Assembly: GCA_902616145.1 (NCBI GenBank)
Contig: CACMRM010000006.1
Coordinates: 1 to 59,318, forward strand
Length of the DNA stretch: 59,318 nt
Origin: an uncultured Pelagibacteraceae bacterium
GTDB lineage: Bacteria; Pseudomonadota; Alphaproteobacteria; Pelagibacterales; Pelagibacteraceae
Direction: 5' to 3'
Translations under genes and position numbers: made by a program
Shown: one piece after another, positions 1 to 59,318 of the stretch
Layout of the letters: each line of letters begins with the position of its first letter
Numbering within the stretch: the stretch's first letter is position 1
The notes under the pieces: model-generated
What the model was told of the DNA's origin: nothing
Databases searched by the model: none
Seen by the model: only the letters and a program-made list of their open reading frames with translations

Positions 1-650
1 GAAAATTTACAATCATAGCAGAGTATATTTAGATTTTTTTTAACAGCTTTTATTAATAATTCACAATATTTTGGATCAATGTCTTTAGCTAATTCGAACT
101 TGTTACAGTCATCTCTTTGAATTAAAAAAAGTAGATAAATTTCATAACCTTTTTGGCTTGCTTTTAATAATTCTTCAATATGCTTAAGACCTCTTGAAGT
201 TATAGCGTCAGGAAATTCAGCAACTCCTTTTTTTCTAGAAAGTGTTACATTTTTAACTTCTATAAAAGATTTTTTTTTACCCTCAGTAATTAAAAAATCG
301 AACCTGCTATTTAAACCAAAATTTACTTCTGGTTTTATGGTTTCTAAATCTTTAAACTTTTCAATTAATGAGCATTTTAAAGCATCTAAAGCAATTTTAT
401 TTGTAATGTGAGTATTAATTCCGACTTTAGAGCCCTGATCTTCGATTATTTGGAGAGTATATTTAAGCTTTCTTTTTGGATTTTCAGATTTTGTAAGCCA
501 GACTTTGTTATCTTTTTTCAGCAAACCCATCATTGAACCTGTATTCGGACAATGAGCAGTAACAATATTACTCCCTACTTTTATATCTACAAAAAATCGC
601 TTATATCTTTTTATAAATAGTCCTGTTATTAGTTTATCTTCAAAGTTCAT
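1..650 (-). CDS. sfsA: SfsA family protein (sugar fermentation stimulation protein), 3' end cut by window edge
   Basis: Reading down from an ATG at 650-648, the frame stays open for 216 codons to the window edge without a stop, so the C-terminus is missing. SfsA of E. coli is about 234 residues, so roughly 20 residues lie outside. Conserved family blocks are visible: AHCPNTGSM near residue 32, a PD-(D/E)XK-like core with RFDFLI followed by FIEVKNVTL, then FPDAITSRGLKHI, and finally LIQRDDCNKFELAKDIDP. SfsA is a nucleic-acid-binding protein of poorly defined function, reported in E. coli to affect maltose metabolism. The gene is head-to-head with the next one, with only 16 bp between start codons. 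Confidence 0.93.
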   Translation of the reverse strand, partial: MNFEDKLITGLFIKRYKRFFVDIKVGSNIVTAHCPNTGSMMGLLKKDNKVWLTKSENPKRKLKYTLQIIEDQGSKVGINTHITNKIALDALKCSLIEKFKDLETIKPEVNFGLNSRFDFLITEGKKKSFIEVKNVTLSRKKGVAEFPDAITSRGLKHIEELLKASQKGYEIYLLFLIQRDDCNKFELAKDIDPKYCELLIKAVKKNLNILCYDCKF

Positions 651-666
651 ATATAATTGATAATCT

Positions 667-1425
667 ATGAAGAAAAAGAAGAAGAAAGTAAATGCTGCAA
701 TTATAATAATCGGTAATGAAATTTTATCAGGGAGAACTCAGGATAAAAATATCGCATTTATTAGTAATTGGTTAAACTCAAAATGTGGAATTTCAGTTAG
801 CGAAATTAGAATTATACCTGACGTTGAAAAAATTATTATTAAAAATATAAGAACATTGTCAAAACTTTTTAACTATGTATTTACGACTGGAGGCATAGGG
901 CCAACACATGACGATATAACAGCTCAATCCATCGCAAAGGCTTTTAAAGTGAAATATGGCTATCATAAAGAAGCTTACCAAATATTAGAAAATTATTATG
1001 GGAAAGCAAAATTTAATGACGGAAGAAAAAAAATGGCTAAGATGCCAATAGTTGCAAAATTAATTTACAATCCTTCAAGTGCTGCACCAGGTTTTAAAAC
1101 TAAAAATGTTTTTTCACTCCCTGGTGTTCCATCAATTTTAAATTCAATGATTGATAATTGTAAAAGATATTTAATTAAAGGATTAAAGGTACACAGCAAA
1201 ACAGTAAATCTTTTCACTGTTGAAAGTAATATTTCAAAAAATTTAGCAATAATTCAAAATAAATATAAAAACTTTGTGGATATAGGCAGCTATCCTTTTT
1301 TTCGATTAGGCAAAATAGGAGTATCAGTAGTATGTAGATCAACTTCTAAGAAAAAATTAATTAATGTAAAAAAAGATTTAATGAAAATTATTAAGGATAA
1401 AAAAATTAAGGTTTTAAAAATTTAA
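667..1425 (+). CDS. CinA N-terminal / MoaB-like molybdopterin-binding domain protein
   Basis: A 252-residue protein with a very lysine-rich start. It carries the MoCF_biosynth (MoaB/Mog/CinA-N) signatures: IIGNEILSGRTQDKN near residue 14, TTGGIGPTHDDITAQSIAKA near residue 73, and LPGVP near residue 150. It corresponds to the N-terminal half of CinA and has no C-terminal nicotinamide-nucleotide amidase domain. In alphaproteobacteria such stand-alone proteins are usually annotated as competence/damage-inducible protein A or molybdopterin-binding protein. The substrate cannot be read from the sequence, and no other molybdenum-cofactor gene is in the window. The stop codon overlaps the convergent glycosyltransferase gene by 4 bp. 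Confidence 0.85.
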   Translation: MKKKKKKVNAAIIIIGNEILSGRTQDKNIAFISNWLNSKCGISVSEIRIIPDVEKIIIKNIRTLSKLFNYVFTTGGIGPTHDDITAQSIAKAFKVKYGYHKEAYQILENYYGKAKFNDGRKKMAKMPIVAKLIYNPSSAAPGFKTKNVFSLPGVPSILNSMIDNCKRYLIKGLKVHSKTVNLFTVESNISKNLAIIQNKYKNFVDIGSYPFFRLGKIGVSVVCRSTSKKKLINVKKDLMKIIKDKKIKVLKI

Positions 1426-2375
1426 ATTAAACTTAAAACTTCATCAACTCCTATAGAATTTATATCTTTTGTTTTATGGATAAGTTTACTATCAAGGACT
1501 TTTGTAAATTTATTTTTAGGAGCAAATTTTTTTGAATTAGTTGGGCCAAATAGAACAATCATCGGAATGTTAGCTAAAGCCATCATGTGCATTATGCCAT
1601 TGTCAATAGAAACAGCAGTGTCTAACCTAGCGGACAATGCTGTTACAAGAGCTGGACAAGATAATTTTGAATCAATTTCTGGAAATATTGCTGAAGGAAC
1701 TTGATTTTTAATTTTCTCAATTAAATCAATTTTATCTTTCTTAATAAAAAAAACTGGTATTTTATTTTTCGATAAAATTTTATTAGCTAAAGCTGTAAAT
1801 TTATAAATTGACCAACTTTTTTTTCTATAATTATTTCCTTGTGTGATAGAAAAACCCACATAGTTTGAATTCGGTAATAACCGTTTTGCCTCATTTAAAA
1901 TTTCTTTTGATAAATTTTTTATGTTGAAATTTACTTCAATTATATCCTCTTCCACAAATAAGCTTAAATTTTCTAAATGATCAAGACTGTTAGATTTTAT
2001 TTTCTTTGATGAAAAAAAACCATTAAGAGTTCTTGAATAAAATGAAATATGAGGAATTCTTTTTAAGATTAAAGAATTTCTAAATTTAGTTTGTAAATCA
2101 ATAATAAGGTCATATTTACCTAAACCTTTACTTAATGCTCTCTTATTTGCGAAGAAAAAATGCCACCATCTGAATCCAAAATATTTTAGACCTAGATCAA
2201 AAGTTTCTAAATGAATTTTATAATCTTTAAGTCTTCCATTAAAATGATTTGTATGTGCGCCTAGATAATAAAATTTTGCTTTTTTAAAATGACTTTTTAA
2301 ACTTAACAATATTGGAAACAGTTGTATTGAATCTCCTAGGCCGCCTCCAGAATTATATAATAAGATTTTTTTCAT
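1422..2375 (-). CDS. Glycosyltransferase family 9 (ADP-heptose:LPS heptosyltransferase-like)
   Basis: A 317-residue protein. The N-terminus (KKILLYNSGGGLGDSIQLFP) is the Gly-rich GT-B start seen in WaaC/WaaF-type enzymes. Near the C-terminus SIDNGIMHMMALANIPMIVL followed by FGPTNSKKFAP matches the GT9 nucleotide-sugar-binding motif (D-x-G-x-x-H-x-A-x-x-x-x-P, then FGPT). The likely role is transfer of heptose or a related sugar to the lipopolysaccharide core on the cytoplasmic face of the inner membrane. Donor and acceptor cannot be specified. It lies immediately outside the tRNA-Leu island and transcribes away from it. Confidence 0.85.
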   Translation of the reverse strand: MKKILLYNSGGGLGDSIQLFPILLSLKSHFKKAKFYYLGAHTNHFNGRLKDYKIHLETFDLGLKYFGFRWWHFFFANKRALSKGLGKYDLIIDLQTKFRNSLILKRIPHISFYSRTLNGFFSSKKIKSNSLDHLENLSLFVEEDIIEVNFNIKNLSKEILNEAKRLLPNSNYVGFSITQGNNYRKKSWSIYKFTALANKILSKNKIPVFFIKKDKIDLIEKIKNQVPSAIFPEIDSKLSCPALVTALSARLDTAVSIDNGIMHMMALANIPMIVLFGPTNSKKFAPKNKFTKVLDSKLIHKTKDINSIGVDEVLSLI

Positions 2376-2446
2376 GGGATAAATATACTTTATAAGATTT
2401 AAATAATAATATAAATGTCATATACATATTATAAAATAATAAATGT

Positions 2447-2485
2447 GCCCTCGTGGTGAAATTGGTAGACACAAAGGACTTAAAA
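2447..2485 (+). pseudogene. Truncated tRNA-Leu(UAA), 5' half only (attachment-site scar)
   Basis: The 39 bases match positions 1 to about 39 of the complete tRNA-Leu at 7473 exactly: acceptor 5' strand, D arm, 5' anticodon stem and the TAA anticodon. At 2486 the sequence changes abruptly (CCCCAAGG instead of TCCTTGCC). No variable arm, T arm or acceptor 3' strand follows, so it cannot fold as a tRNA. It marks the left junction of the island and probably retains the ancestral upstream sequence of the tRNA locus. Confidence 0.9.
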
Positions 2486-2508
2486 CCCCAAGGATACAGT
2501 AAGATTAG

Positions 2509-2538
2509 AGTCTCAGACAGTCTCAGGTAGTCTCAAAA
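2509..2538 (+). repeat. Three AGTCTCA repeats with exact 10-bp period
   Basis: AGTCTCA occurs at 2509-2515, 2519-2525 and 2529-2535, each start exactly 10 bp after the last, which is about one helical turn. The array starts 24 bp after the end of the truncated tRNA. Periodic direct repeats at this spacing suit cooperative protein binding on one face of the helix. No equivalent array is seen beside the intact tRNA-Leu. Function is unknown. Confidence 0.6.
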
Positions 2539-2604
2539 AATTATCAATCCTTATTTTATTATTTAACCTTTCAATTAGCATTAGAAATCAAGGCAAATTA
2601 ATTT

Positions 2605-2640
2605 GTGCAGACTAGAAGATAACTAGAAGACAGAGAGGGA
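2605..2640 (+). repeat. Island end repeat, left copy (two ACTAGAAGA units)
   Basis: Contains ACTAGAAGATA followed directly by ACTAGAAGACA and then GAGAGGGA. Over 26 bp (GACTAGAAGA onward) it matches the right-end copy at 7369 with two transitions (T/C) only. Its first 18 bases, GTGCAGACTAGAAGATAA, recur exactly at 3883-3900. It sits about 120 bp inside the left island boundary. Tandem short direct repeats inside an attachment site are compatible with integrase arm-type sites, but this is inference. Confidence 0.7.
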
Positions 2641-2660
2641 AAATTTGGTAAAATGATCTA

Positions 2661-3779
2661 ATGAGAAAACTTTTAAAATTGATAATAATAAATTTTACGT
2701 TATTATTATTTTTACATATTCCTTCACATAGCATTGAAATTACAAAAGATTTAAAACTTTTAGATTTATCAAAAGTTAATGAAGAAAGCTGTAGATATGC
2801 AGGGAGAGGCGCATTAACACTAAACAAAAATTTTTCAGATTTCATCCAAGGTTATGAGGAACCGTTGGCAATAGATGGAGCGTCAACTTTTATAGAGGAT
2901 AATACCGCTTACCTAAATAACGCCCTAGCTGGTTACAGTTCTGAAAAAGAAGATGGGATATTTAAAAAAAGATTGGTTGATCTCTCTATATCAAATAGTT
3001 TTAAAAAAGTTGATTGGACTGAAAAAGGGGGGTCATCACCTTCATTTGTGACAAATATATTAATAAAATCTTTAGCGTATTCTACTTCGTATTTGAGAAA
3101 TAAAAACAAATTAAATAAAGAAGAAATTAATCAACTGAATATTTACGTTGAAGACTTAAAGAAAAATTCTTATTTAGCTGATGCAAGAATTAAGAACAAA
3201 GATGCTGGAAGATATAAATCAATTTCTGGAGACGATACTAAATATTTTACAATCGATACAAAATTCGCTAGAGCAACTTCATTTATCATGTGGGGCGCGG
3301 CAATTAATGACAAAAAACTATTTGTGGAAGGTTATGAAATTTATATGAATTTAATGAAAACTTTAGATAAAAAAAAATTTTTTGAAAAAAAGTTAAGAGG
3401 TAATAATGAAGTTATCCAACACGTTATTCAAGGAGCTGAAGTTTTAAGATTGAATGGATTCAATATTTATAACACTAAATTTAAAAATGGTTCTCTTAGA
3501 GATCAATTAGAAACACATGCTAAAAGACTGATTAAAAATAACAACAAAGAAATTGCAGGCCTAGACCCAGATGCAGGCAAAACAAGTATAGTCAAAACTC
3601 GAGGTTATGGAGCCCATGTAGCTTGGATACCGTTTTATTTAAACGACGAAAAAAATAATACAGAAAATATTCAAAAAGTTCATGAAATTGCAACTGGATT
3701 TAGTTTAGATGATTATTCTGGTGGAGCTTTGGCTATTCACTCAGGTTGTTTATACGGTAAAAATTATATTCGTTACTAA
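2661..3779 (+). CDS. Exported alginate-lyase-like (alpha/alpha toroid) protein
   Basis: A 372-residue protein with an N-terminal signal peptide (MRKLLK, hydrophobic stretch, probable cut after HSHS near residue 24), so periplasmic or secreted. The central region (KFARATSFIMWGAAINDKKL, then EGYEIYMNLMKTLDKKKFF and VIQHVIQGAEVLRLNGFNIY, about residues 202-275) follows the helix pattern of alginate lyase (PL5/AlgL-type) toroids, where a similar block reads NHxYW...A.ALN...LF and later a conserved His with NG. The NHxYW His is not present here (TKFAR instead), so activity and substrate are uncertain. The next gene is a second lyase-like exported protein, which supports a role in polysaccharide handling. 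It could alternatively be a binding or structural protein of this fold. Confidence 0.55.
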   Translation: MRKLLKLIIINFTLLLFLHIPSHSIEITKDLKLLDLSKVNEESCRYAGRGALTLNKNFSDFIQGYEEPLAIDGASTFIEDNTAYLNNALAGYSSEKEDGIFKKRLVDLSISNSFKKVDWTEKGGSSPSFVTNILIKSLAYSTSYLRNKNKLNKEEINQLNIYVEDLKKNSYLADARIKNKDAGRYKSISGDDTKYFTIDTKFARATSFIMWGAAINDKKLFVEGYEIYMNLMKTLDKKKFFEKKLRGNNEVIQHVIQGAEVLRLNGFNIYNTKFKNGSLRDQLETHAKRLIKNNNKEIAGLDPDAGKTSIVKTRGYGAHVAWIPFYLNDEKNNTENIQKVHEIATGFSLDDYSGGALAIHSGCLYGKNYIRY

Positions 3780-3864
3780 TTTAAACTTATCATCAAACAG
3801 ACTAGCTTTGATACGTTAATAACTCTTCAACTTAACCCAACTTTTATGTCCACTTATCACTGCT

Positions 3865-3900
3865 AAAATATGGGAAGACTAGGTGCAGACTAGAAGATAA
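3865..3900 (+). repeat. Internal hybrid copy of the island end repeats
   Basis: 3865-3882 (AAAATATGGGAAGACTAG) is identical to 7357-7374 at the right end of the island. 3883-3900 (GTGCAGACTAGAAGATAA) is identical to 2605-2622 at the left end. The internal site therefore joins right-end sequence to left-end sequence, between the two lyase-like genes. That is what a junction between two tandem insertions would leave. It lies in a 168-bp gap otherwise without recognisable features. Confidence 0.65.
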
Positions 3901-3947
3901 TTTTTACTTTTCATAAATATTTAATACTGATAATTTAAATTTTAACG

Positions 3948-4910
3948 ATGAAAAGTTTGTCTATATTTTTATTATTTTTTCTCTTTTTAAATAATTCATA
4001 TGCTGATCCAATAGTATGGAAAGAATTAGCTGGAGGTAAAAGTAGTGGTAATTCGCGTTTAATTAATTTACCTGAAAGTGCTCTTGATGGAAAACAATTG
4101 AGAATGAACCATTGGGATGCTTGTTGGCAGAAAGGTAAAGGACCTGATCACTGTTTGATAATCACAGATGAGATGTCAAGAGAAGATAATTTCTCTATTA
4201 AATTTGAAAGTCATCCAGGTGATTGTGGGATATACAAGAAATCAAATGATAGCATAAATAACTGGAACAATTGCTATGAGGGAGCACGACGAGTTTTTAT
4301 AGGAACAAAGTATCGGGATTGGGGAAGTAAATGGCTTTCATTTTCCGTATTAATCCCTAAAAATTATATTCATTCAAATACGCCACTTATATTCAATCAA
4401 ATACATAGAAAAGGCAAAGGTGCACATTATAGAATGGGTATTTCACCTGAAGGAATTGTAAATGTACAGTTAAGAAGTTTTCTTCACGACAATGAGTGCG
4501 TGAAAATTAGCAAAAAACTTCTGGGAAAAAATATTTGTAGAAAAATAAGCGAAAAATATCACGATCCACCTTTTTTTGATTTAAAACATTTTTCTAATCA
4601 CTTAGGAAAGTGGATAGATGTAATAGTACATACACCAAATAAGAAAAGTTTATTCATATGGGTTAACGGCAAAAAAATTGTAGATATGCAAAATAAAATG
4701 CCAGGAAACTCATCACTCTCGTCAACAAATTTTGGTATTTATCAACCAAGAGCAAATCAAATAAAGGCTAAAGGAAAAAAAGTGAAAACTAAATGGAAGT
4801 ATGAGGAAGCGTCAACAGTTCAAATTTTGTACATAGATGAAATAAGATTTGCAGATCAATGTAATAAATTAAACCTAATAAATTTAGGGTACAATTGTAA
4901 TAAACTTTAA
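3948..4910 (+). CDS. Exported heparin lyase I-type (Polysacc_lyase fold) protein
   Basis: A 320-residue protein with a clear signal peptide (residues 1-19, cut after SYA before DPIVW). The beta-jelly-roll polysaccharide-lyase pattern (PF14099-like) is seen as WLSFSVLIPKNY near residue 128, FNQIHRKGKGAHYRMGISPE near residue 146, LGKWIDVIVHTPNKKSLFIW near residue 216 followed by VNGKKIVDM, and NFGIYQPRAN near residue 262. Eight or more cysteines suit an oxidising periplasm. The likely role is eliminative cleavage of an acidic polysaccharide; the substrate is not readable. It lies 169 bp after the first lyase-like gene, beyond the internal repeat. The family call is by motif pattern only. Confidence 0.6.
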   Translation: MKSLSIFLLFFLFLNNSYADPIVWKELAGGKSSGNSRLINLPESALDGKQLRMNHWDACWQKGKGPDHCLIITDEMSREDNFSIKFESHPGDCGIYKKSNDSINNWNNCYEGARRVFIGTKYRDWGSKWLSFSVLIPKNYIHSNTPLIFNQIHRKGKGAHYRMGISPEGIVNVQLRSFLHDNECVKISKKLLGKNICRKISEKYHDPPFFDLKHFSNHLGKWIDVIVHTPNKKSLFIWVNGKKIVDMQNKMPGNSSLSSTNFGIYQPRANQIKAKGKKVKTKWKYEEASTVQILYIDEIRFADQCNKLNLINLGYNCNKL

Positions 4911-4911
4911 A

Positions 4912-4950
4912 ATGAAAAAACTTTTAGCGATCGTGGTTCTGGATTTATAA
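4912..4950 (+). pseudogene. Remnant signal-peptide start of a lost exported protein
   Basis: A 12-codon frame, MKKLLAIVVLDL then TAA, sits one base after the lyase-like gene ends. MKKLLAIVVLGLL is a typical start of exported SAR11 proteins. Here it stops where the hydrophobic core should continue, so it looks like the beginning of a gene whose remainder was deleted or replaced before the MFS gene. Calling it a remnant rather than chance is inference. Confidence 0.4.
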
Positions 4951-4964
4951 GATATTAAATTAGC

Positions 4965-6179
4965 ATGAATTTAAAATCTTATAAATTTTCTCTTTATGAT
5001 TTTGCTAATTCTGCCTTTACAACAGTTATTATAACTTTTGTTTTCTCAAATTATTTTGCGGAGTCAATTGTTCAAGATATGGTTAATGGCCAGGCATATT
5101 GGGGTTGGGCCATTTCAGTATCAGGACTATGCATTGCATTAAGCGGACCCTTTTTAGGAAATTTAGCTGATAAGAAGAATTTAAACTCAATTATCTTAAA
5201 ATCAAGCACCTATTTATGTATACTTTTTACAGCAGCATTATGGTTTGCAAAACCATCTACTGAATATATTTTATTTACCTTAATCATAGTTTGTTTGGCA
5301 AACTATTTTTATGAACTAAGTTCTATTTTCTATAATTCATTATTAATTCATTCAGCGGATAAACAACATGTGGGAAAGGTGTCTGGTTTTGCTTTTGCGC
5401 TGGGGTATTTAGGTGGCATTATCACACTTGTTTTGACCATTATTTTATTAATTCAATCAAATTATTTAATCGATTTAGATCAAAAAATTAATTTTAGATC
5501 CACTGCCATTTTTGTAGCCCTTTGGTTTCTCATTTTTTCCTATCCACTATTAAGTCAAACAAAATATAAAAAAGTTGAACCAAACAAAAAAAAATCAAAT
5601 AGTTTAAAAAAGATTCTTTGGAATAATGGTCTAACTAACACAACTCGTTTTTTGTTTGCACGGCTACTTTATGCTGATGGTTTAAATACCATTTTTGTCA
5701 TGGGAGGTATTTTTGCTGTTGGGGTATTTAAACTATCAATAAATGAACTTTTAATGATGTCTGTTTTAATGAATGTTGCTGCTTTAATAGGTGCTAGTTT
5801 TGGTGGATATTTCAATGATAAATATAATTCAAAAAAAACAATTTCCTTTTCCTTGATATGTCTTATTTTCTTCTCCATTTTAATCATTTTTACACAGTCA
5901 AAAATTAGTTTTTTTATTTTTTCATTTTTCTTGGGATTATTTATAGGACCAATACAATCAGCTAGTAGGGTCATGATAACTAAATTAACAAAAATTGAGG
6001 ATCAGAATAAAGCCTTTGGTTTATTTGCTACTTCTGGAAAGCTAACGTCTTTTTTTGGCCCATTTTTAGTAGGAACCATTACTTTCATAACTGAAAATCA
6101 AAGGATAGGTTTTGCCTCAGTTCTTTTACTGCTCTTTTTTGGATGGATCATATTGCATAGAACCAAGGGATTAAAATAA
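4965..6179 (+). CDS. UMF1-type major facilitator superfamily permease
   Basis: A 404-residue integral membrane protein with about 12 hydrophobic segments. The N-terminus FSLYDFANSAFTTVIITFVF is the hallmark of the UMF1/Atg22-like MFS branch, followed by GNLADKKN, the loop-2 MFS signature (G-x-L-A-D-K). A second related loop motif, GGYFNDKYNSKK, occurs near residue 282 at the start of the C-terminal half. The substrate is unknown; related proteins are often linked to sugar, amino-acid or phosphodiester transport. Its stop codon overlaps the start of the GDPD gene (TAATG), so the two are translationally coupled and probably act on related substrates. Confidence 0.85.
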   Translation: MNLKSYKFSLYDFANSAFTTVIITFVFSNYFAESIVQDMVNGQAYWGWAISVSGLCIALSGPFLGNLADKKNLNSIILKSSTYLCILFTAALWFAKPSTEYILFTLIIVCLANYFYELSSIFYNSLLIHSADKQHVGKVSGFAFALGYLGGIITLVLTIILLIQSNYLIDLDQKINFRSTAIFVALWFLIFSYPLLSQTKYKKVEPNKKKSNSLKKILWNNGLTNTTRFLFARLLYADGLNTIFVMGGIFAVGVFKLSINELLMMSVLMNVAALIGASFGGYFNDKYNSKKTISFSLICLIFFSILIIFTQSKISFFIFSFFLGLFIGPIQSASRVMITKLTKIEDQNKAFGLFATSGKLTSFFGPFLVGTITFITENQRIGFASVLLLLFFGWIILHRTKGLK

Positions 6180-6799
6180 TGTTTATACACAGAGGATTAA
6201 TTGAAAAAAACTTTAGAGAAAATCATATTACTTCATTTAAAGAGTGTATAAAAAAAAAGTTTAATATTGAGACTGATATTCACTTTACCCAAAACAATAC
6301 ACCCATTTGCTTTCATGATTATAGCTTAAGAAGGTTATTCAATATCAGAAAAAAAACTAGAACAATTCTTGATAAGAATTTAAAAAAATACAAGATAACA
6401 AAACTATGTGATCTTTTAAAAATTTTAACTGTAAATACAAAAGTGTTAGTTGAGATTAAGCCTCTGCTTAGGAAAAATACTTTAAATCGATTGCTTGAAA
6501 CATGTAATGGTTTTAAGAAGAATGTTTATTTTATTTCTTTTAAAGAAAGCAATCTAGTCAAGATTAGAGGCATCACAAAAGATTTTAAACTTGGTTTAAT
6601 ATTACATAGTCATCGAAAAAATGGTAAAATTAACCAAAAACTAAATAAAAATCATATTAATTTCCTTGTTTTTCATACTCAATTTTTATTTATTTCCAAA
6701 ATAAAAAAAATAAAAAAAAAAAAATATTTTTACACATTTAAAAATATAAGAATGAATGATGCTAAATCAAATTATATTATTGAAAATATCATAAAATAA
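6179..6799 (+). CDS. Glycerophosphodiester phosphodiesterase (GDPD family)
   Basis: A 206-residue protein with the GDPD active-site set: HRG at residues 4-6, ENHITS, IETDIHFTQ with Glu31 and Asp33 as metal ligands, and FHDYSLRRL with His46/Asp47. GDPD enzymes hydrolyse glycerophosphodiesters to glycerol-3-phosphate and an alcohol. No signal peptide is seen, so it is cytoplasmic. It is shorter than typical UgpQ (about 240-250), and the C-terminal third is very lysine/isoleucine-rich and poorly conserved. Overlap with the permease suggests uptake plus hydrolysis of a phosphodiester, or a phosphate/glycerol scavenging role. The exact substrate is unknown. Confidence 0.85.
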   Translation: MFIHRGLIEKNFRENHITSFKECIKKKFNIETDIHFTQNNTPICFHDYSLRRLFNIRKKTRTILDKNLKKYKITKLCDLLKILTVNTKVLVEIKPLLRKNTLNRLLETCNGFKKNVYFISFKESNLVKIRGITKDFKLGLILHSHRKNGKINQKLNKNHINFLVFHTQFLFISKIKKIKKKKYFYTFKNIRMNDAKSNYIIENIIK

Positions 6800-6879
6800 T
6801 GAAAATAATATTCTCTAAAACAGTTCAATTCAATGAGATAAACTCATTTTCTTTATCGTTGTATGGCCACATTATTTAA
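6799..6879 (+). pseudogene. Short coupled reading frame after GDPD, possible truncated cistron
   Basis: An ATG overlaps the GDPD stop (TAATG at 6797-6801), in the same arrangement as MFS-GDPD, and opens a 26-codon frame starting MKIIFSKTVQFNEINSFSLS before a stop at 6877-6879. I do not recognise the product. The coupling suggests a third cistron that was truncated, but a chance frame is quite possible at this length. Confidence 0.25.
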
Positions 6880-7028
6880 GCTCCTTAGGGAAGATAAAAT
6901 AATAAATCTTTTTTAATATTTTTTTTAGTTTAAACATAAGTAATCAGAACATCTAATTATTAAGCCTATATTACAAAATATTTAATCTTTTATTAAAGAG
7001 GATTATATTTTTAAATATTAAATTAAGT
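6880..7028. other. AT-rich spacer, nothing recognised
   Basis: The spacer between the GDPD region and the repeat-flanked small gene is almost pure A/T runs. I see no reading frame, tRNA-like fold, strong promoter or hairpin with a T-tract. Confidence 0.5.
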
Positions 7029-7051
7029 AGGAGCGTTCTGTTGCCAGGTGC
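7029..7051 (+). repeat. 23-bp direct repeat, left copy, flanking the small gene
   Basis: Matches 7301-7323 at 21 of 23 positions; the shared core is GCGTTCTGTTGCCAG. It ends one base before the stop codon of the minus-strand small gene at 7052. With the right copy it brackets that single gene, start-to-start distance 272 bp. This resembles a one-gene cassette or small mobile unit. The repeat family is not one I recognise. Confidence 0.7.
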
Positions 7052-7267
7052 TTAATATTTCTTTTTTTTACCTTTAGTTAATATTTGAGAAATTTTTTCC
7101 CAATTAGCAATTAAACTTCCGATAGAAAAAATTGCTAAGCCGTGATGTGAAGCAAAATCATCAAATTCATGGAGTCCAAGTTCTGCACCTATTTCTATCA
7201 GAGCAGAACATAATAATATTCCATAAGTGAATAATGCTAATTTAGGATTTTTTTTAAAATCAATCAT
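7052..7267 (-). CDS. Small membrane protein of unknown function
   Basis: A 71-residue protein with two likely hydrophobic segments, LALFTYGILLCSALIEIGAE (about residues 10-29) and HHGLAIFSIGSLIANW (about residues 41-56), and a lysine-rich C-terminus (TKGKKKKY). I do not recognise a family. It is the only minus-strand gene in the island and is bracketed by two near-identical 23-bp direct repeats, the left one abutting its stop codon. The ribosome binding site is weak. Coding status is supported by the membrane-protein-like composition and cassette placement, not by recognised homology. Confidence 0.6.
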   Translation of the reverse strand: MIDFKKNPKLALFTYGILLCSALIEIGAELGLHEFDDFASHHGLAIFSIGSLIANWEKISQILTKGKKKKY

Positions 7268-7300
7268 GCTTTATTATTTATCATGCTTAATTGTAGTGCA

Positions 7301-7323
7301 AGGTGCGTTCTGTTGCCAGTTGC
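7301..7323 (+). repeat. 23-bp direct repeat, right copy
   Basis: The partner of 7029-7051 (21/23 identical; GCGTTCTGTTGCCAG at 7305-7319). It lies 33 bp upstream of the start codon of the minus-strand small gene and about 45 bp before the right-end island repeat. Confidence 0.7.
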
Positions 7324-7356
7324 CGCAGACAGAAAAAAACTCATTTATTGTCATAT

Positions 7357-7399
7357 AAAATATGGGAAGACTAGAAGACAACTAGAAGATAGAGACGTA
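7357..7399 (+). repeat. Island end repeat, right copy (two ACTAGAAGA units)
   Basis: AAAATATGGGAAGACTAG (identical to 3865-3882) runs into ACTAGAAGACA-ACTAGAAGATA-GAGA. It is the same tandem pair as at the left end, with the two T/C differences exchanged. It lies about 75 bp inside the right 40-bp tRNA repeat. All units point the same way on the plus strand. Confidence 0.7.
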
Positions 7400-7419
7400 A
7401 AATAATTTTTTTTTACTTC

Positions 7420-7448
7420 TTCAAAACTCTTGTGTATTAATATATTAA
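7420..7448 (+). promoter_or_regulatory. Candidate promoter for tRNA-Leu(UAA)-nadK
   Basis: TTCAAA (7420-7425), 17-bp spacer, TATTAA (7443-7448), 24 bp before the tRNA. Each hexamer matches the sigma-70 consensus at 4 of 6 positions. It lies inside the island, so the tRNA and nadK would be transcribed from island-borne DNA. Confidence 0.3.
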
Positions 7449-7472
7449 CAATAACAACAAAAAACACGGAAT

Positions 7473-7558
7473 GCCCTCGTGGTGAAATTGGTAGACACAA
7501 AGGACTTAAAATCCTTGCCCTTTTGGGAGTGCCAGTTCGAGTCTGGCCGAGGGCACCA
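7473..7558 (+). tRNA. tRNA-Leu(UAA)
   Basis: A class II tRNA of 86 bases including an encoded CCA. Acceptor strands GCCCTCG and CGAGGGC pair; the anticodon loop CTTAAAA gives anticodon TAA; there is a long variable arm and the T arm GTTCGAGTC. Its first 39 bases are duplicated at 2447. nadK starts 8 bp after the CCA, so the mRNA is probably released by tRNA 3' processing. Confidence 0.97.
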
Positions 7559-7566
7559 CAAAATAA

Positions 7567-8334
7567 ATGAATAAACCATTAATTATATCTGATAAAAATT
7601 TAAAGTCTGTTCAAATAAAAAAACAAATTATTAATTTGTTAAAGAGAAAAAAAATTTTTAAAAAAAATATCGTTATTGTTGTAGGTGGTGATGGTTTTAT
7701 GCTTAAAACATTAAAAAAAAACCAGAAAACAAAAAAATTATTTTACGGTATCAATTCTGGCAATTATGGCTTCTTGATGAACAAATTTTCAAAAAAACTG
7801 TTGATTAAAAATATTCAGAAATCAAAAATGATAAGTATTTCTCCTTTAGAAATGATTGTAGTAAGTAAAAATAAAACTAAAAAATGTTTAGCAATTAATG
7901 AAGTTTCAATTTTAAGACAAAGTAGACAGGCTGCAAACTTATCAATTAAACATAAGTCAAATTATATTATGAAAAAATTAGTGTCAGACGGTGTTTTGGT
8001 TTCAACTCCTGCTGGAAGCACAGCTTATAACTTATCTGTACATGGACCTATATTAAATTTGAATTCTAAAAAAGTTTCTATTGCTCCAATAAGTGCATTT
8101 AGGCCAAGAAGGTGGGCAGGAAAAATTGTCAGCGACAAGTCAAGAATTGTAATTACAAATTTAAATCCGTCTAAAAGACCTGTAAGCGCTGTGGCTGATA
8201 ACCTTGAAGTTCGAAATGCTATAAAAATAGTTATATATATTCAAAATAAAATTAAGTTTAATTTACTGTACGATAAAAATAAAAGTTTACAAAAAAAAAT
8301 CAAATTAGAGCAATTGAGAAAAGAAACTTTTTAA
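7567..8334 (+). CDS. nadK: NAD kinase
   Basis: A 255-residue protein that phosphorylates NAD to NADP using ATP or polyphosphate in the cytosol. Diagnostic motifs are GGDG at residues 40-43, the NEVSILR block near residue 117, and DGVLVSTPAGSTAYNLS followed by HGPI near residues 141-162, the NAD kinase signature (usually GGPI; here HGPI). The length is that of a single-domain alphaproteobacterial enzyme. The gene starts 8 bp after tRNA-Leu and its stop codon abuts the 3' end of tRNA-Thr on the opposite strand. Confidence 0.95.
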   Translation: MNKPLIISDKNLKSVQIKKQIINLLKRKKIFKKNIVIVVGGDGFMLKTLKKNQKTKKLFYGINSGNYGFLMNKFSKKLLIKNIQKSKMISISPLEMIVVSKNKTKKCLAINEVSILRQSRQAANLSIKHKSNYIMKKLVSDGVLVSTPAGSTAYNLSVHGPILNLNSKKVSIAPISAFRPRRWAGKIVSDKSRIVITNLNPSKRPVSAVADNLEVRNAIKIVIYIQNKIKFNLLYDKNKSLQKKIKLEQLRKETF

Positions 8335-8410
8335 TGGTGCCCTCACACGGACTCGAACCGCGAACCTATTGATTACAAATCAATTGCTCTACCAATTGAG
8401 CTATGAGGGC
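8335..8410 (-). tRNA. tRNA-Thr(UGU)
   Basis: Reverse complement reads GCCCTCA...TGAGGGC-A-CCA over 76 bases. D loop AGCTCAATTGGTAGAGC, anticodon loop TTTGTAA (anticodon TGT) and T arm GGTTCGAGTCC are all present. It is convergent with nadK, whose stop codon ends one base before the encoded CCA. Confidence 0.97.
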
Positions 8411-8466
8411 TGAATATTTCTTTAGAATAATTTTACTAAAAAAACAATCAAAATTAAATAATATTT

Positions 8467-9210
8467 TCACTTAATCGATTGGAAAATATGATGACATACT
8501 ACAGATACAGTATTAGAGATATTTAGACTTTCCACGCTATCATTCATGGTAACTTTAAATTTGAAATCTGAATTTTCTAAAGTTTTCGCTTTAATTCCAT
8601 ATCCTTCAGATCCAAATAATAAGACATTTTTACCTTTCCAATTATTTTTTGTAAAATCTTTTGTCGCTGATATATCAAATGCACTTACCCAAAACTCTTT
8701 AGTTTTTAAGAATTTCAAAGCAGTGTTAAGATTAGAAACTTTGAATATTTTTATATGCTCAGTCCCACCACTTGCACTTTTAAAGAGTAATTTACTTTTT
8801 GATGGAAATGATCTTTCTTTAACTATGAGTCCATCTATATCAAATGCAACAGCACTTCTAATAATTGAGCCAATATTACGTGGATCTGTTACTTCTTCTA
8901 AGGCAATTAAATTAATATTTTTGCTTTTATTATTATAAACAAATTCTTTAAGGGTTATTTCTTCTAATTGCTCAACCTCGGCAACTAATCCCTGGTGTGA
9001 AGTTTCACCTTTTCCACATAAATTATCTAATTCTTTTCTTGATTTATAAAAAACATTTACAGACTTAAATAAATTTAAAGATTGATTTTCTTTATTCAAT
9101 TTTTTTTGAGCATCTTCCGTTAAAAAAACCCTCTCAATTTTTCTTAATGGGTTTTTTAGAGCCTCCAAAACCGGATGTTTTCCAACAATTAAAAAAGTGG
9201 TTTTTTTCAT
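8467..9210 (-). CDS. rlmB: 23S rRNA (guanosine-2'-O)-methyltransferase RlmB (SpoU/TrmH family)
   Basis: A 247-residue protein. The N-terminal substrate-binding domain begins VGKHPVLEALKNPLRKIERV. The SPOUT knotted domain carries motif 1 LEEVTDPRNIGSIIRSA (about residue 103), motif 2 LLFGSEGYGIKAKTL (about residue 196) and motif 3 VESLNISNTVSVVCHH (about residue 226). RlmB methylates the ribose of G2251 in 23S rRNA using SAM; the exact position is assigned by family. A stem-loop lies just upstream of its start at 9216-9240. Confidence 0.92.
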   Translation of the reverse strand: MKKTTFLIVGKHPVLEALKNPLRKIERVFLTEDAQKKLNKENQSLNLFKSVNVFYKSRKELDNLCGKGETSHQGLVAEVEQLEEITLKEFVYNNKSKNINLIALEEVTDPRNIGSIIRSAVAFDIDGLIVKERSFPSKSKLLFKSASGGTEHIKIFKVSNLNTALKFLKTKEFWVSAFDISATKDFTKNNWKGKNVLLFGSEGYGIKAKTLENSDFKFKVTMNDSVESLNISNTVSVVCHHIFQSIK

Positions 9211-9215
9211 GATTT

Positions 9216-9240
9216 CTAAGTAATTTTTTCAAATTACTAG
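9216..9240. other. Inverted repeat upstream of rlmB
   Basis: CTA-A-GTAATTT, loop TTTC, then AAATTACTAG: a 10-bp stem with one bulged A, five bases upstream of the rlmB ATG. On the minus strand it would cover the expected ribosome-binding region. It might affect rlmB translation or be chance in AT-rich DNA. Confidence 0.35.
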
Positions 9241-9264
9241 CATATTTCAAGGCAAAATGATTTA

Positions 9265-9292
9265 TTGCAATTATTCCATAAATGCTTATAAA
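9265..9292 (+). promoter_or_regulatory. Candidate sigma-70 promoter for the tRNA-Tyr/Gly-tuf operon
   Basis: TTGCAA (9265-9270), 16-bp spacer, TATAAA (9287-9292), about 58 bp before tRNA-Tyr. It is the best -35/-10 pair in the 140-bp gap between rlmB and tRNA-Tyr. It would drive tRNA-Tyr, tRNA-Gly, tuf, tRNA-Trp and possibly secE onwards. Confidence 0.45.
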
Positions 9293-9350
9293 ACGCTTGT
9301 TGTTAAATGCTTTTAAAGTTAGTGGGTAACCCCGGAATGTACATTTAAAA

Positions 9351-9436
9351 GGAGGGGTACCAAAGCGGTCAAATGGGGCGGGCTGTAAACCCGTTGACTT
9401 CGGTCTTCGAAAGTTCGAATCTTTCCCCCTCCACCA
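9351..9436 (+). tRNA. tRNA-Tyr(GUA)
   Basis: A class II tRNA of 86 bases with encoded CCA. Acceptor GGAGGGG pairs with the CCCCTCC 3' strand, the anticodon loop CTGTAAA gives GTA, a variable arm is present and the T arm is AGTTCGAATCT. First member of the tRNA-tuf cluster. Confidence 0.97.
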
Positions 9437-9482
9437 AGCTTAAAAATGTTTAATAATAAAGAGCGCGATAAGTTTGGATATT

Positions 9483-9556
9483 GCGGGTGTAGTTCAATGG
9501 TAGAACGCTAGCCTTCCAAGCTGGATGTAAGGGTTCGATTCCCTTTACCCGCTCCA
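9483..9556 (+). tRNA. tRNA-Gly(UCC)
   Basis: 74 bases with encoded CCA. GCGGGTG pairs with the TACCCGC 3' strand (one G-T pair), the anticodon loop CTTCCAA gives TCC, and the T arm is GGGTTCGATTCCC. It sits 46 bp after tRNA-Tyr and 36 bp before tuf. Confidence 0.97.
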
Positions 9557-9592
9557 AAATTAAAATTAAAAATTAAAGTGAGGATAAAATAG

Positions 9593-10792
9593 ATGTCAAA
9601 AGAAAAGTTTAACCGAAACAAACCACATTGTAATATCGGTACAATAGGTCACGTCGACCATGGTAAAACAACTTTAACAGCAGCAATAACAAAAGTATTG
9701 TCTGAGGCTGGAGGATCAAGTAGCGCAAACTTTGTGGCCTATGATCAAATAGATAAAGCACCAGAAGAAAAAGAAAGAGGGATTACAATTTCTACTGCTC
9801 ACGTTGAATACGAAACTGAAAAAAGACACTATGCTCATGTAGATTGCCCGGGTCACGCTGATTATGTAAAAAATATGATCACGGGAGCTGCCCAAATGGA
9901 TGGAGCAATCCTTGTTGTTAACGCAGCAGACGGTCCTATGCCTCAAACTCGAGAACATATTCTTTTAGCAAGACAAGTAGGAGTACCAGCTATCGTAGTT
10001 TTTTTAAATAAAATTGACACTGTTAAAGATAAAGAACTTGTGGACCTAGTAGAAGAAGAGATAAGAGAACTTTTAACTTCATACAAATTTCCCGGAGATA
10101 AAATTCCAATTATCAAAGGTTCAGCACTTAATGCAGTCGAAGGTAAAGATGAAGCAACTGGAAAAAATGCCATAATGGAGTTAATGAAGGCAGTTGACGA
10201 AACTATACCCCAACCAGATAGACCTAAAGACAAACCATTCTTAATGCCTGTAGAAGATGTTTTTTCTATATCAGGAAGAGGAACTGTAGTTACTGGAAGA
10301 GTGGAGTCTGGAATAATAAAGGTTGGTGAGGAAATTGAAATTGTCGGTATAAGAGATACAAAAAAATCTGTTTGCACTGGGGTTGAAATGTTTAGAAAAC
10401 TTTTAGATAGCGGGGAAGCTGGAGATAATATTGGAGCTCTGCTAAGAGGTGTAGAAAGAGATGATGTTGAGAGAGGACAAGTCTTATGTAAACCTGGTTC
10501 AATAACTCCTCATACAGAGTTTGAATGCCAAGCATATATTCTTAAAAAAGAGGAGGGTGGAAGACATACTCCCTTTTTCACGAAATATAGACCACAGTTT
10601 TATTTTAGAACCACAGACGTAACAGGTGAGGTAACTTTACCATCTGGCACAGAGATGGTAATGCCGGGTGATGACGGAAAATTCACTGTTAAACTAATCA
10701 CACCGATTGCAATGAATGAAAACTTAAATTTCGCAATTAGAGAAGGTGGAAAAACAGTTGGAGCTGGAGTGGTAACAAAAATTATTAAATAA
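9593..10792 (+). CDS. tuf: Translation elongation factor Tu
   Basis: A 399-residue GTPase that delivers aminoacyl-tRNA to the ribosomal A site. G1 GHVDHGKT at 19-26, switch-[26 protein letters not shown] and SALN mark the GTP-binding domain; domains II and III follow ([23 protein letters not shown]-like C-terminus). The tyrT-glyT-tuf-trpT-secE-nusG order is the classic tufB-type arrangement. There is no tuf after fusA in the str cluster here, so this may be the only copy. Flanked by tRNA genes with 36 bp and 6 bp gaps. Confidence 0.99.
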
Positions 10793-10798
10793 ACGCTT

Positions 10799-10874
10799 AG
10801 GAGCGTAGTTCAATTGGTAGAGCGCCGGTCTCCAAAACCGGAGGTTGTGGGTTCGAGTCCCTCCGCTCCTGCCA
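10799..10874 (+). tRNA. tRNA-Trp(CCA)
   Basis: 76 bases with encoded CCA. AGGAGCG pairs with CGCTCCT, the anticodon loop CTCCAAA gives anticodon CCA, and the T arm is GGGTTCGAGTCCC. It begins 6 bp after the tuf stop and ends 9 bp before secE. Confidence 0.97.
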
Positions 10875-10883
10875 AAACATTTT

Positions 10884-11078
10884 ATGATGAACCCTTTAAA
10901 ATTTTTTCAAGAAGTTAAACAAGAGACATTTCGAATAACTTGGCCCTCAAAAAAAGAAACAATGATGGGTGCGGTAATGGTATTTGCTCTAGCATCTATT
11001 GCTGCAATATTCTTCTTGATTTTGGATCAAATTTTAAGGTTTTTACTTAATTTAATTTTAACAGTTAATATATTTTAA
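10884..11078 (+). CDS. secE: Preprotein translocase subunit SecE
   Basis: A 64-residue single-span form of SecE. The conserved cytosolic amphipathic segment FFQEVKQETFRITWPSKKET precedes one transmembrane helix (about residues 29-55). It stabilises SecY in the inner-membrane translocon. The start is the ATG at 10884 (a second ATG at 10887 is equally possible); a longer frame would run back through tRNA-Trp and is not credible. It overlaps nusG by one base (TAATG). Confidence 0.95.
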   Translation: MMNPLKFFQEVKQETFRITWPSKKETMMGAVMVFALASIAAIFFLILDQILRFLLNLILTVNIF

Positions 11079-11602
11079 TGAATTGGTATATTGTGCAAGC
11101 TTATTCTGGTTTTGAGAGAAAAGTAGTGGAGTCGATTAAAGAGGAACTAAAAAAGAATAAATTGTCAGAAAATTTAGATGAGATCTTAGTGCCTACTCAC
11201 CAAGTTACTGAGGTGAAAAAAGGAAAAAGAACAAAAAAAGAAAAAAAATTCTTTCCTGGTTATGTTTTAATTAAAATTGAACTTACAAAGCAGATTTATC
11301 ATTTAATAAAGAATCTACAAAAAGTAAGTGGATTTTTAGGTTCCGCTGATAAACCAACTCCAATCTCAGACAATGAGATTAAAAGGATACTTGGGCAGGT
11401 TTCTGAGAGTGCTGTTACACAAAAAGTTGGTGTGAATTTTGAAATCGGTGAAAAAGTAAAGGTTTGTGACGGACCATTTGCGTCTTTTAACGGTTTAATT
11501 GAGGAAATAGATGAAGAAAAATCTAGACTAAAAGTCTCAGTTTCTATATTTGGTAGAGCAACACCAGTAGATTTAGAATTTAATCAAGTGGAGAAAAATT
11601 AA
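11078..11602 (+). CDS. nusG: Transcription termination/antitermination protein NusG
   Basis: 174 residues. NGN domain starts [20 protein letters not shown], with the [12 protein letters not shown] block near residue 63, and a C-terminal KOW domain with [20 protein letters not shown] near residue 127. It couples RNA polymerase to Rho and to the ribosome. Coupled to both secE (TAATG) and rplK (TAATG), so it is translated as part of one polycistron. Confidence 0.98.
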
Positions 11603-12027
11603 TGGCTAAAGAAATTACAGGTTATGTAAAATTACAAATTAAAGGTGGTCAAGCAAACCCCGCTCCACCTGTTGGACCAGCGCTTGGTCAAAGAGGTATT
11701 AATATAATGGAATTTTGTAAAGCTTTTAATGAGAAAACAAAATCTTTTATGGGAAAACCTGTTCCAGTTGTAATTACAGTCTATAAAGATAAAAAATTTG
11801 ATTTTATCATAAAATCTCCACCAGCATCTCATTTTATTCGTGAGGCAGCAAAACTTAAAAGTGGATCTAGCGAACCTGGAAGAGTTGTAGCTGGATCAAT
11901 TACAATGAAACAAGCTGAAGCAATAGCTAAAGAAAAGATGAAAGATTTAAATGCATTCGATCTTAAAGAAGCAACAAAAATAATTTGTGGTTCTGCAAGA
12001 TCAATGGGCATTGAGGTAAAAGACTGA
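11602..12027 (+). CDS. rplK: 50S ribosomal protein L11
   Basis: 141 residues, standard length. [20 protein letters not shown] at the N-terminus and the C-terminal rRNA-binding RSMGIEVKD end are characteristic. It forms the GTPase-associated stalk base with 23S rRNA. First of the rplKAJL set; one base separates it from rplA. Confidence 0.98.
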
Positions 12028-12028
12028 A

Positions 12029-12715
12029 ATGAAAAAAAAATCAAAAAGATTTAATAATCTCTTAAATTCAAGAAGCAAAGACAAAAAATTATCACTTAAA
12101 GATGTGATTGATTTAGTCAAAAAAAATTGTAATACAAAATTTGATGAATCAATCGATGTATCTCTTAAAATCAACCTTAAGCAATCTAAGGGCGGTGATT
12201 TTAATCTTAGAACTGTAATTAAACTCCCGAATGGTTCTGGAAAAAAAGAAAAAGTAGCAGTTCTATGTGAAGCTGACAAAATTGAGGAAGCAAAAAAGAG
12301 CGGTGCAGAAATCGTAGGATCAGATGATTTAATTGAAAAAATAGCTGCAGGTAAATTTGATTTTACAAAATTAATTTGCACCCCTTCAATGATGGGAAAA
12401 ATTGGAAAACACGGAAAAGTATTAGGTCCAAAGGGATTAATGCCTAATCCAAAATTAGGAACAGTTTCTAATGATATTGTTAAAACTGTTAAAGATATTA
12501 AGACTGGCTTAGTTGAAGTAAGAAATGATAAAGATGGTAACCTTGCCACTTCAATTGGAAGAAAAAGTTTTTCAAGCGAGAAGCTTTTAGAAAATTATAA
12601 TTTTTTTATTGACGCGTTAAAAAAAGAAAAACCAAGTACTATGAAAGGTGAATTTATTTTAAAATCTTTTTTGACATCAACAATGGGAATTTCATATAAG
12701 GTAGGTGCAAAATAA
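12029..12715 (+). CDS. rplA: 50S ribosomal protein L1
   Basis: 228 residues, normal length. GKHGKVLGPKGLMPNPKLGT (about residue 131) is the L1 signature. It builds the mobile L1 stalk at the E site. In many bacteria L1 represses its own operon by binding the leader mRNA; no obvious mimic of the rRNA site was recognised here. Confidence 0.98.
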   Translation: MKKKSKRFNNLLNSRSKDKKLSLKDVIDLVKKNCNTKFDESIDVSLKINLKQSKGGDFNLRTVIKLPNGSGKKEKVAVLCEADKIEEAKKSGAEIVGSDDLIEKIAAGKFDFTKLICTPSMMGKIGKHGKVLGPKGLMPNPKLGTVSNDIVKTVKDIKTGLVEVRNDKDGNLATSIGRKSFSSEKLLENYNFFIDALKKEKPSTMKGEFILKSFLTSTMGISYKVGAK

Positions 12716-12718
12716 TTT

Positions 12719-13231
12719 ATGATGAGCAAAGAAGCAAAAAAAATATATGTAGAGGAAATGAAGAAAAACTTTACTTCAAACGAGTCAGTTATGATAGCTC
12801 AATACCAGGGTTTAAATGTAAATGAATTAGATGCTTTAAGAAAAGAACTTAGGGACAAAGGTATATTATTTAAAATTACAAAAAATAGAATTACTAAAAT
12901 TGCAATTAAAGAGACACCAAAAAAAGATTTAGAAAAATATTTTACAGGGCCAACTGCAGCTGCTATTTCTTCAGATCCCATCTCAACTGCAAAAATTTTG
13001 ACTAAATTCTCAAAAACCAATAATAAACTAAAAATTATTGCAGGGTTCATGGATGGTAAAGTTTTGGATGAAAAAGAGGTGTCTATAATAGCCACACTTC
13101 CATCTTTAGAAGAAGCAAGGGCTAAAATTGTGGGAATTTTGTCATCGCCGGCCCAAAAATTAGTAAGTATTTTACTTGCACCTGGCTCAAAAATTGCTAA
13201 TTTAGCGCGCGCAAAGAGTTTAAAAAAATAA
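12719..13231 (+). CDS. rplJ: 50S ribosomal protein L10
   Basis: 170 residues. N-terminal rRNA-binding domain with VMIAQYQGLNVNELDALRKE and FKITKNRITKIA, then a C-terminal helix that carries L7/L12 dimers. Two adjacent ATG codons (12719, 12722) are possible starts. It is followed by rplL after 15 bp, as in the usual stalk gene pair. Confidence 0.97.
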   Translation: MMSKEAKKIYVEEMKKNFTSNESVMIAQYQGLNVNELDALRKELRDKGILFKITKNRITKIAIKETPKKDLEKYFTGPTAAAISSDPISTAKILTKFSKTNNKLKIIAGFMDGKVLDEKEVSIIATLPSLEEARAKIVGILSSPAQKLVSILLAPGSKIANLARAKSLKK

Positions 13232-13246
13232 TTCATAGGATATAAA

Positions 13247-13618
13247 ATGGCAGATTTAAATAAAATCATAGATGAACTTTCTACTCTTACAGTTGTTGAG
13301 GCAGCAGAGCTTTCAAAACAGTTAGAGGAGAAATGGGGAGTTACTGCAGCCGCTCCTGTGGCAGCAGCACCAGCAGGCGGAGCAGCAGCACCAGCAGGCG
13401 AAGAAAAGTCAGAATTTTCACTTTTCTTGGCAGCTGCAGGCGATAAAAAAATTAATGTTATTAAAGAAGTTAGAGCAATTACAGGTTTAGGGTTAAAAGA
13501 AGCGAAAGATTTAGTTGAAGGCGCTCCAAAAGAAATTAAAGGTGGAGTAGCTAAAAAAGATGCTGAAGAATTTAAGAAAAAACTTGAAGCAGCTGGAGCT
13601 AAAGTAGAATTAAAGTAA
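13247..13618 (+). CDS. rplL: 50S ribosomal protein L7/L12
   Basis: 123 residues. N-terminal dimerisation helix pair ([20 protein letters not shown]), flexible Ala/Pro/Gly hinge (residues about 35-52) and C-terminal factor-binding domain ([20 protein letters not shown], then LVEGAPK). The hinge DNA contains a 19-bp unit repeated with 21-bp period (13361-13379 and 13382-13400), an unusually GC-rich spot in this genome. Confidence 0.98.
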
Positions 13619-13635
13619 ACAATATTTGAGACGGT

Positions 13636-13665
13636 ATTTATTACAAGTTTAAACTTGTAGTAAAT
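13636..13665 (+). promoter_or_regulatory. Palindrome between rplL and rpoB (attenuator or processing hairpin candidate)
   Basis: TACAAGTTT at 13642-13650 is followed directly by AAACTTGTA (13651-13659), a perfect 18-bp palindrome. With flanking ATTTA and TAAAT and one U-G pair the inverted repeat spans 30 bp. There is no T-tract, so it is not a standard intrinsic terminator. In E. coli this gap holds an attenuator and an RNase III site; an equivalent role is inferred. Confidence 0.5.
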
Positions 13666-13675
13666 ATATTATTTG

Positions 13676-16600
13676 ATGCAGTTATCATTTACGCAAAAAA
13701 AACATATTAGAAAAAATTTTGGACAATTAGTCGAAGGTCTTTCAATTCCAAACTTAATTGAAGTTCAAAAAAATTCATATAATGAATTTCTTAAATCAAA
13801 ATCTGTTAATGAACAGTTAAGTGAATTATCAAAAGGAATAGATAAAGTTTTTAAAAGTATATTTCCGATTGAGGATGGTAATGATAAATCCACACTAGAA
13901 TATATTTCTTACAAACTAGAAAAACCAAAGTTCGATGTAATAGAGTGTAAACAGAGAAGTTTATCATATTCTGCCGCTTTAAAAGCTACCCTAAGATTAG
14001 TTGTTTACGATATAGATAACGAAAACAATACAAAACAGATTCTTTCAGCAAAAGAACAAGAGGTTTTTATTGGTGATCTGCCGTTAATGACCCCAAGCGC
14101 AACATTTATCACCAATGGAGTTGAGAGGGTAGTGGTAAATCAAATGCACAGAAGTCCTGGAGTGTTTTTTGATCATGACAAAGGAAAAACACATGCAAGT
14201 GGAAAACTTTTGTTTAGCTGTAGAATAATTCCTGGAAGAGGCTCCTGGTTAGATTTTGAGTTTGATCCAAAAGATATTCTATATTTTAGGATTGACCGTA
14301 AAAAGAAACTTCCTATTTCAACAATATTATTTGCTCTAGGTTTTACTAAAGATAAAATTATTGAAACATTTTACAATACTAGTAAGTATTCTTATGATGA
14401 TACCTTAAAAAAATGGACCACAGAATTCAATCCAGAAAACTTTAGACGGCCAATCAAATTATCTTTTGATCTTTTAGATGCTAAGAATAATAAAAAGATC
14501 CTATCGAAGGGTGAAAAATTAAATATTATAATTGCGAAGAAACTCCAGGAAAAAGGTTTGAAAACCATAGTTGTCTCTAACGACGAAATAATTGGAAAAT
14601 ATTTAGCTAAAGATATTAAAGATAAAAGCGGGGAACTCTTATTAGGCGCTGGTTTTGACATAACAGAGGAAAATATTGAAAAAATAATAGCTAATCAGCT
14701 TAAGAGTTTATTCATCGTAAACATAGACCCTATAAATAAAGGTCCATATATTTTAGAAACATTAAAAATTGACAAAAATTTAAACAAGTCGGACGCATTA
14801 AATGATATTTACAAAGTTTTAAGACCAGGTGAAGCCCCATCAACGGAAATAGCGCAAGAGATTTTTAACAATCTTTATTTTAAAAAAGAAAGATATGATT
14901 TGTCTGAAGTAGGAAGAGTTAAATTAAATTCTAAATTAAATCTAAGCTCAAGTTTAAAGAAAACTGTTCTGGAATCAGATGACATTATTGCAATTATAAA
15001 ATTTATGCTAGATCTAAGAGATGGTAGGGGTGATGTTGATGATATAGATCATCTTGGCAACAGACGAGTTAGATCTGTAGGTGAATTAGTTGAAAATCAA
15101 TTTAGAATAGGCTTGTTAAGAATGGAGAGAACTGTAAAAGAAAAAATGACGACTTTTCTTGAAATAGAGTCGGCCATGCCTCAAGACCTTATTAATGCAA
15201 AACCAATCACAACATCTCTAAAAGATTTTTTTGCAACATCGCAATTGTCACAATTTATGGACCAAACCAATCCGTTATCGGAAATTACTCATAAGAGAAG
15301 AGTTTCTGCTTTAGGTCCGGGAGGATTAACAAGAGAAAGAGCTGGATTTGAAGTAAGAGATGTTCATCCTACTCATTATGGAAGAATTTGCCCAATTGAG
15401 ACTCCCGAAGGCCCAAACATTGGACTAATAAATAGTTTAGCCACTTATTGTAGAGTAAATAAATTTGGTTATATTGAAAGTCCCTATAAAAAAGTTGTGA
15501 ATGGAAAAGTTACTTCAGAAATTAAGTATCTTTCTGCTATTGAGGAGGAAAAATTTACAATTGCTCAAGCAAATTCAAAATTAAAAAAAGATGGTTCTTT
15601 TGAAGAAGAACTGGTTGCATGCAGAAAAAATTTAAATTTCGAATTATCTAATAGGGATAATATTGATTATATAGACGTCTCACCAAAACAATTAGTCTCG
15701 GTTGCTGCTGCTCTTATACCTTTTTTAGAAAATGATGATGCAAACAGAGCTTTAATGGGATCAAACATGATGAGACAAGCCGTTCCATTATTAAAACCTG
15801 AGTCACCTTTAGTTGGTACAGGAATTGAATCTGACGTAGCTTTAGATTCTGGTGTAACTATAGTGGCAAAAAGAAATGGGGTAGTAGATAAAATTGATGG
15901 TAAAAGAATCGTTGTGAAGGCTACCGAAGTTACTGATCTTTCGCAATCTGCTGTCGATATTTACAATCTATCAAAATTTCAAAGATCAAACCAAAATACG
16001 TGCATTAATCAAAAACCTTTGGTAAAAGTTGGAGATAAAGTAAAAAAAGGCGACATAATTGCAGATGGTCCCGCTACAAAACTTGGGGAGCTAGCTTTAG
16101 GTAAAAACGTAACTGTAGCGTTTATGCCTTGGCAAGGCTATAATTTTGAAGACTCTATATTAATTTCTGAGAGATGTGTGACAGATGATGTATTTACTTC
16201 AGTTCATATTGAAGAATACGAGTCCATGGCAAGAGATACTAAACTAGGAGCTGAAGAGATAACTAGAGATATTCCAAATGTGAGTGAGGAAAGTTTAAGA
16301 AATTTAGATGAATCCGGTATTGTTTATGTTGGTGCTGAGGTAAAACCTGGCGACATTCTTGTTGGCAAAGTAACACCCAAAAGCGAAACTTCTTCAAGTC
16401 CAGAGGAAAAATTACTTAGATCAATTTTTGGTGAAAAAGCTACTGATGTAAGGGACTCTTCTCTTAAACTGCCATCAGGTAGCTCTGGGGTTGTAATCGA
16501 TGTAAGAGTTTTTAATCGACACGGAATTGAAAAAGACGAAAGATCTATTGCAATAGAGAGAGCAGAAATTGAGGTTGTTCAAGAAGATAAAAAAGTCGAA

Positions 16601-17767
16601 GAAGAAATTTTAAATAGAAATATAAAACTTAGAGCAATTGATTTATTAAATGGCCAAAGTATAAATAAACAATTTAAAGAGCTTAAACCAGGCACTACTC
16701 TAAATAAAAACGACTTTGAAAACCTTTCTCTCAAAGACTTGTGGAAAATTTCATTTCAAAAAGAGGAAATTAATAACAATTTAGACAAACTAAAAAATCA
16801 ATTTGAAAACGCTTCTGAAGATATTCGATTAAGATTTGAAGACAAAGTTACAAAAATTCAACAAGGCGATGATCTGCTCCCAACCGTGATGAAAGTGGTA
16901 AAAGTTTTCGTAGCAGTAAAAAGAAGATTAATGCCCGGAGATAAAATGGCAGGTAGACATGGAAATAAAGGTGTGGTGAGTAAAATAGTTCCTGTAGAAG
17001 ATATGCCATATTTGGAAAATGGTAAACCAGTGGATATAGTTTTAAATCCTTTAGGAGTTCCTAGCAGGATGAACGTCGGCCAAATTTTAGAAACACATCT
17101 AGGTTGGTCTTGTTCTGAACTTGGCGATCAAATTAAAGAATATTTAAAGAATTTTGATGAAGACATTGATAAAATTAAAATAAAACTTAAAGAAATATAC
17201 GGTGCTTCATATTACGAAGAAATTATATCGAAACTATCAAACAAAGAAATTGCTGAATTAGTTAATAATTTATCAAACGGAGTTCCAATTGCTACGCCGG
17301 TTTTTGATGGAGCAAGCACAAATGATATAACAAAAATGTTAAATTTAGCTAATCTTCCTAATACTGGTCAAACTCACCTTTGGAATGGTCAAACAGGAGA
17401 AAGATTTGATAGACCTGTAACCGTAGGTATTATTTACATGCTAAAACTTAATCATTTAGTAGAAGATAAGATTCATGCAAGATCAACTGGACCTTATAGT
17501 TTAGTTACGCAACAGCCTCTTGGAGGTAAGGCACAACTAGGGGGTCAAAGATTTGGTGAAATGGAAGTATGGGCCCTTGAAGCATATGGCGCCTCTTACA
17601 CTCTGCAAGAGATTTTAACAGTAAAATCTGATGATGTTGCAGGTCGTACAAAAGTTTACGAAACAATAGTAAAAGGCAACAATAATTTTGAGTCTGGAGT
17701 ACCAGAGTCATTTAACGTTTTAGTAAAAGAAATAAGAGCTTTAGGTTTAAACATTGAATTAAATTAA
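13676..17767 (+). CDS. rpoB: DNA-directed RNA polymerase subunit beta
   Basis: 1363 residues from the ATG at 13676; a TTG three bases upstream is a less likely start. Landmarks include [20 protein letters not shown], the rifampicin-region [20 protein letters not shown] (about residue 520), [39 protein letters not shown] and the C-terminal [20 protein letters not shown] clamp segment. The rifampicin-region residues read Q, D, H, R and S as in sensitive enzymes. rpoC follows after 2 bp. Confidence 0.99.
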
Positions 17768-17769
17768 AG

Positions 17770-20700
17770 ATGGAAAAAAATTTAACAAAAAATTTTGATA
17801 ATCAAAATATTTCGCAAGAAAATAATTTTGATAGTATTAAGATTACGCTTGCTAGTCCTGAAAAAATTAAATCTTGGTCTTATGGTGAAATAAAAAAGCC
17901 AGAAACAATTAATTATAGAACATTTAGACCAGAAAAAGATGGACTTTTTTGTTCAAGAATATTTGGTCCAGTAAAAGATTATGAATGTTTATGTGGAAAA
18001 TATAAGAGGATGAAATTCAGAGGAATTATTTGTGAAAAATGCGGTGTAGAGGTAACAAAATCAAATGTAAGAAGAGAAAGAATGGGACATATTGATTTAG
18101 CGTGCCCTGTTGCACATATCTGGTTTTTGAAATCTTTGCCAAGTAGAATATCATTAGCGATTGATATGAAACTTAAGGAGGTAGAGAAGGTTTTATATTT
18201 TGAAAGTTTTATAGTCGTTGAACCAGGGCTAACAACACTAAAAAAAGGTCAATTAATTTCTGAAGAAGAACTTTTAAAAGCCCAAGAAGAATTTGGCGAG
18301 GATGCTTTCACAGCTGGTATTGGAGCAGAAGCTGTAAGAGAAATACTTGTTGGATTAGATCTCAAATTAGAGCAAAAAAAATTAAGAGAGTCTTTAACTG
18401 AGATAAAGTCAAAGGTAACGGAGGAAAGGACTATAAAAAGATTAAAACTTATTGAGTCCTTCATATCTTCAGGAAATAAACCTGAGTGGATGATACTTAC
18501 CTCGGTTCCAGTTATACCACCAGAGCTTCGACCTTTAGTACCTCTAGACGGCGGTAGATTTGCCACTTCAGATCTTAACGATTTATATAGAAGGGTAATT
18601 AATAGAAACAATCGTTTGAAAAGACTTTTAGATCTAAAAGCTCCAGACATTATTGTTCGAAACGAGAAAAGAATGTTGCAAGAGTCCGTCGATGCTTTAT
18701 TTGACAATGGCAGAAGAGGACGAGTTATTACTGGTACTGGGAAAAGACCTTTAAAATCCTTAGCTGAAATGCTTAAGGGTAAACAAGGGCGATTCAGACA
18801 AAATTTATTAGGTAAGAGAGTAGATTACTCAGGAAGATCAGTCATCGTAGTAGGTCCAGAGCTTAAATTGCATCAATGCGGCCTTCCAAAAAAAATGGCT
18901 TTAGAGTTGTTTAAACCCTTTTTATATGCAAGACTCGATAAACTTGGCCTAGCAACTACTATTAAACAAGCAAAGAGACTCGTCGAAAAAGAAAAAAGTG
19001 AAGTCTGGGACTCCTTAGAACATATAATTAGAGAACACCCAATTCTTTTAAATAGGGCCCCAACTTTACACAGATTGGGTGTTCAAGCTTTTGAAGCCAA
19101 GCTCATAGAAGGTAATGCTATAGAATTACATCCGCTAGTTTGCGCAGCATTTAATGCAGATTTTGATGGAGATCAAATGGCAGTTCATATCCCCTTAAGT
19201 TTGGAGGCACAACTCGAGGCAAGAGTTTTAATGATGTCAACAAATAATATTTTAAGTCCATCAAATGGAAAACCTATTATTGTACCAAGTCAAGATATTG
19301 TATTAGGAATTTATTATTTATCTCAATCTGATAGTGCTGAAAAAAAACCAAAAGGTATTTTTGCCAACATAGATGAAATTGAACAAGCTTTAGAGAATAA
19401 ATCTATAAGCTTACATTCTAAAATAATATCAACTTTTAAAACCATCGATAAGAATGGAAAAGAAATAAGCGAAAAATACACAAGTACAGCAGGGAGATTT
19501 TTATTAGCCAATGTTTTACCAAAAAATAGAAATATTAAATTTAGTCTAATTAATAAATTATTAACGAAGAAAAATGTTTCAGAAGTTATTGACACCATAT
19601 TTAGATATTGTGGACAAAAAGAAACTGTGATTTTTTGTGATAAAATCAAAACGCTTGGATTTAAACATGCTTTTAAAGCTGGTATCTCATTTGGAAAAGA
19701 CGATTTACTGATACCAAAAACAAAAGAAAATTTAATCAATAATACAAAAAAACAAATCGAGGAATATGAAAAGCAATATTCAGATGGATTAATTACTAGA
19801 GGAGAAAAATATAACAAAGTGGTCGATGTTTGGTCTAAATGTACTGATACGGTTGCGAATGAAATGATGAAAGAAATATCTAGTGCTGAAAAAGTATATG
19901 AAGATGACAGAATAGAAACTAATTCGGTATTTATGATGGCTGACTCAGGAGCTCGTGGTTCTCAAGCGCAAATGAAACAATTAGCTGGTATGAGAGGACT
20001 TATAGCAAAACCATCAGGTGAAATTATTGAAACTCCAATTATTTCAAATTTTAAAGAGGGTCTCTCAGTATTAGAATATTTTAACTCTACACACGGAGCT
20101 CGAAAAGGATTAGCTGATACAGCCTTAAAAACTGCAAACTCTGGTTACTTAACTAGAAGATTGTGTGATGTAGCTCAAGATGTTCAAATTACTAAAAAAG
20201 AATGTGATTGTAAAACAAAATCCTCTGTTACAATTTCAGAAATTATAGAGGGCGGAAATATTTTAGTAAGCTTATCTGAAAGAGTTTTAGGTAGAGTTAT
20301 AGCAGAAAACATAAAAAATCCTGTAACAGGGGAGGTAATTATTAAAAAGGAGAAATTAATTGATGAAAATGATTGTGAAAAAATTGATGCTGCTGGAGTA
20401 AAATCAGTTAATGTTTATTCAGTTATAACTTGTGGTTCTACAAGAGGTGTTTGCGCAATGAGTTACGGAAGAGATTTAGCTAGAGGTAAATTAGTGAGTG
20501 TGGGAGAGGCAGTAGGTATGATCGCAGCTCAATCCATTGGCGAGCCAGGAACACAGTTAACTATGAGAACTTTTCACGTTGGTGGTACAGCACAAATAAA
20601 AGAAGAGTCCCAAATTATTTCTCAAACTAAAGGTAAACTTAATATAATTAATAAAAACTTAATTGAGGACTCAAAGAAAAATACAATAGTTATGGGTAGA

Positions 20701-21960
20701 AATACTCAATTAAGTATTGAGGACGAAAACGGAAGGCAACTTGCTATTTACAAAGTTAATTATGGTTCTAAACTATTTTTTAAAGACGGAGATTTAATAG
20801 AAAAGGGTAAAAAAATTGCAGAATGGGATCCATATACTTTACCAGTTATAGCTGAGACTGGAGGGATTGTTAATTATATGGATTTAATGGAAGGAAGTTC
20901 TTTAACTGAAACACTAGATGATGCCACAGGTTTGTCATCGAAGTCAGTTACAGATTGGAAATCATCTTCAAAAAATTCTGAGCTTAAACCTAGAATAACT
21001 CTTAGAAATGAAAAAGGGGAAATAATAAAAAAAGCTGATGGCAATGAAGCAAGATACTATCTAGTTCCAGATACAATATTATCTGTAAAAGATGGTCAAA
21101 AAATTTCAGCCGGAGATGTTTTGGCAAGATTGCCTAAGGAAACTTCTAAAACAAAAGATATCACAGGAGGACTGCCTCGAGTGGCTGAGTTATTTGAAGC
21201 AAGAAGACCGAAAGATAGTGCAATAATTGCTGAGAACGACGGAGTTATTCAATTTGGAAAAGAAGTAAGAGGTAAACAAAAAATTTCTATTGTCTCAAAC
21301 GATGGGGAAACATCTAATTACTTAATTCCAAAAGGCAAGCATGTAAACTTTAATCAGGGTGAAAAAATCAAAAAAGGTGAATATCTTTTAGACGGAAGTC
21401 CTGCCCCGCACGATATTTTAAGAATTCTAGGAGTTGAAAAATTGACAGAGTATTTTGTCAGTGAAGTGCAAGAAGTTTATAGACTCCAAGGTGTTGTTAT
21501 TAATGATAAACATATCGAGACAATAGTAAGACAAATGTTGAAAAGAGTTGAAGTTAAAAATCCAGGGGACTCTGAGTTACTAACCGGAGAAGTAATAGAT
21601 TTATTAGATATTAATAATATTAATGAAAAGCTGAGAGATGAAAAGAAAAAACCAGCAACTTTTGAAAGAGTGTTATTAGGTATAACAAAAGCTTCACTTC
21701 AAACTAATTCATTTATTTCTGCTGCGTCGTTTCAAGAAACAACCAGAGTTTTGACAGACGCGTCAATAAAAGGAAAAACTGACTCATTGGAAGGATTAAA
21801 AGAAAACGTCATTGTCGGTAGATTAGTTCCTGCTGGTACTGGTTTAACTAAAATCGAGTGGGATAAACAAGCAAGAGAACAAGATAAAACAAGACTTGAA
21901 GAAATAAAAAAACAGGAGCTAGAATCCGCTTCTGTAGCCACCAATCAATCAGCACAGTAA
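17770..21960 (+). CDS. rpoC: DNA-directed RNA polymerase subunit beta'
   Basis: 1396 residues. N-terminal zinc ribbon [20 protein letters not shown] (about residue 74), the catalytic [12 protein letters not shown] holding the active-site Mg (about residue 461), trigger-loop/bridge-helix region [16 protein letters not shown], and the second zinc site with CDCKT...CGSTRGVC. Not fused to rpoB. Ends a transcription unit; a new promoter-like element follows before rpsL. Confidence 0.99.
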
Positions 21961-21981
21961 AGCAAAATCCCCTTTTAAATA

Positions 21982-22009
21982 TTGACTTTTGTAAATTCAA
22001 TGCTAGTTT
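21982..22009 (+). promoter_or_regulatory. Candidate promoter of the str (rpsL) operon
   Basis: TTGACT (21982-21987), 16-bp spacer, TAGTTT (22004-22009) in the 146-bp rpoC-rpsL gap, the largest gap in this gene block. The -35 matches consensus at 5 of 6 and the -10 is weaker. Transcription from it would give a leader of about 90 nt containing the stem-loop listed next. Confidence 0.5.
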
Positions 22010-22024
22010 ACGGCACATTTTGAA

Positions 22025-22088
22025 TGTTAGAAGTAAGGTCTTTGAAAACCTTAAACACTAACAAACTTTACCCTGGTTTTCCTTACTT
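22025..22088 (+). promoter_or_regulatory. Leader stem-loop with a possible competing pairing, upstream of rpsL
   Basis: TGTTAG (22025-22030) pairs with CTAACA (22058-22063), and inside it TAAGGT (22034-22039) pairs with ACCTTA (22048-22053) around an 8-nt loop. AAGTAAGG (22031-22038) can instead pair perfectly with CCTTACTT (22081-22088), 18 nt before the rpsL start. The two pairings exclude each other, as in attenuators or ribosomal-protein autoregulation. Function is inferred only. Confidence 0.45.
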
Positions 22089-22106
22089 AAACTTCAAAAT
22101 ATTATT

Positions 22107-22478
22107 ATGCCAACAATTAATCAATTGATTAAAAAAAGCAGGACCAAACCTTTAGCAAGAAATAAAGTTCCTGCTTTAGAAAAACAACCTTTAAAAAGAG
22201 GCGTGTGTGTGAAAGTTTATACAACAACACCTAAAAAACCAAACTCAGCTTTAAGAAAAGTTGCAAGAGTAAGATTATCTAATGGTTTTGAAGTTACAGC
22301 CTATATACCTGGAGAGGGTCATAATTTACAAGAACACTCAGTAGTTTTATTGCGAGGTGGAAGGGTAAAAGACCTTCCAGGAGTAAGATATCATATACTT
22401 AGAGGAAATCTAGATACACAAGGTGTTGCGAACCGAAAACAAAGAAGATCTCTCTATGGAGCAAAAAAACCAAAATAA
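22107..22478 (+). CDS. rpsL: 30S ribosomal protein S12
   Basis: 123 residues, standard. [12 protein letters not shown] start; the decoding-centre segments [20 protein letters not shown] and [17 protein letters not shown] carry the lysines (PKKPNS, RVKDLPG) at which streptomycin resistance arises; both are wild type. First gene of the str operon, 5 bp before rpsG. Confidence 0.99.
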
Positions 22479-22483
22479 TATTT

Positions 22484-22954
22484 ATGTCACGTAAAAGAAA
22501 AGCCCCTATAAGAAAAGTTTATCCTGATCCAAGATTTCATTCCGAAGTTATATCTAAGTTTATAAATTCAATTATGTATGACGGAAAGAGGTCTACTGCA
22601 GAAAAAATACTTTACGATGCATTGGATAAAATTAAAAAAAAGAATAATGAAGACCCATTAAAAATGTTTAACAACGCTATTAATAATGTAAAACCAAATT
22701 TGGAATGTAGGTCAAGAAGAGTTGGGGGCGCTACTTATCAGGTGCCAGTTGAGGTAAAATCAAAAAGGGCTCAAGCATTAGCATTAAGATGGATAATGGA
22801 TGCAACTCGAAAAAGAAAAAATAAAACTATGGCTGATAAACTTTACGCAGAGATAATAGACGCCTCACAAAACAAAGGTTCAGCAATTAAAAAAAGAGAA
22901 GATACACATAAAATGGCCGAGGCTAATAAAGCCTTTGCACATTTTAGATGGTAA
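22484..22954 (+). CDS. rpsG: 30S ribosomal protein S7
   Basis: 156 residues. Recognised by [20 protein letters not shown], the [20 protein letters not shown] block and the C-terminal [17 protein letters not shown]. It nucleates assembly of the 30S head by binding 16S rRNA. In E. coli S7 is the str-operon repressor. Confidence 0.99.
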
Positions 22955-22960
22955 TGAATA

Positions 22961-25033
22961 ATGAATAAATACACTTTAGATAAATATAGAAATATTGGTA
23001 TTATGGCTCACATTGATGCCGGGAAAACCACTACAACAGAAAGAATTCTTTATTACACTGGTAAAAGCCACAAAATTGGAGAAGTCCATGATGGAGCCGC
23101 AACTATGGATTGGATGGAACAAGAACAAGAAAGAGGTATTACTATTACATCTGCAGCAACTACATGTTTTTGGAGAGATCACAGGATTAATATAATAGAT
23201 ACTCCAGGCCACGTTGATTTTACAATTGAAGTGGAGAGATCACTTAAAGTTTTAGATGGAGCCGTAGCAGTATTTGACGGAGTAGCAGGAGTTGAACCTC
23301 AATCCGAGACAGTTTGGCGTCAAGCAGATAAATATAAAGTACCAAGAATTTGTTTTGTTAATAAACTTGATAGAACAGGAGCAGATTTTTATAGGTGCGT
23401 AGACATGATAAAAGACAGACTTGGCTGTAAACCATTACCTCTTCAACTACCTATAGGTTCAGAAGCAGAACTAAAAGGTGTAATTGATTTAGTTAAAATG
23501 AAAGGCGTTGTTTGGCAAAATGAGGATCTAGGAGCGAAATTTGATTATGTTGATATACCAATCGATCTAAAAGAGAAAGCCGACAAATATAGAAAAGAAT
23601 TAGTTGAAACAGCAGTAGAGGAAGATGAGAAGTTAATGGAGTTATACTTAGATGGAAAAGAGCCTTCTGAGGAAGATTTAATCAAATGTATAAGAAAAGG
23701 AACGCTATCATTCAACTTTGTACCGATATTTACCGGATCTGCCTTTAAAAATAAAGGTGTTCAGCCCTTATTAGACGCAGTGATTGACTACCTTCCAAGT
23801 CCAAAAGATCTAAAATCAATTGAGGGAACAAAAGTTGGTTCTGATGAGAAAGTTACGATGAAGTTTGAGGAGAAAGAAAATTTCTCAGCTTTGGCATTTA
23901 AGGTAGCAAATGATCCTTTTGTTGGTTCTCTGACTTTTATAAGAATTTACTCTGGAACTTTAAATGCCGGGACATCTATTTTAAACTCATCTAAAGATAA
24001 GGATGAAAGAATTGGAAGAATGCTATTAATGCACGCTAATAGCAGAGAAGATATTAAAACAGCAAGTGCAGGGGATATTGTTGCTTTAGCAGGTCTGAAA
24101 CATACAATTACAGGACATACTCTATGTGACTCAAAAACTCCTATTTTGCTAGAACCTATGGAATTTCCTGATCCAGTAATTGAAATTGCTGTAGAGCCAA
24201 AAACAAAAGGGGATCAAGAAAAAATGGGAGAGGCACTTGCTAGATTAGCTAAGGAAGATCCTTCATTCAGAGTTTCTTCAGATGAAGAGTCAGGTCAAAC
24301 TATAATTAAAGGAATGGGGGAATTACACTTGGATATTATAGTAGATAGAATGAAAAGAGAATTTAAAGTTGAGGCCAATATAGGAGCTCCTCAGGTTGCA
24401 TATAGAGAAACAATTCTAGGCTCTGCTGAAATGGAGTATATACACAAAAAACAAAGTGGAGGAGCAGGACAATTTGCTAAAGTAAAATTAAGTGTTGAAC
24501 CTTTGGAAGCTGGCAAAGGAAGAGAAGTTGAAAATTTAATAAAAGGAGGATCAATACCGAAAGAATTTATTCCAGGAGTAGAGAAAGGTGTTGAGAGTGT
24601 ATCTGACAGCGGGATATTAGCAGGTTTCCCTATAATAGATTATAAAGTTAAAATATTAGATGGCTTACATCACGACGTTGACTCTAGTGTTTTAGCTTTT
24701 GAGATTGCTAGCAGATCATGTTTTAGAGAAGCTTGTCAAAAGGCTACGTTAAAACTTTTAGAACCAATGATGAAGGTAGAGGTGGTTACCCCAGAAGAAT
24801 TTATGGGAGACGTGATAGGTGATTTAAATAGTAGAAGAGGACAAGTTGGGTCCACTGAACCTAGAGGAAATGCAACAGCTATTAACGCTGTAGTCCCTTT
24901 AGCAAATATGTTTGGTTATATCAATAATTTAAGATCGTCAACACAAGGACGAGCACAATACACGATGCAATTTAGTCATTATGATAAAGTGCCTCAAAAT
25001 GTGCAAGACGAAGTAACAAAAAAATTAGCTTAA
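22961..25033 (+). CDS. fusA: Translation elongation factor G
   Basis: 690 residues. GTPase motifs [15 protein letters not shown] (about residue 17), the switch [15 protein letters not shown] segment, [20 protein letters not shown] and [10 protein letters not shown]; the domain IV/V segment includes [15 protein letters not shown] and [20 protein letters not shown]. It drives translocation. rpsJ follows after 4 bp, with no second tuf gene in between, unlike many proteobacterial str operons. Confidence 0.99.
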
Positions 25034-25037
25034 TCTT

Positions 25038-25346
25038 ATGGAAAATCAAAATATTAGAATACATTTAAAAGCTTATGATAACAAAATCTTAGATTTGTCT
25101 ACTGAGGAAATTGTTAATACAGCAAAAAGAACCGGAGCTCAGGTGAAGGGACCAATTCCTCTTCCAACAAGAATTGAAAGATATACTGTTTTAAGATCAC
25201 CACATATTGACAAAAAAAGTAGAGAACAGTTTGAGTCTAGAACGCATAAGAGATTGATTGATATTATTGAACCAACACCACAAACTGTGGAAGCTTTAAT
25301 GAAATTAGATTTAGCTTCTGGAGTTGATATTGAAATAAAGATTTAA
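25038..25346 (+). CDS. rpsJ: 30S ribosomal protein S10
   Basis: 102 residues, standard. [36 protein letters not shown] and the C-terminal [10 protein letters not shown] are diagnostic. Also known as NusE in antitermination complexes. Starts the S10 gene set directly after fusA. Confidence 0.99.
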
Positions 25347-25350
25347 AATT

Positions 25351-26055
25351 ATGAGCATTGGATTAATAGGAACTAAAATAGGTATGACAAGAGAGTTTAT
25401 GGAAACAGGTCAGTCCGTTCCTGTAACAGTGATTAAGGTAGAAAAAGGAAGAGTTTTAGACGTAATTACAAAAGATAAAAGAGGATATAACGCAATAAAA
25501 GTTGGCTTTTTTAAACTTAAAAATTCAAAATTATCAAAACAAATGAAAGGTTATTTTGCAAAGAAAAATACTGAGCCAAAAAAAATACTTAAGGAATTTA
25601 GACTTGAAAATAGCGAACAATACAAAGAAGGTAATGAGCTTGGTTTAGAAATTTTTAAAGATCAAAAGTTTGTAGATGTAAGATCTAAAACTATCGGTAA
25701 AGGTTTTGCGGGTGTCATGAAAAGATGGAATTTTGGAGGCTTAAGAGCTTCACACGGTGTATCAGTTTCTCACAGGTCTCATGGATCTACAGGACAAAGA
25801 CAAGACCCTGGTAAAGTATTTAAAGGAAAGAAAATGGCCGGCCATATGGGCGACAAGCTAAGAACAATGTTAAATTTAGAAATAGTTAAATCTGATCTAG
25901 ACAACAACTTACTTTATTTAAAAGGATCAATTCCAGGTGGTAAAAACTCAACTGTGCTTTTGAGAGGATCTATAAAAAATATTTCAAGAAAGACTATTAA
26001 AGAAAAACATGATGCTAAAGTTAAAGCCGCCGCAGCGAAAAAGGGAAAAAAATAA
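25351..26055 (+). CDS. rplC: 50S ribosomal protein L3
   Basis: 234 residues. SIGLIGTKIGMTREFMETGQ start and the ASHGVSVSHRSHGSTGQRQD, PGKVFKGKKMAGHMG central segment that reaches the peptidyl-transferase centre. A lysine/alanine-rich C-terminal tail follows (KVKAAAAKKGKK). Overlaps rplD by one base (TAATG). Confidence 0.98.
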   Translation: MSIGLIGTKIGMTREFMETGQSVPVTVIKVEKGRVLDVITKDKRGYNAIKVGFFKLKNSKLSKQMKGYFAKKNTEPKKILKEFRLENSEQYKEGNELGLEIFKDQKFVDVRSKTIGKGFAGVMKRWNFGGLRASHGVSVSHRSHGSTGQRQDPGKVFKGKKMAGHMGDKLRTMLNLEIVKSDLDNNLLYLKGSIPGGKNSTVLLRGSIKNISRKTIKEKHDAKVKAAAAKKGKK

Positions 26056-26690
26056 TGAAATTTCAATTATTAAACATAGATGGCACAAAAAGCGATACAA
26101 TTGAACTATCAGACAAGTTAGTAAAACTTAAAGTCAACCATAAGCTTATTAAGTATGTAATAGACTGGCAATTAAATCATGCGAAACCTAGAGTCGCCAA
26201 AACAAAACAAAGAAACCAAATAAGAGGTTCAACAAAAAAAATTATAGCTCAAAAAGGAAGTGGAGGCGCAAGACATGCCAGCAAAAAAGCTCCTATATTT
26301 GTTGGAGGTGGCGTTGCACATGGTCCAAAAGGATCTGTTTACAAAGTTAAAAAAATAAATAAAAAAGTCAGAAAATTAGCACTTGCTCAAACACTTTCCA
26401 AAAAAAATCTCGACAAAAATTTATATTTTCTTGCAGATGTTAAAAAAGAAATTAAAAAAACAAAAGAGTTCAATAATTTTTTAGAAAAAAATAAACTTAT
26501 AAATGCCTTGATAATTTCTGATAATAGCTCCCTTAAAAATATAACTAAATCAGCAAGAAATATTAAAAACGTAAAATTAATTAAAGATGAGGGTACGAAT
26601 ATTTATGATATGTATAGATATAAGAATTTAATTATTACATCGTCATCAGCAAAAAAGATACAAGAGAGGCTTTTAAATGAAAAAAATTAA
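26055..26690 (+). CDS. rplD: 50S ribosomal protein L4
   Basis: 211 residues. The internal loop RGSTKKIIAQKGSGGARHAS, RKKAPIFVGGG-like (KKAPIFVGGGVAHGPK), lines the exit tunnel. In E. coli L4 also represses its operon by attenuation. Overlaps rplW by 14 bp. Confidence 0.97.
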   Translation: MKFQLLNIDGTKSDTIELSDKLVKLKVNHKLIKYVIDWQLNHAKPRVAKTKQRNQIRGSTKKIIAQKGSGGARHASKKAPIFVGGGVAHGPKGSVYKVKKINKKVRKLALAQTLSKKNLDKNLYFLADVKKEIKKTKEFNNFLEKNKLINALIISDNSSLKNITKSARNIKNVKLIKDEGTNIYDMYRYKNLIITSSSAKKIQERLLNEKN

Positions 26691-26970
26691 TTTTATAGAC
26701 TCGATTAGAAATCCAATTATTACAGAAAAAGCGACTATATTGTCCGAACAGAATAAGACTGTATTTAAAGTACATGAAAAAGCTAATAAAAAAAATATTA
26801 AAAAAAATATAGAAAAAATATTTAAAGTGAATGTAACTAAAGTGAATATAATTAACAGAAAAACAAAAATAAAAATTAAACAAGGAAGAAAAACCTACAA
26901 AAGCGGTTACAAAAAAGCGATCGTCACATTAAAAAAAGGCCAAAGTATTGATCTAACAGCTGGGATATAA
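26677..26970 (+). CDS. rplW: 50S ribosomal protein L23
   Basis: 97 residues. IRNPIITEKATILSEQNKTV at the N-terminus and the extended loop KVNIINRKTKIKIKQGRKTY are typical. It sits at the tunnel exit, the docking site for trigger factor and SRP. The start lies inside rplD. Confidence 0.97.
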   Translation: MKKINFIDSIRNPIITEKATILSEQNKTVFKVHEKANKKNIKKNIEKIFKVNVTKVNIINRKTKIKIKQGRKTYKSGYKKAIVTLKKGQSIDLTAGI

Positions 26971-26973
26971 AAT

Positions 26974-27807
26974 ATGACTTTAAAAACTTTTAAACCTTAT
27001 ACTAAATCTACAAGAGGTACCGTCGTAGTTGACAAAAGTGGCTTGTGGAAAGGTGCACCTTACAAACCATTAACAAAAGGTCAAAATTTTACTGGAGGAA
27101 GAAATAACAATGGTAGAATAACATCAAGGCACATAGGCGGCGGATCTAAACACAAATACAGAATTATAGATTTTTATAGAAATAAAAAAAATGTGATTGG
27201 CACTGTTGAAAGAATTGAGTATGACCCTAACAGAACAGCTCATATTGCACTTATTAATTATCAAGATAAAGAAAAAACTTATATTATTTGTCCTCAAGGT
27301 TTAAAAAAAGGTGATAAAATTGAGTCAGGAAAAAACGTAGATATAAAAGTTGGTAATGCCCTACAATTGAGAGATATTCCCCCAGGTACTTCCCTACATA
27401 ATGTGGAGTTAGTTCCAGGGAATGGCGCTAAATTAGCTAGATCAGCAGGCTCATCTGTAACTTTATCAGGTTATGACGGAGATTACGCAATTTTAAGACT
27501 TTCCTCTGGCGAAACAAGAAAAGTAAGTAGTTCATGCAATGCAACAATAGGTGTTGTGTCTAATCAAGATCAAAAAAATATTAAAATTGGTAAAGCAGGC
27601 AGGAATAGATGGAGAGGTAAAAGACCTCAAACAAGAGGTGTAGCAATGAACCCAGTGGACCACCCTCATGGAGGAGGTGAAGGTAAGACCTCTGGAGGTA
27701 GAAGTCCCGTCTCTCCTTGGGGTCAGTCCGCAAAAGGTTTAAAGACAAGAAGACCAAAAAGAAGTGATAAACTAATAATAACAAGAAGAAAGAAGAGAAA
27801 CAAATAA
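26974..27807 (+). CDS. rplB: 50S ribosomal protein L2
   Basis: 277 residues. [20 protein letters not shown], the [20 protein letters not shown] block, and [20 protein letters not shown] with the catalytic-centre-proximal His (DHPHGGGEG). One of the most conserved ribosomal proteins. Overlaps rpsS by one base (TAATG). Confidence 0.99.
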
Positions 27808-28127
27808 TGACTAGATCTGTGTGGAAAGGACCATTTGTACATCCAAGTTTATTAAAAAAAATAGATAAACTTAAAAGTGGAACAAATAAAAAACCCATTA
27901 AAACATGGTCCAGAAATTCTACAATTATTCCCGACTTTGTTGGGCACAGTTTCATGATACACAATGGAAAAACTTTTATTCCGATTACTATTTCTGAAGA
28001 AATGGTAGGACATAAATTAGGTGAATTTGCACCTACAAGAACTTTTAAAGGTCACACCCCAGCTGATAAAAAAGCTGCGGCAGTAGCAGCTACAGAAACA
28101 AAACCTGCTGGAGGAGATAAAAAATAA
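27807..28127 (+). CDS. rpsS: 30S ribosomal protein S19 with C-terminal extension
   Basis: 106 residues; the conserved S19 body ([57 protein letters not shown]) ends near residue 83. About 20 extra Ala/Lys/Gly-rich residues follow ([20 protein letters not shown]). Typical S19 is about 92 residues. The tail is low complexity and probably disordered. Overlaps rplV by one base. Confidence 0.97.
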
Positions 28128-28492
28128 TGGACAAGAACTTATTCGTTAAAGCTGTTAACAAAAATGTAAGATCAAGTCCAAGAAAACTTGCTTTAGTATG
28201 TAATTTCATAAAAGGCAAAAAAGTGGATTTAGCATTAAGGGACTTAATGTTCACAAGAAAAAGAATTGCCAAAGAAGTTACTAAAACAGTAAAATCTGCA
28301 ATATCTAATGCTGAAAATAATAATCAATATGACATTGATAACTTGTTTATTAGAGAGGCATATGTTGGTAAGTCATTAGTTATGAAAAGATATAGACCAA
28401 GGGCGAAAGGTAGAGCAAGTCCAATAAAAAAACCTTTTAGCAGAATTACAATTGTTTTAGAAGAAAAGAAATTAACAAAGGATAAAAAATAA
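28127..28492 (+). CDS. rplV: 50S ribosomal protein L22
   Basis: 121 residues. [20 protein letters not shown] at the N-terminus, the hairpin [20 protein letters not shown] that reaches the exit tunnel, and ITIVLEE at the end. The ATG overlaps the rpsS stop, and the stop overlaps rpsC. Confidence 0.98.
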
Positions 28493-29172
28493 TGGGGCAG
28501 AAAATTAATCCAATAGGTCTTAGATTAGGAATAAACAGAGGCTGGGATTCAACATGGTTTGCAAAAAAGAAAGATTTTGGAAGATATTTGATTGAAGATT
28601 TTAAAATTAGAAAATATATCAAAAAAAATATCATTAATTCAGGTGTTTCGGAAATAACAATCGAAAGATCTTCTAAAAAATGTACTGTTTCAATTCATAC
28701 CTCTAGACCTGGTTTTGTTATTGGGAAAAAAGGCGCTGATATTGAAAAAATTAAAAAAAATATTATGAAAATTACAGATAGCGATGTAAATGTAAACATC
28801 AAAGAAATAAAAAAACCCGAATTAAATTCTAGTTTAGTAGCTGAAAATATTGCTCAACAGCTAGTAAAAAGAGTGGCTTATAGAAGAGCAATGAAAAGAG
28901 CAATGCAATCTGCAATGAGACTAAATGCTAAAGGAATTAAAGTTATGGTTAGTGGTAGATTAGCAGGTAACGAAATAGCAAGAACAGAGTGGTTAAGAGA
29001 AGGAAGTATACCTTCTCATACGTTGAGAGCAGATATTGATTATGGGTTTGCAGAGGCATTAACAACTTATGGAATTATTGGTGTCAAAGTTTGGATTTAT
29101 AAAGGAGAATTAATGGCTAAAGACGTAGAGAGAGAGAAGAAAGATAGGGTAAAAAATGCTTCAACCAGTTAG
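28492..29172 (+). CDS. rpsC: 30S ribosomal protein S3
   Basis: 226 residues. [22 protein letters not shown]-domain motif [20 protein letters not shown], and the C-terminal [20 protein letters not shown] block. Forms the mRNA entry site with S4 and S5. Its last 17 bp overlap rplP. Confidence 0.98.
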
Positions 29173-29560
29173 AACTAAATTTAGAAAAGCATTTAAAGGA
29201 AGAATTCATGGCGCAGCTTCAAGAGCAGCCAAACTAAACTATGGACAATTTGGTTTGAAAGCGACACAGCCAGAGAGAATAATAGGAAAACAGATTGAAG
29301 CTGCTAGAGTAGCTTTAACGAGATATATGAAAAGGACAGGTAAAGTCTGGACAAGAATTTTTCCTAATATACCTGTTTCTAAAAAACCTACTGAAGTAAG
29401 AATGGGCAAAGGAAAAGGATCGCCAGAGTATTATGCTTGCAGAGTTAAACCAGGTAGAATTATTTTTGAAATAGACGGGGTTAGTGAAGAAATCGCAAGA
29501 GAGGCCTTATATAAAGCCTCTGCGAAATTACCAATTAAAACAAAATTTATTAAAAGGTGA
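29156..29560 (+). CDS. rplP: 50S ribosomal protein L16
   Basis: 134 residues starting [16 protein letters not shown], the invariant L16 start, at an ATG inside the end of rps[21 protein letters not shown] and [20 protein letters not shown] confirm it. Binds near the A-site tRNA. Confidence 0.98.
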
Positions 29561-29562
29561 TT

Positions 29563-29751
29563 ATGGTAAAGAAAAAAGAAGAAAAAAAATTAACCAAAGA
29601 TCAAGCTGAAAAAAAAATCTTAATGCTAAAAAAAGATTTATTTAACATTAGATTTAAGAAAGTTAACAATCAAATTAACAATGCAGCTCAATACAATCAA
29701 ATTAAAAAAAATATAGCTAGACTTTATACAACAATAAAGAATAACAAATGA
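29563..29751 (+). CDS. rpmC: 50S ribosomal protein L29
   Basis: 62 residues from the ATG at 29563, 2 bp after rplP; a GTG at 29557 inside the rplP stop region is a poor alternative. Two-helix protein; [17 protein letters not shown] matches the L29 core (LRxELFNLRFQ). Overlaps rpsQ (ATGA). Confidence 0.94.
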
Positions 29752-29975
29752 CAAAAAAAATTTTAAAAGGAATAGTTACCAGCTCAAAAAGCAACAAAAC
29801 AGTTGTTGTAGAAGTTACGAGAAAATTTAAACACCCTTTTTATGAAAAAATTATTAAAAGATCAAAAAAATATCATGCACATGATGAAAAAAATAAATTT
29901 AAAGAGGGAGAAGAGGTCAAAATAATAGAGTGTAAACCTTTTTCAAAAAAGAAAACTTGGCAGGTAGTAGAATAA
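29748..29975 (+). CDS. rpsQ: 30S ribosomal protein S17
   Basis: 75 residues. [20 protein letters not shown] and [19 protein letters not shown], then [19 protein letters not shown], fit the OB-fold S17 family. Coupled to rpmC (ATGA) and rplN (TAATG). Confidence 0.97.
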
Positions 29976-30343
29976 TGATTCAAATACAAACTGAACTAAC
30001 AGTTGCAGATAATACAGGAGCTAAACGAGTTGAGTGTATTAAAGTGTTAGGAGGATCTAAGAGAAGATATGCATCTGTTGGAGACATTATTGTAATAAGT
30101 GTGAAAGATGCTATTCCAAAGGGAAAAGTAAAAAAGGGATCAGTCCATAAAGCAGTGGTGGTGAGAACTAGAAAGGAAATTTTTAGAAATGATGGATCAA
30201 AAGTTCAATTTGATAATAATGCAGTTGTTCTTACGGACGATAAAGGCGAACCTATAGGTACTAGAATTTTCGGTCCTGTCACGAGAGAATTGAGGTTAAG
30301 AGGACATACAAAAATAATTTCTTTAGCACCGGAGGTATTATAA
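29975..30343 (+). CDS. rplN: 50S ribosomal protein L14
   Basis: 122 residues from the ATG at 29975, the exact usual length. [40 protein letters not shown] and the C-terminal [20 protein letters not shown] are standard. Longer frames upstream lie within rpsQ and are rejected. Overlaps rplX (TAATG). Confidence 0.98.
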
Positions 30344-30600
30344 TGATGAATTTAAAAAAGGGAACGCAGGTAAAAGTTTTATCAGGCAAAGATAAAGGTA
30401 AAACGGGTGAGATACTTGAGATAAATAGAAGACTAGGAAAAATTAAAATTAAAGCTATCGGCATGATTAAAAGACATGTTAAACCCACTAAAGAGAATAA
30501 AGGTGGCATAATTTCTAAAGAAAGCTTTATTGATCAATCAAACGTTAAAAGTATTGATGAAAAAAAAGAAAAAAAAGAAAAAAAAGTAGGTAAAAAATGA
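30343..30600 (+). CDS. rplX: 50S ribosomal protein L24 (short)
   Basis: 85 residues versus about 104 in E. coli. KOW motif GTQVKVLSGKDKGKTGEILE, then IGMIKRHVKPTKENKGGIIS. The tail is a run of Lys/Glu repeats ([12 protein letters not shown]). An assembly initiator of the 50S subunit. Overlaps rplE (ATGA). Confidence 0.96.
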   Translation: MMNLKKGTQVKVLSGKDKGKTGEILEINRRLGKIKIKAIGMIKRHVKPTKENKGGIISKESFIDQSNVKSIDEKKEKKEKKVGKK

Positions 30601-31148
30601 CACCAAGACTTAAAACAACATATGAAAAAGAAATAATAAGTAAATTAATGAGCAAATTGTCATTAAAGAATAAACATCAAGTTCCTAAATTAGAAAAAAT
30701 AGTACTTAATATGGGATTAGGAGAAGACGCCTCTGATAGCAAAAAAATGAAGGCATGCTTAGATGACATGGCTTTGATCTCTGGTCAAAAGCCAATAATT
30801 ACTAAATTTAAGAAGTCTATTTCGAATTTTAAGACAAGAAAAGGTTCAAATGCTGGTGTTAAAGTAACTTTGCGATCTTATAAGATGTATGAGTTTATAG
30901 ATAGACTTGTTAATATTGCTTTACCAAGAGTTAAAGATTTTAGAGGTTTATCTTCTAAGGGCATAGACAGTAGCAACAACTTCTCTTTTGGGATTAAAGA
31001 ACACATCGTTTTTCCAGAAGTTAATTTCGATAAAGTTGATAAAATAAGAGGATTGGATATTACAATCGTAATTTCAAGCAACAACAGGGAGGGTGCCTTA
31101 GAACTTTTAAAAGAGTTTAACTTTCCTATTAATCAAAATAAAAACTGA
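30597..31148 (+). CDS. rplE: 50S ribosomal protein L5
   Basis: 183 residues. [40 protein letters not shown] and the [10 protein letters not shown] block are diagnostic. Binds 5S rRNA with L18. rpsN follows after 10 bp. Confidence 0.98.
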
Positions 31149-31158
31149 GGTTATTTTT

Positions 31159-31464
31159 ATGGCAAAAACAAGCGCAATACAGAAGAATTTAAAAAGAATT
31201 AAATTAGTAAAAAAATATTCAAAAAAGAGAGCAGCTCTAAAAAAAATTATTAATAATAGAAAACTAGAGCTATCTGAAAGATTTGAAGCTCAACTTAAAT
31301 TAAATAAGCTACCTAAAAATTCTTCAAAGATAAGAATTAGAAACCGTTGCGAAATTTCTGGTAGACCGCACGGAGTTTATAGAAAATTAAAAATATCAAG
31401 AATTGCGCTAAGAGATATGGCTTCTTCTGGTAAAATTCCTGGAATAACTAAATCAAGCTGGTAG
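31159..31464 (+). CDS. rpsN: 30S ribosomal protein S14
   Basis: 101 residues, the long zinc-free form with a single Cys. Ends [41 protein letters not shown]. Eight bases separate it from rpsH, including the run GGAGGA as a clear Shine-Dalgarno. Confidence 0.98.
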
Positions 31465-31471
31465 GAGGAAT

Positions 31472-31870
31472 ATGACATTTACAGACCCAATTGGAGATAT
31501 GTTTTCAAGAATAAGAAACGGTCAAATGAGATTTTTAAATTCGGTAAGAATACCCTCATCAAATTTTAGAAAAAATATTTTAGAAATTCTTAAGAGAGAG
31601 GGATATATCAAAGATTATTTTATTGACAAATCAGAAAATAATAAAACAAGTCTCAAAGTTACTTTAAAGTATTACGAGGGCGACCCAGTAATTAAAGAAA
31701 TAAAAAGAATTTCTAAACCAGGAAGAAGAGTTTATTCTAGAGCCACAAGTATACCTAAAGTAATGAATGGACTCGGATTGGCTATTTTATCTACTCCAAA
31801 GGGAGTGATGAGTGATACTGAAGCTAGAAAACAAAATATAGGCGGTGAAATAATTTGTAGGATTTTTTAA
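31472..31870 (+). CDS. rpsH: 30S ribosomal protein S8
   Basis: 132 residues. DPIGDMFSRIRNGQMRFLNS at the start, RRVYSRATSIPKVMNGLGLA and STPKGVMSDTEARKQNIGGE at the end. In E. coli S8 is the spc-operon repressor. Preceded by a good GGAGGA ribosome-binding site; overlaps rplF (TAATG). Confidence 0.98.
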   Translation: MTFTDPIGDMFSRIRNGQMRFLNSVRIPSSNFRKNILEILKREGYIKDYFIDKSENNKTSLKVTLKYYEGDPVIKEIKRISKPGRRVYSRATSIPKVMNGLGLAILSTPKGVMSDTEARKQNIGGEIICRIF

Positions 31871-32412
31871 TGTCTAAAATTGGAAAAAAAAAGATAGTTG
31901 TGCCAAAAGACTCCTCAGTAAAAATAGAAGGAGAGAATGTAACTATTAGTGGTCCAAAAGGAACCAAAAAATTGACTATTAATGATAAAATTTTCTCTTC
32001 CCAAATGACTGAGAGTGAATTTCATATTAAACCTCTAGAAAAGAAAATAGATAAGAAAACTTCCATTCTATGGGGCACATATAGAAGTTTAGTAAACAAT
32101 GCTGTTACCGGTGTATCAGTAGGACATGAAAAAATCTTGGAATTAAATGGAGTAGGTTTTAGAGCAAACCTAAAAGGTGAGTTATTAAACTTACAGATTG
32201 GTTTTAGTCATGATGTAAATTTTAAAATACCAAAAGAAATTAAAGTTGTTGTTGAGAAACAAACAGTTATTAAAATTAACGGTGTAGACAAAGAATTAGT
32301 TGCAAAGATTGCTGCTGATATAAAAGGATTAAAACCTGTAGAGCCTTATAAAGCGAAGGGTATAAAAGAGAGAGGTCAATTTGTTCTCAGAAAAGAGGGT
32401 AAAAAGAAATAA
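31870..32412 (+). CDS. rplF: 50S ribosomal protein L6
   Basis: 180 residues. [40 protein letters not shown], and the C-terminal signature [20 protein letters not shown]. Located near the GTPase centre. Overlaps rplR (TAATG). Confidence 0.98.
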
Positions 32413-32765
32413 TGAAAAAAAGAAGCAATGTTATAACAAGAAAGTTAAGAAATAGAAAAAAACTTAAAAAGGTAAATTTTGATAGGTTTAGGATATCTGT
32501 ATCAAAATCTTTAAATAATTTATCTGCTCAAATTATAGACGATAAACAAAAAAAGACTCTAGTTTCCGCTTCATCCAATGAGAAAGATATAAAATTAAAA
32601 AAAGTAAAAAAAATTGAAAAATCATCTTTGATAGGAGAAATTCTAGCAAAAAGGGCTAAAGAAAAAAATATTAATAAGGTATATTTTGATAGAGGTGAGT
32701 ATAAATATCATGGAAGATTAAAAGTTTTTGCTGAAACACTTAGAAAAAATGGATTAAAATTTTAA
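32412..32765 (+). CDS. rplR: 50S ribosomal protein L18
   Basis: 117 residues. RLRVFRSNKH-type core appears as [20 protein letters not shown]; the C-terminal [20 protein letters not shown] is diagnostic (usual FDRGGxxYHGRVKALAE). Binds 5S rRNA. One base separates it from rpsE. Confidence 0.96.
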
Positions 32766-32766
32766 T

Positions 32767-33285
32767 ATGTCAGAAAATAAAAAAACAGAAAATGAATTAA
32801 AAGAAAAGCTCGTAGCAATTAATAGAATAACAAAAGTTGTTAAAGGTGGACGAAGATTTGGCTTTGCCGCTTTAGTTGTTGTCGGTAATCAAAAAGGTTC
32901 GATAGGAATAGGTCAAGGTAAATCTAAACAGGTTCCAGATGCGATTAAAAAAGCTACAGAGGTTGCTAAAAGGAGTTTAGTTAAAATTCCTCTTAAGGAG
33001 GGGAGGACATTGCATCACGATGTAAAAGGCAAAAATGGTTCTGGGAAAGTTTTTCTTAGAGCTGCACCAGCTGGTACAGGTATTATAGCAGGAGGAGCTA
33101 TAAGATCTGTTTGTGAAGTTCTTGGCATTCAGGACGTAGTCGCTAAGTCACTTGGATCTGCTAATCCCCATAATGTTCTCAAAGCCTGTGTAAATGGTTT
33201 AAGATCACAAAATTCTCCTAAAATTTTATCTTTAATAAGAGGAAAAAAAATTTCAGAAATAGTTTCTAAAAGGGAGTCTGATTAA
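32767..33285 (+). CDS. rpsE: 30S ribosomal protein S5
   Basis: 172 residues. [60 protein letters not shown] and [18 protein letters not shown] are the S5 core. rpmD (L30) usually follows in spc operons but here rplO starts on the rpsE stop (TAATG), leaving no room for it. Confidence 0.98.
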
Positions 33286-33734
33286 TGGAACTTAACAAAT
33301 TAAAAAAAACAAACAAAAAAAAAATTAGACTCGGTAGAGGAATAGGCTCTGGTAAGGGCAAAACTTCAGCACGAGGACATAAAGGTCAAAAATCAAGGTC
33401 CGGAGTAGCAATTAAAAGTTTTGAAGGAGGTCAAATGCCTCTTTATAGAAGATTGCCAAAAAGGGGCTTCAAATCACTAAAGAAAAATAATACTGCAGTA
33501 TTAAATTTAGACAAATTACAGAAAATTATTGAAAATAAAAAAGATGTTGGATTAAATTTAGATATAAAAGTACTAAAAGATAAAAAATTACTTAATAAAA
33601 AATACGATAAATTAAAAATACTTGGCTCAGGAGAGATAAAAAAACAAATTCAGATTTCAGCACATTTTGCTTCAAAGCAAGCCTTATCTAAAATTGAGAA
33701 AGCTGGAGGTAAAATTAATATAGTAAAAAAGTAA
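33285..33734 (+). CDS. rplO: 50S ribosomal protein L15
   Basis: 149 residues. RLGRGIGSGKGKTSARGHKG, SGVAIKSFEGGQMPLYRRLP and KRGFK at the N-terminus; C-terminal ISAHFASKQALSKIEKAGGK. Coupled to rpsE; secY follows after 6 bp. Confidence 0.98.
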   Translation: MELNKLKKTNKKKIRLGRGIGSGKGKTSARGHKGQKSRSGVAIKSFEGGQMPLYRRLPKRGFKSLKKNNTAVLNLDKLQKIIENKKDVGLNLDIKVLKDKKLLNKKYDKLKILGSGEIKKQIQISAHFASKQALSKIEKAGGKINIVKK

Positions 33735-33740
33735 TAACTT

Positions 33741-35045
33741 ATGTCTAGTGAAACAATGAATACAGCTGGTGCTTTCAGCCAAGCAAAAGACCTAAAAAAT
33801 AGAATTCTTTTTACTATTTTAATTTTAATTGTTTATAGGCTTGGCACTTATGTTCCCTTAGCAGGGATTGATCCACAAGCTCTTAAAGAAATCATGGCCA
33901 CAAGTCAGAAAGGGCTTTTGGGAATGTTCAATATGTTTTCTGGGGGAGCTGTAACTAGAATGGCAATTTTCGCTTTAGGGATAATGCCATATATATCTTC
34001 CGCTATTATTGTTCAATTGCTTACAGGTGTATCTGACTACTTTAAAAATTTGAAAGAGCAAGGTGAGATTGGAAGAAAACAAATTACTCAAATTACAAGA
34101 TATGGAACAGTCTTGATATCTTGTTTACAAGGTTATGGAGTTGCTGTCGGATTAGAAAACGCTGGAAATATAGTAATAGAACCTGGAACTTCTTTTAGAT
34201 TAATTACTACAGTTTCTTTAGTTGCAGGAACAACATTATTAATGTGGTTGGGAGAACAAATTACTTTAAGAGGTGTAGGAAACGGTATTTCTTTAATAAT
34301 TTTTTCAGGTATTGTAGCAGAAATTCCAAGAGCACTTGCCTCAACTTTTGAATTAGGAAGAACAGGTGCTCTATCTGCTGTAATGATTGTAGGAATTTTT
34401 GTTTTGGTAATTTTAACAGTTCTATTTATTGTTTTTTTTGAGAGAGCTATGAGAAAAATATTAATAAATTATCCCAAAAGACAAGTAGGCAATAAAATGT
34501 ACGGTGGTGAATCTTCTCATTTGCCCTTAAAAATTAATACAGCAGGAGTAATACCAGCAATTTTTGCTTCTGCACTATTATTATTACCTGTTACTGTTTC
34601 TAATTTCGGTTTTGCTGACTCTGATACGTTTATTAAAATTTCATCGATGTTCACTCAAGGCCAGCCCATGTATATGCTCCTATATGCATCTGGGATTATT
34701 TTTTTCGCATTTTTTTACACATCTATAGTTTTCAATCCAAAAGAAACTGCTGAAAATTTAAGAAAATATGGGGGTTATATTCCTGGAATAAGACCTGGAG
34801 AAAGAACTGCAGAATATATAGAGACAATATTAACTCGTTTAACAACTGTGGGTGCTCTTTATTTGACTTTTGTTTGTTTGATGCCAGAGTTTTTAATTGC
34901 AAAATATCCGATACCTTTTTATTTAGGAGGAACATCAATTTTAATTGTTGTAGTAGTGGCTATGGATACAGTTACCCAAGTTCAAACAAGATTAATGAGC
35001 TCTCAATATGAATCGTTAATAAAAAAAACAAAATTTGGTAAGTAG
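33741..35045 (+). CDS. secY: Preprotein translocase subunit SecY
   Basis: 434 residues with ten predicted transmembrane segments. RILFTILILIVYRLGTYVPL at TM1, a plug region GLLGMFNMFSGGAVTRMAIF, TM5-6 loop with YPKRQVG, and GIRPGERTAEYIETILTRLT in the cytosolic loop before TM9. Forms the protein-conducting channel with SecE (10884). Located in the spc operon as usual. Confidence 0.99.
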   Translation: MSSETMNTAGAFSQAKDLKNRILFTILILIVYRLGTYVPLAGIDPQALKEIMATSQKGLLGMFNMFSGGAVTRMAIFALGIMPYISSAIIVQLLTGVSDYFKNLKEQGEIGRKQITQITRYGTVLISCLQGYGVAVGLENAGNIVIEPGTSFRLITTVSLVAGTTLLMWLGEQITLRGVGNGISLIIFSGIVAEIPRALASTFELGRTGALSAVMIVGIFVLVILTVLFIVFFERAMRKILINYPKRQVGNKMYGGESSHLPLKINTAGVIPAIFASALLLLPVTVSNFGFADSDTFIKISSMFTQGQPMYMLLYASGIIFFAFFYTSIVFNPKETAENLRKYGGYIPGIRPGERTAEYIETILTRLTTVGALYLTFVCLMPEFLIAKYPIPFYLGGTSILIVVVVAMDTVTQVQTRLMSSQYESLIKKTKFGK

Positions 35046-35051
35046 GGAGTA

Positions 35052-35624
35052 ATGAATATTGTCATTTTCGGCCCACCGGGTGCAGGTAAAGGAACCCAAT
35101 CAAAGTTTTTAGTTCAAAAATTCAATTTAAATCAATTATCTACAGGAGATTTATTAAGAAAAGAAATTAAAAATAATACAGATTTAGGAAAAAAAATTTC
35201 CTCAATTATAAATTCTGGTGAATTAGTTTCAGACGAGATAGTTGGCAATTTGATAGAAAAATTTATTTCAGATGAAAAAGTTAAAAATAATATTATTTTT
35301 GATGGTTATCCAAGAACCTTAAATCAAGCAAAAAACCTAGAAGAATTATTAAAAAAAAATAACCAAAAAATTGATATTGTATTAAAATTATCTGTAAGTT
35401 TAGAAATAGTAAAAAAAAGAATCTCTGAAAGAAAAAATCAAGAAAAAAGAGCTGATGATAATGAAGAAATAGCGATAAAAAGATATAAAACTTATGAACA
35501 ATCTTCCGCACAAGTCTTGGAACATTATAAGCAATTGAATTTACTTAAGATAGTAAATGGTGAAGCAAGCATATCAGAAATAAATACTGAAATTAGCGGC
35601 TTAATTGAAGCTATCAAGGGTTGA
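35052..35624 (+). CDS. adk: Adenylate kinase (short-LID form)
   Basis: 190 residues. P-loop GPPGAGKGTQ at 7-16, LSTGDLLRKEI, the AMP-site FDGYPRTLNQAKNLEE, and a short LID (SERKNQEKRADDNEEIAIKR), which lacks the zinc-finger-like insertion of the long form. Interconverts ATP + AMP and 2 ADP. Position between secY and rpsM is the common one. Confidence 0.97.
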   Translation: MNIVIFGPPGAGKGTQSKFLVQKFNLNQLSTGDLLRKEIKNNTDLGKKISSIINSGELVSDEIVGNLIEKFISDEKVKNNIIFDGYPRTLNQAKNLEELLKKNNQKIDIVLKLSVSLEIVKKRISERKNQEKRADDNEEIAIKRYKTYEQSSAQVLEHYKQLNLLKIVNGEASISEINTEISGLIEAIKG

Positions 35625-35677
35625 CTTTAAATGATTACACAATATAAATACGCAGGAAAACTTAAACTCATTAATTT

Positions 35678-36061
35678 ATGGCTCGTATAGCAGGAATAAA
35701 CATTCCACAGAATAAAGTTGTTAGTATAGCCTTAACATACATTCATGGAATTGGTCCTCATGCTTCAAAAAAGATTTGTGAGAAATTAAACATTTCTTCT
35801 ATAAAAAGAGTTAACGAGTTATCCGAGGAAGAAGTTTTAAAAATTAGAGAATTTATTGACGCTAATCATAAAGTAGAAGGAGATCTGAGAAGAGAAGTTT
35901 CAGTCAATATAAAACGGTTAGTTGATTTAGCTTGTTATAGGGGAATTAGACACAAAAAAAAATTACCAGTCCGAGGTCAAAGAACTCAGTGCAATGCTAG
36001 AACACGTAAAGGTAAAGCTATAGCTATAGCAGGAAAAAAATTAACTCCTCTTAAGAAATAA
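35678..36061 (+). CDS. rpsM: 30S ribosomal protein S13
   Basis: 127 residues. [38 protein letters not shown] and the C-terminal [20 protein letters not shown]. Bridges 30S head and 50S. There is no rpmJ (L36) between secY and rpsM, in line with most alphaproteobacteria, where it lies elsewhere. Confidence 0.98.
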
Positions 36062-36066
36062 TTTGA

Positions 36067-36513
36067 ATGAATAAAAAAAAAGAGAAAGTAGAAAAAAAAA
36101 TCGAAGAAAAAAAAATAGATGCTAAAAAAGTAAGCACTTTTAAAAAAAAGAAAAAAGTAAAAAAAAATATTACTTCAGGTATTGCTTACGTTTACTCAAC
36201 ATTCAATAACACAATTATTTCTATTGCAGATGAAAATGGAAATGTTGTCTCCTGGTCGTCAGCTGGATCAAAAGGGTTTAAAGGATCAAGAAAATCAACT
36301 CCCTACGCTGCTCAAGTGGCAGCAGACGATGCTGGAGCTAAAGCATTTGAACAAGGTTTAAGAACTTTGACAGTTCAGGTAAAAGGACCAGGATCAGGTA
36401 GAGAGACAGCTCTGAGATCTTTACAGTCAAGAGGTTTTAAAATTTTATCAATAAAAGACACAACACCAATGCCGCACAATGGGGCGAGGCCACCAAAAAG
36501 AAGGAGAGTATAA
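36067..36513 (+). CDS. rpsK: 30S ribosomal protein S11 with Lys-rich N-terminal extension
   Basis: 148 residues versus about 129 normally. The conserved body starts near residue 33 ([20 protein letters not shown]) and continues [40 protein letters not shown] and [14 protein letters not shown]. The extra N-terminus is almost only Lys/Glu. No downstream ATG would give the standard start, so the extension is probably real. Overlaps rpoA (TAATG). Confidence 0.97.
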
Positions 36514-37547
36514 TGCAAACTACATCAAACGTAATAGACAAAAATTGGAAAGCACTAATAAAACCAAATAAATTAGACATTACAAGTAACGAAGACAAAA
36601 CAGTAGCGAAAGTAGTAGCCGAACCTCTTGAAAAAGGTTTTGGTCAAACAATAGGAAATTCTTTAAGGCGAATATTATTATCATCAATTCAAGGAGCAGC
36701 TGTTACAGCAATCCAAATTGATGGAGTGCTTCATGAGTTTTCTTCTATTAAGGGTGTAAGGGAGGATGTAACAGATATAGTACTTAATGTAAAAAATTTA
36801 GCAATCAAATCGTCATCTTCTTCTCCAAAAAAAATAATTTTAGATATAAAAGGTCCAAAAGAAGTAAAAGCAAAAGATATTACGTTAGTGTCAGAAATAG
36901 AGATACTGAACCCAGATCAAACTATATGTAATTTAGATGAAAAAACTGATTTTCACATGGAATTAATGGTGAGCACTGGAAAAGGATACGTTCAAGCACC
37001 TAAAAATAAATCTGAAGATAGCCCACTTGGCTTAATATCAATTGACTCACTTTTCAGCCCTGTAAAAAAAGTTTCATTTTCAGTAGAGAATACAAGAGCG
37101 GGAAGTGCTCTTGACTATGACAAACTGATTATGACGGTTGAAACAAATGGAACAGTAGATGCTGAAGATGCAATAGCATACTCTGCACGAATATTTCAAG
37201 ACCAACTTTCAATGTTTGTTAATTTTGAAGATCCTCAAGAGGTTGTTAAAGAGGTAAAATCATCGGAGCCAGAATTTAATCGAAATCTTTTAAAAAGAGT
37301 TGAAGAGTTAGAACTTTCAGTTAGATCAATGAACTGTTTAAAAAATGATAATATAATTTATATTGGAGATTTAGTGCAAAAAACAGAGCCGGAAATGCTT
37401 AGAACACCTAACTTTGGGAGAAAATCTTTAAATGAAATTAAAGAGGTTTTAAATACGATGTCACTTTACTTAGGTATGGAAATACCTAATTGGCCTCCAG
37501 ATAATATTGCTGAATTATCAAAGAAACTTGAGGAAAATAATTATTAA
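36513..37547 (+). CDS. rpoA: DNA-directed RNA polymerase subunit alpha
   Basis: 344 residues. N-terminal domain with [20 protein letters not shown] and [11 protein letters not shown]-terminal DNA-binding domain with [51 protein letters not shown]. The alpha-CTD residues that contact UP elements and activators are in these segments. Coupled with rpsK and rplQ by TAATG overlaps. Confidence 0.99.
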
Positions 37548-37996
37548 TGAGACACGGCATAGGTTATAGAAAATTAAACAAAACGAGTGAGCACAGAAAG
37601 GCTTTGTTTAAGAATATGTTAAATTCTTTAATTAAGTATGAACAAATTGTTACTACATTGCCTAAAGCCAAAGAACTTAAGCCTCAAATTGATAAAGTTA
37701 TTACAATAGGCAAAAATAACAAGCTAAGTAATAAAAAAAGATTATTTTCTAAGCTACAAGACAAGAAATCTGTAACAAAAGTTTTTGACGAACTATCGAA
37801 GAGATACAGCTCTAGAAAAGGTGGTTACTCAAGAGTTTTAAAAGCAGGTTTCAGAACTGGAGATGACGCCCCAATGGCAGTTATTGAATTAGTTGATAGA
37901 AACCCAGAAGCAAAAAAAATTGATAAACCTAAAAAAGTAGAAACAAAAAATAAAACTAAAGATCCTAAGGCAGACATAAAAACTGCAAAAAAATAA
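37547..37996 (+). CDS. rplQ: 50S ribosomal protein L17
   Basis: 149 residues. [31 protein letters not shown]-type block ([20 protein letters not shown]) and [21 protein letters not shown] Lys/Thr/Asp-rich tail after residue 120 makes it slightly long. Last gene of the ribosomal block. No T-tract terminator is visible before rluC. Confidence 0.98.
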
Positions 37997-38008
37997 TATA
38001 AGTTTCTA

Positions 38009-38908
38009 ATGCCTAAAATTTTTACAGTCGATAATGACTATCAAGACTCTCGTTTTGATAAATGGTTTAAGAATATAGTAATTAATATTCCTCATTCACT
38101 CATAGAGAAATTAATTAGACAAAATAAAGTAAAAGTAAATAAAAAAAAAATTAAATCATCTTATAGACTTCAGGCAGGTGATCTGATTGAGATTTACGAT
38201 ATTTCTAAATTAAAACCGTTAGATAAAAAAGAAAAGATCAAATATTCACCTAAAAGAAAAGAAATTGGTACTTATGATGATTACGTAATAGAAGATAATG
38301 AAAATTTTATAATAATTAACAAACCAAGGGGAATACCAGTTCAATCAGGCACAAAATCATTCAAAAATATCATAGATATATTAAAGAATTCAAAATACTT
38401 TACAAACTCAAAACCATTCGTTGTTCATAGATTAGATAAAGAGACTTCTGGAATTTTGATAATTGCTAAGAACAGAGAATATGCTCAATTATTTACCTCA
38501 CTGTTTCGGATAAGGAAAATTCATAAAACTTATCTAGCAATAGTATATGGGAAAGTTGACAGGTCTATTAGAGTTATGAATGATGATTTAGTTTATTACG
38601 AGAACAATAAGAAAATCTCTCAAAAAGCTGTATCAAATCTTAAAATCATTAAATTGAATGAAGAATATTCATACTTAGAATTAAATCCCATTACAGGAAG
38701 AAAACATCAATTAAGAAAACAATTACTTAAAATTGGATGTCCAATAATAGGAGATGATAAATATTTTTTAAATGATAGAAAAAGAATAAAGATGAAAAAT
38801 CTTATGTTACACGCATATAAGATAAAATTTATGATTAACAATATTCAATATAATTTTAAAGCAAAATATGACGAACAATTTGAAAATTTTCTCAAAAAAA
38901 ATATCTAA
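38009..38908 (+). CDS. rluC: 23S rRNA pseudouridine synthase (RluC/RluD family)
   Basis: 299 residues. N-terminal S4 RNA-binding domain (SLIEKLIRQNKVKVNKKKIK, about residues 30-49), then the catalytic domain with INKPRGIPVQSG and HRLDKETSGILIIAKNREYA, where Asp143 is the catalytic residue, and the later NPITGRKHQLRKQL. RluC isomerises uridines 955, 2504 and 2580 in E. coli 23S rRNA; RluD is the alternative identity. Starts 12 bp after rplQ and overlaps the convergent lipB by 4 bp. Confidence 0.88.
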   Translation: MPKIFTVDNDYQDSRFDKWFKNIVINIPHSLIEKLIRQNKVKVNKKKIKSSYRLQAGDLIEIYDISKLKPLDKKEKIKYSPKRKEIGTYDDYVIEDNENFIIINKPRGIPVQSGTKSFKNIIDILKNSKYFTNSKPFVVHRLDKETSGILIIAKNREYAQLFTSLFRIRKIHKTYLAIVYGKVDRSIRVMNDDLVYYENNKKISQKAVSNLKIIKLNEEYSYLELNPITGRKHQLRKQLLKIGCPIIGDDKYFLNDRKRIKMKNLMLHAYKIKFMINNIQYNFKAKYDEQFENFLKKNI

Positions 38909-39516
38909 ATATTATTTATATTTTGAATAAAAATATTAGCTAAAATATTCTCAAATTTCTTAGGTTTGATTTTAATTAAATTAAATATTGAAGTAACCTT
39001 TTTATTATCTAAACCACAAGGGATAATTTTTAAATATTGATTTAAATTATTTGAAATATTTATTGAACAACCATGATAGGCTACCCATCTAGATACTCTA
39101 ATACCTATTGCTGCGATTTTTTTATCTTTTACCCATATGCCTACATTCTTTTTATCATTTTGGGATTGAATTTTATAAATTTTTAAAAATTTTATGATAC
39201 TTTTTTCTATTGAATTTATTAATTTTCTTATATCTTTTTTTCTTTTGTTCAAATCGATGACAAAGTAAATAATTTTTTGTCCAGGGTTATGCAGTGTAAT
39301 TTTACCTCCTCTATTTGATTTAACTATTTTTATTTTTTTATCTATTATATCTTTTTTGTTGAAACTAACCCCGGCTGTATAAGTAGTTGGGTGCTCCAGT
39401 ATCCATAATAATTCTTTATTTGTGCCATTTTTTACCTCCTGAACTCTTTTATCAAGATAGAGCATTGCCTTTTTATAGGGTATGCGTTTTTTGCTAATTT
39501 TAATTTCTATACTCAT
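38905..39516 (-). CDS. lipB: Octanoyltransferase LipB
   Basis: 203 residues. EHPTTYTAGV, SNRGGKITLHNPGQKIIYFV (usual HGPGQ reads HNPGQ here), GIWVKDKKIAAIGIRVSRWV with the catalytic Lys133, and YLKIIPCGL with the catalytic Cys167. Transfers octanoyl from ACP to lipoyl domains, the first step of lipoate assembly on pyruvate and 2-oxoglutarate dehydrogenases and the glycine cleavage system. lipA is not in the window. Confidence 0.95.
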   Translation of the reverse strand: MSIEIKISKKRIPYKKAMLYLDKRVQEVKNGTNKELLWILEHPTTYTAGVSFNKKDIIDKKIKIVKSNRGGKITLHNPGQKIIYFVIDLNKRKKDIRKLINSIEKSIIKFLKIYKIQSQNDKKNVGIWVKDKKIAAIGIRVSRWVAYHGCSINISNNLNQYLKIIPCGLDNKKVTSIFNLIKIKPKKFENILANIFIQNINNI

Positions 39517-39564
39517 TTAATTTGAATTTTATCATCATATAGATTAATAGTCTCAAAAAAACTT

Positions 39565-39572
39565 AAGGAGGT
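39565..39572 (+). promoter_or_regulatory. Consensus Shine-Dalgarno of mgtE
   Basis: AAGGAGGT ends 4 bp before the ATG at 39577 and is fully complementary to the 16S anti-SD. Most genes in this window have weak or no SD, so this start is unusually well marked. Confidence 0.7.
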
Positions 39573-39576
39573 ATTT

Positions 39577-40956
39577 ATGACTTTACTAAAATCAAGAGAG
39601 GCGAAAAAAGTCAATTTGGATTTTAATAAAGAATTTATCAATACTTTCACTCAAAATATAGAGAGTAGAAACGTTGAATTTATCAACCAAACGCTTAAAG
39701 ATTTGCATGAAGCTGATGTTGCTAATTTAATTGAGAATTTAAATCCCGATACAAGAAATAAATTAATTGAAATTGAGTCTTTTAATATTGATCCAGAAAT
39801 CTTTATTGAATTAAACGAATCAATTCAAAGTGAAGTTTTACAATTACTTTCTATAGACTCTCTTATAAAAATAATAAAACGATTAGAGTCTGATAATGCT
39901 ATTAAAATTCTTGAAAATTTATCGAAGGAAGTAAAAGAAAAAGTTTTAGGAAGGTTGCCCCCAAAAGATAAATTTTTGCTACAAGAGGGATTAAGTTATC
40001 CCGAGGATTCTGCAGCAAGAATAATGCAAAGAGAATTTACTGCGGTACCAAGTAATTGGACTGTCGGGCAAACTATAGACTATTTAAGAGAAAATAAAGA
40101 TTTGCCTGAAGAATTCTTAGAAATATTTATCGTAGATAATGACTTTAAACCAATTGGAACTGTCCCATCATCAAGAGTATTAAGAACATCTAGGGATTTA
40201 AAAATGAATTCAATTATGAGAGAAATGCCAGTCTTAATTTCAGTCAATATGGATAAAGAAGAAGTTGGTTTAACTTTTGAAAATTACAACTTAGTTTCTG
40301 CAGGAGTAGTAAATAAAGAAAACAAATTAGTTGGAATGATAACGGCTGATGATGTGGTAACTGTTGTTCAAGAAGAGGCCGAAGAAGATGCTTTGCGTTT
40401 AGCAGGTGTTGGTGATGAAGAAATTACCGATAGTGTTATGTTAAAAACAAAAAGAAGATTCAATTGGTTATTACTAAATCTATTTACAGCTTTACTTGCC
40501 ACTTGGGTTATAAGCTTCTTCGGAGCTTCTATTGAACAAATGGTAGCTTTAGCTTTTCTAATGCCAATAGTTGCCTCAATGGGGGGAAATGCTGGGATGC
40601 AAACTTTAGCAGTTACTATTCGAGCAATAGCTACTAAAGAATTATCAAAAAGTAATTTCAATAAAGTAGTTGGTAAAGAATTTTTGATAGGTATTTTAAA
40701 TGGGATAATTTTCGCAATAATAACTGCAATAATAGTTCAATTGTGGTTTAAAGAATTAAATCTTTCAATATTGATTGGTATTTCAATGATCTTGAATATG
40801 ATTGTTGCGGGATTATTTGGCATCCTAGTTCCAGTATCATTAAAAAAATTAAATATAGATCCCGCTTTAGCCTCTAGTGTTTTTGTTACAACTATTACAG
40901 ATGTTATTGGATTTCTTTCCTTCCTAGGTTTAGGATCTTTTTATTTTTTAAGTTAG
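39577..40956 (+). CDS. mgtE: Magnesium transporter MgtE
   Basis: 459 residues. N-terminal helical MgtE_N domain (LHEADVANLIENLNPDTRNK), two CBS domains (about residues 145-270), connecting helix and five transmembrane helices. The pore segment ALAFLMPIVASMGGNAGMQT and the terminal TTITDVIGFLSFLGLG contain the conserved acidic residue used for Mg2+ selectivity. The CBS and N domains sense cytosolic Mg2+ and gate the channel. Divergent from lipB with 60 bp between; preceded by a consensus Shine-Dalgarno. Confidence 0.95.
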   Translation: MTLLKSREAKKVNLDFNKEFINTFTQNIESRNVEFINQTLKDLHEADVANLIENLNPDTRNKLIEIESFNIDPEIFIELNESIQSEVLQLLSIDSLIKIIKRLESDNAIKILENLSKEVKEKVLGRLPPKDKFLLQEGLSYPEDSAARIMQREFTAVPSNWTVGQTIDYLRENKDLPEEFLEIFIVDNDFKPIGTVPSSRVLRTSRDLKMNSIMREMPVLISVNMDKEEVGLTFENYNLVSAGVVNKENKLVGMITADDVVTVVQEEAEEDALRLAGVGDEEITDSVMLKTKRRFNWLLLNLFTALLATWVISFFGASIEQMVALAFLMPIVASMGGNAGMQTLAVTIRAIATKELSKSNFNKVVGKEFLIGILNGIIFAIITAIIVQLWFKELNLSILIGISMILNMIVAGLFGILVPVSLKKLNIDPALASSVFVTTITDVIGFLSFLGLGSFYFLS

Positions 40957-41768
40957 ATATTATCAATTAATCTAATGTTTTTAATATAGTAGGCAATAAA
41001 TATATTAAATTTTTTGCTTTGTTTTTTAATTTTTTTAAAATTTTTAGTATTATAATTTTCTAAATAATCTATTTTACTCACACCTAAATTTTTCAAGTCT
41101 TTTTTAATTTTATTTAGATTAAATAAATTATAATCATTCTTAATTTTTTTCTTTAAGTTATGTAAATAATAATAAATGTTAGATGCAATCTTCATTTGAT
41201 TTTCATCAAGACTTGAATTTCTTGTTGAGAGTGCTACGCCGTTATTTTCTCTAATGGTTTTACATTCAATTACTTTAGATTTAATCTTTCTTTTTTTGAT
41301 ATGTTTTTTAATTAGATACAATTGTTGATAATCTTTTTTCCCTAAAAAGATATATTTAGGTTTAATTATTTCTAAAAATCTATTTATTACATTTAAAACA
41401 CCTTCAAAATGACCTCTTCTGAATCTACCGCATAATTTTATTGAAAATTTATCTAAGAAAACCTTTTCCTTTGGTTTAAATCCATAAATGTCTTTAAACG
41501 TTGGAATATACAAATAATCAACTTTCAAATTTTTTAGCTTTTTCAAATCTTTTTTTGGACTCCTAGGATAAGACCTATAATCGCTTTTTTTATTGAATTG
41601 TTTAGGATTCACAAAAATAGAGACTAACGTTTTAAACTTAGATTTTTTAGATTGTTTGATTAATGAAATATGCCCTTTATGCAACCCGCCCATCGTAGGC
41701 ACAAATGATATCCCTTTAGTTTTTGAAATCTCTCTCTGTAGTATATGTTTATCTTTAAATATTTTCAT
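40953..41768 (-). CDS. panC: Pantothenate synthetase
   Basis: 271 residues. FVPTMGGLHKGHISLIKQSK with the HxGH nucleotidylyl-transferase motif (H30, H33), VSIFVNPKQFNKKSDYRSYP, GRFRRGHFEGVLNVINRF, FLGKKDYQQLYLIKKH and ENNGVALSTRNSSLDENQ are all present. Condenses pantoate and beta-alanine with ATP in coenzyme A synthesis. panB is not adjacent. Convergent with mgtE (4-bp overlap) and divergent from galU (38 bp). Confidence 0.97.
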   Translation of the reverse strand: MKIFKDKHILQREISKTKGISFVPTMGGLHKGHISLIKQSKKSKFKTLVSIFVNPKQFNKKSDYRSYPRSPKKDLKKLKNLKVDYLYIPTFKDIYGFKPKEKVFLDKFSIKLCGRFRRGHFEGVLNVINRFLEIIKPKYIFLGKKDYQQLYLIKKHIKKRKIKSKVIECKTIRENNGVALSTRNSSLDENQMKIASNIYYYLHNLKKKIKNDYNLFNLNKIKKDLKNLGVSKIDYLENYNTKNFKKIKKQSKKFNIFIAYYIKNIRLIDNI

Positions 41769-41806
41769 TTCTATAAAGCAATGATAATAACTATTATAAG
41801 AATCAT

Positions 41807-42622
41807 ATGATAAAACAAGCCATTATTCCATTAGCAGGATTAGGGACAAGAATGCTTCCTTTGACAAGTGTAATGCCCAAAGAGTTAATGCCCATCAATG
41901 GTAAACCAAATTTACAATATATATTAGACGAGTGTATTGATGCAGGTGTAAAGGAATTTATATTTATTATTTCAAAAAAAAAACTATCAATAAAAAAATA
42001 TTTTTTTAATGATAATTTTTATAAAAAAATAATAAAAAATAAAAAAGATAAAAGACTTATTGAAGAGTTCAAAAAAATAAAAAGATATCAAAAAATGATA
42101 AAATTTGTTTATCAGAATAAACCAAAAGGTACAGGCGATGCAGTTTTAAAATGTCAGAAATATATTAAAAACAAATACTTTTTAATGCTTTTACCTGATG
42201 ACTTAATCATAAGAAATAATTGTTCAAAAGAAATGATACGATTACATAAAAAAACTAATGGATCTATAATTGCCACTAAAAGAGTAGAAAGAAAAACAGT
42301 ATCAAGATGGGGAGTCTTATCAATTAAAAATAAAAAAAAAAGGTATTTTCAAATTAAAGACGTCATAGAGAAACCTAGCATCAAAAAAGCGCCATCAAAT
42401 TTTGCAATTATCGGTAGATATATATTGCCAACAAAAATTTTCGGAGAAATAAAAAAATTAAAACCTGGTCAAGGTGGAGAAATACATATTACTGACTCAA
42501 TTAGAAGCTTAATTAAAAAAGGGAATAAATTTTATGGAAATATTTTTACGGGTAAATATTTAGATTGCGGAACTTTAAGTGGATATATTAATTCAGGAAT
42601 TCAAATATCTAAGAGGAAATAA
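41807..42622 (+). CDS. galU: UTP-glucose-1-phosphate uridylyltransferase
   Basis: 271 residues. QAIIPLAGLGTRMLPLTSVM followed by PKELMPI is the nucleotidyl-transferase signature (usual AGxGTRxLPxT; here AGLGTRMLP). QNKPKGTGDAVLKC and LMLLPDDLII bind UTP; VIEKPSIKKAPSNFAIIGRY and GEIHITDSI complete the fold. Produces UDP-glucose, the substrate of the dehydrogenase encoded by the next gene, which begins at the base after the galU stop. Confidence 0.95.
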   Translation: MIKQAIIPLAGLGTRMLPLTSVMPKELMPINGKPNLQYILDECIDAGVKEFIFIISKKKLSIKKYFFNDNFYKKIIKNKKDKRLIEEFKKIKRYQKMIKFVYQNKPKGTGDAVLKCQKYIKNKYFLMLLPDDLIIRNNCSKEMIRLHKKTNGSIIATKRVERKTVSRWGVLSIKNKKKRYFQIKDVIEKPSIKKAPSNFAIIGRYILPTKIFGEIKKLKPGQGGEIHITDSIRSLIKKGNKFYGNIFTGKYLDCGTLSGYINSGIQISKRK

Positions 42623-43927
42623 ATGAAATTATGTATGATAGGAACTGGTTATGTTGGTTTAGTAAGCGGAGTTTGTTTTGCTGACATAGGAAATCAGGTT
42701 ATTTGTCTTGATAAAGATAAAAATAAAATAGATAAACTTAACTCTGGAATTTCTCCAATCTACGAACCAGGATTAGATGAATTAATTAAAAAAAATTTTA
42801 CAGCTAAGCGTCTTTCATTTACAACAAATATTAATAGAGCCATAAGTTCCTCAGATATAATTTTTATATGTGTGGGAACACCTACAAAAAAAGGGACAAT
42901 TAAAGTTGATTTATCTTTTGTTTATAAATGTACAAAAGAAATATTAAAATATTCAAAAAGAAAAAAAATTATTGTAACAAAGTCTACTGTGCCAGTAGGA
43001 ACAGGTGACGAGATTGAAAAAATTGTAAAAAGAAAGAAAAAACTTTTTACAATAATATCTAATCCTGAATTTTTACGAGAAGGCGAAGCAATACGAGATT
43101 TCAGATATCCAGATAGAATTGTAATTGGATCTAACGAAAAAAAACCCTTTAATATTATGAAAAAACTTTATGCACCATTAATTAACAAGGGCTCAAAATT
43201 TTTTGCTACTTCAAGAAGAGGAGCTGAATTAATAAAGTATGCATCAAATGCTTTTCTTGCAACTAAAATTACTTTTATTAATGAGCTTGCTAATTTGTGT
43301 GAAAAGTCTGGCGTAAATATTGAGGATATTTCTTTAGGAATGGGTTCTGACAGCAGGATAGGCGGTAGGTTTCTACGTGCTGGTCCAGCTTATGGTGGAT
43401 CATGTTTTCCAAAAGATACCAAAGGGCTTGTATCTGCAGCAGAGAAATACAAAATAAATTTATCAGTTGTAAAATCAGTTATTAAATCTAATCAAGAAAG
43501 AGTAAATTTACTCACAAAAAGAGTTCATAAAATTTTAGGATCAAATTTAAAAAATAAAAAGATTTCTTTTTTAGGTGTTACATTTAAACCAAACACCGAC
43601 GATATGAGGGACTCCTCTAGCCTTAAAATGATACCCTATCTATGTAAAAAAGGCGCCAAAGTTAGATATTATGACCCATCTGGAGAAAAAAATGAGTTTA
43701 AAAGAATCAAAAACTGCAATTACAGAAATAATATAAAATCTAATTGTAATGATACAGATTTAGTAGTTCTACTCACTGAGTGGGATGAATTTAAATCAAT
43801 AGATTTCAAAAAGGTTGTTAAAAATACTAAATTTAAAGTTTATGATTTAAGAAACCTTTATTCTGCTGAAGAAATGAAAAAAAAAAAGATTAAATACTAC
43901 TCTGTTGGCAGACCTAACACTAATTAA
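42623..43927 (+). CDS. ugd: UDP-glucose 6-dehydrogenase
   Basis: 434 residues. Rossmann start MKLCMIGTGYVGLVSGVCFA, NPEFLREGEAIRDF (about 148-161), AELIKYASNAFLATKITFIN, and the catalytic AYGGSCFPKD with Cys261. FKPNTDDMRDSS marks the C-terminal UDP-binding domain. Oxidises UDP-glucose twice to UDP-glucuronate for surface glycans. Directly joined to galU, so the two make a UDP-glucuronate module. It overlaps convergent ridA by 8 bp. Confidence 0.95.
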   Translation: MKLCMIGTGYVGLVSGVCFADIGNQVICLDKDKNKIDKLNSGISPIYEPGLDELIKKNFTAKRLSFTTNINRAISSSDIIFICVGTPTKKGTIKVDLSFVYKCTKEILKYSKRKKIIVTKSTVPVGTGDEIEKIVKRKKKLFTIISNPEFLREGEAIRDFRYPDRIVIGSNEKKPFNIMKKLYAPLINKGSKFFATSRRGAELIKYASNAFLATKITFINELANLCEKSGVNIEDISLGMGSDSRIGGRFLRAGPAYGGSCFPKDTKGLVSAAEKYKINLSVVKSVIKSNQERVNLLTKRVHKILGSNLKNKKISFLGVTFKPNTDDMRDSSSLKMIPYLCKKGAKVRYYDPSGEKNEFKRIKNCNYRNNIKSNCNDTDLVVLLTEWDEFKSIDFKKVVKNTKFKVYDLRNLYSAEEMKKKKIKYYSVGRPNTN

Positions 43928-44384
43928 GTTCGAAGATTGCATCTACTTCTACAGCAACTCCTAAAGGTAAACTATTCACACTCACTGCAGCGCGCGTGTG
44001 TTCACCTTTTTTATCAAAAATTTTAGCTATAATATCTGAAGCACCATTTATGATTTTAGGCTGATCTTTAAAATCATCGGTTGAGTTGACGTAACCAGTT
44101 AGTTTCACACAAGTTTTAATTTTATTAAGATCTCCATCACAAGCTTTTTTAACGTGCGCGATTATACTCAATCCACATCTTTCGGCGGCCATATAACCCT
44201 GTTTTAAATTTAAATCTTTACCTATTTTACCGATGATAAGTTTTGCATTTTCATCTATTGATACTTGCCCAGATATAAATAGTAATTTACCAACAACTTT
44301 AGTGGCAACGTATGCTCCAACAGGTCCTTTTGGATCAGGTAAAATAATATTTAATTTTCTAAGATTATCATCGATAATACTCAT
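43920..44384 (-). CDS. RidA/YjgF/YER057c family protein
   Basis: 154 residues, the longer L-PSP-like subgroup. LFISGQVSIDENAKLIIGKI, RCGLSIIAHVKKAC, KTCVKLTGYVNS and the terminal HTRAAVSVNSLPLGVAVEVD with the conserved Arg that binds the imine carboxylate. RidA proteins hydrolyse reactive enamine/imine intermediates; this subgroup's substrate is unknown. It is the last gene of a minus-strand run after topA and orf70, 2 bp from orf70. Confidence 0.9.
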   Translation of the reverse strand: MSIIDDNLRKLNIILPDPKGPVGAYVATKVVGKLLFISGQVSIDENAKLIIGKIGKDLNLKQGYMAAERCGLSIIAHVKKACDGDLNKIKTCVKLTGYVNSTDDFKDQPKIINGASDIIAKIFDKKGEHTRAAVSVNSLPLGVAVEVDAIFELN

Positions 44385-44386
44385 TT

Positions 44387-44599
44387 TTATTTACCCAATT
44401 TTTTCTTCACCCAATCAGTAAGTTTTGAGTCCGTATTAAGTTTTTTTGATCCTTTCTTACTTAGATCAATACTTTTATCTTTTATACATTTAGACCATTC
44501 AATTGGTTTATCGATTAAATCTTTGCACTTTTTTTCATCAGAAAATAAATTTGTTACGATAAAAATATTAAAAAAGATTATTAAGATTATGTATTTCAT
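44387..44599 (-). CDS. Small exported Lys-rich protein of unknown function
   Basis: 70 residues. N-terminal signal peptide (MKYIILIIFFNIFIVTNLFS, probable cut before DEKK), then a charged mature part of about 50 residues with two cysteines (25 and 38) that could pair in the periplasm, and C-terminal LTDWVKKKLGK. I do not recognise a family. Its ATG overlaps the topA stop (ATGA), and ridA starts 2 bp after it, so it is surely translated as part of this operon. Confidence 0.75.
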   Translation of the reverse strand: MKYIILIIFFNIFIVTNLFSDEKKCKDLIDKPIEWSKCIKDKSIDLSKKGSKKLNTDSKLTDWVKKKLGK

Positions 44600-47181
44600 T
44601 TTTTTCGACCTTTCTTTTTAGTTTTATCGTATTCTTTTCTTTTTTCAATTAATATAAGCGCCTCTTCCATGGTAAGATCATTTGGATCTTTTTCTTCTGG
44701 AATAGTTGCATTAAGAGATTTATATTTTATGTATGGTCCATATTGACCTTTCATGATTCTTACTGGTTTTTTATCTTCAGGATGCTCTCCAAGATCTTTT
44801 ATTAATGAAGATGAAATTCTTCCAGGCTTAGCTTCAGCAATTAATGTTATGGCTCGATTAATTCCAATAGAAAATAGATCCTCAACATTTTCAAGTCTAG
44901 CAGATTTATTTTCACATTTTAGATATGGTCCAAATCTTCCAGAATTTAAAGTTATATCTTGTCCATTTTCAGGGTGCTGTCCTAATACTTTAGGAAGAGA
45001 GCATAAATATTTTGCTTTATCTAAATCAACACTATCAACATCAATACCTTTTGGAATTGAAACATTTTTAAGGTGCTCATTCTCATTTTTTTTCTTTCTA
45101 CCTTTTTTCTTTTTTGTTTCTAATTCATCTTTTTCTTTTTCATATTGTAAGTAGGGACCGAATCTACCATTCTTTAAATAAATGTCTTTACCTTTTTCGT
45201 TTTGACCCAGTAATTTAGGTTCTGCTAAGTTATATTGAGCTGCAGCTTTAGCTTTAGATAAAGGTCTAGTAAATTTGCACTCTGGATAATTTGAACATCC
45301 TATAAAAGCTCCTCCTCTAAAACTATTTTTTAAACTTAATGTTCCTTCACCAGAAACACATGTTTTATTATATAATTTGCAACTCCTATCAATGTTACCA
45401 TCATTATTTCTTTCAAATATTAAAGCTCCTAAACTTTCATTTAATAAGTCTAATACTTCTCTAGTTCTTTTTTCTTTAACTTTTCCAACATTTTTGTAAA
45501 AATCTTTCCAAAAATTATCTAAAACTTGAACCCATTCAATTTTACCACTAGTGATTTCATCTAGTTGATTTTCTAGGTCCGCAGTAAAATTATAATCCAC
45601 GTATTTAGAGAATAATTTCTCTAAAAAAGCTGAAATTAGCTTGCCTCTATCAGTAGGATTAAACCTTTTATTAATTAATTCGACATAATTTCTTGTTGAT
45701 AATACTGAGATAATGCTAGCATAAGTAGAGGGTCTGCCAATGCCTAATTCTTCCATCTTTTTCACTAAACTAGCTTCAGAGTAACGTGGCGGTGGATCTG
45801 TAAAGTGCTGTTCGTCATGTAATTTAAGTATGCTAATTTCTTCACCAACTTTGACTTCAGGCAAAATATTCTTTGCATCTTCGTCAGTTTCTTGAACTTG
45901 ATAAACTTTAAGAAATCCATCAAATTTTACTACCGAGCCGCTAGCTCTAAAGTTAATTTTATTATCATTTGAGGAAATAATTATCGTATTTCTATCAAAT
46001 TCTGCTGGTGTCATTTGAGATGATAAGGCTCTACTCCAAATTAATTCATAGAGTTTAAATTGATCTGGATTTACATATTTTTTGATATCAGAAGGTTTTC
46101 TACTTATATTTGTTGGTCTAATTGCTTCATGAGCTTCTTGGGCATTCTTTGCTTTTTTTCCTGTATAACTGTTAGCTACCTCTGGTAAATACTTATCACC
46201 ATAATCATCAGTAATGAATTTTCTAAAATCATCAATTGCCTCTTTTGAAATATTAGTTCCATCAGTTCTCATATAAGTAATTAATCCGGTAGTTTCACCC
46301 TCGATATCTACTCCCTGATACAGTCGTTGTGCAATTTGCATTGTTCTGGAAGCGCCAAATCCAAATCGTCCTGAAGCAGTTTGTTGTAAAGTTGAAGTTG
46401 TAAAAGGGGCTAGGGGGTTTCGCCTAAATATTTTTGTATTCACATCTGCAATTTTAAATTTTGTTTTATTGATAACATCAACTGCTTTTTGTATTTCTTC
46501 TTTATTTTTAAAAGAAAATTTTTCAATTTTTTCTCCATTAAATAAACTTAATTTTGAAAAAATATTTTTATTATCTTTGTTCGTAAAATCTGATGTAAGA
46601 GTCCAATATTCTTCTGGTTTAAATAACTCTATTTCCTTCTCCCTTTCAGTTATAAGTTTTAAGGCTACAGATTGAACCCTCCCTGCTGATTTTGATCCAG
46701 GAAGTTTAGTCCAAAGAATTGGAGAGATATTAAATCCAACAAGATAATCTAATGCTCGTCTAGCTAAGTAAGCTTCAACTAAAGGTAGATGAATTTGCCT
46801 TGGATTTTTTATAGCATCAAGTATTGCTTTCTTAGTAATTTCATTAAAAACAACTCTTTCCAAATTTTTATCTTTGAGTAATTTCTTTTTCTCAAGAACT
46901 TCTTTAACATGCCAAGCGATAGCTTCACCTTCTCGATCTGGATCTGTTGCTAATATAATCTTATCCGAGTCTTCAGCAGCATTTGTAATTTCCTTCAAAT
47001 ATTTTTTTGAAAAAGAGTCAATTTCCCATTCCATTTGAAATTTATTTTCAGGATCAACCGATCCATTTTTTGAAGGCAAATCTCTTATATGACCATAACT
47101 TGCTAAAACTAAATAATCTTTTCCTAAATATTTATTTATTGTTTTTGCTTTAGCTGGACTTTCAACAATTACTAAGTTCAT
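44596..47181 (-). CDS. topA: DNA topoisomerase I
   Basis: 861 residues from the ATG at 47181 (MNLVIVESPAKAKTINKYLG); a TTG 36 bp upstream is in frame but unlikely, and its TTGACA could serve as a -35. TOPRIM acidic triad in ATDPDREGEAIAWH, catalytic Tyr in GLITYMRTDGTNIS, then GRPSTYASIISVLSTRNYVE. After residue 600 there is one Cys4 motif with unusual C-x6-C first half (SCKLYNKTCVSG ... GCSNYPEC), then three topo_C repeats (LGQNEKGKDIYLKNGRFGPY and relatives). Relaxes negative supercoils. dprA, often found between plsY and topA in alphaproteobacteria, is absent. Confidence 0.97.
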   Translation of the reverse strand: MNLVIVESPAKAKTINKYLGKDYLVLASYGHIRDLPSKNGSVDPENKFQMEWEIDSFSKKYLKEITNAAEDSDKIILATDPDREGEAIAWHVKEVLEKKKLLKDKNLERVVFNEITKKAILDAIKNPRQIHLPLVEAYLARRALDYLVGFNISPILWTKLPGSKSAGRVQSVALKLITEREKEIELFKPEEYWTLTSDFTNKDNKNIFSKLSLFNGEKIEKFSFKNKEEIQKAVDVINKTKFKIADVNTKIFRRNPLAPFTTSTLQQTASGRFGFGASRTMQIAQRLYQGVDIEGETTGLITYMRTDGTNISKEAIDDFRKFITDDYGDKYLPEVANSYTGKKAKNAQEAHEAIRPTNISRKPSDIKKYVNPDQFKLYELIWSRALSSQMTPAEFDRNTIIISSNDNKINFRASGSVVKFDGFLKVYQVQETDEDAKNILPEVKVGEEISILKLHDEQHFTDPPPRYSEASLVKKMEELGIGRPSTYASIISVLSTRNYVELINKRFNPTDRGKLISAFLEKLFSKYVDYNFTADLENQLDEITSGKIEWVQVLDNFWKDFYKNVGKVKEKRTREVLDLLNESLGALIFERNNDGNIDRSCKLYNKTCVSGEGTLSLKNSFRGGAFIGCSNYPECKFTRPLSKAKAAAQYNLAEPKLLGQNEKGKDIYLKNGRFGPYLQYEKEKDELETKKKKGRKKKNENEHLKNVSIPKGIDVDSVDLDKAKYLCSLPKVLGQHPENGQDITLNSGRFGPYLKCENKSARLENVEDLFSIGINRAITLIAEAKPGRISSSLIKDLGEHPEDKKPVRIMKGQYGPYIKYKSLNATIPEEKDPNDLTMEEALILIEKRKEYDKTKKKGRKK

Positions 47182-47249
47182 TAATTGTTTATTTTCAAAA
47201 TTAAACGAGTTTGTCAAATTTATTATTGAAAAACTAGAAAAGACAGCAC

Positions 47250-47831
47250 TTATAACTTAATTTTAGTTTCTGTAGAACTTTTAAGTCTTAAAATATTTTC
47301 TTTATGGGTAAAAAGAATCATCACGAAAAAAATAAAAAGAATTAGGACGCTGTTATTTATTTCGTAAAAGCATGCAAAGAGAAAAACTATTAACGCAGAA
47401 ATCATTGAAGACAATGACGCAAATCTAAATAATAATGATAAAGAAATCCATGATACGATAAAAATTAAAAAAAATTTATAAGATAAAGCTAAAATTATAC
47501 CAAGGTAAGTCGCTACACCTTTTCCACCTTTAAATTTTAACCAAATAGGAAAAATATGTCCGATGAAACAAATTAATGCAGATAAAGAGGTTAAATTTTC
47601 AAAATAAAATATTGTTATGTAAACTGAAATATATCCTTTTAATAAATCAAGAGCTAATGTACTCATTGCAAGAAATTTATTTCCGGTTCTAAGTACATTT
47701 GTAGTTCCGATATTTCCAGAGCCAACAGTTCTAATGTCTTTTTTTAGAAATATTTTAGTTAAAAGTAATCCAAATGGTATTGATCCTAAAAGGTATGAGT
47801 AAATTGCTACAATAATTAAATTTATATCCAT
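47250..47831 (-). CDS. plsY: Acyl-phosphate:glycerol-3-phosphate acyltransferase PlsY
   Basis: 193 residues, about five to six membrane segments. Three catalytic loops are visible: YLLGSIPFGLLLTKIF, DIRTVGSGNIGTTNVLRTGN and GHIFPIWLKFKGGKGVATYL. Makes lysophosphatidate, the first step of phospholipid synthesis, at the inner membrane. The ATG overlaps the pyrC' stop (TAATG). Confidence 0.96.
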   Translation of the reverse strand: MDINLIIVAIYSYLLGSIPFGLLLTKIFLKKDIRTVGSGNIGTTNVLRTGNKFLAMSTLALDLLKGYISVYITIFYFENLTSLSALICFIGHIFPIWLKFKGGKGVATYLGIILALSYKFFLIFIVSWISLSLLFRFASLSSMISALIVFLFACFYEINNSVLILFIFFVMILFTHKENILRLKSSTETKIKL

Positions 47832-49111
47832 TAGTTCGAATATGCTACTTCACCTTCAAGCAAAGTCATTTTCACTTTTCCCTGTAATTTTCTATTTTCA
47901 ATAGCAGTATTTTTTGATTTTGATTTAAGTTCTTCTGCTTTCACTACCCATGGTTTTTCTAGATCAAATATACAAATATCAGCGTCCGATCCTTCTTGAA
48001 GGGTACCTTTTTTTATTTTAAGTATTTTAGCTGGATTTATTGTTAAACATTTAATTATTTTATCCAAAGACAATGACCCATTATGATAAAGCTCTAAAGA
48101 TAAAGATAGCAAAGTCTCTATACCGATAGAACCTGTCGCTGCTTGTGCAAATGGAAGTCTTTTACTTTCCTCATCTTCAGGAATGTGATCTGATACAATT
48201 ACATCTATGAGATCATTCTTTATACCTTCTATTAATGAAAGCCTATCCTCCTCGCTTCTAAGAGGGGGAGATAGTTTAAAAAAAGTCCTAAATTCTCCGA
48301 TGTCATTTTGATTTAACGATAAATTGTTTATAGAAACTCCTGTGCTGAATTTTATTCCATTAGATTTATTTTTTTTAATAACAATAAGAGAATTTTTTGA
48401 GGAAATTTGATTAATATGATATCTGCAAGGAAATTCACTTAACAAAGATAAATCCCTTTCAATAATAATCTTTTCAGCGATATCCGAGACACCTTGTAAA
48501 CCTAATCTTGTTGCTACTTCACCCTGATTAATACATGAATTTTTTGCTAATTCATAATCCTCGGCATGTTGCATAATCAGAACATCAATGTCTGAAGCAT
48601 AATTCATTATTCTAGACATCAATTCAGAATTTTGAATAGTTTTATTAACATCACTAAATCCAATAATTCCTCTTGCTTTTAACAAACCAAATTCAGTCAT
48701 TTGATTACCCTCCCTTTGTCTAGTAATTGAAGCACATGGAAAAAGATTTACCTTAGCTTTATCTCTGCCCCTTCTAATTATAAAGTCCACCATAGATACA
48801 TTGTCTATAACTGGCTTAGTATTTGGCATAGTTACAATTGAAGTTACTCCACCTGCCAAAGCCGCTTGGCTTAGTGTTCTAAAATTTTCTTTATATTCAA
48901 AGCCAGGTTCTCCAACAAAAGCTTTCATATCAACTAATCCAGGAATAGCTACTAGCCCTTTCAAATCGATTTTTTCTGCTGATTTAGATGTACCTGATTT
49001 TTTTCCAATGGATTTTATTTTTCCTTTTTCATCGATAACTATATTTCCTATTTCATCCATCTTTTGAGATGGGTCGATAATTCTTACATTTGTCAAAATT
49101 TTTTCTTTCAT
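47831..49111 (-). CDS. Dihydroorotase-like protein, zinc-binding HxH missing (PyrC' type)
   Basis: 426 residues of the class I dihydroorotase/allantoinase fold: VAIPGLVDM near residue 53, MPNTKPVIDN, DVLIMQHAED, VSDHIPEDEE and TINPAKIL near the end. Active enzymes read GLVDxHVHxREPG, whereas this one reads GLVDMKAFVGEPG, so both metal-ligand histidines are lost. In Pseudomonas and other bacteria such PyrC' proteins are catalytically dead partners that hold aspartate transcarbamoylase together, and pyrB is directly upstream here (0 bp gap). A catalytic dihydroorotase would have to be encoded elsewhere. Confidence 0.88.
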   Translation of the reverse strand: MKEKILTNVRIIDPSQKMDEIGNIVIDEKGKIKSIGKKSGTSKSAEKIDLKGLVAIPGLVDMKAFVGEPGFEYKENFRTLSQAALAGGVTSIVTMPNTKPVIDNVSMVDFIIRRGRDKAKVNLFPCASITRQREGNQMTEFGLLKARGIIGFSDVNKTIQNSELMSRIMNYASDIDVLIMQHAEDYELAKNSCINQGEVATRLGLQGVSDIAEKIIIERDLSLLSEFPCRYHINQISSKNSLIVIKKNKSNGIKFSTGVSINNLSLNQNDIGEFRTFFKLSPPLRSEEDRLSLIEGIKNDLIDVIVSDHIPEDEESKRLPFAQAATGSIGIETLLSLSLELYHNGSLSLDKIIKCLTINPAKILKIKKGTLQEGSDADICIFDLEKPWVVKAEELKSKSKNTAIENRKLQGKVKMTLLEGEVAYSN

Positions 49112-50056
49112 TTACTTACAGTACAATTTTAAACATGCCATCCTGACGGCTACACCTAATTCAACTTGTTCTTTCACCAGACTAACATTTATGTCATCTG
49201 CTAATTTAGTATCAATCTCAACACCTCTGTTCATTGGACCAGGGTGCATTAGCAAAGCATCTTTTTTTGCAAACTTTAGTTTTTCTGGCGTTAGTCCAAA
49301 AAATTCGTAATATTCTCTCTTTGATGGGAGAAAAGATCCCTGCATTCTTTCGTTTTGCAATCTTAACATCATAACAATATCACACCCATCTAATCCTTTT
49401 TTCATATCGGTAAATGATTTAACACCTAAGTTATCTATTCCGTTGGGCATTAAAGTTTTTGGTGCAATAACATTTACTTCTGCACCCAACATATTCATTA
49501 AATAAATGTTAGACCTAGCAACTCTTGAATGAAGAATGTCTCCACATATTGCAATTTTTAATCCTTCAATGTTACCTTTTCTATTAATAATTGTTAAAGC
49601 GTCAAGTAAGGCTTGTGTAGGGTGTTCTCTTCTTCCATCACCTGCATTAATGACTGTACAATTTACTTTCTGTGAAAGAAGATTTGGTGCACCCGAGTCT
49701 TGATGTCTTATTACAATTATATCAGGATGCATGGCATTTAATGTCATGGCAGTGTCAATTAATGTTTCACCTTTTTTTAATGATGAGTTATTCATATTAA
49801 TTGTCATTACGTCCGCACCTAGTCTTTTTCCAGCTAAATCAAATGAACTCTGTGTCCTTGTAGAAGGTTCAAAAAATAAGTTAATTTGAGTTTTTCCCCT
49901 AAGGACATCTAGTTTTTTTGAACTTCCTCGGTTTAATTTTATAAAGGATTTTGCTTCGGTTAAAATTTCTTTTGCCTCAAGAACTGATAAGTTTTGAATA
50001 CCTAATAGATGTTTGGGGGTGTTTTTAATAGCTGTAACTTTTTTTTCAGTTGCCAT
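49112..50056 (-). CDS. pyrB: Aspartate carbamoyltransferase catalytic subunit
   Basis: 314 residues from the ATG at 50056; an upstream in-frame TTG (50065) is less likely. [20 protein letters not shown] is the carbamoyl-phosphate loop, [18 protein letters not shown], then [13 protein letters not shown] at the C-terminus. Commits carbamoyl phosphate and aspartate to pyrimidine synthesis. No regulatory pyrI is present; pairing with the inactive PyrC' downstream suggests a dodecameric complex. Confidence 0.97.
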
Positions 50057-50091
50057 TAAAATCAACTCTATAGGCCTTTTACTATATTATA

Positions 50092-50556
50092 TCAAGTATT
50101 TTTTTTATGATAATAATCTAGCACCCCTTGAAGTATAAATTGAGCTGAATTCTCGTCTAATTTCTTCACTTTTTTTGATGAATTAATTGCTAAATCATTA
50201 GATAGATTAAAGGCTCCCTGGCTAGATAGTCTCTCATCCCATAAAGTGATATTTTCTGTAATATCTTTTGAAAGATTTTTACCTAGATCTTTAGCTGATT
50301 GTGAAGATGGCCCTTCCGTTCCATCCATATTAATTGGATTACCTATGACTATTCCGTCAATGTCATATTCTTTAACAATTTTCTTAATTTGATCAACTAA
50401 GTCTCTATAATTTTCTTTTATAATCGTGGTGTATGGAGTAGCCACAATTTTATTTTCATCTGATAGAGCTATTCCTATTCTCTTACCGCCAGGATCAATA
50501 CCTATTAATCTTGATTTTTTCTTAGTTTTTTCAATAAATACGTCAATATCGAGCAT
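50092..50556 (-). CDS. ruvX: Putative pre-16S rRNA nuclease / Holliday junction resolvase RuvX (YqgF)
   Basis: 154 residues. RNase H-like start LIGIDPGGKRIGIALSDENK with catalytic Asp, IDGIVIGNPINMDGTEGPSS, and LWDERLSSQGA with the second acidic site. The family trims 16S rRNA 5' ends in E. coli. First gene of the minus-strand run ruvX-pyrB; divergent from gatC with 51 bp between the starts. Confidence 0.93.
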   Translation of the reverse strand: MLDIDVFIEKTKKKSRLIGIDPGGKRIGIALSDENKIVATPYTTIIKENYRDLVDQIKKIVKEYDIDGIVIGNPINMDGTEGPSSQSAKDLGKNLSKDITENITLWDERLSSQGAFNLSNDLAINSSKKVKKLDENSAQFILQGVLDYYHKKNT

Positions 50557-50607
50557 GAAATTTACCTAATTTGTGATAAAACACATTTAAATTAACTTAT
50601 TGCACAA

Positions 50608-50895
50608 ATGTCCTTAGATAAAGAGAAAATTAAACATGTAGCTAAATTAGCTCGAATTTCAGTTGATGAAGCTAAAGTAGACAGCTTAACCAAAGATTTG
50701 AACTCAATTTTCAAGTTTATTGAACAATTAAATGAACTGAATACTGATAAAGTTGAACCATTAACATCGATTTTAAACCAGTCATTGAGATCAAGGAAAG
50801 ACGAAATCAGTGATGGCAAGATAAGAGAAAAAATTCTTAAAAATTCTCCAAAAAAAAATGAGGAGTTTTTCGTAGTACCAAAGGTGGTTGAGTAA
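50608..50895 (+). CDS. gatC: Glu/Asp-tRNA amidotransferase subunit C
   Basis: 95 residues. [40 protein letters not shown], then PLTSILNQ and the C-terminal FFVVPKVVE are standard. Stabilises GatA. Overlaps gatA by one base (TAATG). Confidence 0.96.
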
Positions 50896-52352
50896 TGAGC
50901 AATATAACAAATCAAAGTTTAAGTGAAATTTTGGAAAGTATAAAGTCAAAGAAAATTTCCTCACTAGAACTTACACAAGCATATATAAAGAACATCGAAA
51001 ATGCAAAAAAACTTAATGCTTTTGTAACAACAACATTTGACCAAGCTTTAGAAAATGCAAAAAAATTTGATAACAAACCAAATAACGAAAAACTTCTAAA
51101 CGGGATCCCTTTAGCTGTAAAAGATTTATTTTGTACTGAAAATGTAAAAACTACGGCTGGAAGCAATATTTTAAATAATTTTGTTCCCTCATATGAGTCT
51201 ACTGTAACAAAAAATTTATGGAACAATGGAGCTTTTTTACTTGGAAAATTAAATTGTGATGAATTTGCTATGGGTTCTTCGAATGAGACAAGTTTTTTTG
51301 GAAACGTTATTAATCCTATTGGAGATCATCTAGTTCCAGGTGGTTCTTCAGGCGGATCATCTTCTGCTTTGGCGGCTGATCTCACTCCTGCAACAATTGG
51401 AACAGATACAGGTGGATCTATTAGACAGCCTGCATCATTTACTGGCACTGTAGGTCTTAAGCCAACTTATGGTCTTTGTTCGAGGTGGGGTATCGTTGCT
51501 TTTGCTTCTTCATTAGATCAAGCAGGACCAATGACTAAAACAGTAAATGATTGCTCAATTATGCTTGAAGCAATGTCTGGTTTTGATGAAAAAGACTCAA
51601 CCTCAATTAATAAAAAAAAAGAAACATACTCAAAAAATTTAAAAGATAATATTAAAGGATTGAAAATTGGTATACCTAAAGAGTATCGAGTAGAAAATAT
51701 GCCAAAGGAAATTGATGAACTTTGGGAAAAGGGAAAAAAAATATTAAAAGATTTAGGCGCTCAGTTAATTGATATTTCATTACCCCACACCAAGTATGCT
51801 TTGCCTACTTATTACATTGTTGCCCCTGCAGAAGCTTCATCAAATTTAGCAAGATATGATGGTGTAAGATATGGCTACAGATCACAAAAAGGAAAAGATT
51901 TAATTGAAATGTATGAAAATACTAGATCAGAGGGATTTGGTGACGAAGTAAAGAGAAGAATATTAATAGGCACTTATGTTTTATCTTCTGGTTATTACGA
52001 TGCTTATTATTTAAAAGCCCAAAAAGTAAGACAATTAATAAAAAAAGATTTTGATGATAGTTTTACTAAAGTTGATGCTATTTTAACACCTTCAACACCA
52101 AGCTCAGCATTTAAGATAGGAGAAAAAGCTAATGATCCTGTATCAATGTATTTAAATGATATTTTTACTGTGCCTGTAAATTTAGCTGGATTACCAGCCT
52201 TATCTATACCTGCTGGATTAGATAAACAGGGCTACCCACTAGGTTTACAATTGATAGGTAAAGCTTTAGATGAGCAAAAAATTCTTAATATTGGTTACGC
52301 TTTTGAAAAAAACTGTGGTTATAAAAATGAAATTAAAAAGTGGTGGTCATGA
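50895..52352 (+). CDS. gatA: Glu/Asp-tRNA amidotransferase subunit A
   Basis: 485 residues. Amidase signature with catalytic Lys76 ([20 protein letters not shown]), [20 protein letters not shown] and the Ser of [20 protein letters not shown] (about residue 175), the Ser-cisSer-Lys triad. Releases ammonia from glutamine for GatB. GatCAB amidates Glu-tRNA(Gln) and/or Asp-tRNA(Asn). Overlaps gatB by 4 bp (ATGA). Confidence 0.98.
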
Positions 52353-53818
52353 GCAAAGAAAAATTTGATTATTTTGTTAAAGGGGACAAAGGGAAGTATG
52401 AGGTAGTTATAGGTTTAGAAGTTCATGCTCAAGTCCTTTCTAATTCAAAACTCTTTTCGGGTTCCTCGACTAAATTTGGAGCTGATCCTAATAAACAAGT
52501 AAGTTTAATTGATTCTGCTTTTCCTGGAATGTTACCGGTTATTAATGAGGAGTGTGTGAAACAAGCTGTAAGAACAGGCTTAGGTTTAAATGCAAGAATA
52601 AATAATTATTCAGTTTTTGATAGAAAAAATTATTTTTATGCAGATCTCCCCCAGGGTTATCAGATTTCCCAATATAAAAATCCTATAGTTGGTGAAGGAA
52701 AAGTTGTACTGGATATGCCTTATGGTTCAAAAGAAATTGGCATCGAAAGGCTTCATTTAGAACAGGACGCAGGTAAAAGTATCCATGATATGGATCCTTC
52801 AAGCACCTATGTCGATTTAAATCGCTCTGGTATTGCTTTAATGGAAATTGTCAGCAAACCCGACCTTCGTTCACCCGATGAAGTAAATGCTTACATAAAA
52901 AAATTAAGAACTATTATGAGATATTTGGGTACATGTGATGGCAATATGCAAGAAGGTTCATTAAGAGCAGATGTAAATATATCAGTAAGAAAAGTAGGCG
53001 ATAAAAATTTTGGCACAAGATGTGAAATTAAAAATGTAAACTCAATTAAATTTATGCAAATGGCGATAGAATATGAGGCTAATAGACAGGTTGAGTTGCT
53101 AGAGGAAGGAAAGCAAATAGATCAAGAAACAAGATTATTTGATACAAAAAAAAATGAAACAAGATCAATGAGATCAAAAGAAGATGCTCACGACTATAGA
53201 TACTTTCCTGATCCAGATCTTTTACCATTAAAACTTGAACAAAAATTAATTGATGATTTAAAAAAATCTTTGCCTGAGTTGCCAGACAATAAGAAGGAAA
53301 GATTTATTCAAGAATATGGGCTTAATTCATACGAAGCAAACGTATTGGTTTCTGAAAAAGAAATCTCTGATTATTATGAGGAAGTTGCAAAATTATCTGA
53401 CAAAAAACTAGCAGCAACATGGATGATGGGTGATTTATTTGCAATGCTTAACGATAAAGGACTTAATATTTCTAACTCACCGATTTCTGCTAAAAATTTT
53501 GCTGAGTTAGTTCAATCAATTAAATCTGGAGAAATTTCAGGAAGAATAGCAAAAGAAGTTTTTGAAATTATGGTTGAAAGTGGAGATAATCCAAAAAAAA
53601 TTATAGAGTCAAAAGGAATGAAACAACAAAGTGATCCTAAAGAATTAGAAAAAATGATTAATGAAATACTGTCAAAAAATAAAGATAAAGTTGATCAATA
53701 TAAAGCTGGAAAAGAAAAATTGTTTGGTTTTTTTGTTGGACAGGTAATGAAATTATCTGGCGGGAAAGCAAACCCACAACTAACAAATGAAATTTTAAAA
53801 AAACTTTTAAAAGGCTAA
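52349..53818 (+). CDS. gatB: Glu/Asp-tRNA amidotransferase subunit B
   Basis: 489 residues from the ATG at 52349; two upstream in-frame GTG codons lie inside gat[61 protein letters not shown] and the [16 protein letters not shown] segment are diagnostic; the YqeY-like tail (about residues 430-489) binds tRNA. The 2 bp gap to the next gene suggests co-transcription. Confidence 0.98.
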
Positions 53819-53820
53819 GT

Positions 53821-54474
53821 ATGCCTAAAAAATTAGATTTAACTGAAAATCTTGAAAAATATATTATTGATCATTCAGATTCTTTGACTGATGTTCAGAA
53901 AGAGATAATTCAATATAATATAAGTCTTGGTGATCAACAGAGATTGCAGATTTCAGTTTCTCAAGCACAATTTCTACAAACATTAATTAAAATTTCTAAT
54001 ATTAAAAAGATTTTAGAAATAGGAAGTTTTACAGGTTTTAGCGCTTTATCTATGGCCTTAGCTCTTCCATCTGATGGTCTTCTAATCAGCTTAGATAAAA
54101 ATTCTGAATTTAGTATGAAAGCGCAATCATTTTATAAAAAAGCGAATGAAAAAAAAATTAAGCAAATTATTAAACCTGCTATTGAAAGTCTAAATGAATT
54201 AAAAGACTCAAGTAAAAAATTTGATTTAATTTTTATAGATGCTGATAAAGAAAATTACCTTAACTATTACGAAACATGTTTAGAACTTATTAATAAAAAA
54301 GGCCTTATTGTCATAGACAATGTTCTATGGCACGGAGAAGTAATAGACGATACGAAAAACGATAAATTTACAAATATTATAAGGAAATTCAACACACACA
54401 TTAAGAAAGATACTAGAGTTGTAAAAAATATTATCCCAATAGGTGATGGACTTACAATTTGTATTAAAAAATAA
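53821..54474 (+). CDS. O-methyltransferase (caffeoyl-CoA OMT-like, Methyltransf_3)
   Basis: 217 residues. SAM site ILEIGSFTGFSALSMALALP (about residue 66), FDLIFIDADKENYLNYYETC with the metal-binding Asp (about residue 138), and GLIVIDNVLWHGEVID. Cation-dependent class; the bacterial substrate is unknown but may be a catechol-like or tRNA-linked hydroxyl. The following gene (TrhO) makes hydroxylated tRNA uridine and this gene overlaps it by one base (TAATG), so a role in wobble uridine methylation (TrmR-like) is worth considering, as inference. Confidence 0.85.
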   Translation: MPKKLDLTENLEKYIIDHSDSLTDVQKEIIQYNISLGDQQRLQISVSQAQFLQTLIKISNIKKILEIGSFTGFSALSMALALPSDGLLISLDKNSEFSMKAQSFYKKANEKKIKQIIKPAIESLNELKDSSKKFDLIFIDADKENYLNYYETCLELINKKGLIVIDNVLWHGEVIDDTKNDKFTNIIRKFNTHIKKDTRVVKNIIPIGDGLTICIKK

Positions 54475-55379
54475 TGTATACAATTTTTGGTTTTTATAAG
54501 TTTAAAAAGATTAAATTTCTGAAAAAATATAAATCTCTATTTCAAAAAGAAATTTTTAAAAACAATGTGAGGGGTACAATAATTTTATCAGCAGAGGGTA
54601 TAAATGGAACTATTGCAGGTAAAAGAGATGATATAAGCAAAATAATAAAGATTATAAAAAGACAATTTCGGTTGAAGAATTTTGATAGCAAGAATACTTC
54701 AAAGAGTCTTTTTCAACCATTCCATAAAGGTAAAATAAAAATCAAAAATGAAGTTGTTCCATTGGGTTTAAAAATAAACCCAAATAATAAAAAACTTAAT
54801 AGATATGTTTCTGTAAAGTCATGGAATAAACTTATTTCAAACAAGGAAACTTTAGTTATAGATGCTAGAAAGCCATTTGAATATGATGTGGGTACTTTTA
54901 AAAATTCTGTAAATCCAAATGTACAAAATTTTAAAGATTTTCCAAAATATCTAAAAAAAATTGATAAAGCCAAACCTGTAGCAATGTTCTGTACCGGAGG
55001 AATTAGGTGTGAAAAGGCTTCTATATTTTTAAAAAGAAAAGGTTTTAAAAATGTTTTTCAATTAAAAGGAGGAATACTTAATTATTTGAAAAAAACTGAG
55101 AGGAAAGAGAGTTTATGGAAAGGAGAATGTTTTGTTTTTGATAATAGAGTATCTCTCAAACACAAATTAAAACAGGGAACTTACTCTGTATGCAGTGGAT
55201 GTCGAATGACTTTTTCAATAAAAGATAAAAAATCTTACAAATATGAGGAGGGGGTCTCGTGCCCAAGGTGTTATGACACACTCTCAAATTCACAAAAAAC
55301 AAGATTTCGTATGAGGCAAAATCAAATTAATCTTGCTAAAAAAGCTGGAAGAAAGCATAAATTTCAAAAGGAATATTAA
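54474..55379 (+). CDS. trhO: tRNA uridine(34) hydroxylase TrhO (YceA/rhodanese family)
   Basis: 301 residues. N-terminal acylphosphatase-like domain (GTIILSAEGINGTIAGKRDD), rhodanese domain with active Cys173 in PVAMFCTGGIRCEKASIFLK, and a C-terminal zinc-like segment with CSGCRMTF and CPRCYD, preceded by FVFDNRVSL. Catalyses oxygen-dependent formation of 5-hydroxyuridine at the wobble position in known members. Coupled to the upstream O-methyltransferase. Confidence 0.92.
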   Translation: MYTIFGFYKFKKIKFLKKYKSLFQKEIFKNNVRGTIILSAEGINGTIAGKRDDISKIIKIIKRQFRLKNFDSKNTSKSLFQPFHKGKIKIKNEVVPLGLKINPNNKKLNRYVSVKSWNKLISNKETLVIDARKPFEYDVGTFKNSVNPNVQNFKDFPKYLKKIDKAKPVAMFCTGGIRCEKASIFLKRKGFKNVFQLKGGILNYLKKTERKESLWKGECFVFDNRVSLKHKLKQGTYSVCSGCRMTFSIKDKKSYKYEEGVSCPRCYDTLSNSQKTRFRMRQNQINLAKKAGRKHKFQKEY

Positions 55380-55381
55380 TT

Positions 55382-56743
55382 ATGGATTTGACTAAAGGTT
55401 CAATTTGGCAACTCTTAAGAAAAGTTACGATACCTGCAAGCACAGGATCCCTATTTCAAACTTTTTATAATTTAGTCGATACTTATTTTGCAGGTAGAAT
55501 TTCACCAGAAGCGTTAGCAGCGATTGCAAAATCATGGCCAATATACTTCATAGCAATAGCTGTTGCAGTCGGTATTGGGGCCGGAACTACAGCTCTAATC
55601 AGTAATTCAATTGGAGCCAAAGAGGATAGGAAAGCCTCAATGTACGTTGCTCAATCAATAGTATTAGCAATCGTAATTTCAATTTTCGTAACTTTATTTG
55701 GCTTAAATCTTTCCGATGAACTCTTGAGAATTATGGGCTCTACTGAAGAAAGTATAATTTTAACACGCGAATATTTAGATATAATTTTTTTTGGAGCTAT
55801 CATTGTATTAGTCCAACTATCTTTAAACGGAACTTTAAATGCCCAAGGTGATACAAAAAGTTATAGAAATGTTTTAATTTTTACCTTTTTCTTAAATATT
55901 TTTTTAAATCCATTATTTATTTTTGGTTATGGATTTATACCAGCATTTGGAATTGCTGGCTTAGCTATCGCTACGTTAGTTTCTCAGTGTATTGGTTTAA
56001 TATATTTAGCTAATAAAGTTTATTGTTGTAAATTAAAAAAATTCCTTTATATAGAATGCTTTAAACCAAAGATTGAGTACTTAAGCTCGCTCTTCAAACA
56101 ATCAGTGCCAATAATGTTTACTATGTTGATGATAATGTTTGGAGTATTCAATATTTTCTATTTTGTTGGTCAGTTTGGTGAATTAGCTACAGCCGGTTAT
56201 GGCACTGCTGTAAGAATTGAACAAGTTTTATTGTTACCAGTCATAGGTTTAAATACTGCTGTTTTATCAATAGCAGGCCAAAATTTTGGAGCAAAAATGT
56301 ATTTTAGAGTAAAAGAAGTATATGGAAAAGCTCTTATGTTTGGTTCAGGATTTATGGTATTAGCAGGTATATTTGTTTATCTAACTTCAGAAATTATTAT
56401 TTCTTTTTTTACTAATGATTTAGAGGTAATCCGAAGAGGAGCGCTTTACTTACAGGTAGCAGCCTTAATTGGACCCGTGTATCCCGTCTTCTTTATTACC
56501 TCTGCTTTATTTCAGGCACTCAAAAGACCTATTTATAGTTTATATATGACAATTCTAAGATTAACGTTAATACCATTTATGTCATTGTGGTATGTCATAA
56601 ATATTAGAAATGGCGAATATCAAGATATTTTCTATACGATTTTAGTAACAAATTGGATGATGGGATTAGTTGTCTTAACTTTCGTACCATTTTTTTTAAA
56701 GAGAGTTTTTAGGATTTCTTTGAAAAAATTATTTGTATTCTAG
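55382..56743 (+). CDS. MATE family multidrug/metabolite exporter
   Basis: 453 residues, twelve hydrophobic segments in two halves. The first half has LRKVTIPASTGSLFQTFYNL followed by VDTYFAGRISPEALAAI; the second has KQSVPIMFTMLMIMFGVFNI. GLNTAVLSIAGQNFGAK is the repeated MATE motif (usual GQNxGAK). Sodium or proton antiport of cationic compounds in characterised members. Starts 2 bp after trhO and its end overlaps the convergent ABC permease by 15 bp. Confidence 0.93.
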   Translation: MDLTKGSIWQLLRKVTIPASTGSLFQTFYNLVDTYFAGRISPEALAAIAKSWPIYFIAIAVAVGIGAGTTALISNSIGAKEDRKASMYVAQSIVLAIVISIFVTLFGLNLSDELLRIMGSTEESIILTREYLDIIFFGAIIVLVQLSLNGTLNAQGDTKSYRNVLIFTFFLNIFLNPLFIFGYGFIPAFGIAGLAIATLVSQCIGLIYLANKVYCCKLKKFLYIECFKPKIEYLSSLFKQSVPIMFTMLMIMFGVFNIFYFVGQFGELATAGYGTAVRIEQVLLLPVIGLNTAVLSIAGQNFGAKMYFRVKEVYGKALMFGSGFMVLAGIFVYLTSEIIISFFTNDLEVIRRGALYLQVAALIGPVYPVFFITSALFQALKRPIYSLYMTILRLTLIPFMSLWYVINIRNGEYQDIFYTILVTNWMMGLVVLTFVPFFLKRVFRISLKKLFVF

Positions 56744-57463
56744 CTTATTCTCTAATTTTCTTACAAAATAAGATACTACCAGGATTAGCACCAGGTATTC
56801 TAGAATTAAAAAAGTATAAATTTCTAAGGGCCTATAGGTAGTGGTAACCAGCTCATTAGCTTTTCTTGTTAAATCTCCTATACCTATAATTGATACTAGA
56901 GAGGACATTTTTAAAACATAAACAAATTGATTTCCCATGGCTGGTAATACAACTTTAATCGCTTGCGGAAGAATTACTAATCTCATCTTTCTCCAGAAAT
57001 CCATTCCTAAAGACTCTGATACTTCATGTTGACCTTTTGAAATTGAATTAATTCCCGCTCTAAAAATTTCTGCTTGAAACGCACTCTCACTAATGGTCAA
57101 AGCTATTATTCCAGATACGAATGGCGAGAAACTTACTCCAATCATGATTGGAAGGCCATAATAAATCCAAAGAATTAAAACTAATAAAGGGATGGCTCTA
57201 ACAATTTCTACGTATGTTATGTTAAAATAAGTTAAGAATTTATTATTTGACAATGAAGGTAGAGCAACTATCAAACCAATAATCATAGCTAGAATTATTG
57301 AAACTACTGAAATATAAATCGTAGTTGTAATTCCACTTATTAAAAATTTTAGATTAGTTAATCCATTTATATTATCTGGACTAAGAATATACCAACCCCA
57401 TTCATAGTTAGAACTACATCCTTGAAGCAAAAGTAGAATAGAAATTATTTTTAAAAATTTCAC
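56729..57463 (-). CDS. Polar amino-acid ABC transporter permease (HisM/GlnP type) with lipobox-like N-terminus
   Basis: 244 residues. Five or so transmembrane helices and the EAA loop AGINSISKGQHEVSESLGMD, FWRKMRLVILPQAI, which docks the ATPase. YEWGWYILSPDNINGL before the first permease helix is typical of the family. Oddly, residues 1-20 (MKFLKIISILLLLQGCSS) look like a lipoprotein signal with lipobox LQGC. No other upstream Met would remove it. Pairs with the binding protein 41 bp upstream. No ATPase gene is in the window. Confidence 0.9.
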   Translation of the reverse strand: MKFLKIISILLLLQGCSSNYEWGWYILSPDNINGLTNLKFLISGITTTIYISVVSIILAMIIGLIVALPSLSNNKFLTYFNITYVEIVRAIPLLVLILWIYYGLPIMIGVSFSPFVSGIIALTISESAFQAEIFRAGINSISKGQHEVSESLGMDFWRKMRLVILPQAIKVVLPAMGNQFVYVLKMSSLVSIIGIGDLTRKANELVTTTYRPLEIYTFLILEYLVLILVVSYFVRKLENKLEYK

Positions 57464-57504
57464 TAATTGACTATATTTGTAAATGGGAGGTATTGAAACT
57501 TAAA

Positions 57505-58275
57505 TTATAAGCTTTTTAGATCGTACTTTGCAAGTAAAGTTTTAAAAAATCCGGATGATTGTTTTTTCTTAATCCAATTGCTGACGTAATCATTCCATAC
57601 CTTGTCACCCTTTGGAACCATCATGGCTAAAAATGCTGGATTTTTTCCTCCATCAGGAACTATGGCTAATTGCGGATATTTAATAACTAATTTGTTTGCT
57701 TCTGTTGAACTTGTAATATTTCCATCAGCTCTTCCTGCTAAAACTTCTTGGAAATCTCTCGCAGGAGCTTCAACTGATTGAAGTTTTGATTTTGGAAAAA
57801 ATTCTTTTGCTTTTTCTTCCTGAGAAGTACCTAATGTTGTAGCTATTGTAACACTACTATTGTTTAGAGACTCCCAAGTTGAAAACTTTTTTAAATTCTT
57901 TTTTAAAACAAGTGGGACTGTTGCATACTTGTAATATGTAGCGGTGAACCCGGCTACTTCTGCTCTTTTTGGTGTTTTGGTTACACTTGTCGATATATCG
58001 TATCTATCAGCTGTTATTCCTGCAACAATTGTTTTCCACTCTGCAGGCACAAATTTAACTTTTACGCCCAAATCTTTAGCTAGTTCATTCATCACATCAA
58101 TATCAAATCCTTTGTACTTGTTTGTTTTTGGATCTTTCATTGACATTGGATCCCAGTCTCCTGTCGTACCAACTCTCAGCTCACCACTTTTTTTGATTGA
58201 GTCTAACTTAGATGCTGCTTGAGCACTTGTTGTTATAAGTAGTAGTAATAATATTGAAAATATTTTTTTAATCAC
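57505..58275 (-). CDS. ABC transporter substrate-binding protein, amino-acid family (SBP_bac_3)
   Basis: 256 residues. Signal peptide [20 protein letters not shown] cut near residue 20, then [40 protein letters not shown] (usual GFDVDLAxAIA), [20 protein letters not shown] and [16 protein letters not shown]. The periplasmic receptor for a polar amino acid or similar small acid; PheC-like cyclohexadienyl dehydratase relatives share this fold. Transcribed ahead of its permease. Confidence 0.93.
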
Positions 58276-58349
58276 TTTTTGTTAATAGCTAATCTTTCTC
58301 TTTTTTTCGATTTGCAATTTGACCCACTTAACAATCTTTTGAAAAGGGG

Positions 58350-58394
58350 TTGACTGAAAGGCAGTTTATCAGCTATAAAGAACAAAACAAGAAC
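58350..58394 (+). promoter_or_regulatory. umuDC promoter with alphaproteobacterial LexA operator
   Basis: TTGACT (58350-58355), 18-bp spacer, TATAAA (58374-58379). Immediately after the -10 is GAAC-AAAACAA-GAAC (58380-58394), the reverse complement of the GTTC-N7-GTTC LexA box known in alphaproteobacteria. A repressor there would cover the transcription start. The umuD ATG is 5 bp after the box. Confidence 0.8.
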
Positions 58395-58398
58395 ATTT

Positions 58399-58794
58399 AT
58401 GAAATTAACAATACCTTATTATTTACATAAAGTGGGAGCTGGTTTTCCCTCTCCGGCAACAGATTATATTGAGGACGATATAGATCTAAACTCTCATCTC
58501 ATAACAAATGCACCAGCTACGTTCATCATTAGAGTGCAAGGTAAATCTATGACTAATGTGGGCATATATGACGGCGATCTATTAATAGTAGATAAAAGCT
58601 TAAATCCAAAAAATTTCTCCACTGTTATAGCAAATATCAACGAAGAACTTGTAGTCAAAACTCTGGTTAAAAGTAAGGGCAACAACTATTTAACATCAGG
58701 TTCAAAAAACACATCGGATCGAATTAATTTAACAGATAATCCAGAAATAATAATTTGGGGAGTAGTAACATATGTCATACACAAACAGCAGTAG
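58399..58794 (+). CDS. umuD: UmuD-like DNA polymerase V accessory protein (S24 peptidase)
   Basis: 131 residues. Self-cleavage site Ala14-Gly15 in VGAGFPSPATDY, catalytic Ser50 in VQGKSM and Lys87 in VVKTL. The Ser-Lys spacing of 37 equals that of E. coli UmuD (60/97). RecA filaments trigger cleavage to UmuD', which joins UmuC in translesion synthesis. A LexA-type box lies in the promoter. The stop lies 23 bp inside umuC, so the two are coupled. Confidence 0.95.
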   Translation: MKLTIPYYLHKVGAGFPSPATDYIEDDIDLNSHLITNAPATFIIRVQGKSMTNVGIYDGDLLIVDKSLNPKNFSTVIANINEELVVKTLVKSKGNNYLTSGSKNTSDRINLTDNPEIIIWGVVTYVIHKQQ

Positions 58795-59318
58795 AAAAAA
58801 AGTTGCATTAATTGACTGTAATTCATTTTATGTTTCTTGTGAAAGATTATTTAATCCTAAAATACAAAATATACCAGTTGTAGTACTATCTAATAATGAT
58901 GGTTGTGTAATATCCAGATCTACTGAAGCAAAAAAACTTGGAATAAGAATGGGAGAACCATATTTTAAAGTTAAAGATTTAGTTAAAAAAAACAACGTTC
59001 AGATATTTTCTTCGAACTATGCATTATATGGAGATCTTTCTAGAAGAGTGATGAAAGTTTTAAAAGGTTTTACTGATAAAATTGAAATCTATTCTATAGA
59101 CGAAGCGTTTTTAGATTTATCGCATATCAAAGATGAACAAGTCGAAGAATATGGAAAAAAAATAAGAGAAAGAGTTTTAAAATGGACGGGAATACCAACA
59201 AGTGTAGGAATTTCAAATACAAAAACTTTAAGTAAAGTTGCAAATCATATTGCCAAAAAAAATAAAGCAGGAGTGATCTTTCTAAAAGAAAATATTGATA
59301 ATATACTAAAAGATTTTG
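58772..59318 (+). CDS. umuC: UmuC-like Y-family DNA polymerase, 3' end beyond window
   Basis: Starts at ATG 58772 inside umuD and stays open for 182 codons to the window edge. The Y-family palm is clear: VALIDCNSFYVSCERLFNPK, VVLSNNDGCVISRSTEAKKL, catalytic Asp-Glu in IYSIDEAFLDL, and PTSVGISNTKTLSKVANHIA. Full UmuC is about 420 residues, so more than half is missing. It is the error-prone polymerase V catalytic subunit. Confidence 0.95.
   Translation, partial: MSYTNSSRKKVALIDCNSFYVSCERLFNPKIQNIPVVVLSNNDGCVISRSTEAKKLGIRMGEPYFKVKDLVKKNNVQIFSSNYALYGDLSRRVMKVLKGFTDKIEIYSIDEAFLDLSHIKDEQVEEYGKKIRERVLKWTGIPTSVGISNTKTLSKVANHIAKKNKAGVIFLKENIDNILKDF

Follow-up and report, generated by a model that had tools for sequence, protein, structure and literature searches.

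The window analysed here spans contig C6 in full (59,318 bp), from a 1.04-Mb assembly with 94% completeness, and it ends in a umuD-umuC gene pair on the forward strand. The umuD gene (58399–58794) encodes an S24 peptidase of 131 residues (PF00717, E-value 7.9e-23; NF007621, 138.1 bits with a cut-off of 110). The umuC gene (58772–59317) shares its first 23 bp with umuD and matches PF00817 (E-value 1.1e-42). Its best NCBIfam match, NF002955 (UmuC) with 208.7 bits, stays under the cut-off of 431, as the contig stops within the gene. In the alignment to 1umu_A and 8gmt_B, Ser50 and Lys87 of UmuD fall on the catalytic pair of E. coli UmuD' and A14-G15 falls on the E. coli cleavage site. The S24 domain, the Ser-Lys dyad, the predicted cleavage point after a short arm and the adjacent umuC together place the protein in the UmuD class. 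E. coli has the same umuD-umuC pair, and both UmuD proteins show the Ser/Lys dyad and a GFPSPA cleavage region. The E. coli umuDC operon lies behind a LexA operator, as the pair described here lies behind a candidate operator, but the E. coli LexA box is palindromic and in this differs from that of SAR11. The arm of the SAR11 UmuD has 14 residues before the cleavage point, with Ala there instead of Cys. That of E. coli UmuD has 24, which is consistent with our alignment. In a second family of the same order the arm is about as short. Searches among plasmid and phage UmuD proteins gave relatives of less than 60% identity only (among the best 5000 records; 75 records).

The region directly upstream of umuD is compact. 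Between 58350 and 58399 of the forward strand we find, in order, the −35-like hexamer TTGACT (58350–58355), an 18-nt spacer, the −10-like hexamer TATAAA (58374–58379), the 15-bp direct repeat GAACAAAACAAGAAC (58380–58394), the tetranucleotide ATTT and the umuD ATG at 58399. The repeat has the form GAAC-AAAACAA-GAAC, with the reverse complement GTTC-TTGTTTT-GTTC, and we describe it as a putative LexA operator from its sequence and from its conservation in relatives. Two GAAC (GTTC) half-sites in direct repeat at a spacing of 7 are what is expected of an alphaproteobacterial LexA operator. A first-pass annotation of this DNA had described two exact GAAC half-sites 7 bp apart, directly after a TTGACT/TATAAA promoter and 5 bp before the ATG. 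The half-sites, their spacing and their position after the hexamers are as described, while the repeat ends 4 nt short of the ATG. The putative operator overlaps both the presumed start of transcription and the region of ribosome binding. Both hexamers are conserved in relatives, and TTGACN-N18-TATAWW abuts the box in 79 of the 80 best-matching umuD loci. A mechanical sigma-70 scan of 58270–58420 reported no promoter and hence not TTGACT either; the scan requires T at the end of the second hexamer, where this site has A. The promoter was judged by eye and by conservation instead, and on that judgement the box abuts it here and in orthologous promoters.

The match to the motif means little by itself, because 0.94 exact GAAC-N7-GAAC sites are expected by chance in the window, where one is present, and 61 of 100 shuffled windows hold at least one. 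Across the genome there are 11 exact sites and 21 for the backwards pattern, with no excess; with one mismatch allowed the numbers are 403 and 624, again with no enrichment. Long ORFs contain eight of the 11 exact matches. With the motif not enriched and most exact sites in coding sequence, a sequence match alone is weak evidence, and we used position and comparison across relatives instead. A pattern with an AT-rich spacer gives 55 sites in 14 genomes and 17 when read backwards, which is only mild support because the pattern was drawn from boxes already seen. The counts for the bare motif are what would be expected of a chance direct repeat, GAAC occurring twice 7 bp apart in AT-rich DNA with no operator function. 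The placement of the site argues otherwise. Of the 69 ORF starts in the window (ORFs of at least 100 aa), only that of umuD is preceded at 60 bp or less by an exact box on either strand; allowing one mismatch raises the number to two of 69. Of the three intergenic exact sites in the genome, one precedes umuD, one precedes lexA and the third lies between nrdA and pgmG.

Comparison with relatives bears on the same point. Of 121 genomes searched, 101 matched: 60 loci in the window's genus (f1, counting its own genome), 39 orthologues in the second family (f2) and two weak f2 matches, which have about 28% identity in a LexA-sized frame. Regions upstream of umuD were read for all 60 f1 matches (own included) and for 30 of the 39 f2 orthologues. 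The box is present in 59 of the 60 f1 loci, the last of which is cut by a contig end and has 4 nt of upstream sequence, and in all 30 f2 loci read. The first-pass annotation's reading would have been refuted had the box not been conserved upstream of umuD in relatives; it is found in every readable locus of both groups. Among 44 distinct f1 sequences the invariant columns are 8 of 8 in the half-sites, 4 of 7 in the spacer and 6 of 60 in the flanks, and among 20 distinct f2 sequences they are 8 of 8, 6 of 7 and 10 of 60. The half-site invariance was measured on sequences chosen by a pattern that contains the half-sites, and it has force only in that the pattern missed none of the loci for which upstream sequence exists. 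The column tests for this box, and for the lexA and nrdA boxes below, ignore kinship and are descriptive. In the best 80 of 562 confirmed umuD loci the box occurs in 80 of 80, although these loci are all close to the query, overlap the genomes searched and are not independent; the best 80 of 562 protein relatives are 88–100% identical and come from uncultured Pelagibacteraceae, Pelagibacterales and Ca. Pelagibacter, which places the window's genome in SAR11. Half-sites unchanged in 59 f1 and 30 f2 loci within variable flanks, and the same motif at lexA in both families, make a chance repeat very unlikely.

Conservation of this kind could also come from translation initiation, with the repeat kept as a ribosome-binding site or upstream spacer and LexA playing no part. 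In f1 the box ends 3–4 nt before the ATG and so fills the Shine-Dalgarno position. In the f2 loci L270, L281 and L284, however, it ends 17 nt before the ATG, and the 5' neighbouring gene differs from that in f1, so that both ribosome binding and a shared neighbour fail as explanations of its conservation. AAGAAC is a poor Shine-Dalgarno sequence, and the distance to the start codon is different again for the related sites at lexA, recA and nrdA-pgmG. We regard an origin in translation initiation as highly improbable.

A LexA that could bind the site is encoded in the same genome. The lexA gene on contig C2 scores 54.2 bits with a cut-off of 23.7, and 168 bits against TIGR00498 with a cut-off of 110.95, so that the lack of LexA, which the first-pass annotation had named as fatal to its reading, does not apply. 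The protein combines a winged helix with an S24 domain that has the active-site Ser (GDSM) and Lys (ATLK), and its cleavage point is Ala-Gly (IAAG). Its identity to LexA from Sinorhizobium, Cereibacter and Sphingomonas is 47–57%. The recognition region SKSGIHRLISALEER is of the alphaproteobacterial type and matches that of LexA from Sinorhizobium meliloti, Cereibacter azotoformans and Sphingomonas parapaucimobilis, with SKSG[IV]HRLI.ALEER as the pattern common to all four. GAAC-N7-GAAC lies just upstream of lexA in Sinorhizobium meliloti and Cereibacter azotoformans, and GTTC-N7-GTTC just upstream of lexA in Sphingomonas parapaucimobilis. In SAR11 we read the region upstream of lexA for 31 of 51 f1 matches (own included) and 20 of 32 f2 matches. 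GAAC-[TC]TTTATA-GAAC is present in 31 of 31 f1 loci and GAAC-ATTGRTA-GAAC in 20 of 20 f2 loci, as expected if lexA is autoregulated. The column test for the lexA box gives P 0.06, which is weak since the flanks are conserved too.

Another regulator, such as an XRE/S24 repressor, might use the umuD box with LexA uninvolved, since the assignment to LexA is made from sequence. This too is highly improbable, because SAR11 lexA and the three alphaproteobacterial lexA genes carry the GAAC-/GTTC-N7 motif and because the motif is the one published for Caulobacter LexA. That report (PMC12700426) gives the Caulobacter crescentus motif as GTTCN7GTTC, and two early SOS genes there carry GTTCttgttatGTTC; the half-sites and the 7-bp spacing are the same as in SAR11, where the other strand reads GTTCTTGTTTTGTTC. 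The SAR11 site is different in its setting. The f1 umuD box is placed 3–4 nt before the start codon, and it precedes umuDC, genes that Caulobacter lacks according to another report (PMC1839093).

The first-pass annotation had also proposed a test for the same box before recA and lexA. The box is found before lexA in both families, and recA has a site with a fixed variant half-site. We read recA for 21 of 55 f1 N-terminal matches (own included). For f2, 15 genomes were asked and two had no match, leaving 13 loci, one of which breaks off 17 nt upstream of the first Met found. The site GAAC-AAAATGT-GTAC is present in 21 of 21 f1 loci. GAAC-N7-GTAC is present in 12 of 12 readable f2 loci, ten identical to f1 and two with spacer changes. 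The recA site is thus one base off the consensus, GTAC for GAAC in one half-site, and fixed in that form. In 11 of the 12 readable f2 recA loci an exact GAAC-N7-GAAC also lies 115–122 bp upstream of the first Met. For uvrA, looked at in the own genome only, six patterns gave no box in the 500 bp upstream, although excinuclease genes rose in a phage-infection study (PMC12753301). The gene divergent from uvrA in this genome was read by eye as ssb.

Position, conservation, the LexA in the genome and the box before lexA all point the same way, in agreement with the first-pass annotation's alphaproteobacterial SOS-type operator. We conclude that the 15-bp direct repeat very probably serves as LexA operator for the umuDC operon in this SAR11 (Pelagibacteraceae) bacterium. 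By its sequence it would be a LexA operator of the ordinary alphaproteobacterial kind, belonging to a streamlined genome and to a small and strongly conserved SAR11 SOS regulon. With LexA on 58380–58394, the region of transcription start just downstream of the −10 hexamer would be occluded and transcription blocked. RecA filaments, formed upon DNA damage or replication stalling, would bring about LexA self-cleavage, and this in turn the derepression of umuDC. UmuD, with Ser50 and Lys87, would then cleave itself at A14-G15, and UmuD'2C would be the error-prone polymerase V. LexA binding, repression, induction by damage and mutagenesis at umuDC are all inferred, and that the repair would be mutagenic follows from the UmuD and UmuC families.

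Published expression data, from phage infection and iron stress rather than UV or mitomycin treatment, give only indirect support for an inducible SOS response in SAR11. A study of HTCC1062 infected by pelagiphage HTVC027P reports that recA, lexA, umuD, umuC, three excinuclease subunits and the host nrdAB genes rise, with nrdA up 3.12- to 8.87-fold (PMC12753301). The same study gives 460 host genes (33.19%) as changing, of which 83.1% rise; with so many changes, most of them upward, the increase is weak as specific evidence. In iron-stressed Ca. P. ubique a late cluster is characterised by lexA, recA and mucA (PMC2864753). The conserved boxes supply candidate LexA operators for an SOS response in streamlined, abundant ocean bacteria, at lexA, recA, umuDC and, in f1, possibly nrdA-pgmG. 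They offer a mechanism by which recA, lexA and umuDC could rise together in one pelagiphage infection, and the nrdA-pgmG box offers a possible one for the rise of nrdAB in the same infection. Among the open-access listings searched and the passages of the papers cited, no account of the SAR11 boxes was found.

The divergent nrdA-pgmG region of the own genome, on contig C8, carries the candidate LexA box GAACATTATAAGAAC (L012:1501-1515). This GTTC-N7-GTTC lies about 105 bp before nrdA and 81 bp before pgmG. It occurs in 30 of 30 f1 loci read (of 55 f1 matches, own included), with constant half-sites and a variable spacer. Its support is weaker than that of the umuD box because the flanks are well conserved too, with 38 of 60 columns invariant and P 0.04 in the column test. 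In f2 a reductase relative of about 1200 aa was followed in 11 genomes; it gave no match above the NrdA cut-off, and a box within 250 bp was found in 0 of 11. A palindrome-like sequence, ACACAACATGTAGTTGT, lies closer to nrdA than the candidate LexA box, and we take it to resemble an NrdR box. In f1, LexA might control the NrdA-type ribonucleotide reductase, so that SOS raises dNTP supply together with RecA and polymerase V while uvrA has dropped out. We hold this tentatively, at somewhat less than even chances, because a third of the host genes change in the phage study in which nrdAB rises. In its authors' view, the higher nrd expression supports replication of phage DNA (PMC12753301). If LexA control of nrdA were true, triggering SOS would be of advantage to a phage that depends on the host's reductase. 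For other organisms a connection of SOS with nrd may already be in print, as a Vibrio cholerae SOS paper names nrdAB (PMC5963079). The same listings and passages gave no account of LexA control of nrdA in alphaproteobacteria, and the predicted nrdA-pgmG site is the one point of the regulon that would be news if shown.

Some sites lie in or next to coding sequence. The exact sites in purF and ppx (names by eye) were rejected as operators; they are inside ORFs, and some relatives have them too, as coding sequence. The site in the purF-like ORF (by eye) at C2:77192-77206 is identical to the lexA box, and the same gene in G062, G009 and G073 has variants with one or more bases changed. The identity to the lexA box is probably a coding coincidence. 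The f1 lexA start codon (MLTKKQ) is immediately preceded by the end of another candidate site, GTAC-N7-GTTC, in L007 and L105-L134. This site could instead belong to the coding sequence if translation begins further upstream (at MYKVCSM in the own genome), though three of its spacer positions vary and its half-sites are constant.
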